From an uncultured Bacteroidales bacterium (lineage in GTDB: Bacteria; Bacteroidota; Bacteroidia; Bacteroidales; Bacteroidaceae): DNA of 47,804 nt. The notes beneath the pieces were generated by a model. It was not told the origin of the DNA and did no database searches. It was given only the letters and a program-made list of their open reading frames with translations. Shown here piece by piece: positions 1 to 47,804 of the stretch. A program made the position numbers and the translations under genes. How positions within the stretch are numbered: position 1 is the stretch's first letter; each line of letters opens with the position of its first letter. Where the stretch lies: positions 1 through 47,804 of the forward strand of contig CACZMI010000028.1 of NCBI GenBank assembly GCA_902782245.1, given 5' to 3'.

Positions 1-991
1 CTGCCAGGATATTCCAGAACGCCTCCAGATCGGCCTCCATATTACCGGTATCGACCGTAAGGCCAGCCTTCTGAGCCTTAACGAGGCCCGATTTGCGCGA
101 CTGCCGCATGGGTAGTTTGCGGTTCAGGTCTATGACCGATGACACTCCCCTCTCCTTGAGCGTGCCGCCGCTGCGGAACAGCGCATAGAGGTCCTCTTCG
201 GCCGGGAGCGTGCTGTATATATAAGGAATAGGTTTGTAGAGCCAGCGATGTGCGCCCAACTGACGCTTCATCCAGTCAATGGCGCAACTGAACACCTCGA
301 GCGCATCGACCGCAATCATCTCTTTGGGCACAATCAGGCCGCCGTAGGTCAGACCGCCGTGTGACTGCACCGTACCCTCCTCTTCACGCCAGTTGGCCGG
401 CAACATGGCCAGCAACTTGCCGTGCTTGTAGAACATGAGAGAGCAGTCAGTGAAACGGTCGCTGTGATAGTCCATGTAATTGCGGTCAAACAGGAACGTG
501 CCGTTCTTGGAACTCTTCACAAAGTCATTCCACTCCTGCTTGTGGCCGGCGTCGTATCTAACAATCTGAAGCTGCTCGGTCAGGTATTCGCTGTAATTGT
601 TGATGTAGCCCGATGCGTTGTATGGGTGCGATGCAAACACCACGCAGACCGTTCCGGGAGCAAAATCACGCAAATCACACCATACGCCCGGCGGGATCAG
701 TATGCCCTTGCGGGGAGAATCCATCCTTACCGACGCCTTGTGCGTACCGTCATCGACCATCATCGTAAAGCCGCCCGATACGGGAACAACCACCTCGGCC
801 GATTCGCTGTGCGAGTGACCTCCGCGAGTCTTGCCGTCGGGTACTCCGTAGATCCAGAATACGCGTTCTATCTGAAAAGGTATCTGATGTGCGCCCTCGG
901 CGAACGCCAGCGCTCCGCGGTCATCGGCCGACTCCGGAAATTCTATAATTCTGCATCCGCGAGGGAGTTGCTCCATTTCTGCTTCTTTCAT
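1..991 (-). CDS. WxcM-like sugar cupin fused to acetyltransferase-like domain (3' partial)
   Basis: Translating the reverse strand from the ATG at 991 gives 330 codons without a stop, running off the window edge. Residues about 1-140 read as a FdtA/QdtA/WxcM-type cupin: an early RGCRIIEFPE segment, the glycine-histidine motif RGGHSHSESAEVVVPVSG, and IPPGVWCDL. Cupins of this family isomerise or epimerise dTDP-keto-sugars for O-antigen and glycan synthesis. From about residue 150 the sequence changes to a FemAB/GNAT-like part (WNDFVKSSKNGTFLF, TYGGLIVPKEM), which in such fusions N-acylates the amino sugar. The protein probably makes an unusual amino sugar for a surface glycan. Family assignment is by motif reading; the exact substrate cannot be seen. 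A promoter box lies at 1037-1044 on the same strand. Confidence 0.85.
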   Translation of the reverse strand, partial: MKEAEMEQLPRGCRIIEFPESADDRGALAFAEGAHQIPFQIERVFWIYGVPDGKTRGGHSHSESAEVVVPVSGGFTMMVDDGTHKASVRMDSPRKGILIPPGVWCDLRDFAPGTVCVVFASHPYNASGYINNYSEYLTEQLQIVRYDAGHKQEWNDFVKSSKNGTFLFDRNYMDYHSDRFTDCSLMFYKHGKLLAMLPANWREEEGTVQSHGGLTYGGLIVPKEMIAVDALEVFSCAIDWMKRQLGAHRWLYKPIPYIYSTLPAEEDLYALFRSGGTLKERGVSSVIDLNRKLPMRQSRKSGLVKAQKAGLTVDTGNMEADLEAFWNILA

Positions 992-1036
992 AATTATCGT
1001 AAAGATAACGGATTATTTTGGCTTATGTTGTTTTTT

Positions 1037-1044
1037 CAAAAATA
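1037..1044 (-). promoter_or_regulatory. -7 promoter box for the WxcM-like gene
   Basis: TATTTTTG on the reverse strand fits the Bacteroidota -7 consensus TAnnTTTG and lies about 45 bases upstream of the start codon at 991. Confidence 0.5.
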
Positions 1045-1080
1045 ATCGCTCTAAAACTTGCAGGACTCAAAACATCGCCT

Positions 1081-1088
1081 TACCTTTG
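1081..1088 (+). promoter_or_regulatory. -7 promoter box for the tRNA pair
   Basis: TACCTTTG matches the Bacteroidota -7 box. It lies 35 bases before the first tRNA, so one transcript probably carries both tRNAs. Confidence 0.6.
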
Positions 1089-1123
1089 TGCCCGCTAAAG
1101 GATTCCGAACCAACGGTTCCCAG

Positions 1124-1210
1124 GGAAGTTTGGGTGAGTGGCTGAAACCAGCAGTTTGCTAAACTGCCGTACGGGTAACCGTACCGGGGGTTCGAATCCC
1201 CCAGCTTCCG
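1124..1210 (+). tRNA. tRNA-Ser(GCT)
   Basis: The acceptor arms GGAAGTT and AGCTTCC pair over 7 bases with one G-T wobble. The anticodon loop is TTGCTAA, giving anticodon GCT for AGC/AGU serine codons. A long variable arm (CCGTACGGG with GTAACCGTACC) marks a class II tRNA, as expected for serine, and the T-arm GGGGGTTCGAATCCCCC is intact. CCA is not encoded. It is probably co-transcribed with the tRNA-Glu 30 bases downstream. Confidence 0.95.
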
Positions 1211-1240
1211 CCTCCTTTTGGCAGACATACATAACCGAAT

Positions 1241-1312
1241 GGCGCTTTCATCTAACGGTTAGGATACAAGATTCTCAATCTTGGCATACGGGTTCGATTC
1301 CCGTAGGCGCTA
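1241..1312 (+). tRNA. tRNA-Glu(CTC)
   Basis: A complete cloverleaf can be drawn: acceptor GGCGCTT with AGGCGCT (G1-T72 is a wobble), D-arm ATCT/GGAT, anticodon stem CAAGA/TCTTG with loop TTCTCAA, and T-arm ACGGG/CCCGT with TTCGATT. The anticodon CTC reads GAG glutamate codons. CCA is not encoded. The last third of this tRNA is present again in inverted orientation just downstream of its terminator (1350-1374). Confidence 0.92.
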
Positions 1313-1348
1313 CAAAGAAAGGTCCGATTTTTCGGGCCTTTTTCTTTG
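1313..1348 (+). terminator. Terminator of the tRNA unit
   Basis: A hairpin with arms CAAAGAAAGGTCCGA and TCGGGCCTTTTTCTTTG around a short T-loop begins directly after the tRNA-Glu discriminator base. The T-run lies inside the descending arm, so the structure can stop transcription at about 1343. Confidence 0.75.
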
Positions 1349-1349
1349 T

Positions 1350-1383
1350 AGCGCCTACGGGAACCGAACCCGTCTAGACGGGT
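1350..1383. repeat. Inverted copy of the tRNA-Glu 3' end plus 16-bp palindrome
   Basis: Positions 1350-1374 are the reverse complement of tRNA-Glu 1287-1311 with a single mismatch (C for T in the T-loop part). The copy holds the T-arm and acceptor strand but no anticodon arm, so it is not a tRNA gene. It runs into the perfect palindrome ACCCGTCTAGACGGGT (1368-1383), which is followed by CCCC and seven T. Confidence 0.85.
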
Positions 1384-1480
1384 CCCCTTTTTTTAGTTTG
1401 TTCCGCAAACGGTGGCCCTCCGGGCCATCTCGCTCGCATACTCGCTTCGCCCCAATACTTTTGCACCTGCGTAATGCTCC

Positions 1481-1621
1481 GCCAAAGTGTCCCACATTAG
1501 CCCGCGTTAGAGCGTATTCTCGTCACGGTTCGTGTGGGACACATGCTCATTTCGAGGGTGTGTCCCGCGCTCATCGGCCCCACACACCCTCTCAGCGCCC
1601 ATCACCGTGGGACACTTTGGC
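1481..1621. repeat. Repeat element A, 15-bp terminal inverted repeats
   Basis: The element starts with GCCAAAGTGTCCCAC (1481-1495) and ends with its exact reverse complement (1607-1621). Its interior shares the words GTGTGTCCC, GCTCATCGGCCCC and CTCTC with the two related elements at 23675-23848 and 25544-25675. It encodes nothing, so it is MITE-like or a structured extragenic repeat. Confidence 0.85.
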
Positions 1622-1671
1622 GAACTTACCATTTTTTCGCGCCGCATTTTGGAGGTAATAAATTTATTACC

Positions 1672-1679
1672 TATATTTG
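1672..1679 (+). promoter_or_regulatory. -7 promoter box for the DUF4160/DUF2442 pair
   Basis: TATATTTG matches the Bacteroidota -7 box and lies 18 bases before the ATG at 1698. It implies a very short leader and rules against the upstream in-frame TTG at 1677 as start. Confidence 0.7.
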
Positions 1680-1697
1680 CCAAAAACTATAAGATCT

Positions 1698-1937
1698 ATG
1701 CCTACTGTTTTTATTCTATTAGGATTCGTATTTAAATTCTATTCCAATGAGCACAACCCTATTCACATTCATGTCTTGAAAGGGGGAGCTAAAGCAAAGT
1801 ATTCAATCTTTCCCGTCAAGATGATTGACAACAATGGGTTCAAGCCATCGGAACTAAAGATCATCGAGTCAATAATAGAAGAAAACCAGGAGGTAATAGC
1901 CGAACACTGGAACAGATATTTTAATAAGGACCGATGA
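1698..1937 (+). CDS. DUF4160 family protein
   Basis: This 79-residue protein begins MPTVFILLGFVFKFYSNEHN and contains the PIHIHV segment that characterises DUF4160 proteins, small bacterial proteins of unknown biochemical role. The ATG at 1698 was chosen because the promoter box ends only 18 bases upstream. The stop codon overlaps the start of the next gene in an ATGA, so the two are translationally coupled. DUF4160 genes are commonly paired with DUF2442 genes, and a toxin-antitoxin-like role has been suggested from that pairing, but nothing here shows which protein would be toxic. The pair sits next to tRNAs and a repeat element, so it may have been acquired. Confidence 0.85.
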   Translation: MPTVFILLGFVFKFYSNEHNPIHIHVLKGGAKAKYSIFPVKMIDNNGFKPSELKIIESIIEENQEVIAEHWNRYFNKDR

Positions 1938-2347
1938 GTATGATTGAGATTGAGAAAATATGGATGACTGATGAGGCGGTGTGGATTCGGACCAAGGATG
2001 GTCGCGAAGCCTGCGAGCTTTTTGAGGATTACCCCAGGTTGAAGGTTGCATCGGCCAAACAGAGAGCCAACTTCAGGGCCGATGAGTACGGAATCAACTG
2101 GCCAGATATTGATGAGGACCTGAGTTTTGAGGGATTCTTCCAGCCCAAGAACCAGACAGAGCTTTACCGCCTGTTCCTAGCCCACCCCGAGTTGAACGCA
2201 TCGGCCATCGCCAGAAGGCTGGGAATATCACAAAGCCTTTTTGCCCAATACATTAGCGGAACTAAGAAACCGTCAAAAGAACGGCGTGACAAGATCTACG
2301 CCGTCCTCCACGAAATAGGTCAGGAACTGATTTCCATCCCCGCTTGA
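1934..2347 (+). CDS. DUF2442 domain with C-terminal helix-turn-helix
   Basis: The protein has 137 residues. The first 70 match the DUF2442 pattern (VWIRTKDGREACELFEDYPR, then LKVASAKQRANFR and a GINWPDIDEDLS segment). The last 60 form an XRE-like helix-turn-helix: SAIARRLGISQSLFAQYISG followed by KKPSKERRDKI. It therefore looks like a DNA-binding partner of the DUF4160 protein, whose gene it overlaps by 4 bases, and could regulate its own promoter. A second possible start is the ATG at 1940. The HTH reading is confident; the biological role is inference. Confidence 0.85.
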   Translation: MSMIEIEKIWMTDEAVWIRTKDGREACELFEDYPRLKVASAKQRANFRADEYGINWPDIDEDLSFEGFFQPKNQTELYRLFLAHPELNASAIARRLGISQSLFAQYISGTKKPSKERRDKIYAVLHEIGQELISIPA

Positions 2348-2358
2348 GTAAACAATCA

Positions 2359-2495
2359 GGGACGGTTCTGTTTTGCTCGCGAATAGATTCTATTCGCTAA
2401 CTGATCTTGCGGGCAAAATGGAAGGTTTAGCTCGACGGCCCCGTAGGGGGAACCAACGGTCGACGGCCGAAGGGTAAGTCAAAGTCAACCGTCCC
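2359..2495. repeat. Structured repeat between convergent genes (GGGACGGTT ends)
   Basis: The outer ends GGGACGGTT (2359-2367) and AACCGTCCC (2487-2495) are inverted copies. Inside are the perfect palindrome GCGAATAGATTCTATTCGC (2379-2397), TTTTGC/GCAAAA arms around it, and two copies of TCGACGGCC. The same GGACGGTTCT word ends the longer element at 20434-20718, so the two belong to one family. It fills the gap between two converging genes and may terminate both. Confidence 0.7.
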
Positions 2496-2502
2496 TTTTT
2501 GT

Positions 2503-3276
2503 TCACCTCCAGAGGTCGTTGGTTTTGGCCTCCAGGTATTCGGGATACCAATCGGGGGCTGCTGCAAAGAGAGATTGTTTGGTTGGTTCTACTCTATCAA
2601 GAACTTTGGTTGCGGCATCCAGATCTTTGGCTTTGACGGCCTTATACAGAGCTATTCCAATATCTACCAGGTTTTTAAGAGGACCCTCTCCAAGCTGGTT
2701 GCGGCACATTGCGGTTCTGCCCTCGGAGTAGAAAGTGTATGAGTTTCCGTCCACCAACACAGCTTCGGGTATTCCGCCCTTGAGTGTCTTGTTGCCGTTC
2801 TCATCGGTAAGCACCAATCTGCGGTATGGCATGAAAGTGGCGGTCTCGACTGCCACGCGGAACAGCGCGTCCAACTTACCGGCCAGTTCCTTGCTGACCT
2901 TGAGCGTATCGGATATTACCTTAACGCTTTCGCGTTTGTTGTACCAGATGTTCTTGCTTGCAGTGACGGCTACAAGATACGGCTGTCCGTCAATGCCGAT
3001 GCACTTGACCGCGTACTCGGGATCGAACGACGGACGGTCCTCGAACGCCCACTGCACCCTTCGGCCGTATAAGTCTAACATATCCTCCACAATCGCGTGG
3101 TAACTGTCCGACTCCGGTATGCGATAAGAATAGGTCGGAGTCAGGTGCGCGGGTCCCGGATCGGGAAGCTCAATGTCGAAAAGACTCTCAATCCTTTCTC
3201 TAACTGATTCAAAATTCTGTGCCGATGCGCACAAGCACAATGCAAACGCAGAGGCAATAAGGAATAACTTTTTCAT
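2503..3276 (-). CDS. Secreted protein of unknown function
   Basis: The chosen ATG at 3276 gives 257 residues starting MKKLFLIASAFALCLCASAQ, a clear signal peptide with cleavage after SAQ; the upstream in-frame extension has no such logic. The mature part begins with a helical stretch (NFESVRERIESLFDIELPDPGP) and continues with mixed alpha/beta sequence. I do not recognise a family. It contains no cysteine motif or lipobox at the start of the mature chain, so a periplasmic protein is likely. A promoter box lies at 3372-3379. Confidence 0.8.
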   Translation of the reverse strand: MKKLFLIASAFALCLCASAQNFESVRERIESLFDIELPDPGPAHLTPTYSYRIPESDSYHAIVEDMLDLYGRRVQWAFEDRPSFDPEYAVKCIGIDGQPYLVAVTASKNIWYNKRESVKVISDTLKVSKELAGKLDALFRVAVETATFMPYRRLVLTDENGNKTLKGGIPEAVLVDGNSYTFYSEGRTAMCRNQLGEGPLKNLVDIGIALYKAVKAKDLDAATKVLDRVEPTKQSLFAAAPDWYPEYLEAKTNDLWR

Positions 3277-3371
3277 ACTGATTGTAATTAGGAATTTGTA
3301 ATTAAGAATCCCCAAATGGTCCGATGTTAAGCCTGCCGCCATAAACATTATTGTTCGTTAAGATTCAGGGG

Positions 3372-3379
3372 CAAAAATA
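3372..3379 (-). promoter_or_regulatory. -7 promoter box of the secreted protein gene
   Basis: TATTTTTG on the reverse strand lies 95 bases upstream of the ATG at 3276. Confidence 0.5.
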
Positions 3380-3407
3380 GGCCCACAATCCTAACGAATC
3401 AAAAAAT

Positions 3408-3456
3408 CAGCGTTGCAAAAACGCTGCAATTGGGGCCTGACCCCATTTGTATCATT
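3408..3456. repeat. REP-like palindrome at the 3' end of the BASS gene
   Basis: Read on the reverse strand, the stop codon TGA of the transporter opens TGATACAAATGGGGTCAGG, followed by CCCCAATTG. The core is GGGG-CAGG-CCCC-like and matches the repeats at 8464-8561 and 44666-44694. A second small hairpin CAGCGTT/AACGCTG (3408-3426) follows. Together these probably end transcription of the transporter gene. Confidence 0.7.
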
Positions 3457-4297
3457 TTTTGCGAACAGCAAAAACATACACCAGCAGGACGATGTTCATC
3501 ATCAGCGAGTAGAGGATGGCGGGGATAGCCATCTCTGCGCTATTGAAGATGAAGGGGCTGGTGGCGATGGCAATGGCCTGGGCGGCGTTCTGCATGCCCA
3601 CCTCAATCACCACGGTGCGGCGCTGCTGGGCATTGTTTTTGACCAGGCGTGACAGCATGGACGAGCAGAAAATGGCCACCAGAATCAGCGCGGTTACGCA
3701 TACGGTTATGATTCCCAGATTGTCCAGGATGGTCCTATGGTTCTGGATATAGAATACGGTAATGAGCACCATCAGCAGCGGAAACGCCAGTTTTGACAGC
3801 ACCTTGTCTATTCCGGCCGATGCCTTAGGCCACGCGTAATGAATGCCTATTCCCAGCAGCACGGGCAGCAGCATAAGCAGCAGGTTCTGCTTGATCAGGT
3901 TGCCCACCGGAAGCGTAATGCCCACGCTCTCGCCTATCATCTGTGTGGCCCAGCTCATGATTACCGGAATGGTGAACAGAGTTATGATGCTGCTCAGCGC
4001 GGTCAATGTAACGGACAGAGCCACATCACCGTTAGCCAGCTTTGAGAATACGTTCGATGAACTTCCGCCCGGACAGCACGCAATCAGGATGAGTCCGATA
4101 AAGAAGACCGGAGTAAGATTGAAAGCCCACGCCAGACCAAGCGCGATAAGCGGCAGCAGTATAAGCTGTCCGAACAGCGCCACAACTATAGGCCAGGGAT
4201 TTTTAAAAACCTTACCGAAATCCTCAAACTTAAGTGTAAGACCCAGGTCAAACATCAGCAGGGTCAGAATGGGAAGAACTATCCAAATAGTATTCAT
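3452..4297 (-). CDS. Bile acid:sodium symporter (BASS) family transporter
   Basis: The protein has 281 residues with about nine strongly hydrophobic segments and almost no soluble domain. The segment CCPGGSSSNV at residues 74-83 and the later EVGMQNAAQAIAIA are signatures of the BASS family, sodium-coupled carriers of bile acids, organic acids or vitamin precursors in the inner membrane. Its length is slightly shorter than the usual 300-320 residues but covers the fold. It is divergently transcribed from the omega-amidase gene. The substrate cannot be read from sequence. The stop codon is part of a REP-like repeat. Confidence 0.9.
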   Translation of the reverse strand: MNTIWIVLPILTLLMFDLGLTLKFEDFGKVFKNPWPIVVALFGQLILLPLIALGLAWAFNLTPVFFIGLILIACCPGGSSSNVFSKLANGDVALSVTLTALSSIITLFTIPVIMSWATQMIGESVGITLPVGNLIKQNLLLMLLPVLLGIGIHYAWPKASAGIDKVLSKLAFPLLMVLITVFYIQNHRTILDNLGIITVCVTALILVAIFCSSMLSRLVKNNAQQRRTVVIEVGMQNAAQAIAIATSPFIFNSAEMAIPAILYSLMMNIVLLVYVFAVRKK

Positions 4298-4319
4298 GTT
4301 AAGTCTGATTTTCGGGTCG

Positions 4320-4327
4320 CAAAGGTA
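4320..4327 (-). promoter_or_regulatory. -7 promoter box of the BASS transporter gene
   Basis: TACCTTTG on the reverse strand lies 22 bases before the ATG at 4297, back to back with the forward box at 4336-4343. Confidence 0.65.
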
Positions 4328-4335
4328 TAAAATAT

Positions 4336-4343
4336 TAATTTTG
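4336..4343 (+). promoter_or_regulatory. -7 promoter box of the omega-amidase/Nudix unit
   Basis: TAATTTTG lies 18 bases before the ATG at 4362 in a compact divergent promoter region. Confidence 0.65.
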
Positions 4344-4361
4344 CACTCAAATCCATTTTGA

Positions 4362-5117
4362 ATGAAGATTGCATTAGTACAGAACAGTCCCGTTCAGGGA
4401 GACCCCGGAAGCAGTCTGGCCGACCTTGACAACCTTATAGGACAGGGTTGCGGGGCCGATATCTACGTACTGCCCGAGATGTTCGCCACCGGACAGTACA
4501 TAGACCCGTCACCGGTGGTACAGACCATGGACGGACAGATTGTGGACTGGATGATCCAGAAGGCATCGTTCCTGAACGCCGCCGTGTGCGGATCACTTCC
4601 CGTAAAAGAGAACGGCTGCACCTACAACCGGCTTATCTTTGCAAAACCCGACGGCACCATAGACCACTATGACAAGCACCATCTGTTCAGTTACTCCGGC
4701 GAGTCCCAAAACTACACTCCCGGACAGGACCGCGTAGTGATAGAGTTCCGCGGCCTGAGAATACTGCTGCTCATATGCTATGACCTCAGGTTCCCCACGT
4801 TCTCACGCAACCGTGACGACTACGATGCAGTCTTCTACCCCGCCAACTGGCCCGATAAGCGTATCCTTGCATGGGATACCCTGCTCCGCGCCCGCGCCAT
4901 CGAGAACCAGTGCTATGCCATAGGCGTAAACCGTGCCGGAGCCGATGACTTTGGCTTCTATCCCGGCCACAGCGCAATAATAACCCCCTACGGAGAGACT
5001 CTCATCCAGACCGATGACAAGACACAGATGCTCTGCGCCGACCTGGACATGGAGCAGTTGGCCCGTTTCCGCGCCAAGTTCCCCGTACTTCAGGATGCCG
5101 ACAGGAATGAACGCTGA
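4362..5117 (+). CDS. yafV: Omega-amidase, nitrilase family (YafV-like)
   Basis: The 251-residue protein has the nitrilase-superfamily catalytic triad: Glu39 in LPEMF, Lys105 in YDKHHLF and Cys139 in LLICYDLRFP. The combination MFATGQ after the Glu and the DLRFPTFSRN segment is typical of YafV/Nit2 omega-amidases, which hydrolyse alpha-ketoglutaramate or alpha-ketosuccinamate left by glutamine transaminases or methionine salvage. It is cytoplasmic, with no signal peptide. The Nudix gene overlaps its last 11 bases in another frame, so both are repair or clean-up enzymes made from one transcript. Confidence 0.9.
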   Translation: MKIALVQNSPVQGDPGSSLADLDNLIGQGCGADIYVLPEMFATGQYIDPSPVVQTMDGQIVDWMIQKASFLNAAVCGSLPVKENGCTYNRLIFAKPDGTIDHYDKHHLFSYSGESQNYTPGQDRVVIEFRGLRILLLICYDLRFPTFSRNRDDYDAVFYPANWPDKRILAWDTLLRARAIENQCYAIGVNRAGADDFGFYPGHSAIITPYGETLIQTDDKTQMLCADLDMEQLARFRAKFPVLQDADRNER

Positions 5118-5610
5118 TAACAATAACGAACTCTTTCCCATAGTCGATGAACAGGGAAACGTACTGGGCAAGATACTGCGCGGTCAGGCACATGACGGCC
5201 GTAAAGTGCTTCATCCAGTGATACACCTTCATCTTTTCAACTCCAAGGGAGAACTCTACCTGCAGCGCCGCCCCGACTGGAAACCCATCCAGCCCGGCAA
5301 GTGGGACACCGCAGTAGGCGGACATATATCATACGGTGAGACCGTCCAGGAGGCCTTTAAGCGTGAGGTGATGGAGGAACTGGGCATAAGCGTCCCCAAC
5401 CCCACTTCCATGGGTCACTACGTCTTTGAAAGCAAAGTGGAAAAAGAACTGGTCAACGTATTCAAGACCGTTTACGACGGACCTGTCAACCCCAGCAAAG
5501 ACGAGTTGGACGGAGGCCGTTTCTGGACCATGCAAGAAATAAAGGATGCCCTCGGAAAGGGCATCCTTACACCAAATTTTGAATCAGAATTCAGGAAATT
5601 CTTTATTTGA
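5107..5610 (+). CDS. Nudix hydrolase, IPP isomerase-like (YfcD type)
   Basis: From the ATG at 5107 the protein has 167 residues. The Nudix box is complete: GHISYGE, seven residues, then REVMEELGI, matching GX5EX7REUXEEXGU and its metal-binding glutamates. The N-terminal part (ELFPIVDEQGNVLGK, LHPVIHLHLFNSKGELYLQRR) is that of the YfcD/IPP-isomerase-like subgroup, which hydrolyse nucleoside or other diphosphates of unsettled identity. The upstream in-frame extension is the wrong frame of the omega-amidase gene and was left out. Its 3' end overlaps the convergent propeller gene by 8 bases. Confidence 0.9.
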   Translation: MNADNNNELFPIVDEQGNVLGKILRGQAHDGRKVLHPVIHLHLFNSKGELYLQRRPDWKPIQPGKWDTAVGGHISYGETVQEAFKREVMEELGISVPNPTSMGHYVFESKVEKELVNVFKTVYDGPVNPSKDELDGGRFWTMQEIKDALGKGILTPNFESEFRKFFI

Positions 5611-6814
5611 ACCGGAACTCCAGCATAACCGGATTGTCATCATTCTGCTTCTTGAGTTCAGCGACAATCTGCTCGGCCAGAGGTGACATAGGTACGTTCT
5701 CATCTATTGCCATATCACCCAGATTTTCTATGATTGCAATCTGATGGTTGCCGTTGGCACCGGTGGGATCAACATCCATTGAAAGACCGGGAATACGCAG
5801 ATGCTTGTAGACCTTGGTTTTGTTGTCACGACGGACAAAATAGAGATAGTTGCTGGCATTGCCTATAGAGCCGTCAGGCCAGTTATATGTCACTCTGAAA
5901 CTGATGGTACCGTTATCAACCATTATGTTGTAAACATTGCTGATTTTTGGACCTTGGGTAGCCAGAGAAAATCTCTTGAGAACATCTTCCGCTCCTTCGG
6001 AACTCAAACTGACAGTCTCATCAAGCAACCTTTCAGCCTCTTCATCAACCGGTTCAGTCCCAAGTTTGAATTTGTATATGGGAGTAGCCTTTTCATAGTC
6101 AAATGTTACGATTGTACATACAAGTCCCGTAAAACAGGTTGAAAGATTTTTGGGATTGACATAGAACAGCTCCGGATAACCCAGAAGAAGTCTCTTTAGA
6201 AGACCTTCCCTGTACAATATTACGCCCTTACTCAGGTCACGCTCATCCCTGTCGACAATAATCATTGACTCCTTGGGCAGATGAAGAGAATCCTCATCAG
6301 CCGAAAGAGAACCTTCATCAAGGAATATTCCGAAATAAAGCATCTTGTCTCCCAGGTTCAGGCAGTTCTGAAGGTTGATATTCACTTGCTGCTTGCCCTT
6401 GAACTCCATTGTGACAGCATCATATGTCACCAGGTTGGAGTCATTCTCAATGTAAATGCAGTTGTTGAATTCGTCATAGGTAAAGTCCTCGATGAAATAA
6501 TACTCACCCGGACCACGTCCCAAACGGTCCAACACGCCGGTCAACTTATAATTATCAAAACGCAGGATCTTGCGGCTGTCACTGGTACGTGCCAGCATCA
6601 CGCTGCCGTCATTCCAGCTCTTTACGCCGCCAATTCCGTCAAGCGGGTCACTTGATTTGAGCGGATGGATCTTGAAATCATAGGCAATTTTGGTAAGGTC
6701 AGCCTCCTCCTCAATGTCAGCTGCGGTTATCTCTTCATAATCGCTACCGGAACCGGAACAACCGGCAAAAACTGCCATCAATGACAGTGACAAAAACAAA
6801 GAACTTTTTCTCAT
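5603..6814 (-). CDS. 6-bladed beta-propeller lipoprotein
   Basis: Starting at the ATG at 6814 the protein has 403 residues: MRKSSLFLSLSLMAVFAGC gives a signal peptide with lipobox FAGC, so the mature protein is a lipoprotein. The mature part has repeated beta-rich blocks, with GGVKSWNDGSVMLARTSD, ILRFDNYKLTGVLDRLGRGP, FTYDEFNNCIYI and VTYDAV, the pattern of Bacteroidota 6-bladed propeller proteins (NHL/DUF4934-like). These usually lie in the outer membrane or periplasm and bind ligands of unknown type. The gene is monocistronic with a promoter box at 6864-6871. Confidence 0.8.
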   Translation of the reverse strand: MRKSSLFLSLSLMAVFAGCSGSGSDYEEITAADIEEEADLTKIAYDFKIHPLKSSDPLDGIGGVKSWNDGSVMLARTSDSRKILRFDNYKLTGVLDRLGRGPGEYYFIEDFTYDEFNNCIYIENDSNLVTYDAVTMEFKGKQQVNINLQNCLNLGDKMLYFGIFLDEGSLSADEDSLHLPKESMIIVDRDERDLSKGVILYREGLLKRLLLGYPELFYVNPKNLSTCFTGLVCTIVTFDYEKATPIYKFKLGTEPVDEEAERLLDETVSLSSEGAEDVLKRFSLATQGPKISNVYNIMVDNGTISFRVTYNWPDGSIGNASNYLYFVRRDNKTKVYKHLRIPGLSMDVDPTGANGNHQIAIIENLGDMAIDENVPMSPLAEQIVAELKKQNDDNPVMLEFRFK

Positions 6815-6863
6815 AAACAAGAAGTTTATTGGTTATACAACAATGGACTATATTTAGTCTGCC

Positions 6864-6871
6864 CAAAGATA
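6864..6871 (-). promoter_or_regulatory. -7 promoter box of the propeller lipoprotein gene
   Basis: TATCTTTG on the reverse strand lies 49 bases upstream of the start codon at 6814. Confidence 0.6.
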
Positions 6872-6902
6872 GAAAAGAATTGTAAAAACAACCAAAAAAC
6901 AA

Positions 6903-8444
6903 CTACTTTAGTGATCCGGTCGCATTAAATTCGTCCAGTTTCTTGAAACAGTGGCGGTTGATTATCTCCTGAAGCTCACGGTCAAAATTATGTCTAATCT
7001 CTATCTTGGGTCCAAACATGAAACACTCGCCGTTATCCCTGGTGTAAGGATGCCATTCAGGCAGGCCATTTACATTGGGATTGCCGGTGTGCGCAAAGTT
7101 AGCCCACGACTGCGCCATACGGTCGGCCAGGCGCAAGTCTGATTCCGACGGATCGGGCAGGTTACGTCCGGCCAGATGCAGGGTGTTGAAGCAGAAGTTA
7201 AGTTCCGCTCCGTGGGCCGATACATGCGTGCTGGGAGACTTCCACGTGAACATATAATTATACACGGGAGCCTTCTTGGTGGCCGATGCGGCATCGGCCG
7301 TAATAACCGTCTTGGCACGGAACAGGTTGTCAATTGAGGGCAGGTCCTGCGGTATGTAATCGGGCCATGCCTTGGCAAGTGCCTCAGCGTAGGCATCGGT
7401 CTCATCTCCGAATGTAGAGCGGACGGCATCCTTGGCCTGATCCAGAGTCATCTGGCGGTTGTAACTGCCGCGCTGGAGCTCATTGAATGTGGATCCTATT
7501 ATGAGCGGAATGTCACTCGATATCTCGGCAAAACCGGGCTGGAAAGGCTGCTGCAACAGAACTTCACCGTCTGGCACAGGACCGAATCCCCACATGATGG
7601 GAGTGCCGGGAGTACGCACCAAACCTCTTGCCTGAAGGGCGCGCTGGCCAGCCTGATAGAGACGGTCATACGGTACATCCTTTATGCGGTCGGGATCGTT
7701 ATGAGGTATTCCCAGTTCATCCAGAACCGCCAGACCCAGTTCTTGGGTCATCTGCCGGTTGTTCACGTTCAGGATGGTGCCGCTCATTATTATTGCCTTG
7801 TGATACAGACCTTTGGCCGATGGCATGCACATCAGGGTGCCCACCTTGCCGCCGCCTCCGGACTCGCCGAATATGGTCACATTGTTTGGATCACCGCCAA
7901 ATTTGGAGATGTTGTCACGCACCCACTCCAGAGCCTTGACGGCATCCATCATGCCCACGTTGCCGGAGTATTTGTACTTGGAATCACCCGTGGCCGACAG
8001 ATCCAGGAAACCTATTATATTAAGGCGGTGGTTTATGCTCACCACTACTACATCCTTCTTGGCCAGGCCCATACCCGGGTTCCAAGCGCTTGTACCGGAG
8101 TCAAATCCGCCGCCGTGGCACCAAAACATTACCGGTTTCTTGCCTTTGGTATCGGTTGTCCATACGTTCAGCACGCAGCAGTCCTCGGCGCTACCCGGCT
8201 GAATGCGGCCGCCCTGCAGCGACTGCGGTCCCCACTCCGTACAGTCCATTACGGTATCCCACTTGGCAACCGGAGTCGGCGGCATGCAACGCTCGGCCCT
8301 GGCATACGGAATGCCCTTGAACGCCATGGTTCCCTCTTCTTCAAATCCGCGAACCGGACCGTTGGTAGTCCTTATCACAAACGGATCATTCTGGCTGCAC
8401 GCCAGCACCGGCACCAAGGATAACAATAACAATATCCTTTTCAT
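6903..8444 (-). CDS. Carboxylesterase type B lipoprotein
   Basis: From ATG 8444 the protein has 513 residues: MKRILLLLSLVPVLAC is a lipoprotein signal with Cys16 as lipidation site. The oxyanion-hole segment CHGGGFDSG, the nucleophile elbow FGESGGGGKVG and a late HGAELNFCF segment with the probable catalytic His identify the type B carboxylesterase (para-nitrobenzyl esterase) fold. Bacteroidota members remove ester groups from plant or drug-like compounds at the cell surface. The longer in-frame extension to 8501 would translate through a repeat and was rejected. No promoter box is obvious; the 32-bp inverted repeat lies between it and ettA. Confidence 0.9.
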   Translation of the reverse strand: MKRILLLLSLVPVLACSQNDPFVIRTTNGPVRGFEEEGTMAFKGIPYARAERCMPPTPVAKWDTVMDCTEWGPQSLQGGRIQPGSAEDCCVLNVWTTDTKGKKPVMFWCHGGGFDSGTSAWNPGMGLAKKDVVVVSINHRLNIIGFLDLSATGDSKYKYSGNVGMMDAVKALEWVRDNISKFGGDPNNVTIFGESGGGGKVGTLMCMPSAKGLYHKAIIMSGTILNVNNRQMTQELGLAVLDELGIPHNDPDRIKDVPYDRLYQAGQRALQARGLVRTPGTPIMWGFGPVPDGEVLLQQPFQPGFAEISSDIPLIIGSTFNELQRGSYNRQMTLDQAKDAVRSTFGDETDAYAEALAKAWPDYIPQDLPSIDNLFRAKTVITADAASATKKAPVYNYMFTWKSPSTHVSAHGAELNFCFNTLHLAGRNLPDPSESDLRLADRMAQSWANFAHTGNPNVNGLPEWHPYTRDNGECFMFGPKIEIRHNFDRELQEIINRHCFKKLDEFNATGSLK

Positions 8445-8463
8445 ATCGTGATAATTTTGCTCG

Positions 8464-8557
8464 ATGATACAATTGGGGACAGACCCCTTTTGCACATGCA
8501 AAGTAAGCGATTATCTCTTAATTATCCACGTGCAAAAGGGGTCTGTCCCCAATTGTA

Positions 8558-8561
<4 letters not shown>
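8464..8561. repeat. REP-like pair: perfect 32-bp inverted repeat
   Basis: Positions 8464-8495 and 8530-8561 are exact reverse complements, separated by 34 bases. Each arm carries ATGATACAATTGGGGACAGA followed by CCCCTTTTGCAC, itself a small palindrome GGGG-ACAGA-CCCC. The right arm supplies the TGA stop codon of the ettA gene (8558-8560). Related single copies are at 3427-3456 and 44666-44694. Confidence 0.95.
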
Positions 8562-10252
<1,691 letters not shown>

Positions 10253-10271
10253 TTCTAATAATTTACGAGAG

Positions 10272-10279
10272 CAAAGATA
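10272..10279 (-). promoter_or_regulatory. -7 promoter box of ettA
   Basis: TATCTTTG on the reverse strand lies 19 bases before the ettA ATG at 10252. It is divergent from the box at 10292-10299. Confidence 0.65.
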
Positions 10280-10291
10280 GCAAAAAGCCGC

Positions 10292-10299
10292 TATATTTG
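10292..10299 (+). promoter_or_regulatory. -7 promoter box of the K+ channel gene
   Basis: TATATTTG predicts transcription starting at about 10305. That leaves about 16 bases before the ATG at 10321 but only about 4 before the ATG at 10309, which favours 10321. Confidence 0.65.
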
Positions 10300-10320
10300 C
10301 AGAGTCACATGATCAAGCTT

Positions 10321-11052
10321 ATGAGAAAACGTCTGTACACCATAGTTGAACAGGGGCGTGACAACGACTGGGTCAGCTACATCTACGATTTCATCATACT
10401 GGCCGCCATCACAGCCAGCATCATCCCCCTCATGTTCATTGAGACCTACCCTGTCTTCAACATCATAGAAGACATAACCGTAGGATTGCTCATCCTGGAT
10501 TATCTGCTCCGATGGATTGTGGCCGATTATATAGTAGGCCGCGGCAAATGGTCATTCCTTATCTACCCCTTCACAGGCTGGGCCATCATTGATTTCCTGG
10601 CCATCCTGCCGGGTTTGCGCATACTGGGGCAGGGATTCAAGGTACTTAGGATATCGCGTCTGCTCCGAATACTCAGACTTTTCAAGTTCATACGCTACTC
10701 CAAGAACATCAAGATACTAGGTAACGTAATCAAACGTGAGAAGACCATACTGCTCACAGTTCTGGGCATAGCTGTATTCTACATTTTCATATCCGCACTG
10801 GTTATGTTCAATGCCGAACCGCATATCAACCCCGAAACCGGTGTACCCACATTCGGCAACTTCTTTGACGCCCTCTACTGGGCTACGGTTACGCTGACCA
10901 CCGTAGGTTACGGCGATGTCACCCCCGTTACCGACATCGGCCGTTTCATAAGTATGGTATCAAGCCTGTTCGGCGTAGCGATAATAGCCCTACCCAGCGG
11001 CGTCATTACCGCCGCCTACCTGGACGAACTCCGAAGTCAGAAAGAAAAATAG
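10321..11052 (+). CDS. Voltage-gated potassium channel (VIC superfamily)
   Basis: The 243-residue protein (starting MRKRLYTIVEQG; an alternative ATG lies at 10309) has six membrane segments. The S4-like helix carries a ladder of positive residues (VLRISRLLRILRLFKFIRYS), and the pore loop holds the K+ selectivity filter TVGYGD in TVTLTTVGYGDVTP. This is a single-subunit Kv-type channel that should form tetramers in the inner membrane. The C-terminus ends shortly after S6 with no cytoplasmic RCK domain, so gating by ligands is unlikely. Neighbouring genes do not suggest a shared role. Confidence 0.93.
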   Translation: MRKRLYTIVEQGRDNDWVSYIYDFIILAAITASIIPLMFIETYPVFNIIEDITVGLLILDYLLRWIVADYIVGRGKWSFLIYPFTGWAIIDFLAILPGLRILGQGFKVLRISRLLRILRLFKFIRYSKNIKILGNVIKREKTILLTVLGIAVFYIFISALVMFNAEPHINPETGVPTFGNFFDALYWATVTLTTVGYGDVTPVTDIGRFISMVSSLFGVAIIALPSGVITAAYLDELRSQKEK

Positions 11053-11054
11053 TA

Positions 11055-11062
11055 TATTTGCA
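11055..11062 (+). promoter_or_regulatory. -7 promoter box before the helical membrane protein
   Basis: TATATTTG overlaps the end of the channel gene and lies 18 bases before the ATG at 11081. Confidence 0.65.
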
Positions 11063-11080
11063 GAAACCTTTTCCGATTAA

Positions 11081-12301
11081 ATGAAAGATAACACTTGTTT
11101 GCGGCTGGACGAGATTGCCCAGGCACTCGCCAATGCCGATGCCGGACGTATGGATCCGCAGTTGTCCCAAAAGGACAGAGAGACAATGGAACAGGCGTGC
11201 GTAACCCTTCGTGAGGCGGAGCGCAGAGCCATAGTGAATGTTGAGACCGGACTTGTAGAGAAGTTCCGCGAGAGTGCCGGCAGCATCAACCTGCAGGCCA
11301 AGGAACTCCGGGCACTGGTCACTAAGATGAACAAAATCCCCAAATCGCTTGACATTACAGAGACCGTGATAAAGGAGTGCGTACGCGTGCTCAAGGCCAT
11401 CGCCCTGTGGTGCACCATGTTCTTCCTTATAATATATATGTCCGGCTGCGGTTCCATGACCAAGGCACAGCTAAAGCGTGTCAACTCACTTGCAGTGGTC
11501 AGTGATTCGGCAGTGACCGGACCGGGCAGCGTGCTCCGCGTACTCAATGAGGTGAATCTGGAACGCGGTCTTATGTACGCCGCATCACTGAGCAGCACGG
11601 AGGCCCGTATAGAGGACCTTAACGGATTGGCCGATGCCCAAGCCCAGCTTTCCCGCCTGGCCAAGCAGTCCGATGTATGCGTAAACATACTGGAAAGTTA
11701 CGTCCGCGCCCTCAGGTCTATAAGCAGTGAAACGCGCTGGAAACAGAACGGGACCGAGCTGCGTGGAATAGGCCGTAACATGGATTCTCTGGCCATTGCA
11801 TACAACAGACTTGACTGGGGTGACCTGTACGAGCCCGGCATTGCCAAACAGATAGGAAAGACCAGCGGATATCTGGCACAGCAGTACGGCAAGCGCCGGC
11901 AGCGCCGCATGGTGCAGTCGTTTCTGGAACATGGCGACAAACTGGTTGATGACTGCGTCAAGGCTTTGACCGAGACCCTTAAATCGGCCGATTTCAAATC
12001 AGTCATAGAAAACGAGCGTACCGGACTTGAAAACAATTACCGTGCCTACCTGAACATGACATCCTTGAACGGGACCGTTCCCCTTCCCGATTTTGACCGC
12101 ACTTATCTGGAATGCCGTCTCAAAATCGAGCAGGCGGAAAGCATGCGCCGCCAGTGCATCACCATGCTTCAGGCATTCGGCCGCGCCCACAACGCCCTTC
12201 GCAAGGAGATGTATAACCGCCGCACCTACAGCGAGTTTGCCGACGATCTGTTTGACCTGAACCGTCAGGTACTTGCCCTGGCCAAACTCCTTGAAAAATA
12301 A
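11081..12301 (+). CDS. Helical protein with internal membrane anchor or lipobox, unknown function
   Basis: The 406-residue protein matches no family I recognise. Residues 1-95 are soluble and helical, with heptad-like stretches. Residues 104-122 (LKAIALWCTMFFLIIYMSG) form a hydrophobic segment ending at Cys123 in a lipobox-like YMSGC. The remaining 280 residues are helical and rich in charged residues, as in coiled-coil periplasmic proteins. Either it spans the inner membrane once with an N-terminal cytoplasmic domain, or two proteins are encoded, the second a lipoprotein from an internal GTG (11366 or 11387). A promoter box lies at 11055-11062. It is followed by the aromatic operon leader. 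Confidence 0.75.
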   Translation: MKDNTCLRLDEIAQALANADAGRMDPQLSQKDRETMEQACVTLREAERRAIVNVETGLVEKFRESAGSINLQAKELRALVTKMNKIPKSLDITETVIKECVRVLKAIALWCTMFFLIIYMSGCGSMTKAQLKRVNSLAVVSDSAVTGPGSVLRVLNEVNLERGLMYAASLSSTEARIEDLNGLADAQAQLSRLAKQSDVCVNILESYVRALRSISSETRWKQNGTELRGIGRNMDSLAIAYNRLDWGDLYEPGIAKQIGKTSGYLAQQYGKRRQRRMVQSFLEHGDKLVDDCVKALTETLKSADFKSVIENERTGLENNYRAYLNMTSLNGTVPLPDFDRTYLECRLKIEQAESMRRQCITMLQAFGRAHNALRKEMYNRRTYSEFADDLFDLNRQVLALAKLLEK

Positions 12302-12348
12302 AAAAACAAAAAATAGCTGTCAGGATGACAATGTGTTGAAATGTTGTT

Positions 12349-12356
12349 TACCTTTG
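12349..12356 (+). promoter_or_regulatory. -7 promoter box of the aromatic operon
   Basis: TACCTTTG lies 8 bases before the leader peptide ATG, so the leader transcript begins almost at the leader peptide itself. Confidence 0.7.
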
Positions 12357-12364
12357 CGCTCAAT

Positions 12365-12424
12365 ATGAAAGCAATAAACGCATACTTCTATTACTTTTGG
12401 TTTACCAGACAATACGCCGGGTAA
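12365..12424 (+). CDS. Aromatic amino acid operon leader peptide
   Basis: This 19-codon frame translates to MKAINAYFYYFWFTRQYAG and stops at TAA 12422-12424. Codons 7-13 (12383-12403) are seven consecutive aromatic residues: Tyr, Phe, Tyr, Tyr, Phe, Trp, Phe. Such a run has no plausible origin other than a ribosome-stalling sensor for charged tRNA-Phe, tRNA-Tyr and tRNA-Trp. It starts just after a promoter box and ends 33 bases before a strong terminator that precedes a DAHP synthase, prephenate dehydrogenase and prephenate dehydratase operon. It therefore acts as the sensing part of a transcription attenuator, as in trp and phe leaders of enteric bacteria. Confidence 0.9.
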   Translation: MKAINAYFYYFWFTRQYAG

Positions 12425-12465
12425 TTTGTTGTATGCATACAAATAAGGAATAACAGAGAGCCCGG
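12417..12465 (+). promoter_or_regulatory. Candidate antiterminator of the aromatic attenuator
   Basis: CCGGG (12417-12421, in the last leader codons) can pair with CCCGG (12461-12465, in the left terminator arm). The loop between them holds the perfect palindrome TTGTATGCATACAA (12429-12442), which can fold and bring the two together. A ribosome stalled on the aromatic codons would leave this pairing free; one at the stop codon would cover it. The pairing is short, so this is a model, not an observation. Confidence 0.5.
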
Positions 12466-12488
12466 ATCAATGATTCGGGCTCTTTTTT
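12457..12488 (+). terminator. Attenuator terminator of the aromatic operon
   Basis: The arms AGAGCCCGGATC (12457-12468) and GATTCGGGCTCT (12472-12483) form a 12-bp stem with one G-T pair and a three-base loop, followed by a six-base T-run. It sits between the leader peptide and the first structural gene, the normal place for an attenuator. Confidence 0.9.
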
Positions 12489-12513
12489 GATACGTAAACA
12501 AACACATAAAACT

Positions 12514-13524
12514 ATGATAGCAGTACTTAAAGCCGGAGTCTCAGAGACTCAAAAGAAAAACCTTATCAACTGGATCAAAGGCCAGGGAGTAGACGTACAT
12601 ATCAGTGAAGGACAGTTCCAGACAGTAATAGGTCTGATTGGTGATACCAGCAAGATTGACCCCGACCTGCTGAGCGGACTTGACATCATCGAGTCAGTTA
12701 CCCGCATCAGCGAGCCGTTCAAATGCGCCAACCGCCGTTTCCACCCCGCCGACACCATCGTAGAGATTGGTGAAGGTGAAAACAAGGTAAAGATTGGCGG
12801 CGTCAACTTTGCCATGATAGCCGGTCCCTGCTCGGTTGAGTCCGAGGATCAGATTGTAGGAATAGCACAGGCCGTAAAGGCATCGGGCGCAAAACTTCTG
12901 CGCGGCGGTGCCTTCAAACCCCGCACAAGCCCGTATGATTTCCAGGGAATGGGGGCCGATGGCCTTGAACTGCTGCGCAAGGCACGCAAGGCAACAGGTC
13001 TGCCCATAGTTACCGAGATTATGAGTGAGAAACACCTTGACCTGTTTGAGGATGTTGACCTTATACAGGTTGGTGCCCGCAACATGCAGAACTTTGAGCT
13101 GCTCAAGACTCTGGGCCACACCCGCAAGCCCATCCTGCTTAAACGCGGACTTTCAAGCACCATCAAGGAGTGGCTCATGAGTGCCGAGTACATCATGGCC
13201 GGCGGTAATGAGAACATCATACTGTGCGAGCGCGGCATACGCAGTTACGACACATACACCCGCAACGTGCTTGACCTGAGTGCCATTCCCGTTGTAAAGG
13301 AGCTGTCACACCTGCCCATCATAGTTGACCCCAGCCACGCCACCGGCAAGTCACGTCTGGTTCCGTCCATGAGTCTGGCAGCAGTTGCAGCCGGTGCCGA
13401 CGGACTTATAATAGAGGTGCACAACGACCCCACCCACGCCCTGTGCGACGGTGCACAGTCTCTCACCCCCGCGCAGTTTGACGAGGTTGCAAAGAAAGTA
13501 AACGCCTTAAAACAAATAATCTGA
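12514..13524 (+). CDS. aroF: DAHP synthase, type I-beta with regulatory FBL domain
   Basis: From ATG 12514 the protein has 336 residues. Residues 1-67 form a ferredoxin-like regulatory domain (MIAVLKAGVSETQKKNLINW), and the rest is the KDO8P/DAHP-synthase barrel, with AGPCSVES, RGGAFKPRTSPY, the metal-binding Cys/His/Glu/Asp motifs and IVDPSHATGKS. It condenses PEP and erythrose-4-phosphate, the first step of the shikimate pathway. In Thermotoga-type enzymes the N-terminal domain mediates feedback inhibition by Phe or Tyr. It is the first structural gene of the attenuated operon, so it would be controlled both by tRNA charging and by allostery. Confidence 0.95.
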   Translation: MIAVLKAGVSETQKKNLINWIKGQGVDVHISEGQFQTVIGLIGDTSKIDPDLLSGLDIIESVTRISEPFKCANRRFHPADTIVEIGEGENKVKIGGVNFAMIAGPCSVESEDQIVGIAQAVKASGAKLLRGGAFKPRTSPYDFQGMGADGLELLRKARKATGLPIVTEIMSEKHLDLFEDVDLIQVGARNMQNFELLKTLGHTRKPILLKRGLSSTIKEWLMSAEYIMAGGNENIILCERGIRSYDTYTRNVLDLSAIPVVKELSHLPIIVDPSHATGKSRLVPSMSLAAVAAGADGLIIEVHNDPTHALCDGAQSLTPAQFDEVAKKVNALKQII

Positions 13525-13525
13525 G

Positions 13526-13533
13526 TACATTTG
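13526..13533 (+). promoter_or_regulatory. Possible internal promoter before tyrA
   Basis: TACATTTG lies in the 28-base gap between the DAHP synthase and tyrA genes. It could give attenuator-independent expression of the lower operon. Confidence 0.4.
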
Positions 13534-13552
13534 TAAATCAACACAGAGCAAG

Positions 13553-14386
13553 ATGATTGTAGCAGTTGTAGGATTGGGTCTGATAGGCGGATCGCTGGCC
13601 AAGGCATACAAGGAGGCCGGCTGGACGGTCTACGGCTATGACCTTAACGAGTCGGTGAGCTGTTTTGCACAGTTGGAAGGCACTCTGGATGCAGTGCTGG
13701 ACAGCAGCAACATAAAGAAATGTGACCTTATCCACATAGCCGTTACGCCCGATGCCGCATGCGGCTGGATAAACGCCCACGCTCCGGAAATAGCCAAGAG
13801 CACAGTAGTGATTGATGACTGCGGAACCAAACGCAAGATTGTGGAGTGCGGAATGAAAGCCGCAGCCCAATACGGATTCACCTACGCCGGCGGTCACCCC
13901 ATGGCAGGAACACACCTGTCAGGTTACAAGAACTCACGCGCCACCATGTTCCAGAACGCATCGATGATAATCATCCCGCCCACACATGATGACATCCAGC
14001 TGCTGGACCGCATAAAGCACCTGCTGGAGCCCATGCAGTTAAAGCGTGTGGTATTTACCACCCCAGAGCAGCATGACAGCATGATTGCATTCACATCACA
14101 ACTGGCCCACGTGGTATCCAACGCCTATATCAAGAGCCCGTCGGCCCAGCAGCACAAGGGCTACAGTGCAGGCAGTTTCCGCGACCTTACCCGCGTGGCC
14201 TGGCTCAACGAGAATATGTGGACAGAGCTGTTCCTTGAGAACAAGGACAATCTGCTACGCGAGATACATACCCTGATTGATAACCTCACCCAGTACGCAA
14301 GTGCCATGGAGGCCGATGACGCCCAGACACTCTGCGCACTGCTGCGTGACGGACGCATAGCAAAAGAACTCTCAGAAAAGAACTGA
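13553..14386 (+). CDS. tyrA: Prephenate dehydrogenase
   Basis: The 277-residue protein opens with the NAD-binding glycine-rich motif GLGLIGGSLAKAY (from residue 7) and contains GGHPMAGTH at residues 113-121, the prephenate dehydrogenase signature with the catalytic His. It decarboxylates and oxidises prephenate to 4-hydroxyphenylpyruvate for tyrosine. It has no chorismate mutase or ACT domain; the mutase activity is provided by the pheA product. It is the second gene of the aromatic operon, with a one-base gap before aroB. Confidence 0.93.
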   Translation: MIVAVVGLGLIGGSLAKAYKEAGWTVYGYDLNESVSCFAQLEGTLDAVLDSSNIKKCDLIHIAVTPDAACGWINAHAPEIAKSTVVIDDCGTKRKIVECGMKAAAQYGFTYAGGHPMAGTHLSGYKNSRATMFQNASMIIIPPTHDDIQLLDRIKHLLEPMQLKRVVFTTPEQHDSMIAFTSQLAHVVSNAYIKSPSAQQHKGYSAGSFRDLTRVAWLNENMWTELFLENKDNLLREIHTLIDNLTQYASAMEADDAQTLCALLRDGRIAKELSEKN

Positions 14387-14387
14387 T

Positions 14388-15434
14388 ATGGAAAAGATCA
14401 CCGTCCACGCATCGGGCACATATGACATCCTTATAAACAAAGGAGATCTGAGTGGCATAGGCCAGGCGCTCCGTGAGCGTTTCAAGCCCTGCACCATTGC
14501 CATTCTGAGCGATGATAAGGTATTCCCCCTGTACGGCAGGACCGTGACCGATGCCCTTGAGGCTGCCGGTTTCAGGACCATAGCCCACGTGATACCCAAC
14601 GGCGAGCAGAGCAAGACGCTTGATAACGTGACCGCATTCATAGACTGCATGGTCCGTGCACAGGTTACCCGTACCGATATGGTGCTGGCTCTGGGCGGCG
14701 GTGTTGTAGGCGATATGGCCGGTTTTGCAGCGGCAATCTACCTGCGCGGAATCCCGTACATCCAGGTGCCCACCACCCTTCTGGCTGCCGTTGACTCATC
14801 GGTGGGCGGTAAGACGGCGGTCGATATCAGCGCCGGCAAGAACCTGGTAGGCGCATTCCACCAGCCCGCCCTGGTCTATTTGGACACCGAGACACTCTCC
14901 ACACTTGACCCGTCAGTATTGCGTGACGGCTTTGCCGAGGTAATCAAATACGGTATCATTCTGGACAGCAACCTGTTCCGGACAGTAGCAACACCCGGCA
15001 CCTTTGACCTGACCAAGGTGATTGCCCGCTGCATAGAGATAAAGCGTGATGTAGTTGAGCAGGATGAGTTTGACAAAGGCCTTCGCGGTCTGCTGAACTT
15101 TGGCCACACATTCGGTCACGCCATAGAGAAACTGAGCGGATTCACCATCACACACGGAAGCGCCGTTGCCCGCGGAATGATCATTGCCGCCAGGGTGGCC
15201 CGCGTTTACGGTTTCACTGACTACACAGACGTAATAACCAAAGTAGTAAAGGATTACGGTTTTGAGACCGATTGTCCCTTTAAAGCCGATGAGCTCTACA
15301 GCGTGATCCTATCGGACAAGAAGCGCAGCGGAGCCGACATTACACTTGTGCTGCCCAAGGAGATTGGCGCATGCACTCTGGAGAAAATGCCTGCCGCGCA
15401 GGTACTTGAACTGATGAAAAAAGCCGGCTTATGA
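14388..15434 (+). CDS. aroB: 3-dehydroquinate synthase
   Basis: The 348-residue protein carries GGGVVGD (103-109), PTTLLAAVDSSVGGKTAVD (from 128) and a late GHTFGHAIEK, which bind NAD and zinc in 3-dehydroquinate synthase. It converts DAHP to 3-dehydroquinate. Length and motif order are normal for the family. The start codon is one base after the tyrA stop, and the stop overlaps aroA by 4 bases, so the three are tightly coupled. Confidence 0.95.
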   Translation: MEKITVHASGTYDILINKGDLSGIGQALRERFKPCTIAILSDDKVFPLYGRTVTDALEAAGFRTIAHVIPNGEQSKTLDNVTAFIDCMVRAQVTRTDMVLALGGGVVGDMAGFAAAIYLRGIPYIQVPTTLLAAVDSSVGGKTAVDISAGKNLVGAFHQPALVYLDTETLSTLDPSVLRDGFAEVIKYGIILDSNLFRTVATPGTFDLTKVIARCIEIKRDVVEQDEFDKGLRGLLNFGHTFGHAIEKLSGFTITHGSAVARGMIIAARVARVYGFTDYTDVITKVVKDYGFETDCPFKADELYSVILSDKKRSGADITLVLPKEIGACTLEKMPAAQVLELMKKAGL

Positions 15435-16696
15435 TTCTACAGGTATCAGGGACAGTATCAGGAAACGTGCAGGTGCCGCCGTCCAAGTCGGTAGCCCACC
15501 GTATGCTCATCTGCGCAGCGCTGTCAGACGCGCCCTGCACAATTGTCTGCCAGAGCGTGAACCGCGATATGGAGGCAACCATGAACTGCCTTAACGCCCT
15601 TGGCGCAAACATAACCTACACAGACGGAAAGTTCAGCGTCCAGCCTATATCAGAGGTCAGGAAAGGCGCAACGCTTGACTGCGGCGAGAGCGGATCCACC
15701 CTGAGGTTCCTGCTCCCTGTAGCCGCCGCACTGGGGGCCGATGCCACATTCATCGGCCAGGGCCGTCTGCCGGAACGTCCCCTCTCACCCCTTTATGAGG
15801 AGATGACCGCCCACGGCGTAAAGATGACAGAGAACGGCCATATGCCGCTCAAGTGCAGCGGAAACCTGCCCGCAGGACTCTACACCATTGACGGCGGCGT
15901 ATCGTCACAGTTCATCTCAGGACTGCTCATGGCCCTGCCGCTAACCGGTATACAGAGCAAGATTGTTGTTACCGGCAAGCAGGAGAGCGCATCATACATA
16001 GGGCTTACCCTGAACGCACTCAGGCAGTTCGGCATAGAGATACAGTCCACAACCGATGGTTACATCATACCCAGCGGACAGGAGTTCACCACCCCGGCCA
16101 CACAGGTTGCAGTGGAGGGAGACTGGTCGGCCGCAGCATTCTGGCTGACAGCAGGTGTAGCAGGCAGCAAGCCCGTTACCTGCACCGGACTCAACTACGA
16201 GTGCTCTGCCCAGGGTGACCGCCGCATTGTAGACGTGCTCCGTAAGATGGGTGCCGATATCGCAACCGCAGGCAATACGGTTACCGCACGCCCGTCAAGC
16301 CTGACCGCAGCACAGATAGACTGTGCCGATATCCCCGATCTGGTTCCAATACTCGCTGTCGCAGCATCATCAGCCCAGGGAACTACAATCTTTGACAACA
16401 TACGCCGTCTGCGTATCAAGGAGAGTGACCGCGTGCAGTCCATACTGCAACTGCTGGGTATGGCCGGCATATATGCGTTTGCATCGGACAATACCCTTAC
16501 GGTTACGGGCGGTCCTGCTAAAAACTGCTCATACAATCCGTCGGGCGATCACCGCATGGCCATGGCTGCGGCTGTACTGGCATCGGCCAAGAATGTTAAG
16601 ATTACCATAAGCGATGCCGAGTGCACCGCCAAGTCATACCCCGCCTTCTTTGATGATTTCAACGCATTGGGAGGCATAGTTCTGAAACAACAGTAA
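15431..16696 (+). CDS. aroA: 5-enolpyruvylshikimate-3-phosphate synthase
   Basis: The 421-residue protein has VPPSKSVAHR (near 15-24), CGESGSTLRF (84-93), the RIKESDR segment and GDHRMAMAAAV, all active-site motifs of EPSP synthase. It adds the enolpyruvyl group of PEP to shikimate-3-phosphate. The second-residue alanine of the usual GNAGTAxR motif is not present here; the CGESGSTLRF form is the class II-like (ES rather than NA) variant. It overlaps aroB by 4 bases (ATGA) and precedes pheA by 7 bases. Confidence 0.95.
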   Translation: MILQVSGTVSGNVQVPPSKSVAHRMLICAALSDAPCTIVCQSVNRDMEATMNCLNALGANITYTDGKFSVQPISEVRKGATLDCGESGSTLRFLLPVAAALGADATFIGQGRLPERPLSPLYEEMTAHGVKMTENGHMPLKCSGNLPAGLYTIDGGVSSQFISGLLMALPLTGIQSKIVVTGKQESASYIGLTLNALRQFGIEIQSTTDGYIIPSGQEFTTPATQVAVEGDWSAAAFWLTAGVAGSKPVTCTGLNYECSAQGDRRIVDVLRKMGADIATAGNTVTARPSSLTAAQIDCADIPDLVPILAVAASSAQGTTIFDNIRRLRIKESDRVQSILQLLGMAGIYAFASDNTLTVTGGPAKNCSYNPSGDHRMAMAAAVLASAKNVKITISDAECTAKSYPAFFDDFNALGGIVLKQQ

Positions 16697-16703
16697 ATAC
16701 CAT

Positions 16704-17846
16704 ATGGACCTTACGGATTACAGAAAACAGATTGACGGTATCGATGAGGAGATATGCCGTCTGTTCCAACAGAGAATGCAGGTGGTAAATACCATCGGCG
16801 AATACAAGAGAGAGCATGACATACCGGTAAGCGCCGGCTCGCGTGAGCGTGAGGTGCTGGCACACGTATCCAAGCAGTTGCCCGAGGACCTGGAGGATTT
16901 CGGCCGCGTACTGTACCGCTCCATCTTTGACATAAGCAAGGCTTACGAGGCCATGTACAAGGAGAAGGACTCCCCGCTCTACAAGGCTATTTCAGGTTTA
17001 ATAAATGCCGATCCCGCCCCCTTCCCCAAGCGCGCCGTGGTTGCCTGCCAGGGACGTGAGGGCGCATACTCGCAGATTGCCGCCGAAAAGCTCTTTGAGG
17101 TGCCCGAGATTATGTTCAACAACACCTTTGAGGGCGTTATCCGCATGGTCACCGACGGTCTGTGCGAGTATGGCATACTGCCCATCGAGAACTCCACCGC
17201 AGGTTCGGTAAATGAGATCTATGACCTGTTGGTTAGATACAACGTACACATAGTACGCAGCACACGCGTGCGCGTTGATCACCAGTTGCTGGCTGCCAAG
17301 GGAGCCCGTTTCCAGGACATCAAGACCATATACTCCCATCCGCAGGCCATCAACCAGTGCTCACACTTCCTGGCCGCCCTCAAGGATGTAGAGATAATCC
17401 CGTCCGATAACACCGCCATGGCCGCCCAGAGGGTTGCCAAGGACCCCAACCGCACAACCGCCTCAATATCATCCAAGAGCTGCGTTGACCTCTATAATAT
17501 GGAGGTGCTCGCCGAGGATATACAGAACTTTGACAGCAACCACACCCGCTTTATCTGCATAGCCAAGAACGCCCGCATCTATCCGGGTGCCAACCGCACC
17601 AGTATCATGATGGTCATGAGCCACAAGCCCGGTACATTGTTCAGCGTCCTGAGCAAGTTCAATGCCACCGGCGCCAACCTGGTCAAACTGGAGTCACGCC
17701 CCATCCCCGGCCGCGACTTTGAGTTCATGTTCTATTTTGACATTGAGCTGTCCATCTATGACAAGAAGTTTGCGTCACTTATATCAGAGTTGGACCATTG
17801 CGGCGAGCAGTTCAAGTATTTCGGAACTTATCAGGAGATTATATAA
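16704..17846 (+). CDS. pheA: Bifunctional chorismate mutase/prephenate dehydratase (P-protein)
   Basis: The 380-residue protein has an N-terminal chorismate mutase helix domain (DYRKQIDGIDEEICRLFQQR, residues 4-23), a prephenate dehydratase domain (GREGAYSQIAAEKLF, IENSTAGSVNEIYDLL, and NHTRFICIA with the Thr-Arg-Phe catalytic motif) and a C-terminal ACT domain (HKPGTLFSVLSKFNATG, then LESRPIP). It makes phenylpyruvate from chorismate; the ACT domain is the normal site of phenylalanine feedback. It supplies the chorismate mutase step used also by the tyrA product. Confidence 0.95.
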   Translation: MDLTDYRKQIDGIDEEICRLFQQRMQVVNTIGEYKREHDIPVSAGSREREVLAHVSKQLPEDLEDFGRVLYRSIFDISKAYEAMYKEKDSPLYKAISGLINADPAPFPKRAVVACQGREGAYSQIAAEKLFEVPEIMFNNTFEGVIRMVTDGLCEYGILPIENSTAGSVNEIYDLLVRYNVHIVRSTRVRVDHQLLAAKGARFQDIKTIYSHPQAINQCSHFLAALKDVEIIPSDNTAMAAQRVAKDPNRTTASISSKSCVDLYNMEVLAEDIQNFDSNHTRFICIAKNARIYPGANRTSIMMVMSHKPGTLFSVLSKFNATGANLVKLESRPIPGRDFEFMFYFDIELSIYDKKFASLISELDHCGEQFKYFGTYQEII

Positions 17847-17851
17847 CTTTG
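17844..17851 (+). promoter_or_regulatory. Possible internal promoter before aroQ
   Basis: TAACTTTG overlaps the pheA stop codon and lies 5 bases before the aroQ ATG. The leader would be almost absent, so this may be chance. Confidence 0.3.
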
Positions 17852-17855
17852 CGGC

Positions 17856-18284
17856 ATGAAAAAGATTCTTGTCATAAACGGTCCCAACCTGAACCTTCTG
17901 GGTCTGCGCGAGCCGGCCATCTACGGCAACCGTGACTTTAAGGCTCTTGAGGCTTTCATTCTGGAGAACGGTCTGGACCTGGGTCTTCAGATAGAGCTTT
18001 TCCAGTCCAACCATGAGGGCGCCATCGTGGATAAGATCCAGCAGGCATACGGCGTGTTTGACGGCATAGTCATCAATCCCGCCGCTTACACCCATACAAG
18101 CGTTGCCATACTTGATGCGCTCAAAGGAGTGGCCATCCCTACCGTCGAGGTTCACTTGAGCGATGTTGACTCACGCGAGGAGTTCCGCCGCCACTCATTC
18201 GTTTCACTTTATGCCTCAAAGGTGATAAAAGGCAAGGGTTTTGACGGCTACAGAGAGGCTCTGGAGTACTTTTCCGGAAAATAA
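17856..18284 (+). CDS. aroQ: Type II 3-dehydroquinate dehydratase
   Basis: The 142-residue protein has VINGPNLNLLG (6-16), the catalytic Tyr23, QSNHEGAIVDKI (50-61), INPAAYTHTS (73-82) and the active-site His100 in VHLSDV. Type II enzymes are small dodecamers that dehydrate 3-dehydroquinate with a Tyr base. It is the last gene of the aromatic operon and is followed by a clean terminator. The shikimate dehydrogenase, shikimate kinase and chorismate synthase genes needed to finish the pathway are not in the window. Confidence 0.95.
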   Translation: MKKILVINGPNLNLLGLREPAIYGNRDFKALEAFILENGLDLGLQIELFQSNHEGAIVDKIQQAYGVFDGIVINPAAYTHTSVAILDALKGVAIPTVEVHLSDVDSREEFRRHSFVSLYASKVIKGKGFDGYREALEYFSGK

Positions 18285-18299
18285 TTGAAAAAATAATGC

Positions 18300-18328
18300 G
18301 GTCCGGACCAACAAATCCGGACCTTTTT
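18300..18328 (+). terminator. Terminator of the aromatic operon
   Basis: GGTCCGGA (18300-18307) pairs with TCCGGACC (18316-18323) around an eight-base loop, followed by five T. Confidence 0.85.
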
Positions 18329-18357
18329 CGTCTAATAGACAAAAGAATTACTGAAAA

Positions 18358-19242
18358 ATGAAAAAAAGTTATCTATTTGCGTTGGTGACAGCATTGTTTG
18401 CAGTACCCGCTTTTGCACAAACAACCGAGAGGGTTTATGAATATGATGAATACGGAAAGGTTGGTCGCAGCGAGGGTTGGGCACGCCGTTTCGCCCATAA
18501 TTTCTACGATGGTCTTGTAGGTGCCGAGTATTACGAGGTGGTCGATGAAAACGGCAACAAGACCCAGAACAAATCCGACGACCGTAAGAACAAGAAGAAT
18601 TCGAGCAAGACATACCGCTACTACGGCCCGGGACATACACCGGATTTCTACTTCGGTCTGAATATGCTCTGCACGGATCAGCCCCCTACACTCACTCCCG
18701 GTTTCCCTCAAAAGACAGGTAAGGGATTTGAGCTTGGATTCGCAGTCGGGCAGTGGGGTTACCACATGACCAAGAACATCGGCATCAATACCGCATTGTA
18801 CCTGACACGCTCACGTTATTGGATTAACAACGGACAATATCTTACAACTGCAAGGAATACCAGTTCAGACAAGAAGATTGTATTCTCTGATGACGATATA
18901 GACGGCCGCATAGTAAAGCAGGGTTATCTCCGCTACTGGAGTCTGCGTGTACCGCTCTGTCTGGAGATAAGTTCCGCATCCAGCCGCGGACCGTTCATCG
19001 CCGTAGGTCCCGAACTGGAATTCCGTTTTGCCGATGTTTCCAAGGTTGATTTCGTAAATCAGAAAAAAGGAGAGAAATACATCAACGGCATCAATGTCAA
19101 TCCCCTGGGCGTAAATGCAGTAGCCAGGATAGGAATCAATGATTTCGGCATCATTGCCCGATATTCATTCACAAGTCTGTTCCTCAATGACGACCCTGTT
19201 CAGACATACCCGTTCATGATTGGTCTGAGCACCACATTCTGA
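18358..19242 (+). CDS. Outer-membrane beta-barrel protein
   Basis: The 294-residue protein starts MKKSYLFALVTALFAVPAFA, a signal peptide cleaved after FAQ or AFA. The mature part has a polar N-terminal stretch (about 70 residues, including a lysine/asparagine-rich KNKKNSSK) followed by alternating amphipathic strands with Gly and aromatic residues, ending in FMIGLSTTF, a typical barrel end with C-terminal Phe. This fits the porin/OMP_b-brl_2 type of small barrel. The function is not evident. It is monocistronic, between two terminators. Confidence 0.8.
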   Translation: MKKSYLFALVTALFAVPAFAQTTERVYEYDEYGKVGRSEGWARRFAHNFYDGLVGAEYYEVVDENGNKTQNKSDDRKNKKNSSKTYRYYGPGHTPDFYFGLNMLCTDQPPTLTPGFPQKTGKGFELGFAVGQWGYHMTKNIGINTALYLTRSRYWINNGQYLTTARNTSSDKKIVFSDDDIDGRIVKQGYLRYWSLRVPLCLEISSASSRGPFIAVGPELEFRFADVSKVDFVNQKKGEKYINGINVNPLGVNAVARIGINDFGIIARYSFTSLFLNDDPVQTYPFMIGLSTTF

Positions 19243-19261
19243 GTGTCCCAGTTAATTTGCT

Positions 19262-19294
19262 TACATCCCGGACTTCAATGTTCGGGATGTTTTG
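19262..19294 (+). terminator. Terminator after the barrel protein gene
   Basis: ACATCCCG (19262-19269) pairs with CGGGATGT (19283-19290), followed by TTTG. The next promoter box begins at 19295, so the terminator and promoter abut. Confidence 0.7.
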
Positions 19295-19302
19295 TATTTT
19301 TG
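19295..19302 (+). promoter_or_regulatory. -7 promoter box of the GNAT-like gene
   Basis: TATTTTTG lies 6 bases before the ATG at 19309, directly after the terminator hairpin of the previous gene. This fixes 19309 as the start rather than the in-frame codon at 19243. Confidence 0.6.
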
Positions 19303-19308
19303 CACGCT

Positions 19309-20430
19309 ATGCTTGAAATTAAGGAGGTCCTTACCGATAAGGACAAGAAAAAACTGTTCAGGTTCCCCATTGACCTGTACAAGGATTGCGATATGTACGT
19401 ACCTGTACTTATCGGTGATGAGATGGACACATTCAATCCCCAGAAGAACGGTGCCTACAGTTATGCCGACAGCCGTCTGTGGCTGGCTCTGCGTGACGGT
19501 AAGATTGTGGGCCGTATAGGTGCCATCCTTAATCGCGCCGCCAATGAGAAGGACAACGTAAAGCAGCTCAGGTTTACCCGTTTTGACTTTATCGATGACT
19601 TTGAGGTGTCAAAGGCACTGTTCGACACTGTTGTTGCCTGGGCGCGTGAACTTGGCATGACCGAGGTGGTAGGTCCGCTGGGATTCTCCAACCTTGACAA
19701 GCAGGGCATGCTGGTGGACGGATTCGACCAGCTGGACATGTACATAACGCTCTACAACTATCCCTACTACATAGAGCACATGAAACGTCTGGGCCTGACC
19801 AAGAAGTGGGACTGGACCGAGACAAAAGTGATTGTACCAGATCAGGTTCCGCCCAAGATGGACCAGATTGCCGAAATATCCGAGAAACGTTACGGCTACT
19901 CCATCAAGAAGTTCCGCAACATGAAGGAGGTGCGTCCCTATGTGCGCCGCGCAATGGAAATCATCAACGTAGCCTTTGCCAAACTTCACGGAGTGGTTCC
20001 TCTTTCCGCCAAGCAGATTGACAACATGGAGCATCTGATTGCCCTGGTTGGCCGTCCGGAGTATTCGCTCATGGTACAGAACCAGCAGGGTGAACTTGTT
20101 GGATTCGGATTCATTGCTCCCTCCATAAGCCGCGGCATACGCGCCAGCCATGGCAAACTGGGTCTGTTCTCCGCACTGAAAGTGCTGGGAGACCTGAATG
20201 ATCACCGCCACATAGATTTCTACATGATAGGTGTCCGCCCTGAGGACCAGAAAAAGGGTGTGGAGTGCATCATCCTGCGCGAGGGCATTAAGGCCATCCA
20301 GAGTCACGGAGGCATAGACTGCCAGACCGGCCCCATGCTCGAGGACAACGCCAACGTCCAGAACATCTGGAAGCACTTTGAGCACTACACCCACCGCCGC
20401 CGCCGCTGCTGGACATTTACAATAGTTTGA
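19309..20430 (+). CDS. GNAT-fold N-acetyltransferase-like protein
   Basis: The 373-residue protein begins MLEIKEVLTDKDKKKLFRFP. It has two halves with GNAT-like features: LALRDGKIVGRIGAILNR (strand with the bulge motif) in the first, and ELVGFGFIAPSISRGIRASHG with IDFYMIGVRPEDQKKGVEC in the second. This is the pattern of the large conserved Bacteroidota GNAT-like proteins often annotated as N-acetyltransferase or YghO-like. It is cytoplasmic, and its substrate is unknown. The stop codon TGA is followed at once by the long inverted-repeat element. Confidence 0.75.
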   Translation: MLEIKEVLTDKDKKKLFRFPIDLYKDCDMYVPVLIGDEMDTFNPQKNGAYSYADSRLWLALRDGKIVGRIGAILNRAANEKDNVKQLRFTRFDFIDDFEVSKALFDTVVAWARELGMTEVVGPLGFSNLDKQGMLVDGFDQLDMYITLYNYPYYIEHMKRLGLTKKWDWTETKVIVPDQVPPKMDQIAEISEKRYGYSIKKFRNMKEVRPYVRRAMEIINVAFAKLHGVVPLSAKQIDNMEHLIALVGRPEYSLMVQNQQGELVGFGFIAPSISRGIRASHGKLGLFSALKVLGDLNDHRHIDFYMIGVRPEDQKKGVECIILREGIKAIQSHGGIDCQTGPMLEDNANVQNIWKHFEHYTHRRRRCWTFTIV

Positions 20431-20433
20431 ATG

Positions 20434-20718
20434 GGGGCGAATTGAGGACGGTTCTTTTTGCGCCCTTTCTCCAAGAGAACTTTTGGGGTATCAGTATCTG
20501 AAACTACGCGCCTTGCGGCGCTATCCCTCCCATCCCTAATAAGACGCTCTGAAAGACGTGAGTAACTCCCATCTTCCAGAGCATCTTCTTAGTGACGGGC
20601 CCCTCCCGTTCACAAGCCCACGGGCGGCCATGGTTTCTGATACCGATACCCCAAAAGTTCTGCGCATCTTGGAGTATTTTCAAAAAGGGCGCAAAAAGAA
20701 CCGTCCACAATTCGCCCC
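20434..20718. repeat. Long structured inverted repeat between convergent genes
   Basis: The outer arms 20434-20468 and 20684-20718 are inverted copies with one mismatch in 35; each carries GAGGACGGTTCTTTTTGCGC or a near copy. A second inverted pair inside (AACTTTTGGGGTATCAGTAT near 20478, with its counterpart ending CCCCAAAAGTT near 20659) continues the stem. The whole can fold into one long hairpin of about 285 bases. It fills the gap between the GNAT-like and LacX-like genes. Its right end touches the LacX-like stop codon. Frames inside are not protein-like. Confidence 0.9.
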
Positions 20719-21612
20719 TCAGATCGCTGAGATTCTGAAGCTGAAACCAGAGGTTTTTCCGGCTTCAAGGCGGTTGATATAATCGCGGCCGGAGATATCG
20801 CCGTCATAGCCCTGGTAGTCACAGCGACCCATCCAGGGTTCTATGCAGACGAACGGGGCGTTCTTTGCGGGAGGTGACCACAAGCCCCACACTGTGGCGT
20901 CATCGGTCTGTACTGCAATATATGGGTTGCAATCCTTGTCATACAGGATTACCTGATCTATCTGATGCTCCTCCAGCACCAGTGCGTCATTTGCAAAAAG
21001 GCCCGGAGTAAGTGGCAGCATGGCATCGCTGTCCAGTTCCATCATGCCGGCGCTGTCACTGCGGTAGCCGTCCTCTGTGAGTTGGCCTATGATTAACCGG
21101 CTTATGGGTTCCTCGCCCTGCGTAAGGCGGAAGTAGCCGTGAATGGGATCGTCCTTATGGAAATCGCGGTAGTTGAATCCGGGGTGCGCGCCTATCTGAT
21201 AGTACATAGGCTCACTGCCTGGATTCTTGATGCGCCACTCCACTACCAGGGTATTGTCCTCAAGGCGGTATGTGGCTTCCAGACGGAACTTGTACGGATA
21301 TACCTTGAGTGACTGTTCATCGGACTCAAGGCATAGTACTATACTGTCCTTGTCGTGACACAACACCTTGAACTCGCGGTCACGGGCAAATCCGTGCTGC
21401 GGCAGGCTGTAGGTTTTGTCCCCTACTTTGTATTTGCCGTCCCACACCTTACCTACTATAGGGAACAGCATCGGCGCATGCCTGCCCCAATATTCCTTAT
21501 CGGCGGTCCATATCAGTTCCTCCTGTCCGCCCTGTCTCCTAAGACCGGTAAGTTCGGCTCCGTGGGTATCAATCACGGCGCAAAGGATATCATTCTCAAC
21601 GGTTATATTCAT
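20719..21612 (-). CDS. Aldose 1-epimerase family protein (LacX-like)
   Basis: The 297-residue protein has the galactose mutarotase-like fold: PQHGFARDREF with the first active-site His, YYQIGAHPGFNY with the second, and VCIEPWMGRCD with the catalytic Glu. The spacing and the HAPMLFPIVGKV segment match the LACX subgroup. It would interconvert alpha and beta anomers of a sugar, or bind a sugar phosphate. It is cytoplasmic. The stop codon TGA lies against the long inverted repeat. Confidence 0.9.
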   Translation of the reverse strand: MNITVENDILCAVIDTHGAELTGLRRQGGQEELIWTADKEYWGRHAPMLFPIVGKVWDGKYKVGDKTYSLPQHGFARDREFKVLCHDKDSIVLCLESDEQSLKVYPYKFRLEATYRLEDNTLVVEWRIKNPGSEPMYYQIGAHPGFNYRDFHKDDPIHGYFRLTQGEEPISRLIIGQLTEDGYRSDSAGMMELDSDAMLPLTPGLFANDALVLEEHQIDQVILYDKDCNPYIAVQTDDATVWGLWSPPAKNAPFVCIEPWMGRCDYQGYDGDISGRDYINRLEAGKTSGFSFRISAI

Positions 21613-21703
21613 TTTGTACAGAATTTAAGAATTTTTTTACATTGAAGCATTAACATTGACGCAACCCCTGCGTCTATTGGTAAAACGCTTAAAAAACAAA
21701 ATT

Positions 21704-22354
21704 ATGAAAAAGATCCTTTGCACAGTAATTACTCTTGTTTGCGCAATGACTGCATTTGCCCAGTCCGCAAGACAAATCGTATCAAAAATGAACGAGTATC
21801 TGAAGATTTCCAATACTCAAGGTATGTATTGCACTCTGTATCACGTTATTCCGCGTGCCGAAAATCCTGGCTCCCACAACATTTATCTTTTAAACAACAA
21901 GTACGGCCAGGCTGCCGAAAACAACAGGGTCATCTGCGACGGCCAAACGCAATGGGAATATCTTCCTTTGGAAAATGAGATTGAGATAGAAAAATATCAA
22001 GACTCAAACATCACCCCTGAAAAGGTAATCGTTGACGAAGTTGTAAACATTTTTGACAAATACAGATTCCGCATCGCCGATGAAACCGCCGACAACTGGA
22101 TTATCAGATGTATCAGAAAAGACAAGAAAAACGGCAAGCCGTACCTCAAGGAACTGCTGCTTGTTATTGAAAAGGATACATACTATCCTCTGGGCGTAAT
22201 CCAGAAAACAGATTTCCTGGTCTATTCCAATGAAGGCGATTATATGGGTAAACTTATGTACGCCATCAGTGATTTCGGATTTGGAGTATCGGAACAGCAG
22301 GTTTCGTTTGATCTTACTGATTACCCCGGAGTAGCAATCAACGACAGGAGATAG
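21704..22354 (+). CDS. Small secreted protein, LolA-like fold possible
   Basis: The ATG at 21704 gives 216 residues with signal peptide MKKILCTVITLVCAMTAFA. The mature part begins ARQIVSKMNEYLKISNTQGM and has a run of strands with NRVICDGQTQWEYLP and LLLVIEKDTYYPLGVIQKT, an arrangement that resembles LolA/outer-membrane lipoprotein-sorting proteins (a curved sheet that begins with a helix and threads a DG.xxW segment). The identification is tentative. The histidine phosphatase gene follows 55 bases downstream and may be in the same unit. Confidence 0.65.
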   Translation: MKKILCTVITLVCAMTAFAQSARQIVSKMNEYLKISNTQGMYCTLYHVIPRAENPGSHNIYLLNNKYGQAAENNRVICDGQTQWEYLPLENEIEIEKYQDSNITPEKVIVDEVVNIFDKYRFRIADETADNWIIRCIRKDKKNGKPYLKELLLVIEKDTYYPLGVIQKTDFLVYSNEGDYMGKLMYAISDFGFGVSEQQVSFDLTDYPGVAINDRR

Positions 22355-22409
22355 TAATTTGGGAAAAAAGCGTTACCTTAGCGCTCTAACCAAATTACTC
22401 CCTGATCAT

Positions 22410-23666
22410 ATGAAAAAGATTCTTTTGTTCTCAGTTGTAGCGGTAATCTGTGTATTCACTTACGCCCAGCGCCTGAATGTACTGGATGAAGTCAAAGCCA
22501 ATCCGCAGAAATCTTACGGCACAGATTACCCCTACACTTTCGATGCCCCTGAACTCACCAAGGCCCCCAAAGGTTACAAACCATTCTACATAAGCCATTA
22601 CGCACGCCACGGCTCGCGTTACTATTGGAACAACTCGCTTTATCTAGAGTTGGACACCATCATGACCGAGGCTCACGATAAGCACCTGCTCACCCCTGAC
22701 GGCGAGAAATTCTATGAACAGTATAAAGCTCTCTACCCCGAGTTCATGGCCGGTATGGGTGAGCTTACCCGCGTGGGATGGGACCAGCATCAGGCTATTG
22801 CCCGCAAGATGTACGAGAGTTTCCCGGAAGTATTCAAGAAGGGAGGTACCATCCGTGCCATATCATCCACTACCGGCCGATGCATAATCAGCATGACCGC
22901 ATTCTGCCAGGCCATGGTGCAGTGCAATCCCAAGATAGATATCTACGAGCAGGCTTCCAGAGCCACCCTGCCAGGAGTTAAGCCCGATGCCGATGACAAC
23001 CCGTACCGCGTTAGGGCGCCCCGTGCAAGTGCTCAGCTTGACATGACCAATTTCAATCCCGAGAGCCCGCAGGTGGCATCGAACGATGAGATCGTAGCCC
23101 GTCTGTTTACCAGCACTGAGGGCCTCTCACGCAGTTCCCGCCGCATATACAGCAACCTCAAGAACCTCTACACCTCACTGCCCAGCATCGGTCATGAGGA
23201 GTTGCTGGTAGGTCTTTTCAAGCCCGAGGAATTGACCGCAAACTGGGAGCGCAACAACCTGAACTCATACCGTAACTGGTACAGGGACATCAACGTTATG
23301 AAACCCATCGTTCAGGACATTCTGGATCAGGCCAAACTGGTCATTGACGGAGAGTGTAATGACATTGCATCCCTGCGTTTCGGCCATGACACCAACCTGG
23401 GTCCGCTCAACATCGTGATGGGCATCAACATGCCCAAGGGCGGCGTGACCGATGCCAGCCAGCTCAAATACTATTTCCAGGATTTCCAGATTGGCAAAGC
23501 CGGAAACCTGCAGTTCATATTCTACAAGAGCAAGAAGAACCCCGAGATTCTGGTCAAGTGCCTGCAGAACGGCTACGAGGTCCAGCTCCCGCTCGACACT
23601 GACTGCTACCCCTACTACAAGTGGAGTGATTTCTACGCTTACTACAGCGCCATCTGCGCTGAGTGA
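22410..23666 (+). CDS. Secreted histidine phosphatase, clade 2 (acid phosphatase/MINPP-like)
   Basis: From ATG 22410 the protein has 418 residues with signal peptide MKKILLFSVVAVICVFTYAQ. The catalytic motif SHYARHGSRYYW (RHGxR) contains the nucleophilic His, and FGHDTNLGPL is the second catalytic motif (HD form). Such clade-2 histidine phosphatases remove phosphate from phytate, sugar phosphates or other organic phosphates in the periplasm. Gut Bacteroides MINPP enzymes usually have HAE here; the HD form points to an acid phosphatase or phytase-like relative. A repeat element begins 8 bases after the stop. Confidence 0.85.
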   Translation: MKKILLFSVVAVICVFTYAQRLNVLDEVKANPQKSYGTDYPYTFDAPELTKAPKGYKPFYISHYARHGSRYYWNNSLYLELDTIMTEAHDKHLLTPDGEKFYEQYKALYPEFMAGMGELTRVGWDQHQAIARKMYESFPEVFKKGGTIRAISSTTGRCIISMTAFCQAMVQCNPKIDIYEQASRATLPGVKPDADDNPYRVRAPRASAQLDMTNFNPESPQVASNDEIVARLFTSTEGLSRSSRRIYSNLKNLYTSLPSIGHEELLVGLFKPEELTANWERNNLNSYRNWYRDINVMKPIVQDILDQAKLVIDGECNDIASLRFGHDTNLGPLNIVMGINMPKGGVTDASQLKYYFQDFQIGKAGNLQFIFYKSKKNPEILVKCLQNGYEVQLPLDTDCYPYYKWSDFYAYYSAICAE

Positions 23667-23674
23667 GCGTTCTC

Positions 23675-23848
23675 GCCAAAGTGTCCCACAACGAACCCCG
23701 CCACAGAGCTTGTAGCGGGGTTCGTTGTGTTACATACCCTCATTTTAGGGGGTGTGTCCCACGCTCATCCCCTCATTTTAGGGGGTGTGTCCCACGCTCA
23801 TCGGCCCCAGAGAGTGCTCTCGCGCAGGTGACTGTGGGACACTTTGGC
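23675..23848. repeat. Repeat element B with inner 33-bp tandem duplication
   Basis: The ends GCCAAAGTGTCCCAC (23675-23689) and GTGGGACACTTTGGC (23834-23848) are exact inverted copies. A stem AACGAACCCCGC/GCGGGGTTCGTT lies near the left end. The unit CCCTCATTTTAGGGGGTGTG... is present twice (from 23737 and from 23770, period 33). Element C at 25544-25675 is the same sequence in reverse orientation with only one copy of the unit. Confidence 0.95.
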
Positions 23849-23852
23849 GGGA

Positions 23853-24377
23853 TTAGAGGTAGCGGACGGTCTCGGACAGGGGCTTGCGCTTGGGGTGACG
23901 GTCCGATGCCACACCGTCGGGAGCGGCATAACCGATGGGCATGAGCGCAACGGGCTTGATATTGGGTGGCAGGTTGAACAGCTGGCGGGTAGCCTTGAAG
24001 TCAAAGCTGCATACCCAGCAGGAGCCGATGCCCAGTTCCCAGGCCTGGAGCATCATATGGGTGAGTACGATTGTGGCATCCATCTCGCCGGCGGAGTGTC
24101 CTTCCTCCTCATGCTTGCGGTTTTTCCAGCAGATGTCCTCGTCATAGCAAACCAGCAGCGCCTGCGGAGCATGGAACATATATGGTGTTACACTGGCCAT
24201 CTTAGCCACTGCATCGGGACTCTGCAGCACATAAATCACTTGCGGCTGGAAGTTCACGGCAGTAGGCGCCACGCGTCCTGCCTCCAGTATCTTTTCAAGT
24301 TTCTCAGGCTCCACCTTGCGGTCCGAGAACGAGCGCACCGAGTAGCGCGCCTTGCATAATTCAAGAAAGTCTGTCAT
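23853..24377 (-). CDS. Nitroreductase family protein
   Basis: From ATG 24377 the protein has 174 residues starting MTDFLELCKARYSVRSF, the FMN-binding N-terminus of the nitroreductase family. PTAVNFQPQVIYVLQ, AGEMDATIVLTHMMLQAWELG and the late GYAAPD segment complete the fold. Members are FMN-dependent NAD(P)H oxidoreductases acting on nitro or quinone compounds as homodimers. The much longer upstream in-frame extension lacks coding character and crosses the divergent thioesterase gene. Its stop codon is followed by repeat B. Confidence 0.92.
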   Translation of the reverse strand: MTDFLELCKARYSVRSFSDRKVEPEKLEKILEAGRVAPTAVNFQPQVIYVLQSPDAVAKMASVTPYMFHAPQALLVCYDEDICWKNRKHEEEGHSAGEMDATIVLTHMMLQAWELGIGSCWVCSFDFKATRQLFNLPPNIKPVALMPIGYAAPDGVASDRHPKRKPLSETVRYL

Positions 24378-24409
24378 AGCGGTAAAGGTTTTGGTAAAAC
24401 TCTTATCTG

Positions 24410-24417
24410 CAAAAGTA
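24410..24417 (-). promoter_or_regulatory. -7 promoter box of the nitroreductase gene
   Basis: TACTTTTG on the reverse strand lies 32 bases before the start codon at 24377. It is divergent from the box at 24441-24448. Confidence 0.6.
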
Positions 24418-24440
24418 AACAATAGGATTTGAAAAAGCAT

Positions 24441-24448
24441 TAACTTCG
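24441..24448 (+). promoter_or_regulatory. -7 promoter box of the thioesterase/HAD unit
   Basis: TAACTTCG, a C-for-T variant of the -7 box seen several times in this window, lies 7 bases before the ATG at 24456. Confidence 0.55.
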
Positions 24449-24455
24449 CGGTGCT

Positions 24456-24857
24456 ATGAAAGAGTATCTTTTTACAACCAGTCTTGAGACCCGTGACTAC
24501 GAATGTGACCTGCAGGGCGTAGTCAACAACGCCAATTACCAGCACTATCTGGAGTATACCCGCCACAAATGGCTCCAGAGCCGCGGCCAGTCATTCCAGC
24601 AGTGGCATGAGAAGGGCATTGACGCAATGGTATCCGAAATAAACATAAAGTACAAGAGCCCGCTGCACGGTCAGGAGGAGTTCCTGTCATGCCTCAACCT
24701 GCACCGCGAGGGCGCCCGTTTCATTTTTGAGCAGGACATATACCGCAAGGCCGATATGAAACTCTGCATCCAGGCTACGGTTACCGTAGTCAGCGTGGTG
24801 AACGGCCGCCTGAGCAAGGGTGACGAGATTGCGTTCCTTCTTGAAGATGTTCAGTAA
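24456..24857 (+). CDS. Acyl-CoA thioesterase, 4HBT hotdog fold
   Basis: The 133-residue protein shows the hotdog-fold 4HBT/YbgC signature: CDLQGVVNNANYQHYLEYTR with the catalytic acid region and the HxxYLE helix. It should hydrolyse acyl-CoA or acyl carrier thioesters as a tetramer in the cytoplasm. It overlaps the HAD hydrolase start by 11 bases. The pair with an HAD phosphatase is common but does not fix the substrate. Confidence 0.9.
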   Translation: MKEYLFTTSLETRDYECDLQGVVNNANYQHYLEYTRHKWLQSRGQSFQQWHEKGIDAMVSEINIKYKSPLHGQEEFLSCLNLHREGARFIFEQDIYRKADMKLCIQATVTVVSVVNGRLSKGDEIAFLLEDVQ

Positions 24858-25539
24858 GGCAGATATAACCACCGTCCTGATGGATGTCGATGACACGCTC
24901 CTGGATTTCAAGGAGTGCGCCAGGGAGAACGTGCGCGGGTGCTGCCGCAAGAACGGCATCGAGTACTCCGACCATCTGTTTGAGTTCTTCCTGAGCCGCA
25001 ACATCATACTCTGGAAACGCATTGAGGACGGCCTGCTTACCGTTGATGAACTGCACCGCACCCGTTGGGCCGGCATATTCCATGACCTTGGGATTGAGGC
25101 CGACGGCCCCGCATTTGAACTTGATTTCATTGCAGGACTGCGCGATACATCGGTCCCGGTGGCCGGAGCGCATGAGGTGATGAAATATCTCCATGACCGC
25201 TACAGGGTCTATGTGGTGAGCAACGCATCAAACCTGCAGCAGTCAACACGCCTGGGCAAGGCCGGGCTGATGCAGTACGTGGACGGAATTTTCGGCTCAC
25301 TGGACATCGGCTATAACAAACCGTCACGCGAGTATTTTGACTATTGTTTCAGCCAGTTGGGTGGCACCCGTCCGGATCAGACCGTAATAGTGGGTGACTC
25401 CCTCAACGCCGACATCAGCGGCGGCCAGGCCTACGGTCTGCATACAATCTGGTTCAACATCCGCAGCGTGGAGGCATCAGCCCAAATCACACCCGACCAC
25501 ACAATCCGCTCACTCAGCGACCTCACCTCACTGCTCTAA
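24847..25539 (+). CDS. yjjG: HAD hydrolase, YjjG-type pyrimidine nucleotidase family
   Basis: Starting at ATG 24847 (11 bases inside the thioesterase gene), the protein has 230 residues. MDVDDTLLDF carries the HAD nucleophile and DxD motif, VVSNASNLQQ motif II, and VIVGDSLNADISGG motif IV. The order, the cap insert between I and II, and the NLQQSTRLGKAGL segment fit the YjjG/house-cleaning pyrimidine nucleotidase group, which dephosphorylates non-canonical dUMP-like nucleotides. Other HAD roles cannot be excluded. Its final codons CTC TAA begin the repeat C arm. Confidence 0.88.
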   Translation: MFSKADITTVLMDVDDTLLDFKECARENVRGCCRKNGIEYSDHLFEFFLSRNIILWKRIEDGLLTVDELHRTRWAGIFHDLGIEADGPAFELDFIAGLRDTSVPVAGAHEVMKYLHDRYRVYVVSNASNLQQSTRLGKAGLMQYVDGIFGSLDIGYNKPSREYFDYCFSQLGGTRPDQTVIVGDSLNADISGGQAYGLHTIWFNIRSVEASAQITPDHTIRSLSDLTSLL

Positions 25540-25543
25540 TCCC

Positions 25544-25675
25544 GCCAAAGTGTCCCACAAGCACCCCCGCGAGAACCCTCTCTGGGGCCGATGAGCGTGG
25601 GACACACCCCCTAAAATGAGGGTATGTAACACAACGAACCCCGCTACAAGCTCTGTGGCGGGGTTCGTTGTGGGA
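25544..25675. repeat. Repeat element C, inverted partner of B
   Basis: The element begins GCCAAAGTGTCCCAC at 25544 and is, read in reverse, the same sequence as element B, including the AACGAACCCCGC hairpin and the GGTGTGTCCCACGCTCAT unit, but with only one copy of the 33-bp unit. The distal end stops at GTGGGAC and lacks the final CACTTTGGC. Both arms extend to CTCTAATCCC outside the formal ends (B to 23858, C from 25534). Confidence 0.95.
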
Positions 25676-26189
25676 CCGTAACTATAATGATCAAAACCTG
25701 CGTGGTCAGTTTTCTCTTGGGCAGATCCCAAAGAGGAACGGGTTTGAGGTTGTGCTCTTGGTTGTACTCAACATAAGCTGTGTGGAGAATATCGTAAGAC
25801 TCCTGAGCCTTGCCCTGATTTGCTCCCAGGTTGTAGCATGCAGGCTGCGAGTATTCGTCAAGCCATACTCTCAACTGTCCTGACTCAAGAGCCATATTCT
25901 TTATTTCAGAATACAAAATCTCCACCCTTTTAGAACTCATAGGCTTCCTAACCTCAAGACAGTCATTGTAAACAACGAGTGTGGGTTTCTTTTTCCAAAT
26001 GATATCCATCACCGCCAGGACGATAGAGGGCAGCAGGATAATGCAGAATAACACAATGGAAAACCATGAACGTTCACCTATCTCAGAAGCCAGTTTTATT
26101 ATCGCTAAAACACCCAGAAGCGTTGCGCTTATGATACTGGCCCAAGGTTTGCTGTCGTAGTGCTCGTGTATTATTTTAGTCTGTCCCAT
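25644..26189 (-). CDS. Membrane protein with PH-like domain
   Basis: The 181-residue protein has two N-terminal membrane helices (SIISATLLGVLAIIKLA and FSIVLFCIILLPSIVLAVM) and then a small beta-rich domain (PTLVVYNDCLEVRKPMSS, RVEILYSEIKNMAL) like bacterial pleckstrin-homology domains. It would sit in the inner membrane with the PH part in the cytoplasm. It is the last gene of the SPFH-Arc operon; its start follows the Arc gene's stop by two bases. The last 10 or so residues (VPQRTPPQSL) are encoded by repeat C, so the natural C-terminus was probably replaced. Confidence 0.8.
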   Translation of the reverse strand: MGQTKIIHEHYDSKPWASIISATLLGVLAIIKLASEIGERSWFSIVLFCIILLPSIVLAVMDIIWKKKPTLVVYNDCLEVRKPMSSKRVEILYSEIKNMALESGQLRVWLDEYSQPACYNLGANQGKAQESYDILHTAYVEYNQEHNLKPVPLWDLPKRKLTTQVLIIIVTVPQRTPPQSL

Positions 26190-26191
26190 AA

Positions 26192-26356
26192 TTACTGTTT
26201 TGGTTTACGGCCGGCGCGACGCAGGGCATCGGCAATGATCCATTGCAGCTGGCCGTTCACGCTGCGGAACTCGCTGGCGGCCCATTCTTCAAGGGCCGTC
26301 ATCGTAGCAGAGTCCACTCTCAGCAGAAAGCTTTTTGAATCAGCGTCTTTAGCCAT
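26192..26356 (-). CDS. Arc-family ribbon-helix-helix DNA-binding protein
   Basis: This 54-residue reading frame begins MAKDADSKSFLLRVDSATMT and ends ALRRAGRKPKQ. The SFLLRVDSATMTALEEWAAS part is a ribbon-helix-helix strand followed by a helix, and SVNGQLQWIIADALRRAG is the second helix, as in Arc/MetJ-type repressors, which bind as dimers through paired strands. It lies between the SPFH gene (11 bases upstream) and the PH-like gene (2 bases downstream) on the same strand. A plausible job is to control its own operon through the palindrome at 27327-27343. Confidence 0.85.
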   Translation of the reverse strand: MAKDADSKSFLLRVDSATMTALEEWAASEFRSVNGQLQWIIADALRRAGRKPKQ

Positions 26357-26367
26357 CTGTATGTGTT

Positions 26368-27300
26368 TTAGTTATAAAGAGTACCGGCGTTTACCACAGG
26401 TGATGCAGGCTCATCACCGCACAGAACTACCAGCAGGTTGCTTACCATTGCGGCCTTGCGCTCCTCGTCAAGTTCTACAACACCGTCCTTCTTGAGGTTG
26501 TCAAGAGCCATCTTTACCATCGATACGGCACCCTCAACTATCTTCTCGCGGGCGGCGATGATGGCATCGGCCTGCTGGCGGCGCAACATTACGGCTGCAA
26601 TCTCGGGGGCGTAAGCCAGATAGTTGATGCGGGCCTCGACTGCCTCGATTCCGGCTATTGCCAGACGGTCGTTCAGGGTCTGCTTCAGGGCCTCGTTGAT
26701 CTCATCGGCACCTGAGCGCAGGGTTACGTCATCGGCCGGGTTGCTGTTCTCATCGTAGTTGTATCGGCCGGCAACCTGACGCAGGGCTGCATCGGACTGG
26801 ACCGATACAAAGTTCTCAAACGCCCTCATTGTAGAATTAAGAGTCGTTACACCGCCGGCAGTCTGACCGATGGTCTGTGAATCTATCTCAAACAGAGCCT
26901 TGTAAACGTCCTTGATCTTCCAGACCATTACCAGACCTATCATGATGGGGTTACCGCTCTTATCGTTAACCTTGATGGCCTCGGCATTCAGGTTGCGGGC
27001 ACGCAGGGAGATTCTCTTCTTGGTGTAGAACGGATTTACAATCCACCAGAAACCGTTCTCGCGCAGGGTACCTTTATATTTACCAAAGAACACCATTGCG
27101 CGGGCTACATTGGGTTCCAGCTGGACAAGTCCGCATGAGATAAGAATAATTGCCAAAAACAGAACAGGAGTGATGATTCCTGAATAAGAGAGTAGATAAA
27201 TGTTTGTAAGAGCAATACCGGCAATACAAGCAAGAAGCAAAAGCAGTCCTATAAAACCGCTTACCTTAGTTCCTTTAAATTCAAATTCCTTTGTTTCCAT
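26368..27300 (-). CDS. SPFH/Band 7 domain protein
   Basis: The 310-residue protein begins [15 protein letters not shown] (a second possible ATG is at 27306). It has two hydrophobic segments ([16 protein letters not shown] and [16 protein letters not shown]) and then the SPFH/stomatin domain: [40 protein letters not shown] and [18 protein letters not shown] followed by a coiled-coil heptad region. SPFH proteins form oligomeric membrane cages that organise lipid microdomains or interact with proteases. It heads an operon with an Arc-type regulator and a PH-like membrane protein. Confidence 0.9.
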
Positions 27301-27326
27301 AATCATTATTGTTTTGATGTTAGTTT

Positions 27327-27343
27327 GATATCAAATTGATATC
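27327..27343. promoter_or_regulatory. 17-bp palindrome at the SPFH operon start site (operator candidate)
   Basis: GATATCAAATTGATATC has perfect 8-bp arms. It begins one base after the -7 box (27345-27352, reverse strand) and covers the expected transcription start. A repressor bound here would block the promoter, and the operon's second gene encodes an Arc-type repressor. Confidence 0.65.
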
Positions 27344-27344
27344 G

Positions 27345-27352
27345 CAAATGTA
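27345..27352 (-). promoter_or_regulatory. -7 promoter box of the SPFH-Arc-PH operon
   Basis: TACATTTG on the reverse strand lies about 45 bases before the SPFH start codon and directly beside the palindrome. Confidence 0.6.
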
Positions 27353-27395
27353 AACACCATTTTTCAACGCGCCAAGCGTTTTGCAAATTTTAACA

Positions 27396-27432
27396 AACGA
27401 CGCAAAGGGGTCATTTCCCTTTGCGTCGTTTT
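27396..27432 (-). terminator. Terminator after the Sel1-TonB gene
   Basis: AACGACGCAAAGGG and CCCTTTGCGTCGTT form a 14-bp stem with a short loop, positioned right after the stop codon of the reverse-strand gene. It has T-rich sequence on both sides, so it may act in both directions. Confidence 0.7.
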
Positions 27433-28412
27433 TAGTTCAGTCTGAAATTCACTGGGATAGAATACATAACCCTGACCGGCTCGCCGTTCAACCTGCCGGG
27501 CTGCCATGTCGGCATTAACGAGATCACCCTCAAAGCCTCATTATCAAGGGCCTCATGAACCCCTCTGACTACTCTGGGAGTCTCAACAGAGCCATCCTTA
27601 TTAATAATGAAAGTCACAATTACACGCCCCTGGATATGGTTCTCACGGCAAACCGACGGATATTTGATATTTGTGCGGAGATAATTCAGCAACGCCTCAT
27701 TGCCACCCGGGAACTGAGGCATCTCCGGCACATTGGCATAAACCGCATCAGCATCGGTTGCGCCCGATTCTCCGGCCTGCTGTGCCCTCTCCAATGAAAT
27801 CTGCCTCTGGATGTTGCTTATCTGGGCCGATGCTTCCCTCACGCCACCGGCCAATGACTTCCTGGAATACGCCAGAGCCTGTTCCAGATCTTTTTCAACT
27901 CCAATACCGTTGGACAGCATATCGGCCAGGTTGTATTGGGCCGATGCATCATTGTTATCGGCCGCCTTGCGATACCACTTGACAGCCTCCACAAAGCTCT
28001 GGTCAACGCCCAGTCCTTCATCGTAGAAGTATGCAAGACTGGTCTGCGCCATCACCACGTTCTTATGGGCCGCCTTCATATATAACTGAGCCGCTTTTTC
28101 GTAGTCCTGCTCCACTCCGTTACCGTTCTCGTACATATGCGCAAGGGCACATATGGCATCCGAATTGTCGAGTTCGGACGCTTGGGTAAGCAGGTCCAGA
28201 GCCTTCTCGAAATTGCGGTTATATCCGCCCTTTCCGGTGTAGTAGCCTATGCCCCTTCTGGCCAATTCCTTGGCATGGGCTATGTCATCGGCACTCAACT
28301 GGCGTTCTACAGTGGTAAGGACTGTATCAGCAGTAGCTGCATTTTTAATCTCTTGCGGGTAACAAACCGCTGCATTTAATGCGAACAGTGTAAAGACTAT
28401 ATATTTTCTCAT
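27432..28412 (-). CDS. Sel1-repeat protein with C-terminal TonB domain
   Basis: From ATG 28412 the protein has 326 residues with signal peptide MRKYIVFTLFALNAAVCYPQ. The middle (about 70-200) holds Sel1-like helical repeats, recognisable by ALAHMYENGNGVEQDYEKAA, SLAYFYDEGLGVDQSFVEAV and NLADMLSNGIGVEKDLEQAL. The C-terminus (about 235-326) is a TonB-type domain (MPQFPGGNEALLNYLRTNIK, then GRVIVTFIINKDGSV). Unlike a classical TonB it has no N-terminal membrane anchor other than the signal peptide, so it may be a periplasmic adaptor rather than an energy transducer. It is downstream of the MBL-fold gene. Confidence 0.88.
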   Translation of the reverse strand: MRKYIVFTLFALNAAVCYPQEIKNAATADTVLTTVERQLSADDIAHAKELARRGIGYYTGKGGYNRNFEKALDLLTQASELDNSDAICALAHMYENGNGVEQDYEKAAQLYMKAAHKNVVMAQTSLAYFYDEGLGVDQSFVEAVKWYRKAADNNDASAQYNLADMLSNGIGVEKDLEQALAYSRKSLAGGVREASAQISNIQRQISLERAQQAGESGATDADAVYANVPEMPQFPGGNEALLNYLRTNIKYPSVCRENHIQGRVIVTFIINKDGSVETPRVVRGVHEALDNEALRVISLMPTWQPGRLNGEPVRVMYSIPVNFRLN

Positions 28413-28432
28413 AACAGTTAAAATGATCTGCG

Positions 28433-29236
28433 TCACTTTAATCCATTCTGGCTGCTGTAGGTAAGGCGGAACCCGTCACCCTCGGCCATCATGTCGTTGC
28501 CGCCGTTGTTGCCGTCGCTCTTAGTTCCCTGACGCTTGCCGGTGAGCAGGTCATCGCACAGGTTCTTGATATCGGTCACACGCTTGGGGCTCTCCAGGTT
28601 GTCGCCGCTATAGTGTCCGGGATAGAGAAAACGTATATCGTTATCCTTCATGTATTTCTCAACCTTTGCGGCCGATGCCTTCACGTTCGATAAATACGTG
28701 AACACCAGCAGGTTGGTAGATCCGAAAGCATCGCCGCTGAAACCCGATGTGTGACCGGGAGTAAACATCACCTCAAGCTTGCGCCCGCCCAGGTCAATGG
28801 TCTCGCCATCGGTCAGGTGCTTGATCTGGCCCTTGTATCGGCGCTGACTGTTACGCAGCATCGGCTCATCGGCCGGGGCTATCCAAACCTCGGGGAACGG
28901 TCCTACTCCGCCCACATGGTCACCGTGTCCGTGGGTCAGTATCATTGTAACGGGCTTGGATGTGATACCGGCCACAATCTTGTCAAGCCCCGGAACGCGG
29001 GTCCCGGCATCAATCAGTACCGCACGGTCATTGCCCTCCACCAGATAGAGGGACTCGTTATAAGTACGGTGTCCGTTACCTATCCAGGTGTGCTCGTCCA
29101 GCTGGCGGAACACCACCTCATCATCCTCATAAACCACCTTGCCGCGAAGGTCACGGCTGTTTACATCACTACCCTGAGCCACCATCAGCCCGGGAACAAA
29201 GCAAAGCAGAATTGCTGCAAGAATAATCTTTTTCAT
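28433..29236 (-). CDS. Secreted metallo-beta-lactamase-fold hydrolase
   Basis: The 267-residue protein has signal peptide MKKIILAAILLCFVPGLMVA and the zinc motif HGHGDH at residues 102-107, followed by later MFTPGHTSG and YPGHYSGD segments that supply further metal ligands. MBL-fold proteins of this size hydrolyse esters, lactones or other bonds; the family alone does not give the substrate. Its start codon follows the SGNH gene's stop by one base, so they are co-transcribed. Confidence 0.88.
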   Translation of the reverse strand: MKKIILAAILLCFVPGLMVAQGSDVNSRDLRGKVVYEDDEVVFRQLDEHTWIGNGHRTYNESLYLVEGNDRAVLIDAGTRVPGLDKIVAGITSKPVTMILTHGHGDHVGGVGPFPEVWIAPADEPMLRNSQRRYKGQIKHLTDGETIDLGGRKLEVMFTPGHTSGFSGDAFGSTNLLVFTYLSNVKASAAKVEKYMKDNDIRFLYPGHYSGDNLESPKRVTDIKNLCDDLLTGKRQGTKSDGNNGGNDMMAEGDGFRLTYSSQNGLK

Positions 29237-29237
29237 A

Positions 29238-30353
29238 TTATTCTATTGGTTTTGAAGGCTGTATCTCCCAGCCGGTTATTGTAGAAAAATAAGGTATCAG
29301 GGCATAGGCCAGCTTGATGTGGGCCTTCCAGTTGGGATGCCAGTCGGCGCCCAGTTCCTGGTCATTGTCCAGATGCACGGCCTGGAACATCCCGTCATAA
29401 TAGACATTACTGTAACCACATTCCTCTACGCACTCGCGCACAAAGTCAAACAGCAGTTTGTCAACCTTGGTCGATACGCACAGGATGGGATGATCCTCTC
29501 CGTAATAATCCTTGATGGCCTTGATCAGACGCTTGTAGTTGCGCTTAAACGGATCACGCATGGGTTGGCGCTCGGTAGAGAAATCGTTCTGCCCAAGATA
29601 AATCATGGTGATGTCAGGCTTCTGCTGGCCCGGCTCCCACTTGGGCTGACGTGCATTGTCAAACGTGCAGCCGTAACGGTCGGGCATATACCAGCGGGCA
29701 TTCTTGTCACGGTCATCGTAATTGCGGCATATTCCCATCCCGGAGTGAGACACCGTTATGAAATCGGCATCGAAATACCTGGCCAGCAGAGCACAGTAAG
29801 TCTTGGAAGTGTTCTGAGTCTCCGGAGTATACCGGTTGCGCGATATACTGTTCTCAATGCCATAACCGCATGTGTAAGAATCACCCACAAACTCAATCAG
29901 GCGCTCCTTTACCGGTGCTGCCTGAAGCAATCCCTTATCGGTCTGGAATTCATGGAAAGTGGTGCGGCCCTGATCGGCCTCAGTGCGTTTCTGGATTATC
30001 ACCGAATGGGTGGCCTGTTTCTTGCCTTTCTTGAAATCGGCGCTGCCAACAATTGTGAGCAGAGTATCGGAACTGTTGATACACAGCACCTTATCGGCCT
30101 CGGCGCTCATATCACGGTCTATCCACACATTGAAATAGTCCTTACCCGTGTCCGATGCACGCACGGCCAGATAATCGCCCTGGAACGATATCTTAGCGTA
30201 AGTGGAACTCCAGTCAAAACTCACATCGCCGTCAGCCGCCAGGGTACGGCCCACGTATGTGATGCGGCTGTCCGATGCCGGAGTAATCTGAGCGGCGAAT
30301 CCGGGCATCGGCACCAAAATAGAAAGAATCAAGGCTGTAACGGATATTCTCAT
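29238..30353 (-). CDS. SGNH/GDSL hydrolase, carbohydrate esterase family 2-like
   Basis: The 371-residue protein has a signal peptide (MRISVTALILSILVPMPGFA), an N-terminal beta-jelly-roll domain (residues about 30-145) and a GDSL domain: FVGDSYTCGYG with the nucleophile Ser159, the YLGQND block, and ADWHPNWKAH with the catalytic Asp-x-His near the C-terminus. This two-domain order is that of CE2 acetyl esterases, which remove acetyl groups from plant polysaccharides such as xylan. It is the first gene of a reverse-strand unit and is divergent from the Uup gene. A promoter box lies at 30383-30390. Confidence 0.88.
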   Translation of the reverse strand: MRISVTALILSILVPMPGFAAQITPASDSRITYVGRTLAADGDVSFDWSSTYAKISFQGDYLAVRASDTGKDYFNVWIDRDMSAEADKVLCINSSDTLLTIVGSADFKKGKKQATHSVIIQKRTEADQGRTTFHEFQTDKGLLQAAPVKERLIEFVGDSYTCGYGIENSISRNRYTPETQNTSKTYCALLARYFDADFITVSHSGMGICRNYDDRDKNARWYMPDRYGCTFDNARQPKWEPGQQKPDITMIYLGQNDFSTERQPMRDPFKRNYKRLIKAIKDYYGEDHPILCVSTKVDKLLFDFVRECVEECGYSNVYYDGMFQAVHLDNDQELGADWHPNWKAHIKLAYALIPYFSTITGWEIQPSKPIE

Positions 30354-30382
30354 AATGAATACAGGTTAGTTGGTTCAGTACG

Positions 30383-30390
30383 CAAATATA
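30383..30390 (-). promoter_or_regulatory. -7 promoter box of the SGNH/MBL/Sel1-TonB unit
   Basis: TATATTTG on the reverse strand lies 29 bases before the start codon at 30353 and is divergent from the box at 30402-30409. Confidence 0.65.
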
Positions 30391-30401
30391 CTCTTTTTAG
30401 C

Positions 30402-30409
30402 TATCTTTG
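30402..30409 (+). promoter_or_regulatory. -7 promoter box of the ABC-F gene
   Basis: TATCTTTG lies 9 bases before the ATG at 30419. This supports that start over the in-frame codon at 30407. Confidence 0.6.
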
Positions 30410-30418
30410 CGGACCGAT

Positions 30419-32194
30419 ATGGAGAGTTTTCTGCAGATAGACGGACTGTGCAAGTCATTTGGCGACCGCGTGATTTTCGATGGCCTCTCGCTCAACATCA
30501 ACCAGGGTGAGAAGGTGGGCCTGATAGCACGCAACGGCCAGGGCAAGAGCACCCTGCTGGACGTGATTGCCGGTAAGGCCGATTACCGCAGCGGCACCAT
30601 CACCTTCCGCCGTGACATCCGTACCGCCTATCTGGTGCAGACTCCGGTATTCCCCAAGGGCGCCAACGTGCTGACCGCCTGTTGCCCGGAGTCCGATGAG
30701 GATAAATTGCTTCGTGCACGCCAGCTGCTCACCAAGTTGGGTGTACCCGATTTTGATAAACCCATTGACCAGCTCTCCGGAGGCCAGGCCAAGCGTGTGG
30801 CATTGGCCCAGGCACTGATGCAGGAACCCGATTTCCTGATACTGGACGAGCCCACCAACCATCTGGACGTGGAGGTTACCGAGTGGCTGGAGGATTATCT
30901 CACAGCCAGCCGCCTGACCCTGTTTATGGTCACTCATGACCGATACCTGCTGGACCGCGTGTGCAACCGCATCATAGAGATTGATGATTTCCGCGCCTAC
31001 TCCTATCAGGGTAATTACAGCTACTATCTGGAAAAACGTCAGGAGCGACTGGATGCCGAGTCTTCGCAGCGCGAGAGTGACCTGAACCTCTACCGCCGCG
31101 AGCTGGACTGGATGCGCCGGATGCCCTGCGCCCGTGGAGGCAAGGCCCGCTATCGCAAGGAGTCGTTCCATCAGCTTGAGGAGCGCCTGCAGCACCGGCG
31201 CGACGAGCAGAGCGTGGCCCTGGACGTAAAGGCATCATACATCGGTAAAAAGATATTTGATATAGAGCACCTTAGCAAGGCGTTCGATGACAAGATAATA
31301 CTCAAGGATTTCAGTTACATCTTTACCCGCTACGAAAAACTGGGCATAATAGGTGAAAACGGCGTGGGCAAATCCACATTCCTAAAGCTGCTTTTGGGCA
31401 TTGAACAGCCCGACAGCGGTGTCATCGGCCGCGGAACGACATTAAAAATAGGATACTACTCGCAGGAGGGACTCAAATTTCCCGAGGATGCCAAGGTGAT
31501 TGACGTGGTGACCGCCATTGCCGATCACATAGTTTTGGATGACGGGCGCCGCATGTCGGCCGGCCAGTTCCTGCAGAAATTCCTCTTTACGCCCAAGACG
31601 CAGTACAGTTACGTGAGCAAGCTGAGCGGAGGCGAGCGCCGCCGCCTGTACCTGTGCACCATCCTGATGCAGAGCCCCAATTTCCTGATTCTGGACGAGC
31701 CCACCAACGACCTGGACATCATGACCCTGCAGGTGCTCGAGGAGTACATAGCACAGTTCAAGGGATGCGTGATTGTGGTTTCGCATGACCGGTACTTCAT
31801 GGACAAGATTGCCGAGCATCTGCTGGTGTTTGAGGGTGACGGTAAGGTGACTAACTTCCCCTCATCGTACAGCGACTACATGGAGTACAAGGTGCTCAAG
31901 GAGGATGAGGATAAAGCCGCTGCAGCAGCCAAGAGCAAGCCGGTTGCTCCGGCACAGCAACCCGCAGCAACCACTAATAGGCCCGTAAAACTAACCTTCA
32001 AGGAGAAACGCGAGATGGAGCAGATTGAGCAGGAACTCCAGCAACTGGAGGAGGAGAAAGCCCTGTTAGAGCAGGAACTGAACAGCGGCACCCTCCCCTA
32101 CGACCAACTGCAGCAAAAATCCGCCCGCATCGGCCAAATCATAGAGCGCACCGACACCATCACCATGCGCTGGCTCGAACTGAGCGAAAAATAA
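30419..32194 (+). CDS. uup: ABC-F ATPase, Uup-type
   Basis: The 591-residue protein has paired ABC domains: Walker A GRNGQGKST-like (ARNGQGKSTLLD) and GENGVGKST, signatures LSGGQAKRVALAQ and LSGGERRRLYL, and LILDEPTNHLDV and LILDEPTNDLDI. The C-terminus (about residue 510 on) is lysine-rich and then coiled coil (REMEQIEQELQQLEEEKALL), the feature that separates Uup from EttA. ABC-F proteins act on the ribosome; Uup is linked to DNA transposon excision and to ribosome function. The window thus encodes two ABC-F proteins. Confidence 0.9.
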   Translation: MESFLQIDGLCKSFGDRVIFDGLSLNINQGEKVGLIARNGQGKSTLLDVIAGKADYRSGTITFRRDIRTAYLVQTPVFPKGANVLTACCPESDEDKLLRARQLLTKLGVPDFDKPIDQLSGGQAKRVALAQALMQEPDFLILDEPTNHLDVEVTEWLEDYLTASRLTLFMVTHDRYLLDRVCNRIIEIDDFRAYSYQGNYSYYLEKRQERLDAESSQRESDLNLYRRELDWMRRMPCARGGKARYRKESFHQLEERLQHRRDEQSVALDVKASYIGKKIFDIEHLSKAFDDKIILKDFSYIFTRYEKLGIIGENGVGKSTFLKLLLGIEQPDSGVIGRGTTLKIGYYSQEGLKFPEDAKVIDVVTAIADHIVLDDGRRMSAGQFLQKFLFTPKTQYSYVSKLSGGERRRLYLCTILMQSPNFLILDEPTNDLDIMTLQVLEEYIAQFKGCVIVVSHDRYFMDKIAEHLLVFEGDGKVTNFPSSYSDYMEYKVLKEDEDKAAAAAKSKPVAPAQQPAATTNRPVKLTFKEKREMEQIEQELQQLEEEKALLEQELNSGTLPYDQLQQKSARIGQIIERTDTITMRWLELSEK

Positions 32195-32227
32195 CTCATT
32201 AAGCACAATCTCTATTGCGTAATTTAT

Positions 32228-32235
32228 TATATTCG
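32228..32235 (+). promoter_or_regulatory. -7 promoter box of the GH43/GH54/VKOR-DsbA unit
   Basis: TATATTCG, the C-for-T variant of the -7 box, lies 4 bases before the ATG at 32240. Confidence 0.55.
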
Positions 32236-32239
32236 CGGT

Positions 32240-33739
32240 ATGAGAAAGAGCCTTATATTACTGACCATCATGCTGGTATCCTGCACAGGAGCACAGCAGA
32301 GCGTGAATAATGATGTGGCCGATGGCCGCAGGTACTGCAATCCGCTGCCTATGGTGATAGGTCCGGGCGGCAACGCATCGGGCGACGTATCGGTAATGCG
32401 TGACGATGACGGCCGATACTATATGTTCTGCACCGGAGGCGGCGCCTGGCACAGCGACAACATGCTGGACTGGGAATTCACACCCGTGCAGCGCGTGCCC
32501 GTGGCTCCCGATGTGGTCAAATTCCGTGGCAAATACTACATGTCCGGCAACGACTGCCCGCTATATGTGGCCGATAACCCGCTGGGCCCCTACTCCGTCC
32601 TGGGCGAATGGGAGAACACCCCCGATGTGGAGGGCGGCTGGAACGAGCCGTTTGACATGCACATTTTCATAGACGATGACAAGCCCTATCTGTTCTACTC
32701 GGGCCGAGGCATAAGCGGCATATTCGGAGTGCCTCTTGACCCCGACCACCTGAACCGTTTTGCCGATAAGCCCACCCACCTGTTCAGTTTCAACCCCAAA
32801 CACGAGTGGGAGCGTTACGGCGAGATGAACGAATATACCGGTGTGGCATGGATAGAAGGCCCCTGGCTCTTCAAATACAAAGGCACCTATTACATGCAGT
32901 ACTCGGCATCGGGCACCCAGTGGAAAACCTACGCTGAGGGCTACTACACCGCCAAGCACCCGCTGGGTCCCTACACTTATGCCGATAATAACCCGCTGCT
33001 GCGCAAGACCGAAGGACTTGTAACCGGCACCGCCCACGGCAGCGTTGTGGAAGGTCCTGACGGAGGCCTTTGGCAGTTCTACACCATTGTGCTCTCCAAC
33101 CCGCCCGGAGGTCGCCGCATAGGCATGGACCGCATCGATGTTGACAAGAAGGGCCGATGGTCAGTACAGATTACCGATACCCCCCAGCCCGCACCCGGAG
33201 TAAAGAGCGCCCGTGTATCACTGCCCGTGACCATCAACAAGATGAACGCCATGAACGCGCTCTCCAAATTCTCGTCACAGCAGCCGGGCCGATACGCATC
33301 ATACGCGGTCGATAACTCCAGCGGCACCATATGGGAGCCCGATCCTCAGGACCCGGAGCCTTCCATCACCATAGAACTGTCGCCTGCCACCCGCTTTGAC
33401 GAGGTTCAGCTCTTTGACGTGGATGCAGTACGCATAATGTTCAACGCCGGAGGCCGCCGCGGATTCGGAGGAGGAGCCGGTTCCGGAACAGTCTATAAAT
33501 ATAAGGTAGATGTATCGCTTGACGGCGACACCTACACCACCGTCCTTGACAAGACCTCCAACATGGAGCAGCGCAACACCATCTTTGAGGAGTTCAAGCC
33601 GGTAGAGGCCCGTTTTGTCCGACTGACCGTTACAGAATGGCCCGGCACCCAGCTTGGAGTGATAGAGTTCACCGCATTCGGCCTTCCCGGCCGCACCGAG
33701 CCCGCCCGCGTTGCAATCCCGCCCGTAATAACTTACTAA
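32240..33739 (+). CDS. GH43 family glycoside hydrolase lipoprotein with C-terminal F5/8-like domain
   Basis: The 499-residue protein has the lipobox LVSC with Cys15. The five-bladed GH43 propeller is marked by GDVSVMRDDDGRYYMF (general base, near Asp49), PFDMHIFIDDDKPYLFYSGR (pKa modulator, near Asp139) and WIEGPWLFKYKG (general acid Glu206). From about 350 the rest is a jelly-roll galactose-binding (discoidin/F5-8 type C) domain: FSSQQPGRYASYAVDNSSGT, then RFVRLTVTEWPGTQLGVIEF. GH43 enzymes remove arabinose or xylose from arabinan and arabinoxylan. It is followed by a GH54 gene 12 bases later, so both act on the same arabinose-rich polymer. Confidence 0.9.
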   Translation: MRKSLILLTIMLVSCTGAQQSVNNDVADGRRYCNPLPMVIGPGGNASGDVSVMRDDDGRYYMFCTGGGAWHSDNMLDWEFTPVQRVPVAPDVVKFRGKYYMSGNDCPLYVADNPLGPYSVLGEWENTPDVEGGWNEPFDMHIFIDDDKPYLFYSGRGISGIFGVPLDPDHLNRFADKPTHLFSFNPKHEWERYGEMNEYTGVAWIEGPWLFKYKGTYYMQYSASGTQWKTYAEGYYTAKHPLGPYTYADNNPLLRKTEGLVTGTAHGSVVEGPDGGLWQFYTIVLSNPPGGRRIGMDRIDVDKKGRWSVQITDTPQPAPGVKSARVSLPVTINKMNAMNALSKFSSQQPGRYASYAVDNSSGTIWEPDPQDPEPSITIELSPATRFDEVQLFDVDAVRIMFNAGGRRGFGGGAGSGTVYKYKVDVSLDGDTYTTVLDKTSNMEQRNTIFEEFKPVEARFVRLTVTEWPGTQLGVIEFTAFGLPGRTEPARVAIPPVITY

Positions 33740-33751
33740 CCCAATAATCTT

Positions 33752-36700
33752 ATGAAAAAATCATCTATTGTCCTTTTGTTGGCCGGAGCCGGAGTAGCCT
33801 TAGCCCCGGCACTCATTGCCACTGTAGCCGTAGCGGCAGGTGACAGCCGCATCCCGCAGCGCCCCGACGGGCCTTGCGACGTTTACGCCAAAGGTGGTGC
33901 GCCCTGCGTTGCAGCGCATTCAACCACCCGTGCTCTCTACAAATCCTACAACGGCCCGCTCTATCAGGTAATGCGCCAGAGCGACGGCAAGACACTTGAC
34001 ATAGGTGTGGTTCAGCCATCGGCCGGCGATCCCGGAGGTTATGCCGATGCCGCCTCACAGGACCGTTTCTGTAAAGACACCTACTGCTGGATAACCGTAA
34101 TCTATGACCAGTCAGGCAAGGAGAACCATCTGCAGCAGGCCCCGCGCGGAGGATTCAGCGGCCAGGCCATGGGCGGATTCAATAATGTGCCGATGGCCGA
34201 TTGGGCTCCCGTAACACTGATGGGCCACAAGGTCTACGGCGTTTTCATAACCGCCGGTATGGGCCTGCGCTGGAACGATACCCACGGCACTGCGGTCGAT
34301 GACCAGGCCGAAGGCCAATACTGGGTCATAAACGGCCAGCACTACAACACCGGCTGCTGCTTTGACTACGGTAACGCCGAGACCGACAGCCGCGACGACG
34401 GTGACGGCACGATGGAGACCACATACTACGGCAACCAGCCCTCATGGTATCACGGACAGGCTCCCGGACCGTGGATCATGACCGACCAGGAGAACAACCT
34501 GGTGGGTTGCGTCAACCCCGATCCCAACGACAAGTACTGCGCTGACCTGCCCAGCATCAGCTGGCGCTTTGTAACCGCCACAGCCGACGGTGAGCCTCAC
34601 CACTGGCGTTCCATGGGCGGCAATGCCCAGGGCGGCGACTTGCAGATAATGTATGACGGTAGCCGAATCCAGAACCCGCGCAGCAGTTACGATCCCATGC
34701 GCAAGCAGGGTGCCATCCTGCTGGGTAACGGTGGTGACAACTCCAACGGCTCATCGGGCACATTCTACGAGGGTGCCATGACCGCCCCCGGCACATTCCC
34801 CACTCTTGAGACCAACCAGGCTATCCAGGCAAATGTGGTAGCAGCCGGATATGACGTTTCAATGCTCAGCATAAGCGCCGCAAACAAGGTTGACAAACCC
34901 AACCTGCTGCAGACATTCGCACCCAAGACCACCCAGAACGTAGCCGCAGTCTTCACCAACACATCGGGCCAGACCATCAACGACCTTGAAATCAGTCTGA
35001 TAACCCCCAGAGGTTGGAAGAGCGTTGTGGCAAACGGCAAGGGCAAGGTACGCAAGATAGGATTCCCGGTTGAGCCGGGCCAGAGCGTTGCAGTAACATT
35101 CTCGGTTACATCGGGCAAGAAACTCATCAACGCCGACCTTTCAGCCAAGGCCAGCTGGGACGCAGGCAAGAGCCAGTGGACAGCCGCCCAGAAGGTACGT
35201 AACGTGGAGCCGGTCAAGATAAACGAGTTCCGCATAGCCGATGGCAGCGGCAACCAGACCAACTCATTCATTGAGCTTTACAACGCCGGCGAGAAGGCAG
35301 TCAACCTGTCGGGCTGGACATTCACTCACCACGCAGTCAACCTGCCTTACTTCTCATCGATCAATATTCCCAAAGGCACCAAACTTGCGCCCAAGTCATT
35401 CTATCTGATGGGAATAAGCAACTCAGGCCTATCAGTCGATGCAGCCAAGGGTGACAACGTGATTTATGTACGCAGCGTTGCCGGAATCGAGGCCGGCCAC
35501 GAGATTACCATCGGCACAGGCAGTGAGGCCGAAAAGCGTACTGTAAAGAATATTATCCAGCCTCAGGCACAGCAGCCGCAGCAGGGTATGTTCCGCGGCG
35601 CAGCTCCCGCAGGCAATCCCACCACCGTATGGCAGCCTCTGCCCGAGGGTCCGGTAATCACCATCCCCGCAGGCTCTACCAACATCCCCGTAACCAGCAC
35701 AGCCGGATTCCAGGCAGGCCAGAAGATGGCCATCGGATACGGTTCAACCTACCCCGCTGTCTCCAATTCACTTGAGAAGTATGAGGTTGTGACTGTAACC
35801 GAGGTAGGCAAGCCCGGCACGCAGGCATGGTTATCGGCCGATGCCAAAAAGGGTGACACCAACATCAAGGTTTCTAGCACCCAGAACATCACCGCCGGCG
35901 ATAAGATCCGTCTTGACATAGACTCCGAGGGTCACGGCGTTGAGTGGGTTACCGTAAAGAGCGTAGGCACGCAGTCATCACGCAACACGTTCAACGGCCC
36001 GCTGGGACCCAATGACAACCCCGGCACCGGTCTTGAACTGGAGGAGCCGCTCAAGTTTGACCACTCCAGCAACATGCCGTTCGCTGTAAACGGAACAGGT
36101 ATCACATTTGAGCCCGCAACCAGGTTTGACCACTCCAGCAATGAGCCAGTACTGCCTCTTATCTACGCAATTGAGCTTGACAAGCCGCTTGCCAAGAAAC
36201 ATGCAATCAACAGCGTAGTCCTGGATGTAAAGGTTCAGAATGCAGGTTATCAGGGTGACGCAGAGCCCGACCTTCTGTTTGGAGGCCCGGTTCTGGACGG
36301 TTCACGCGGCAACATGACACTGCGCAACGGCAAGGGCCTGATTGTGGATGCCATGAACTACGGCGGCCTGGTTGACCCGTGGCTTGCCGAAGGTTATCAC
36401 GGTGATTCAGGTGCAGGTGCCGAGGGCGCATATGCTCCCGTTCCGCAGTCAGGACGCGGCCGTGGCGGATTCGGCGCATTCGGAGCCGCTCCCGCAGCAC
36501 CCGCAGCAGGTCCTGACCTGAGCACAGGCCGTTATCCCGACGGTTTTGACACCGATGACAACAAACTGGATTTCCACACCGGTCAGGCCATGACCATAGC
36601 CGCACCCGTACAGGTCGGACAGGATAACGTAAAGGTTACATCCGTTCAGGGACTCTCAATAGGTCAGGTTATGTATCTGGGCTCAGGCAGCACTATGGAG

Positions 36701-37072
36701 AAAGTAAGGATTGCCACCATCGGTACCGCCGGTGCCACAACCATTTCGGCCGATGCCGCCAGGAACGAGACCAAAATATCCGTTGCCAGCGCACAGGGAT
36801 TCCAGAACGGCCAGACCATAACCATCGGCTCTGACAGTTATGTTATCAGCGCCATCCAGATGACTCCGCGCCGTGGCGGTTGGGGCCGTCCGCAGCAGCC
36901 CGCCCAGCCCGATGTCATTACGCTTGCCACCGGACTAAAGGAGAGTGTTGCCGCAGGCACCTACCTGACCGGAAGCGGAATCACACTGGGAGCTCCCGTA
37001 ACCGTTAATCACGGTGCAGGCGATGCATTCAGCGCATCTGTGGCCACTCCCGGCAAACCCAACATCCGTTAA
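33752..37072 (+). CDS. Modular GH54 alpha-L-arabinofuranosidase
   Basis: The 1106-residue secreted protein has a signal peptide (residues about 1-29). Residues about 38-372 match the AbfB catalytic domain of GH54: GPCDVYAKGGAPCVAAHSTT, ALYKSYNGPLYQVMRQ, FCKDTYCWITVIYDQSG, TGCCFDYGNAET, GPWIMTDQENN with nucleophile Glu247, and LGNGGDNSNGSSGTFYEG with acid/base Asp329. Then come a NEW3-like beta domain (about 380-480), a lamin-tail-like domain (about 485-570), and several 40-50-residue modules with the pattern VxVTSxxGFxxGQxMxIGxGS (near 570, 650, 710, 985 and 1030). All eight cysteines (42, 52, 107, 112, 202, 203, 253, 263) lie in the catalytic domain; the 840 following residues contain none. 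The usual fungal CBM42 is absent. Bacterial GH54 enzymes are rare. Confidence 0.92.
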   Translation: MKKSSIVLLLAGAGVALAPALIATVAVAAGDSRIPQRPDGPCDVYAKGGAPCVAAHSTTRALYKSYNGPLYQVMRQSDGKTLDIGVVQPSAGDPGGYADAASQDRFCKDTYCWITVIYDQSGKENHLQQAPRGGFSGQAMGGFNNVPMADWAPVTLMGHKVYGVFITAGMGLRWNDTHGTAVDDQAEGQYWVINGQHYNTGCCFDYGNAETDSRDDGDGTMETTYYGNQPSWYHGQAPGPWIMTDQENNLVGCVNPDPNDKYCADLPSISWRFVTATADGEPHHWRSMGGNAQGGDLQIMYDGSRIQNPRSSYDPMRKQGAILLGNGGDNSNGSSGTFYEGAMTAPGTFPTLETNQAIQANVVAAGYDVSMLSISAANKVDKPNLLQTFAPKTTQNVAAVFTNTSGQTINDLEISLITPRGWKSVVANGKGKVRKIGFPVEPGQSVAVTFSVTSGKKLINADLSAKASWDAGKSQWTAAQKVRNVEPVKINEFRIADGSGNQTNSFIELYNAGEKAVNLSGWTFTHHAVNLPYFSSINIPKGTKLAPKSFYLMGISNSGLSVDAAKGDNVIYVRSVAGIEAGHEITIGTGSEAEKRTVKNIIQPQAQQPQQGMFRGAAPAGNPTTVWQPLPEGPVITIPAGSTNIPVTSTAGFQAGQKMAIGYGSTYPAVSNSLEKYEVVTVTEVGKPGTQAWLSADAKKGDTNIKVSSTQNITAGDKIRLDIDSEGHGVEWVTVKSVGTQSSRNTFNGPLGPNDNPGTGLELEEPLKFDHSSNMPFAVNGTGITFEPATRFDHSSNEPVLPLIYAIELDKPLAKKHAINSVVLDVKVQNAGYQGDAEPDLLFGGPVLDGSRGNMTLRNGKGLIVDAMNYGGLVDPWLAEGYHGDSGAGAEGAYAPVPQSGRGRGGFGAFGAAPAAPAAGPDLSTGRYPDGFDTDDNKLDFHTGQAMTIAAPVQVGQDNVKVTSVQGLSIGQVMYLGSGSTMEKVRIATIGTAGATTISADAARNETKISVASAQGFQNGQTITIGSDSYVISAIQMTPRRGGWGRPQQPAQPDVITLATGLKESVAAGTYLTGSGITLGAPVTVNHGAGDAFSASVATPGKPNIR

Positions 37073-37099
37073 CCGGGCATGGGCAGAGATACCGGAATA

Positions 37100-38218
37100 A
37101 TGAGAAAGACAATGGTGGTGCTTACCGCCATTGTCCTTCTTTTGTCCGTTATCCTGTGCATCCACTCCATCTCCGGACACGGTCTGATAGGCTGCACACA
37201 GGGCACCAGTTGCAATCAGGTGCTGGGCAGCAAGTGGTCATTCCTGTTCGGCATAATTCCGGTAAGCGCCCTGGCCATCGGGGCATACTTTACCCTGCTG
37301 GCTTGTATTCTCCTTATTAATTCAGATAGTACCGCGCAGCAGGAAAAGGCATTCCTTTATAAAGCCATACTGTTGGTATGCGGAGCGGTAACAGGCTGTG
37401 CCGCCTGGTTCATATACCTGCAGTACAGCATGATACATGCGTTCTGCCCGTACTGCATGACAGCCCACGTGCTGGGCATCGGCATATCAGTACTTACAGT
37501 AATCTGGTGCGTACGGCAAAAGACCGGACGCATAGCATTGAATATCTGCGCAGGCATCCTGCTGGCAGTGTTATTGGCTGTTGTACAGTTCTATACAACT
37601 CCCCGCTCACTTGCCGAGCGCGGTTTTACCGATGAGCAACTCCGATACCCCAACCCCGCAGAGATGCCCATTGTAGGCAATCCCGATGCAGAGCATCTTA
37701 TTACCCTGCTCTTTGACTGGCAGTGCTCACACTGCCGCAGGCTGCACCTCCAGTTACCTGAGGCAGTAGAGCAATTGGGTGACAGCATAGCCGTAGTCTG
37801 CTGCCCCATATCCATGAGCCGTGAATGCAACCCCCACATGCCGCAGGGCATTGACCGTTTCCGCGGATCATGCCAGTTCATGCGCATCGGCCTTGCCGTA
37901 TGGCGTACTGACAGGAACAAATATACAGAATATGAGCAGTGGTATTTCGGCACTGACATCAATGAACCCTGGCATCCGCGCACTGTGGATGAGGCCACAT
38001 CAAAGGCGCAGGAACTGATAGGTCCCGAAGCACTTGACGCAGCACTCCGGGACCGTTGGTTTGACCGTTACACCGATACGGTGAACGAACTCTTTGGCCG
38101 CACATCGCGTGGTACGGTTGCCGCGATTCCCCGTCTCATCTACAACGGTCACATACTCATCCCGGAAGCCGATACCCCATCGGACCTTGCAGCCCTGCTC
38201 CTCAGCCTATATATTTAA
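37100..38218 (+). CDS. VKOR-family membrane oxidase fused to a DsbA-like domain
   Basis: The 372-residue protein (start ATG 37100; ATG 37079 is an alternative) has four or five membrane helices in its first 165 residues with the VKOR cysteines Cys32/Cys38 (IGCTQGTSCNQVLGSKWS) and the redox CxxC 116-119 (FCPYC), then a periplasmic thioredoxin-like domain with a CxxC at 209-212 (WQCSHC). VKOR proteins reoxidise DsbA using quinones, so the fusion is a complete disulfide-forming machine. The gene follows the GH54 gene by 27 bases. GH54 catalytic domains need disulfides, while most proteins of this phylum have few. It is probably a dedicated folding partner. Confidence 0.9.
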   Translation: MRKTMVVLTAIVLLLSVILCIHSISGHGLIGCTQGTSCNQVLGSKWSFLFGIIPVSALAIGAYFTLLACILLINSDSTAQQEKAFLYKAILLVCGAVTGCAAWFIYLQYSMIHAFCPYCMTAHVLGIGISVLTVIWCVRQKTGRIALNICAGILLAVLLAVVQFYTTPRSLAERGFTDEQLRYPNPAEMPIVGNPDAEHLITLLFDWQCSHCRRLHLQLPEAVEQLGDSIAVVCCPISMSRECNPHMPQGIDRFRGSCQFMRIGLAVWRTDRNKYTEYEQWYFGTDINEPWHPRTVDEATSKAQELIGPEALDAALRDRWFDRYTDTVNELFGRTSRGTVAAIPRLIYNGHILIPEADTPSDLAALLLSLYI

Positions 38219-38846
38219 GGATAATATCCACCGCCTCCTCCGCGGTCTTGTCGGCCATGGAGATTACAAGGTCGTAGTTGCGGGTATTGTAACGGCTCTG
38301 GCCGGTATGGCGCTTAGCATAGTCTTCACACAGCTGGTCAACCTCCTCTATGAATTTCCGGGCTTCTTCCTTTGAGCCGATGCCCTTTTTCTTCATTACC
38401 CTGTCAATACGGTACTCTATAGGAGACTGAATCCAGATATTGATATGGTTGGGATGGTCCTTGAACGTAACAAAGCTGCAGCGTCCCACTACCACGCATG
38501 ATTCGGCATCGGCAATACCCTCAAGAATCTCCTGCTCGGTCTTGAATTTCTTGTCAGTATCATTCTTTTCGGGGACTGCAAAATTGGGGAGATCATCATA
38601 TATGGAGACTGCAAAACCGCCGTCCAGTTCAACAATCTTCTTAAGATCCGGCCACCATGTACGCTTTTTTGCCTTAAGACGCTCTATTTCCTCCTCATTC
38701 AGGCCTTCCTTGTCCTCAAGTGTGCTCAGATGCGCCCTGTCATAAAGAGGTACACCCAATTTCTGAGCCAGCAACTTTCCTATGGTCTTTCCGCCCGATC
38801 CGATCTCTCTGTTGATAGTGATGACAAACTTGTTTGATGTATTCAT
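38202..38846 (-). CDS. Cytidylate kinase-like family protein
   Basis: The 214-residue protein (ATG 38846) begins MNTSNKFVITINREIGSGGK. The GSGGKTIGKLLAQKLG loop is a variant nucleotide-binding loop, followed by VPLYDRAHL, and CVVVGRCSFVTFKDHPNHIN forms the second half. This is the cytidylate kinase-like (AAA_33/CMK-related) family of Bacteroidota and Firmicutes, of unclear substrate; it is not the canonical Cmk. It overlaps the VKOR-DsbA gene's end by 17 bases in convergent orientation. A promoter box lies at 38875-38882. Confidence 0.85.
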   Translation of the reverse strand: MNTSNKFVITINREIGSGGKTIGKLLAQKLGVPLYDRAHLSTLEDKEGLNEEEIERLKAKKRTWWPDLKKIVELDGGFAVSIYDDLPNFAVPEKNDTDKKFKTEQEILEGIADAESCVVVGRCSFVTFKDHPNHINIWIQSPIEYRIDRVMKKKGIGSKEEARKFIEEVDQLCEDYAKRHTGQSRYNTRNYDLVISMADKTAEEAVDIILKYIG

Positions 38847-38874
38847 AAAAATGTAATTAGGTATTCTGTAGAAG

Positions 38875-38882
38875 CAAATATA
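38875..38882 (-). promoter_or_regulatory. -7 promoter box of the cytidylate kinase-like gene
   Basis: TATATTTG on the reverse strand lies 28 bases before the start at 38846. Confidence 0.65.
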
Positions 38883-38976
38883 AATAACCATTTCACATTT
38901 ATCAACATTTAGTCCAAGAAAGTTTAATTCGGCCATAAAAAAAGATTACCCGATAACACAGTTTGCAAAAAACAAC

Positions 38977-38984
38977 TAATTTCG
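38977..38984 (+). promoter_or_regulatory. -7 promoter box of the thiamine uptake unit
   Basis: TAATTTCG, the C-for-T variant, lies just upstream of the TPP riboswitch, so transcription starts near 38990. Confidence 0.55.
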
Positions 38985-38991
38985 CGCCCAG

Positions 38992-39076
38992 AATGAAAGG
39001 GGGTGCCCAATGATGGGCTGAGATTATACCCTTAGAACCTGATCCGGACAGTGCCGGCGGAGGGATTGGATTTCTT
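38992..39076 (+). ncRNA. TPP riboswitch (THI element)
   Basis: The conserved THI-box blocks occur in order: GGGGTGCC (from 38999), GGGCTGAGA (39015-39023), TACCC (39027-39031), GAACCTGATCCGG (39036-39048) and TGCCGGCGGAGGGA (from 39052). These form the thiamine pyrophosphate-binding core. The riboswitch lies 45 bases before the TonB receptor gene and follows a promoter box. It would shut the downstream unit off when TPP is plentiful, probably by acting on translation start or an internal terminator; no strong terminator follows, so a translational mechanism is more likely. Confidence 0.93.
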
Positions 39077-39121
39077 AGTTATTGGTATACCCTTTTCATT
39101 TGGATTATTAATTAAATCTAT

Positions 39122-41608
39122 ATGAAGAAGGTATTTTTTTTGTCATTAACCCTAATCACAAGCCTTGCTGTCAAGGCAGGTAATGAAACTTTCGACGCCG
39201 ATTCAGTGCGTCTCATGCAGCTTAATGAAGTAGTAATTGACGGCGTCCGCGCCCATGAAAACGAACCGTTTGCCACCACAGAGATTGGCCGTCAGGAACT
39301 TGACGACTATTCCAAGAGCGGACGCGAGCTCCCCTTCCTGTTCTCACGCACTCCCGGTGTGATAGCATGGAGCGAGAACGGAACAGGCATCGGCACCACA
39401 TACATGCGTATACGCGGTGCGGCCGATTCACGAATCAACGTAACCCTGGACGGCGTAGCCCTGAACTCACCCGAGGACCAGTGCGTATTCTGGGTCAACA
39501 TGAACAGTTACGCATCCCTGCTGGGAAGCGCACAGATACAGCGCGGTCTGGGCACATCGACCGTAGGTGACGGCGCATTCGGAGGCTCCGTAGCCCTGAC
39601 AAGCAAACTGCCCAACCCCGAAAAGAGTGCCGAACTCACAGCATCATACGGATCATTCAACACCCTGCGTCTGGGTGGTGCATTCTCAACCGGAACAATC
39701 CTAAACAGCCTCATCATAGACGGTGCATTCAACATGACTCAGACCGACGGATTCATGCACGGAACCAAAGGCAGGGGCGGAAGTTACTACGGCGGTCTGC
39801 TCTGGACACCATCGGACAACATCATGATCCGCTACCGCAACATAGGCAACTTTGAGGTCACCGGTCAGGCCTGGAACGGCGCCACAGCCGGAAACGATGA
39901 CTCCAGCCTTATGGACGACATGTATATGGGCCCCACCGGAATCAAGGAGTACAAGGATATGTACAAAGCCGGATTGGGCCAGTACAACAGCCTGTATGAG
40001 TATCTTGACTACGATGACGCCAACTGGTGCTTTGTACAGGATGCTGACGGCAAGTACGTAACCCACCGCTATCAGATGAAAGACGGCTCCTTCTGGGACC
40101 GCACCACCGACAACTTCTGGCAGGACCACAACATACTCTCGCTGGCCTGGAACGTAAGCGACGCATTCTCAACCTCTCTCACAGCCCACTACACCTACGG
40201 TTACGGCTACTATGAGGAGTTCCGATACAAGAACAAGGTAAGCAAGTACGGTCTGTCCAACGGTCTGAATGCCGACGGCGATCCCGTATGGTCCGATGGC
40301 ACCAACAGCGTAAAGAAGACCGATTTTGTACGCAAGAAAGGACTTGAGCAGCACACCTATGGCGTAATCTGGAATAATGTTTACACTATGGACCGTCTTG
40401 ACCTGCGCAGCGGTATATCTCTCCAGCAGTTCAAGGGCAACCATTTCGGTTACCTGCCTTATATCAAGGACGATGCTCTGAATGAGTACGTTACAGCCAA
40501 CGGTCTGAACAAATACTATGATTCCGATGCCGTCAAGAACGACCTGAGCGCCTACATCAAGGCCGGATTCAATATCACTGAGAGCCTTCACGCATTTGCC
40601 GATGCCCAGTACCGCCACGTGGGATACACAACTGACGGTTACAACGACCGTTATTATGTAAATGCCGACGGCACCACCACCAAGCACAACCTTGACATTG
40701 ATAAAAAATACAACTTCATCAACGCCAAGGCAGGTCTGACCTGGATCAAAGGCGGCCACAAACTCCATGCACTGGTAGCCACCGCAGGCCGTGAGCCCGA
40801 GCGCAACAACTTTACCGACAACGGCACCTACCCCGCTCCCAATCCCGAGTTCATGATTGACTACGAGGCCGGTTACAGTTATTCGGGTAACATCTGGAAC
40901 GCCGGATTCAACCTCTACTACATGGACTACAAGGACCAGTTCGTACAGACCGGCATGAAGAGTGACATAGGCGAGAACCTGACCACCAACATCAAGTCTT
41001 CATACCGCACAGGCATAGAGCTGACCGCTGCCTTGCAGCCCCTCAAATGGCTGTCACTGGAAGGTAACGCAGCCCTGAGCGAGAACTGCCTCAATGACTT
41101 TGACGAGGTAATAGAGGACTGGCGTGACAAGTATGCGCCCGATGACCCCAAAATGGAGCAGTACAAGCAGAACTACCACATTGACGGCAACGGCGACAAG
41201 TTGCGCACCATACCTCACAAGGGCAAAACCGCACTGGCATTCTCTCCGTCAGTCATACTGAACGGATTCGTAAACTTCAACCTGGGCAACTTCAAGGTCA
41301 CCTGGCACACCGGTTACGTAAGTCGCCAGTACCTTGACAACAGCCAGAACACAGACCGTTCACTGCCCGCATACTCTCTCTCGGATCTCTCGTTCTCATA
41401 CACAGTACCAATGAAAAAAGTATTCAAGAGCATCGTGATAGGTGCTGACCTGAACAATGTACTCAACGCCCGCGTTGCAACAAGCGGCTGGGTATATTCA
41501 GCAGTTGATGAGAAAGACTACTTCACCCCTGACAACCGTTACTATCAGATCGGTTTCATACCCGCCGCACCTTTCTCGGCATTGGCACATTTAACCCTAA
41601 AATTCTAA
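39122..41608 (+). CDS. TonB-dependent receptor, thiamine-type
   Basis: The 828-residue protein has a signal peptide (MKKVFFLSLTLITSLAVKA), a plug domain (LNEVVIDGVRAHENEPFATT, then RGAADSRINVTLDGVALNSP) and a 22-strand barrel ending in aromatic LTLKF. It lies under a TPP riboswitch and next to PnuT, so by known Bacteroides operons it imports thiamine across the outer membrane. It has no SusD partner, which fits a small-molecule BtuB-type receptor rather than a glycan system. The start is set by the ATG just after the riboswitch. Confidence 0.92.
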   Translation: MKKVFFLSLTLITSLAVKAGNETFDADSVRLMQLNEVVIDGVRAHENEPFATTEIGRQELDDYSKSGRELPFLFSRTPGVIAWSENGTGIGTTYMRIRGAADSRINVTLDGVALNSPEDQCVFWVNMNSYASLLGSAQIQRGLGTSTVGDGAFGGSVALTSKLPNPEKSAELTASYGSFNTLRLGGAFSTGTILNSLIIDGAFNMTQTDGFMHGTKGRGGSYYGGLLWTPSDNIMIRYRNIGNFEVTGQAWNGATAGNDDSSLMDDMYMGPTGIKEYKDMYKAGLGQYNSLYEYLDYDDANWCFVQDADGKYVTHRYQMKDGSFWDRTTDNFWQDHNILSLAWNVSDAFSTSLTAHYTYGYGYYEEFRYKNKVSKYGLSNGLNADGDPVWSDGTNSVKKTDFVRKKGLEQHTYGVIWNNVYTMDRLDLRSGISLQQFKGNHFGYLPYIKDDALNEYVTANGLNKYYDSDAVKNDLSAYIKAGFNITESLHAFADAQYRHVGYTTDGYNDRYYVNADGTTTKHNLDIDKKYNFINAKAGLTWIKGGHKLHALVATAGREPERNNFTDNGTYPAPNPEFMIDYEAGYSYSGNIWNAGFNLYYMDYKDQFVQTGMKSDIGENLTTNIKSSYRTGIELTAALQPLKWLSLEGNAALSENCLNDFDEVIEDWRDKYAPDDPKMEQYKQNYHIDGNGDKLRTIPHKGKTALAFSPSVILNGFVNFNLGNFKVTWHTGYVSRQYLDNSQNTDRSLPAYSLSDLSFSYTVPMKKVFKSIVIGADLNNVLNARVATSGWVYSAVDEKDYFTPDNRYYQIGFIPAAPFSALAHLTLKF

Positions 41609-41614
41609 AAGACA

Positions 41615-42247
41615 ATGTTATCCGATATCTGGTCATATATCGCCGGGCAGTTTACCGGCATGGATTTCTGGAGCACCATCCAGACAGTGGGACTCATCCT
41701 GAGCTTCCTCTACCTGTGGCTTGAATTCCATCAGAAACCCCTGATGTGGATTATCAGCGCCATGTGCTCCATGATCTACGCCAGCGTATACTTCCACAGC
41801 AAGATATATGCCGATATGGGATTCAGCTGCTTCAATATCTGCATGTGCGTTTACGGTTTTATAAAATGGCTCCATGGTGACCGTAAACGCGCATCGCAGG
41901 ATATTGTTTACCGCCATTTCCGCGCCAAGGAGTTCCTGGCGGTTTTAGGGGCATCGGCCATTATCTGGGGAGTCATTTTCAGCATCCTCAAGTTCCTGAC
42001 CGATTCGCCCGTACCCGCACTGGACGCCTTCACCACCATGCTCAACATCGTGGGCACATGGGTGCTTGCACAGAAGATCATCGAGGTCTGGGGCATCTGG
42101 TTCCTGGTCAACCTGGTATCAATCTACATCTACAGCAAGCGCGGACTGCACCTTACCACCATCCTGCTCTACAGCTTCTATCTGGGAGCATCGGTCTACG
42201 GTTACATCAAGTGGCGCGTAAAAGGCAAATTGTTGAAAACTTTCTGA
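41615..42247 (+). CDS. pnuT: Thiamine transporter PnuT
   Basis: The 210-residue protein has about seven membrane segments and the PnuC-family signature segments LYLWLEFHQKPLMWIISAMC, VYFHSKIYADMGFSCFNIC and VNLVSIYIYSKRGLHLTTIL. PnuC-type carriers move vitamin nucleosides by facilitated diffusion; the PnuT branch takes thiamine, which then has to be trapped by phosphorylation. It follows the TonB receptor by 6 bases under the TPP riboswitch. The thiamine pyrophosphokinase that usually completes this operon is absent here. Confidence 0.9.
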   Translation: MLSDIWSYIAGQFTGMDFWSTIQTVGLILSFLYLWLEFHQKPLMWIISAMCSMIYASVYFHSKIYADMGFSCFNICMCVYGFIKWLHGDRKRASQDIVYRHFRAKEFLAVLGASAIIWGVIFSILKFLTDSPVPALDAFTTMLNIVGTWVLAQKIIEVWGIWFLVNLVSIYIYSKRGLHLTTILLYSFYLGASVYGYIKWRVKGKLLKTF

Positions 42248-42279
42248 CGGCCGTTAGCATTCAACCCGCTCTATCTGAG

Positions 42280-42287
42280 TACCTTTG
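42280..42287 (+). promoter_or_regulatory. -7 promoter box of the phosphoribosyltransferase/codB unit
   Basis: TACCTTTG lies 28 bases before the ATG at 42315. It implies that this pair is a separate unit from the thiamine genes. Confidence 0.6.
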
Positions 42288-42314
42288 GTTTCCAGAATTT
42301 AAGCAAGCATCGTT

Positions 42315-43409
42315 ATGCAGCCTTATCTGGAAAATACTTACCTGCAGCCCGCAGGACACCACAAAGGGACCGATATCTACAGTCTGGAAGGTGGTAATTT
42401 CAGCAATAAATACTTTATTATCAGCAATGAAGGCACCCGCCATCTGCTGGCTGCCCCTGAGGTCATAGGCTATGACTCCTACCTGGCCATGTGCGGCGCC
42501 ACCGGCGATATGCTCAGCTGGCTCAAAGGGCAGAAATCCATCGGCGATGAGGCCGATATCATGACCATCCTGCGCGGCGGTCTGAACTACCCCCTGGAGG
42601 AGTGCTGCTACCGCAACGGCATACGCATCAACAACATGGACTTTGTGTCATGCGAGCGCGTTATCCGCAACAACCAGATTACCGGTCTTGACATCCGATA
42701 CACCAAACTGCGTGCCCCGCAGGACATCACCCTGATGATAGGCGACATCATTGCATCGGGCGAGACCCTGGCACGCTGCATACGCTACATCATAGCCGAG
42801 TTCAAGCGCCTGGGCGGCAGCATCCGCCGCATGGTCTTCTTTACCATCGGAGGCACCCGCGCCATAGAGCTTTTTGAGGAGCTCACCCCCGAGTTCCGTT
42901 TCCACTGGCCCGAGTTCGAGGGCATCACCTGCATATTCTACGAGGGTATTTTCTCGGCCTACAAGGATAAGGGCGTTACCGGTATCAGCTGGCCCGCAAT
43001 CGACTTCTTCTGGAAGGATGGAGTAATCTCACCGGAGTTCCGCCGCTATGTCCTGTCCGATGACGACGCCCTGTTTGAAAAGTGCATCATCTACGACGGA
43101 GGCGCCCGCCGCTATGAGATTCCGGACCATTTCCATGAGGTGACCGAATATTGGGAAAGCATAAAGGAGGTGGCCGATAACTTCCGTTTCAAGGATTTTC
43201 TGGACGAGAAACTGGGCTACCCCACTCCCGTAAGCTTTGATGACTGGCTCAGGCTCAACCACTATCAGAAACTGGACCGCAAGGCCATGAATGAACTCTA
43301 CATCTTTGAGAGGGAGTTTGCCAGCCGCTCCGAGGACCTCTCCATCCGTCAGATTGCCGACCGCCGTCTGAGCGAGTTCAAATCAGCATTGAAATCTTAC
43401 TCAAAATAA
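42315..43409 (+). CDS. Phosphoribosyltransferase-fold protein of unknown specificity
   Basis: The 364-residue protein has a PRPP-type loop at residues 139-151 (TLMIGDIIASGET), in the position and form of type I phosphoribosyltransferases, and ILRGGLNYPL at 85-94, resembling the ILRxGL loop of uracil phosphoribosyltransferase. The C-terminal half (about 190-364) is unrelated to known PRTases and includes KDGVISPEFRRYVLSDDD and YPTPVSFDDWLRLNHYQK. I do not recognise a named family. It is followed 6 bases later by codB, so a nucleobase substrate, possibly a pyrimidine, is plausible. Confidence 0.75.
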   Translation: MQPYLENTYLQPAGHHKGTDIYSLEGGNFSNKYFIISNEGTRHLLAAPEVIGYDSYLAMCGATGDMLSWLKGQKSIGDEADIMTILRGGLNYPLEECCYRNGIRINNMDFVSCERVIRNNQITGLDIRYTKLRAPQDITLMIGDIIASGETLARCIRYIIAEFKRLGGSIRRMVFFTIGGTRAIELFEELTPEFRFHWPEFEGITCIFYEGIFSAYKDKGVTGISWPAIDFFWKDGVISPEFRRYVLSDDDALFEKCIIYDGGARRYEIPDHFHEVTEYWESIKEVADNFRFKDFLDEKLGYPTPVSFDDWLRLNHYQKLDRKAMNELYIFEREFASRSEDLSIRQIADRRLSEFKSALKSYSK

Positions 43410-43414
43410 AACAT

Positions 43415-44668
43415 ATGGCTAACATCAACAACGACGCGGATTTTACATCCGGAAGAGTAACAAAAGAGGGTCGCAAGAGCAACCTGAGTATGTTTATGGT
43501 AATGCTGGGATTCACATTCTTCTCGGCAAGCATGTGGGCCGGCCAGAATCTGGCCAAAGGCCTTGACTTTGCAGGATTCATAGGAGCAATCATCCTGGGT
43601 GGCATCATTCTGGGTGCTTACACCGGAACACTCGGCTACATCGGTGCCGAGACAGGTCTCACTCTTGATATGCTGGCACACCGCAGTTTCGGCCGTAAGG
43701 GAAGCTGGCTGCCCAGCGCCATGATCAGCTTCACACAGATGGGCTGGTTCGGCGTAGGTCTGGCCATGTTCGCCATCCCCGTTGCACAGGAGCTGTTCGG
43801 ACTTGAGGTTACACCGGATCACATGCCCCCGCTGGGTTATATCCTGGTTGTGATTGCCGGTATCCTTATGACCGCCAGCGCATACTTTGGAATCAAAAGC
43901 CTTACCATAATCAGTTACATCGCCGTTCCTTTGGTAGGTATCTTGGGAACAATCGCAATGATCATGGCCGTACATCGCGGAGACTCCACACTCATCGAGC
44001 AGTTTGCAAGCACCAATGACGGATCGCTCACCATCATAGCCGGCGCCGGTCTGGTTATAGGCAGTTTTGTATCGGGCGGTACCGCAACACCCAACTTCGC
44101 ACGTTTCAGCAAGAACGGCAAGATTGGTTTCTGGGTAACCGTAGTGGCTTTCTTCCTGGGCAACTCCCTGATGTTCTTCTTCGGCGCCGTATCCAGCATC
44201 TATGTGGGCGGTAACGATATCTTTGAGGTGATGCTCAACCTCAACCTGTTCTGGTTCGCAGTGATTGTACTTGGTTTCAACATCTGGACAACCAATGACA
44301 ACGCACTCTACTCATCCGGTCTGGGTCTGTCAAATATTTTCGGATTCTCCAAGAAGACCATGGTGCTCGTAGCCGGTATCATCGGCACCATATCGGCCGT
44401 ATGGCTCTACTGGAATTTCTGCGGCTGGCTGAACGTGCTCAACTGCACCCTGCCTCCCATCGGCGCTATCCTTATTATCAGCTACTTCATGAACCGCAAT
44501 GATTACAAGTCCGATAATGTAAAGATTGATACAGTCAACTGGGCTGCAGTAATCGGCGTTGTCCTGGGTGCTGTCGTAGCCAACCTGCTGCACTGGGGTA
44601 TCGCCTCTATCAACGGCATGGTCGTAGCAGTCATCTGCTATCTCATCGGCCACTACATCAAAAAATGA
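43415..44668 (+). CDS. codB: Cytosine permease CodB-like
   Basis: The 417-residue protein has about 12 membrane helices and stretches close to E. coli CodB: VMLGFTFFSASMWAGQNLAK, GSWLPSAMISFTQMGWFGVG, and NIWTTNDNALYSSGLGLSNI. This is the NCS1 family, which imports cytosine or related bases with sodium or protons. It has no deaminase gene (codA) next to it; the phosphoribosyltransferase-fold gene lies 6 bases upstream instead. Its stop codon TGA is the first three bases of a REP-like repeat. Confidence 0.93.
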   Translation: MANINNDADFTSGRVTKEGRKSNLSMFMVMLGFTFFSASMWAGQNLAKGLDFAGFIGAIILGGIILGAYTGTLGYIGAETGLTLDMLAHRSFGRKGSWLPSAMISFTQMGWFGVGLAMFAIPVAQELFGLEVTPDHMPPLGYILVVIAGILMTASAYFGIKSLTIISYIAVPLVGILGTIAMIMAVHRGDSTLIEQFASTNDGSLTIIAGAGLVIGSFVSGGTATPNFARFSKNGKIGFWVTVVAFFLGNSLMFFFGAVSSIYVGGNDIFEVMLNLNLFWFAVIVLGFNIWTTNDNALYSSGLGLSNIFGFSKKTMVLVAGIIGTISAVWLYWNFCGWLNVLNCTLPPIGAILIISYFMNRNDYKSDNVKIDTVNWAAVIGVVLGAVVANLLHWGIASINGMVVAVICYLIGHYIKK

Positions 44669-44694
44669 TACAAAAGGGGACAGACCCCTTTTGT
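44666..44694 (+). repeat. REP-like palindrome at the codB 3' end
   Basis: The arms ACAAAAGGGG (44670-44679) and CCCCTTTTGT (44685-44694) surround ACAGA. The first three bases, TGA at 44666-44668, are the codB stop codon. A T-rich stretch follows, so it can also act as a terminator. Confidence 0.9.
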
Positions 44695-44704
44695 ACTATT
44701 TTTC

Positions 44705-44712
44705 TATATTTG
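44705..44712 (+). promoter_or_regulatory. -7 promoter box of the DUF3078-like gene
   Basis: TATATTTG lies 31 bases before the ATG at 44743. Confidence 0.65.
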
Positions 44713-44742
44713 CACCAAATATTATTAAATCAAGGACTGAAT

Positions 44743-45603
44743 ATGAAAAAAGTATTCTTCTTTCTCGCAGCTTTGCTGCCTCTGAGCCTCGCCGCTCAAG
44801 AGGAGTCAGCCTGGACACACAGCGGTCTTACAGGTCTCAATTTCTCACAGACATCATTCACCAACTGGAGTGCCGGTGGTGAGAACTCTATGGCAGGAAA
44901 TGTCTATTTCAACGGTTCGCTCAACTACAAGGAGGGCAAGAACGCATGGGATAACGACCTGAGTGCCAACTACGGTCTCAACTATACCGATGCTACCGAT
45001 TGGCGTAAGAATATCGATAATCTCAATCTCTCATCCAAGTTCGGACGTCAGATCACTGAGAAACTGTACTATGCTGCCCTGTTTGATTTCAAGACCCAGA
45101 TTGGTAACGGCTATCAGTACAACGACTCAACCCGTGAGGTTATCTCCAAGTTCCTCACCCCGGGTTACCTGAACCTCTCAGTCGGTATTGACTACAAGCC
45201 CAACGACCACATCAGCCTGTACTACTCACCCGTAGCCGGCAAGATGACTCTCACCAACGACACCCTGTTCTCAACACGTTACGGCGTGGATGCAGGCAAG
45301 AAGGCCCGCTTTGAGCTTGGTTCCAGCTTCAAGGGTACTGTTAACTACAGCCTCCTGGAGGACAAACTCACACTCAAGTCAACACTTGACCTATTCACCG
45401 CATATAACGAGTCATTCGGCAATATCGATGTCAACTGGGACGTACTTGTAGGCCTGAACGTAACCAGCCTGCTCACCGTCACCTTCCAGTCAACCCTGAA
45501 GTATGACGATGACATCAAGTTCATCGATGCCGATGGCGTTACCCACGGTGCCCGCGTTCAGTTCAAGGAGATTCTTGGTGTAGGTCTCAGTTACAAGTTC
45601 TGA
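44743..45603 (+). CDS. DUF3078-like outer-membrane barrel protein
   Basis: From ATG 44743 the protein has 286 residues: signal peptide MKKVFFFLAALLPLSLAAQ and a mature barrel with Gly- and aromatic-rich strands (NWSAGGENSMAGNVYFNGSL, NAWDNDLSANYGLNYTDATD, WRKNIDNLNLSSKFGRQ) ending LGVGLSYKF. The NWSAGGENS start and following order match the DUF3078 family, a Bacteroidota outer-membrane protein of unknown role. The upstream in-frame extension crosses the repeat and was rejected. It is followed 22 bases later by the EamA gene. Confidence 0.85.
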   Translation: MKKVFFFLAALLPLSLAAQEESAWTHSGLTGLNFSQTSFTNWSAGGENSMAGNVYFNGSLNYKEGKNAWDNDLSANYGLNYTDATDWRKNIDNLNLSSKFGRQITEKLYYAALFDFKTQIGNGYQYNDSTREVISKFLTPGYLNLSVGIDYKPNDHISLYYSPVAGKMTLTNDTLFSTRYGVDAGKKARFELGSSFKGTVNYSLLEDKLTLKSTLDLFTAYNESFGNIDVNWDVLVGLNVTSLLTVTFQSTLKYDDDIKFIDADGVTHGARVQFKEILGVGLSYKF

Positions 45604-45624
45604 TAAACCAGTAGGCAGACAGTC

Positions 45625-46524
45625 ATGTGGTTGGCATTCGCGCTTGTATCGGCCCTCTTTCTGGGACTGTATGACGTAGCCAAGAAGCAATCACTCAAGG
45701 AGAACGCGGTCATTCCGGTTCTCTGGTTCAACACCCTGTTCTGCTCACTTTTAATGCTGCCGTTCACGCTCCTGTCGGCCACGACGGGACTGCTGGACGG
45801 CAGTATTTTTTATGTCCCGTCAGCCGGCTGGGAACTACACCGCCTGCTCATGCTCAAGGCGTTCATTGTGCTGGGCTCCTGGATTTTCGGCTACTTTGGC
45901 ATGAAACACCTTCCCATCACCCTGTTTGGGCCGATAAACGCGACGCGGCCCATCATAGTGCTGCTGGGCGGCCTGCTGCTGTTTGGCGAACGCCTCAACC
46001 TGTACCAGTGGATAGGTGTGATTATAGCCGTCATCTCATTCTACATGCTCAGCGTGAGCGGCAAGAAAGAGGGCATCAGTTTCACTCACAACAAATGGGT
46101 GTTCTGCGTAATCATGGCAACCCTGCTGGGAGCCGTAAGCGCCCTGTTTGACAAGTACCTGCTGGGCCGATTCAACAACATGTTCGTGCAGGCCTGGAGC
46201 AACTTCTACCAGCTGGCCCTGATGACGGTAATCCTCTTCACCATGTGGTGGCCCACCCGCCACAAGACCACCCCCTTCCAATGGAAGTGGCCCATAATCT
46301 TCATAGCCGTATTCCTCACGCTGGCCGATTACGCCTACTTTGTCTCCCTGGCCCAAAGCGCCTCCATGGTCTCCATAGTCTCCATGATCCGCCGCTCCAG
46401 CGTAATCGTAAGCTTCCTCTGCGGCGCCCTCCTCTTCCACGAGAAAAACCTACGGAGCAAGGTCATCGACCTCATCCTGGTTCTCCTGGGCTTGTTCTTC
46501 CTGCTAATAGGTTCTCTTCAATAA
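45625..46524 (+). CDS. EamA/DMT-superfamily transporter
   Basis: The 299-residue protein has ten predicted membrane helices in two repeated halves, with LGLYDVAKKQSLKENAVIPV near the start and GPINATRPIIVLLGGLLLFG at the end of the first half, features of the EamA (RhaT/DMT) family. Such carriers export or import small metabolites such as amino acids or nucleosides. Substrate cannot be determined. It begins 22 bases after the DUF3078-like gene and is followed by a long non-coding repeat region. Confidence 0.88.
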   Translation: MWLAFALVSALFLGLYDVAKKQSLKENAVIPVLWFNTLFCSLLMLPFTLLSATTGLLDGSIFYVPSAGWELHRLLMLKAFIVLGSWIFGYFGMKHLPITLFGPINATRPIIVLLGGLLLFGERLNLYQWIGVIIAVISFYMLSVSGKKEGISFTHNKWVFCVIMATLLGAVSALFDKYLLGRFNNMFVQAWSNFYQLALMTVILFTMWWPTRHKTTPFQWKWPIIFIAVFLTLADYAYFVSLAQSASMVSIVSMIRRSSVIVSFLCGALLFHEKNLRSKVIDLILVLLGLFFLLIGSLQ

Positions 46525-46587
46525 TCCAAGAGCAGGTTCAGACTGCCGCGCACCCGGAATCCTCTCCTCGTCCTGCCAGCCTTCCAC

Positions 46588-46893
46588 CAAAATGGCCATA
46601 CCGTGCGCTACAAGGTCTGTAGGGCCATTTCTCTGCAAGTATGACTCTGAAAATGCCCAAAAACGCGGTTTTGGTTGCCATACTTGCAGAAAAGTCCCCT
46701 AAAACGCACACATCCTGCAAGTATGGTCCAAAACGAGCACCTCTGTTCCCGCTCTGGCAATTCACCTTAGGGAGAAAAATGGCCCTACGTGCGTTCCACC
46801 TCCCTAAGGTCAGGGGCCAACGCAGGTACGAGCGTATTTCCTACGCACCTTAGGGAGAAAAATGGCCCCACCTGCGTTCTAGCTCCCTAAGGT
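46588..46893. repeat. Hairpin repeat cluster
   Basis: The 47-bp unit ACCTTAGGGAG...CTCCCTAAGGT occurs twice (46764-46810 and 46847-46893), each a hairpin with 11-bp arms. CTGCAAGTATG occurs at 46633-46643 and 46715-46725 and inverted at 46679-46689. The start of the region (46590-46630) is a hairpin with AAATGGCC and GGCCATTT arms that shares the motif AAAATGGCC and a following TGCG with both 47-bp units. Confidence 0.85.
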
Positions 46894-46996
46894 GCAGGGG
46901 GTAACGCCCGCGGAGGCAACGCACCAATCTAACGCGCTAATCTCAAATACTGCAGAATTATAACTTATTTTATAATAGGGAGTCCGGAGTTTTTAG

Positions 46997-47004
46997 TAAA
47001 TTCG
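46997..47004 (+). promoter_or_regulatory. -7 promoter box of the spt-like gene
   Basis: TAAATTCG, the C-for-T variant, lies 77 bases before the ATG at 47081, leaving a leader of about 70 bases. Confidence 0.5.
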
Positions 47005-47080
47005 CGGAGTTTAAGCGTACCAGTATCTGCAGGTAGCGTCAAACAAGTAAATTACAAACATCAAAATAAAGATTATCAGT

Positions 47081-47804
47081 ATGATTAAAGACATTTTTGA
47101 GAGAATCAAAGAGACTCCGGGCCCGCTCGGACAGTATCAGGGAATTGGTGACGGTTACTTTATGTTCCCCCGCCTGGTAGGTGAGATAGGTCCCGAAATG
47201 GAGTTCAACGGCAAGCCCGTGCTCAACTGGAGCCTTAACAACTACCTGGGCCTGGCCAACCACCCCGAGGTAAGAAAGGCCGATGCCGAGGCAGCCGCAA
47301 AGTTCGGTCTGGGAGCACCCATGGGAGCCCGCATGATGTCCGGTAATACTGACTATCATATCAAGTTCGAGAACGACTTCTCAGAGTTCGTAGGCAAGAA
47401 GGCAGGTCTCTGCCTCAACTTCGGCTACCAGGGCATGATCTCAATCATCGACGTACTGACCAGCCGTAAGGACGTTATCGTTTACGATTCTGAGTCACAC
47501 GCCTGCATCCTGGACGGTATGCGTCTGAGCCTTGCCAAGCGCTTTGCTTTCCAGCACAACAACATGGAGAGCCTTGAGAAGCAGCTCAACCACGCCTGCA
47601 AGCTGGCCGATGAGCAGGGCGGCGGCGTCCTGGTTATCACCGAGGGTGTATTCGGCATGGCCGGTGACCTGGGTCATCTCGCTGACATTGTAGAACTCAA
47701 GAAGAAATATCCGTTCCGCATACTTATCGACGATGCACACGGTTTCGGTACAATGGGTGCACACGGTCGCGGTACCGCCGAGCACTACGGCGTAATCGAC
47801 GAGA
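47081..47804 (+). CDS. spt: Alpha-oxoamine synthase family, serine palmitoyltransferase or KBL-like (3' partial)
   Basis: The 241 residues in the window start MIKDIFERIKETPGPLGQYQ and contain LNWSLNNYLGLANHPEVRKA, the fold's N-terminal substrate loop, GAPMGARMMSGNTDYH, the active-site Asp-Asp-Ala-His-Gly motif (IDDAHGFGTMGAHGRG) and GEGV/VFGMAGD. The PLP lysine lies beyond the window. The family makes C-C bonds between an amino acid and acyl-CoA: 8-amino-7-oxononanoate synthase, KBL, or serine palmitoyltransferase for sphingolipids. In Bacteroides the homologue with this N-terminus is the sphingolipid enzyme, so that reading is favoured but unproven. The gene is cut by the window end. Confidence 0.85.
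   Translation, partial: MIKDIFERIKETPGPLGQYQGIGDGYFMFPRLVGEIGPEMEFNGKPVLNWSLNNYLGLANHPEVRKADAEAAAKFGLGAPMGARMMSGNTDYHIKFENDFSEFVGKKAGLCLNFGYQGMISIIDVLTSRKDVIVYDSESHACILDGMRLSLAKRFAFQHNNMESLEKQLNHACKLADEQGGGVLVITEGVFGMAGDLGHLADIVELKKKYPFRILIDDAHGFGTMGAHGRGTAEHYGVIDE

Follow-up and report, generated by a model that had tools for sequence, protein, structure and literature searches.

A leader-peptide attenuator of clostridial type that very probably entered a Bacteroidota lineage together with its aromatic amino acid operon

Introduction

How did an operon for aromatic amino acid synthesis in an uncultured Bacteroidales bacterium come to be preceded by a short frame packed with aromatic codons, which amino acids would such a leader sense, and from where was it obtained? 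These questions are raised by a 47,804-nucleotide stretch of DNA (hereafter, the window), in which the frame and an adjoining hairpin lie directly in front of a DAHP synthase gene.

Attenuators of the type found in Escherichia coli pheL and trpL consist of regulatory codons, an antiterminator and a terminator, and in Firmicutes the T-box senses uncharged tRNA before amino acid operons. An attenuator at the aroR-aroF locus of Corynebacterium glutamicum was reportedly described by Neshat in 2014. Here we argue, from the conserved frame, the terminator, the competing pairing, co-variation between species, the phylogeny of DAHP synthase and the type of promoter, that the window carries a ribosome-mediated attenuator of clostridial type which entered the Bacteroidota lineage together with the DAHP synthase-tyrA-aroB-aroA-pheA-aroQ operon, a reading to which we assign a probability of about 0.88. 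Judging from its sequence, the leader very probably switches the aromatic operon on when these amino acids run short.

The operon and its leader frame

The features of the locus are collected in Table 1. The operon is borne out as the initial annotation had named it, four of its six genes scoring above NCBIfam cut-offs and two (tyrA and pheA) below, and the DAHP synthase-tyrA-aroB order recurs in 81 of 105 loci when the relatives are taken as the best 80 of at least 592. The 19-residue frame likewise lies, as read from the sequence, between a promoter box and a 12-bp terminator in front of this operon.

Table 1. Coordinates of the leader, its regulatory elements and the downstream genes in the window
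Feature	Position	Strand	Basis or remark
Putative promoter -7 box TACCTTTG, TAnnTTTG type	12349..12356	+	8 nt before leader ATG; consensus match
Leader peptide frame MKAINAYFYYFWFTRQYAG	12365..12424	+	19 codons; ATG 12365, stop TAA 12422-12424
Possible segment 1:2 (protector) pairings	12380..12436	+	GCATAC 12380-12385/GTATGC 12431-12436; TTACC 12402-12406/GGTAA 12420-12424
Regulatory codons Tyr-Phe-Tyr-Tyr-Phe-Trp-Phe	12383..12403	+	sequence read; in-frame aromatic enrichment
Antiterminator strand CCGGGT	12417..12422	+	pairs with GCCCGG 12460-12465
TGTT, second antiterminator helix with AACA 12452-12455	12427..12430	+	86.8% of cells paired, 17 rows
Intrinsic terminator hairpin AGAGCCCGGATC-AAT-GATTCGGGCTCT	12457..12483	+	12 pairs, loop AAT; sequence, fold, covariation
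Terminator T-run	12483..12488	+	first T also in stem
DAHP synthase	12514..13524	+	NCBIfam NF006421 and TIGR01361 above cut-off
tyrA, prephenate dehydrogenase	13553..14386	+	best matches are prephenate dehydrogenase models, all below curated cut-offs
aroB, 3-dehydroquinate synthase	14388..15434	+	TIGR01357 above cut-off
aroA, EPSP synthase	15431..16696	+	TIGR01356 above cut-off
pheA, chorismate mutase and prephenate dehydratase	16704..17846	+	NF008865 213.8 bits (cut-off 219); chorismate mutase models below cut-off
aroQ, type II 3-dehydroquinate dehydratase	17856..18284	+	TIGR01088 above cut-off

In 24 Bacteroidota leaders, aromatic residues make up a fraction of 0.875 of the run when it is read in frame, versus 0.17 and 0.16 in the other two frames, and in all 92 leaders assembled below the aromatic content of the best segment peaks in the leader's own frame, a test that leans to this frame because the segment had been picked in it. 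Phe and Tyr replace each other within the run between species (L011 and L013 compared with L001), the positions remaining aromatic, and the end of the leader varies in length: in L004-L007 and L009 a TAG stop takes the place of the final residues, and in some relatives it follows TRQ or TRR. A short frame rich in the amino acids made by the operon, one of the marks of a ribosome-mediated attenuator, is accordingly found in front of it.

At the leader end (window 12401-12421), TTTACCAGAC and GCCGGG are near-invariant in Bacteroidota, beyond the apparent need of either the peptide or the pairings; the exceptions are a single A to G change in TTTACCAGAC of L028 and a difference in GCCGGG of L022. 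The core ACCAGAC-N2-6-GCCGGG has no second copy in the window's own genome, the leader site being its sole occurrence. Elsewhere in this genome (L002, G000:C56), a second DAHP synthase-like gene with what appears by eye to be a chorismate-mutase-like tail starts at the end of a gene that resembles a helicase by eye and leaves no space for a leader. Within the window, a TPP riboswitch scores above its gathering score at 38989-39082.

The leader in Bacteroidota and their nearest relatives

At E ≤ 1e-100, DAHP synthase was detected at 24 places in the genus, spread over 22 of its 37 genomes, and in two of 295 genomes of the order, namely that of the window itself and that of L028, from a different family, for an order set in which at least 90% completeness was required and with the own genome 85.7% complete. 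The other 15 genomes of the genus have no match at this threshold, and four of these, 96-100% complete, are also without a match to the Anth_synt_I_N domain.

In an alignment of the sequence upstream of the 24 genus places, the promoter box, the leader, the terminator and the region surrounding the leader stop are conserved, and the sequence further upstream is not. Together with L028 and two Bacteroidaceae bins (L029 and L030), these places make up 27 Bacteroidota loci, 24 of which have both leader and terminator, the loci without a leader being L026, L029 and L030; the conservation of frame, aromatic codons and terminator that the initial annotation had suggested looking for in related genomes is present. 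Two genomes of the genus contain two DAHP synthase copies each (L023 and L026 in G013, L011 and L025 in G003), which may reflect mixed bins; L026, the second copy in G013, has no leader in the 175 nt examined.

A search of named genomes with the DAHP synthase alignment returned at least 592 relatives, of which the best 80 were used: two Bacteroidaceae bins, four Spirochaetota and 74 from Clostridia, their families or Firmicutes. A strict scan for open reading frames of 8-40 aa with at least six aromatic residues per window of eight, located no more than 400 nt upstream of DAHP synthase, recovered an aromatic frame in 80 of 104 loci versus 0.3% of shuffles; the 24 misses include L016 and L028, which were read misoriented and have the leader once turned. 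A relaxed scan (threshold 5, up to 45 aa, corrected orientation) recovered an aromatic leader in 92 of the 104 loci, comprising 24 of 27 Bacteroidota, 66 of 73 Clostridia and two of four Spirochaetota, the relatives outside the genus being drawn from the best 80 of at least 592 and the rows being mostly metagenome bins. In the count, the frame of L031 was begun at its second ATG; L064 (57 nt of upstream sequence) and L002, L003 and L027 (paralogues, or duplicating the window place) were left out of the scans. The Phe/Tyr-rich leaders are exemplified by MKNSYSNASYFYFYYYFTYNR in L036, MKPMAYGTFYFYFCYFFMAKDICAA in L031 and MTFTAYYNTFYFYSFYYFTNSRG in L032 (Treponemataceae), and a hairpin with a T-run stands before the gene in 91 of the 92 leader loci (the exception is L060). 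No leader was found in 12 of the 104 loci (L026, L029, L030, L046, L065, L079, L080, L092, L099, L104, L105 and L106).

Such frames were also surveyed in the class Clostridia. Among 196 genomes of the class, drawn evenly, 142 encode a DAHP synthase at E ≤ 1e-70; upstream DNA was taken for the best match in 110 of these, mostly the better-scoring ones, and proved too short in L114 and L151, leaving 108 loci. A frame with at least six aromatic residues in eight is present in 43 of the 108 (1.2% of shuffles) and one at a threshold of five in 58 (7.6% of shuffles). A T-box at gathering score was detected upstream of DAHP synthase in three of 80 Clostridia-class loci scanned, which, compared with strong leaders in 43 of 108, suggests that in Clostridia leader peptides before DAHP synthase are commoner than T-boxes. 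Several class-survey leaders (within L142-L198) share a second motif past the aromatic run, such as FYFSFGYF and FYFSAGYFCC, perhaps a nascent-peptide or RNA feature.

The terminator and the competing pairing

Folding of the region, proposed as a check in the initial annotation, gave a z-score of -4.57, with none of 200 dinucleotide shuffles as good. Structure was counted in 17 of the 24 Bacteroidota leaders. In these rows 96.5% of the terminator cells are paired, and both-side changes occur at four of the 12 pairs, a number to which 15 of 500 shuffles get; the covariation score is matched by none of 500 shuffles, and the count of further pair types is not above that of shuffles. An intrinsic terminator between the leader and the first gene is, accordingly, seen in sequence, fold and covariation alike. 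A simple consensus scan of 11900-12900 listed neither this hairpin nor a promoter on the + strand, which, on our reading of the sequence, would reflect the Bacteroidota type of the box and a T-run that partly extends the stem.

The pairing of CCGGG near the leader stop with the left arm of the terminator, put forward in the initial annotation, is supported. Its cells are 97.1% paired in the 17 Bacteroidota rows with little variation; with the antiterminator and the 1:2 pairings both nearly constant, covariation is no test of either within this phylum. Compared with segment shuffles, the antiterminator reaches p ≤ 0.05 in 53 of 91 loci, that is, in 22 of 24 from Bacteroidota (the other two being L022 and L028) and in 31 of 67 others. 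Moreover, in many loci a stretch close to the leader stop, or directly behind it, can pair with the left terminator arm; this helix differs in sequence between species with complementarity kept, and wholly different helices occur, for instance GTAATTTGTGC/GCACAGATTAC in L067 and AATACGGTTATTTT/AAGATGACCGTATT in L072. When partners were swapped among 65 non-Bacteroidota loci, with L062 and L096 left out as near-duplicates, the native duplex of antiterminator and terminator arm had a mean energy of -16.5 versus -12.5 kcal/mol for swapped ones (permutation p 5e-5), and the native partner came among the top tenth for 28 arms, where 6.5 were expected, and first for eight. Native duplexes thus outperform swapped ones, which indicates co-evolution of the two strands.

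In folding with a stalled ribosome, free RNA was taken to start 12 nt downstream of the first nucleotide of the A-site codon. With the stall at the Trp codon or at the last Phe codon of the run, the antiterminator core forms with a predicted probability of 0.99-1.00 in RNA that ends at 12465-12478; when the ribosome is placed on the stop codon, the probability is 0.00. In this way, computation predicts an antiterminator that is incompatible with the terminator and becomes available when the ribosome stalls. Once the full terminator has been transcribed it wins in all states folded, and therefore the switch would have to be kinetic.

A protector role of the 1:2 hairpin was considered and rejected: its pairs are conserved, but neither covariation nor folding before terminator completion supports it. 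In the 17 Bacteroidota rows 97.1% of its cells are paired, equal to shuffles and with no both-side change, and its folding probability is 0.00 to 0.18 as long as the terminator is incomplete and 0.88 once it is finished. Until then, the model without a ribosome forms the antiterminator, not the 1:2 hairpin.

The amino acids probably sensed

The 68 non-Bacteroidota leaders contain Phe and Tyr at fractions of 0.187 and 0.166 and Trp at 0.002. Trp is found in 19 of 24 Bacteroidota leaders, always at one place, versus three of the 68 others among the nearest relatives; in the class survey it is found in 20 of 58 candidates, some of them weak (L109 is the same locus as L043, from Sporobacter termitidis DSM 10068, and L174 has a T-box). 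Since Trp is lineage-specific, the general sensor would be one for Phe and Tyr. The initial annotation had proposed that one leader senses all three aromatic amino acids, and of this claim the composition of the run stands, as it holds Phe, Tyr and Trp, but generality does not, given that five of the 24 Bacteroidota and 65 of the 68 other leaders are without Trp. Three-way sensing is possible, as far as sequence can tell, only where Trp is present.

We give roughly even odds to the alternative that sensing is confined to Phe and Tyr, or even to Phe, and that the Trp codon is a neutral aromatic substitution. The scarcity of Trp among the leaders just described is what this alternative predicts, and C. 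glutamicum aroR, whose leader has Phe-Tyr-Phe, is reported to answer to the availability of Phe and not of Tyr (PMC11802643). It has more difficulty with the fixed position of Trp in most Bacteroidota leaders and with its presence in the class-survey candidates. The distribution of Anth_synt_I_N can be read both ways. The domain was not found in the own assembly (85.7% complete), in line with Phe/Tyr sensing; across the genus it was found in 18 of 37 genomes, in 15 of 22 with DAHP synthase versus three of 15 without (p 0.007, kinship uncorrected), and, against Phe/Tyr sensing, in 14 of 18 genomes with Trp leaders versus one of four whose leaders are without Trp (Fisher p 0.077, kinship uncorrected). 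In all these counts partial hits in G006, G015 and G034 were scored as present, and many assemblies are incomplete.

A Trp leader of the trp genes themselves was considered and rejected: no Anth_synt_I_N was found in the own genome, 85.7% complete. In 12 relatives, the sequence up to 350 nt before the Anth_synt_I_N gene has a frame with at least two Trp codons in four cases (L229, L231, L232 and L234), which we take for chance occurrences inside the preceding coding sequence, trpB-like by eye.

Start signals of the leader

The leaders of Bacteroidota and of their relatives differ in how transcription and translation appear to start. In 23 of 24 Bacteroidota leaders a TAnnTTTG box ends 8 nt before the leader ATG (9 nt in L018), L020 being without it, and such a box lies within 30 nt of the leader in two of 68 non-Bacteroidota loci. 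TAnnTTTG is the Bacteroidota promoter consensus as quoted in a study on Bacteroides thetaiotaomicron, in which about 3.7% of 5' UTRs are given as shorter than 10 nt (PMC7366714). In 41 of the 68 non-Bacteroidota loci, versus 0.1% of shuffles, a sigma-70-like promoter that matches at 11 or more of 12 positions lies no further than 120 nt upstream of the leader, and no Bacteroidota locus has a match above nine of 12. A Shine-Dalgarno-like 4-mer precedes none of the 24 Bacteroidota leaders versus 53 of the 68 others. The 8-9 nt between box and ATG would leave only a few nt of 5' UTR, and common descent may explain why this spacing is fixed. Apparently, clostridial sigma-70 and Shine-Dalgarno signals were exchanged after the transfer for the host-type TAnnTTTG box.

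Origin of the operon and its attenuator

In a tree of DAHP synthase, 14 Bacteroidota rows form a single clade (SH-aLRT 95) whose sister is the Clostridia row L031 (SH-aLRT 98 for the 15 together), amid further Clostridia. This is a quick, unrooted tree without bootstraps, built from the rows nearest to the query (92 of 105, close genus members having been thinned). The aroB gene of the window was compared with 118 other genomes of the order, giving 109 matches with a maximum of 198.8 bits, and with 118 genomes of the class Clostridia, where scores reach up to 378 bits and 90 of 100 matches exceed 198.8. On the strength of the tree and these scores, at least DAHP synthase and aroB look clostridial. 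Furthermore, since the sister row and most other rows have the leader, its transfer together with the operon is the simplest reading. We infer a single move of the complete operon, which apparently crossed between phyla in company with its attenuator, both being refitted afterwards. The device does not appear to be an invention of Bacteroidota, tree, leader counts and aroB scores all pointing to a clostridial pedigree of both operon and leader.

Only the enzymes may have been transferred, with the Bacteroidota attenuator arising later and converging on the clostridial ones, which we consider unlikely. The sequences of antiterminator and terminator are indeed unlike between Bacteroidota and Clostridia, short Phe/Tyr-rich frames may evolve easily, and the leaderless Bacteroidaceae bins L029 and L030 form the sister group of the remaining Bacteroidota rows, as would be expected of a later gain. 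Nevertheless, with such a leader before the same gene in L031 and in most tree rows, its presence is the simpler ancestral state, and the distances from leader stop to hairpin overlap between the groups (30-41 nt in Bacteroidota and 13-72 nt in the others). A related proposal, that a clostridial T-box was swapped for the leader after transfer, was rejected: the nearest clostridial relatives carry leaders, and a T-box is present in none of the 20 loci from the nearest 80.

Vertical inheritance of the operon within Bacteroidota, with loss from most other lineages, appears less probable still. DAHP synthase is patchy even inside the genus, as repeated loss would have it, but the aroB genes that most other genomes of the order do possess are distant, with scores well below those reached in Clostridia, and the DAHP synthase clade adjoins a Clostridia row amid Clostridia. 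Finally, although the hairpin sits in the intergenic region after the gene at 11081-12301, the notion that it merely terminates that gene and that the short frame is due to chance has next to no probability and was rejected on the alignment of relatives and on shuffles, given that the promoter box and the conserved frame intervene, that the element stays with DAHP synthase where the preceding sequence is unalignable between relatives, and that such a frame appears in only 0.3% of shuffles.

Discussion

For the clostridial-type attenuator proposed here, we envisage stalling, the response to amino acids and the order of RNA folding as follows. Transcription would start a few nt before the leader ATG from the host-type TAnnTTTG promoter. 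A shortage of charged tRNA-Phe or tRNA-Tyr, and perhaps also of tRNA-Trp in this lineage, would stall the ribosome in the Tyr-Phe-Tyr-Tyr-Phe-Trp-Phe run, leaving CCGGGT free to pair with GCCCGG of the left terminator arm, so that RNA polymerase would read into the operon. With all tRNAs charged, the ribosome would reach the stop codon and cover CCGGGT, the terminator would form, and transcription would end before the operon.

The mechanism as such is a known one. The element shares it in outline with the Phe_leader and Trp_leader families of the E. coli pheL and trpL type, but the window scores far below their gathering scores (22.3 bits versus 55 for RF01859 and 13.9 versus 41 for RF00513). 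The best sub-threshold amino acid leader is Thr_leader (RF00506, 26.3 bits versus 55), and no Rfam family matches the leader region at gathering score, so that these known leader families were rejected as assignments. The T-box (RF00230), for its part, differs in being absent: it has no match in the window at gathering score and none at E ≤ 10 in 12300-12530, and it is rare or missing before DAHP synthase in the clostridial loci discussed above.

The initial annotation had also held that a shikimate-pathway attenuator for all three amino acids is unusual and that no well-described example is known in Bacteroidota. As to the first part, Phe/Tyr leaders of DAHP synthase have precedents, likened here by description. 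In C. glutamicum, the aroF leader aroR carries Phe-Tyr-Phe before the DAHP synthase gene and its stalling is said to raise transcription (PMC11802643, PMC4046766); this system differs in belonging to Actinobacteria, in its run of three aromatic residues and in its answer to Phe, not Tyr. In Acholeplasma, uORFC-13-1 is a short Phe-containing frame before aroF with an apparent intrinsic terminator; unlike the leader studied here, it is described for Acholeplasma and environmental sequences only, and at least one Phe is named in it and no Phe/Tyr run (PMC8632094). No Rfam family of that name is among the window matches. In a study of five genomes, Clostridium novyi among them, two candidate uORFs with F and Y are tied to shikimate genes (PMC6429828), and these may be members of the same clostridial class. 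The second part of the claim stands in that, among the matches listed in open-licence PubMed Central, no paper was found to describe an aromatic leader for Bacteroidota or gut Clostridia, nor such a transfer or promoter exchange. Within the phylum, short frames in 5' UTRs have been taken as likely attenuation leaders in Flavobacterium psychrophilum, where they precede amino acid operons (PMC9723704), and in B. thetaiotaomicron (PMC7366714), with no aromatic operon named in the available parts of these papers. As judged from sequence comparison, the element is very probably a real attenuator, distinguished by its horizontal acquisition, its host promoter and its lineage-specific Trp codon.

The own genome also contains a second attenuator-like leader, MRLQGLIIIDIIIPDNRCERA, before a leuA-like gene (L222, G000:C20, 2323-2480, minus strand). 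Three Ile codons in a row occur twice in this frame, a TAACTTTG box lies upstream of it, a 15-pair hairpin with a T-run stands before the gene, and the fold z-score is -6.95. Given this second leader, control by leader peptides may be native to the organism too.

A bolder version of the history, which we offer tentatively and would not bet on at even odds, is that the circuit crossed from Clostridia to Bacteroidota with its operon, swapped sigma-70 and Shine-Dalgarno signals for a host promoter that makes a nearly leaderless RNA, and gained Trp to become a three-way sensor. If the Trp codon counts, one leader would report on all three products of a branched pathway. Furthermore, the findings suggest that an attenuator coupled to translation can pass from one phylum to another as one unit with the operon behind it, despite different starts of transcription and translation, and this locus offers a natural reporter with which to test how ribosome and RNA polymerase are coupled in Bacteroidota.
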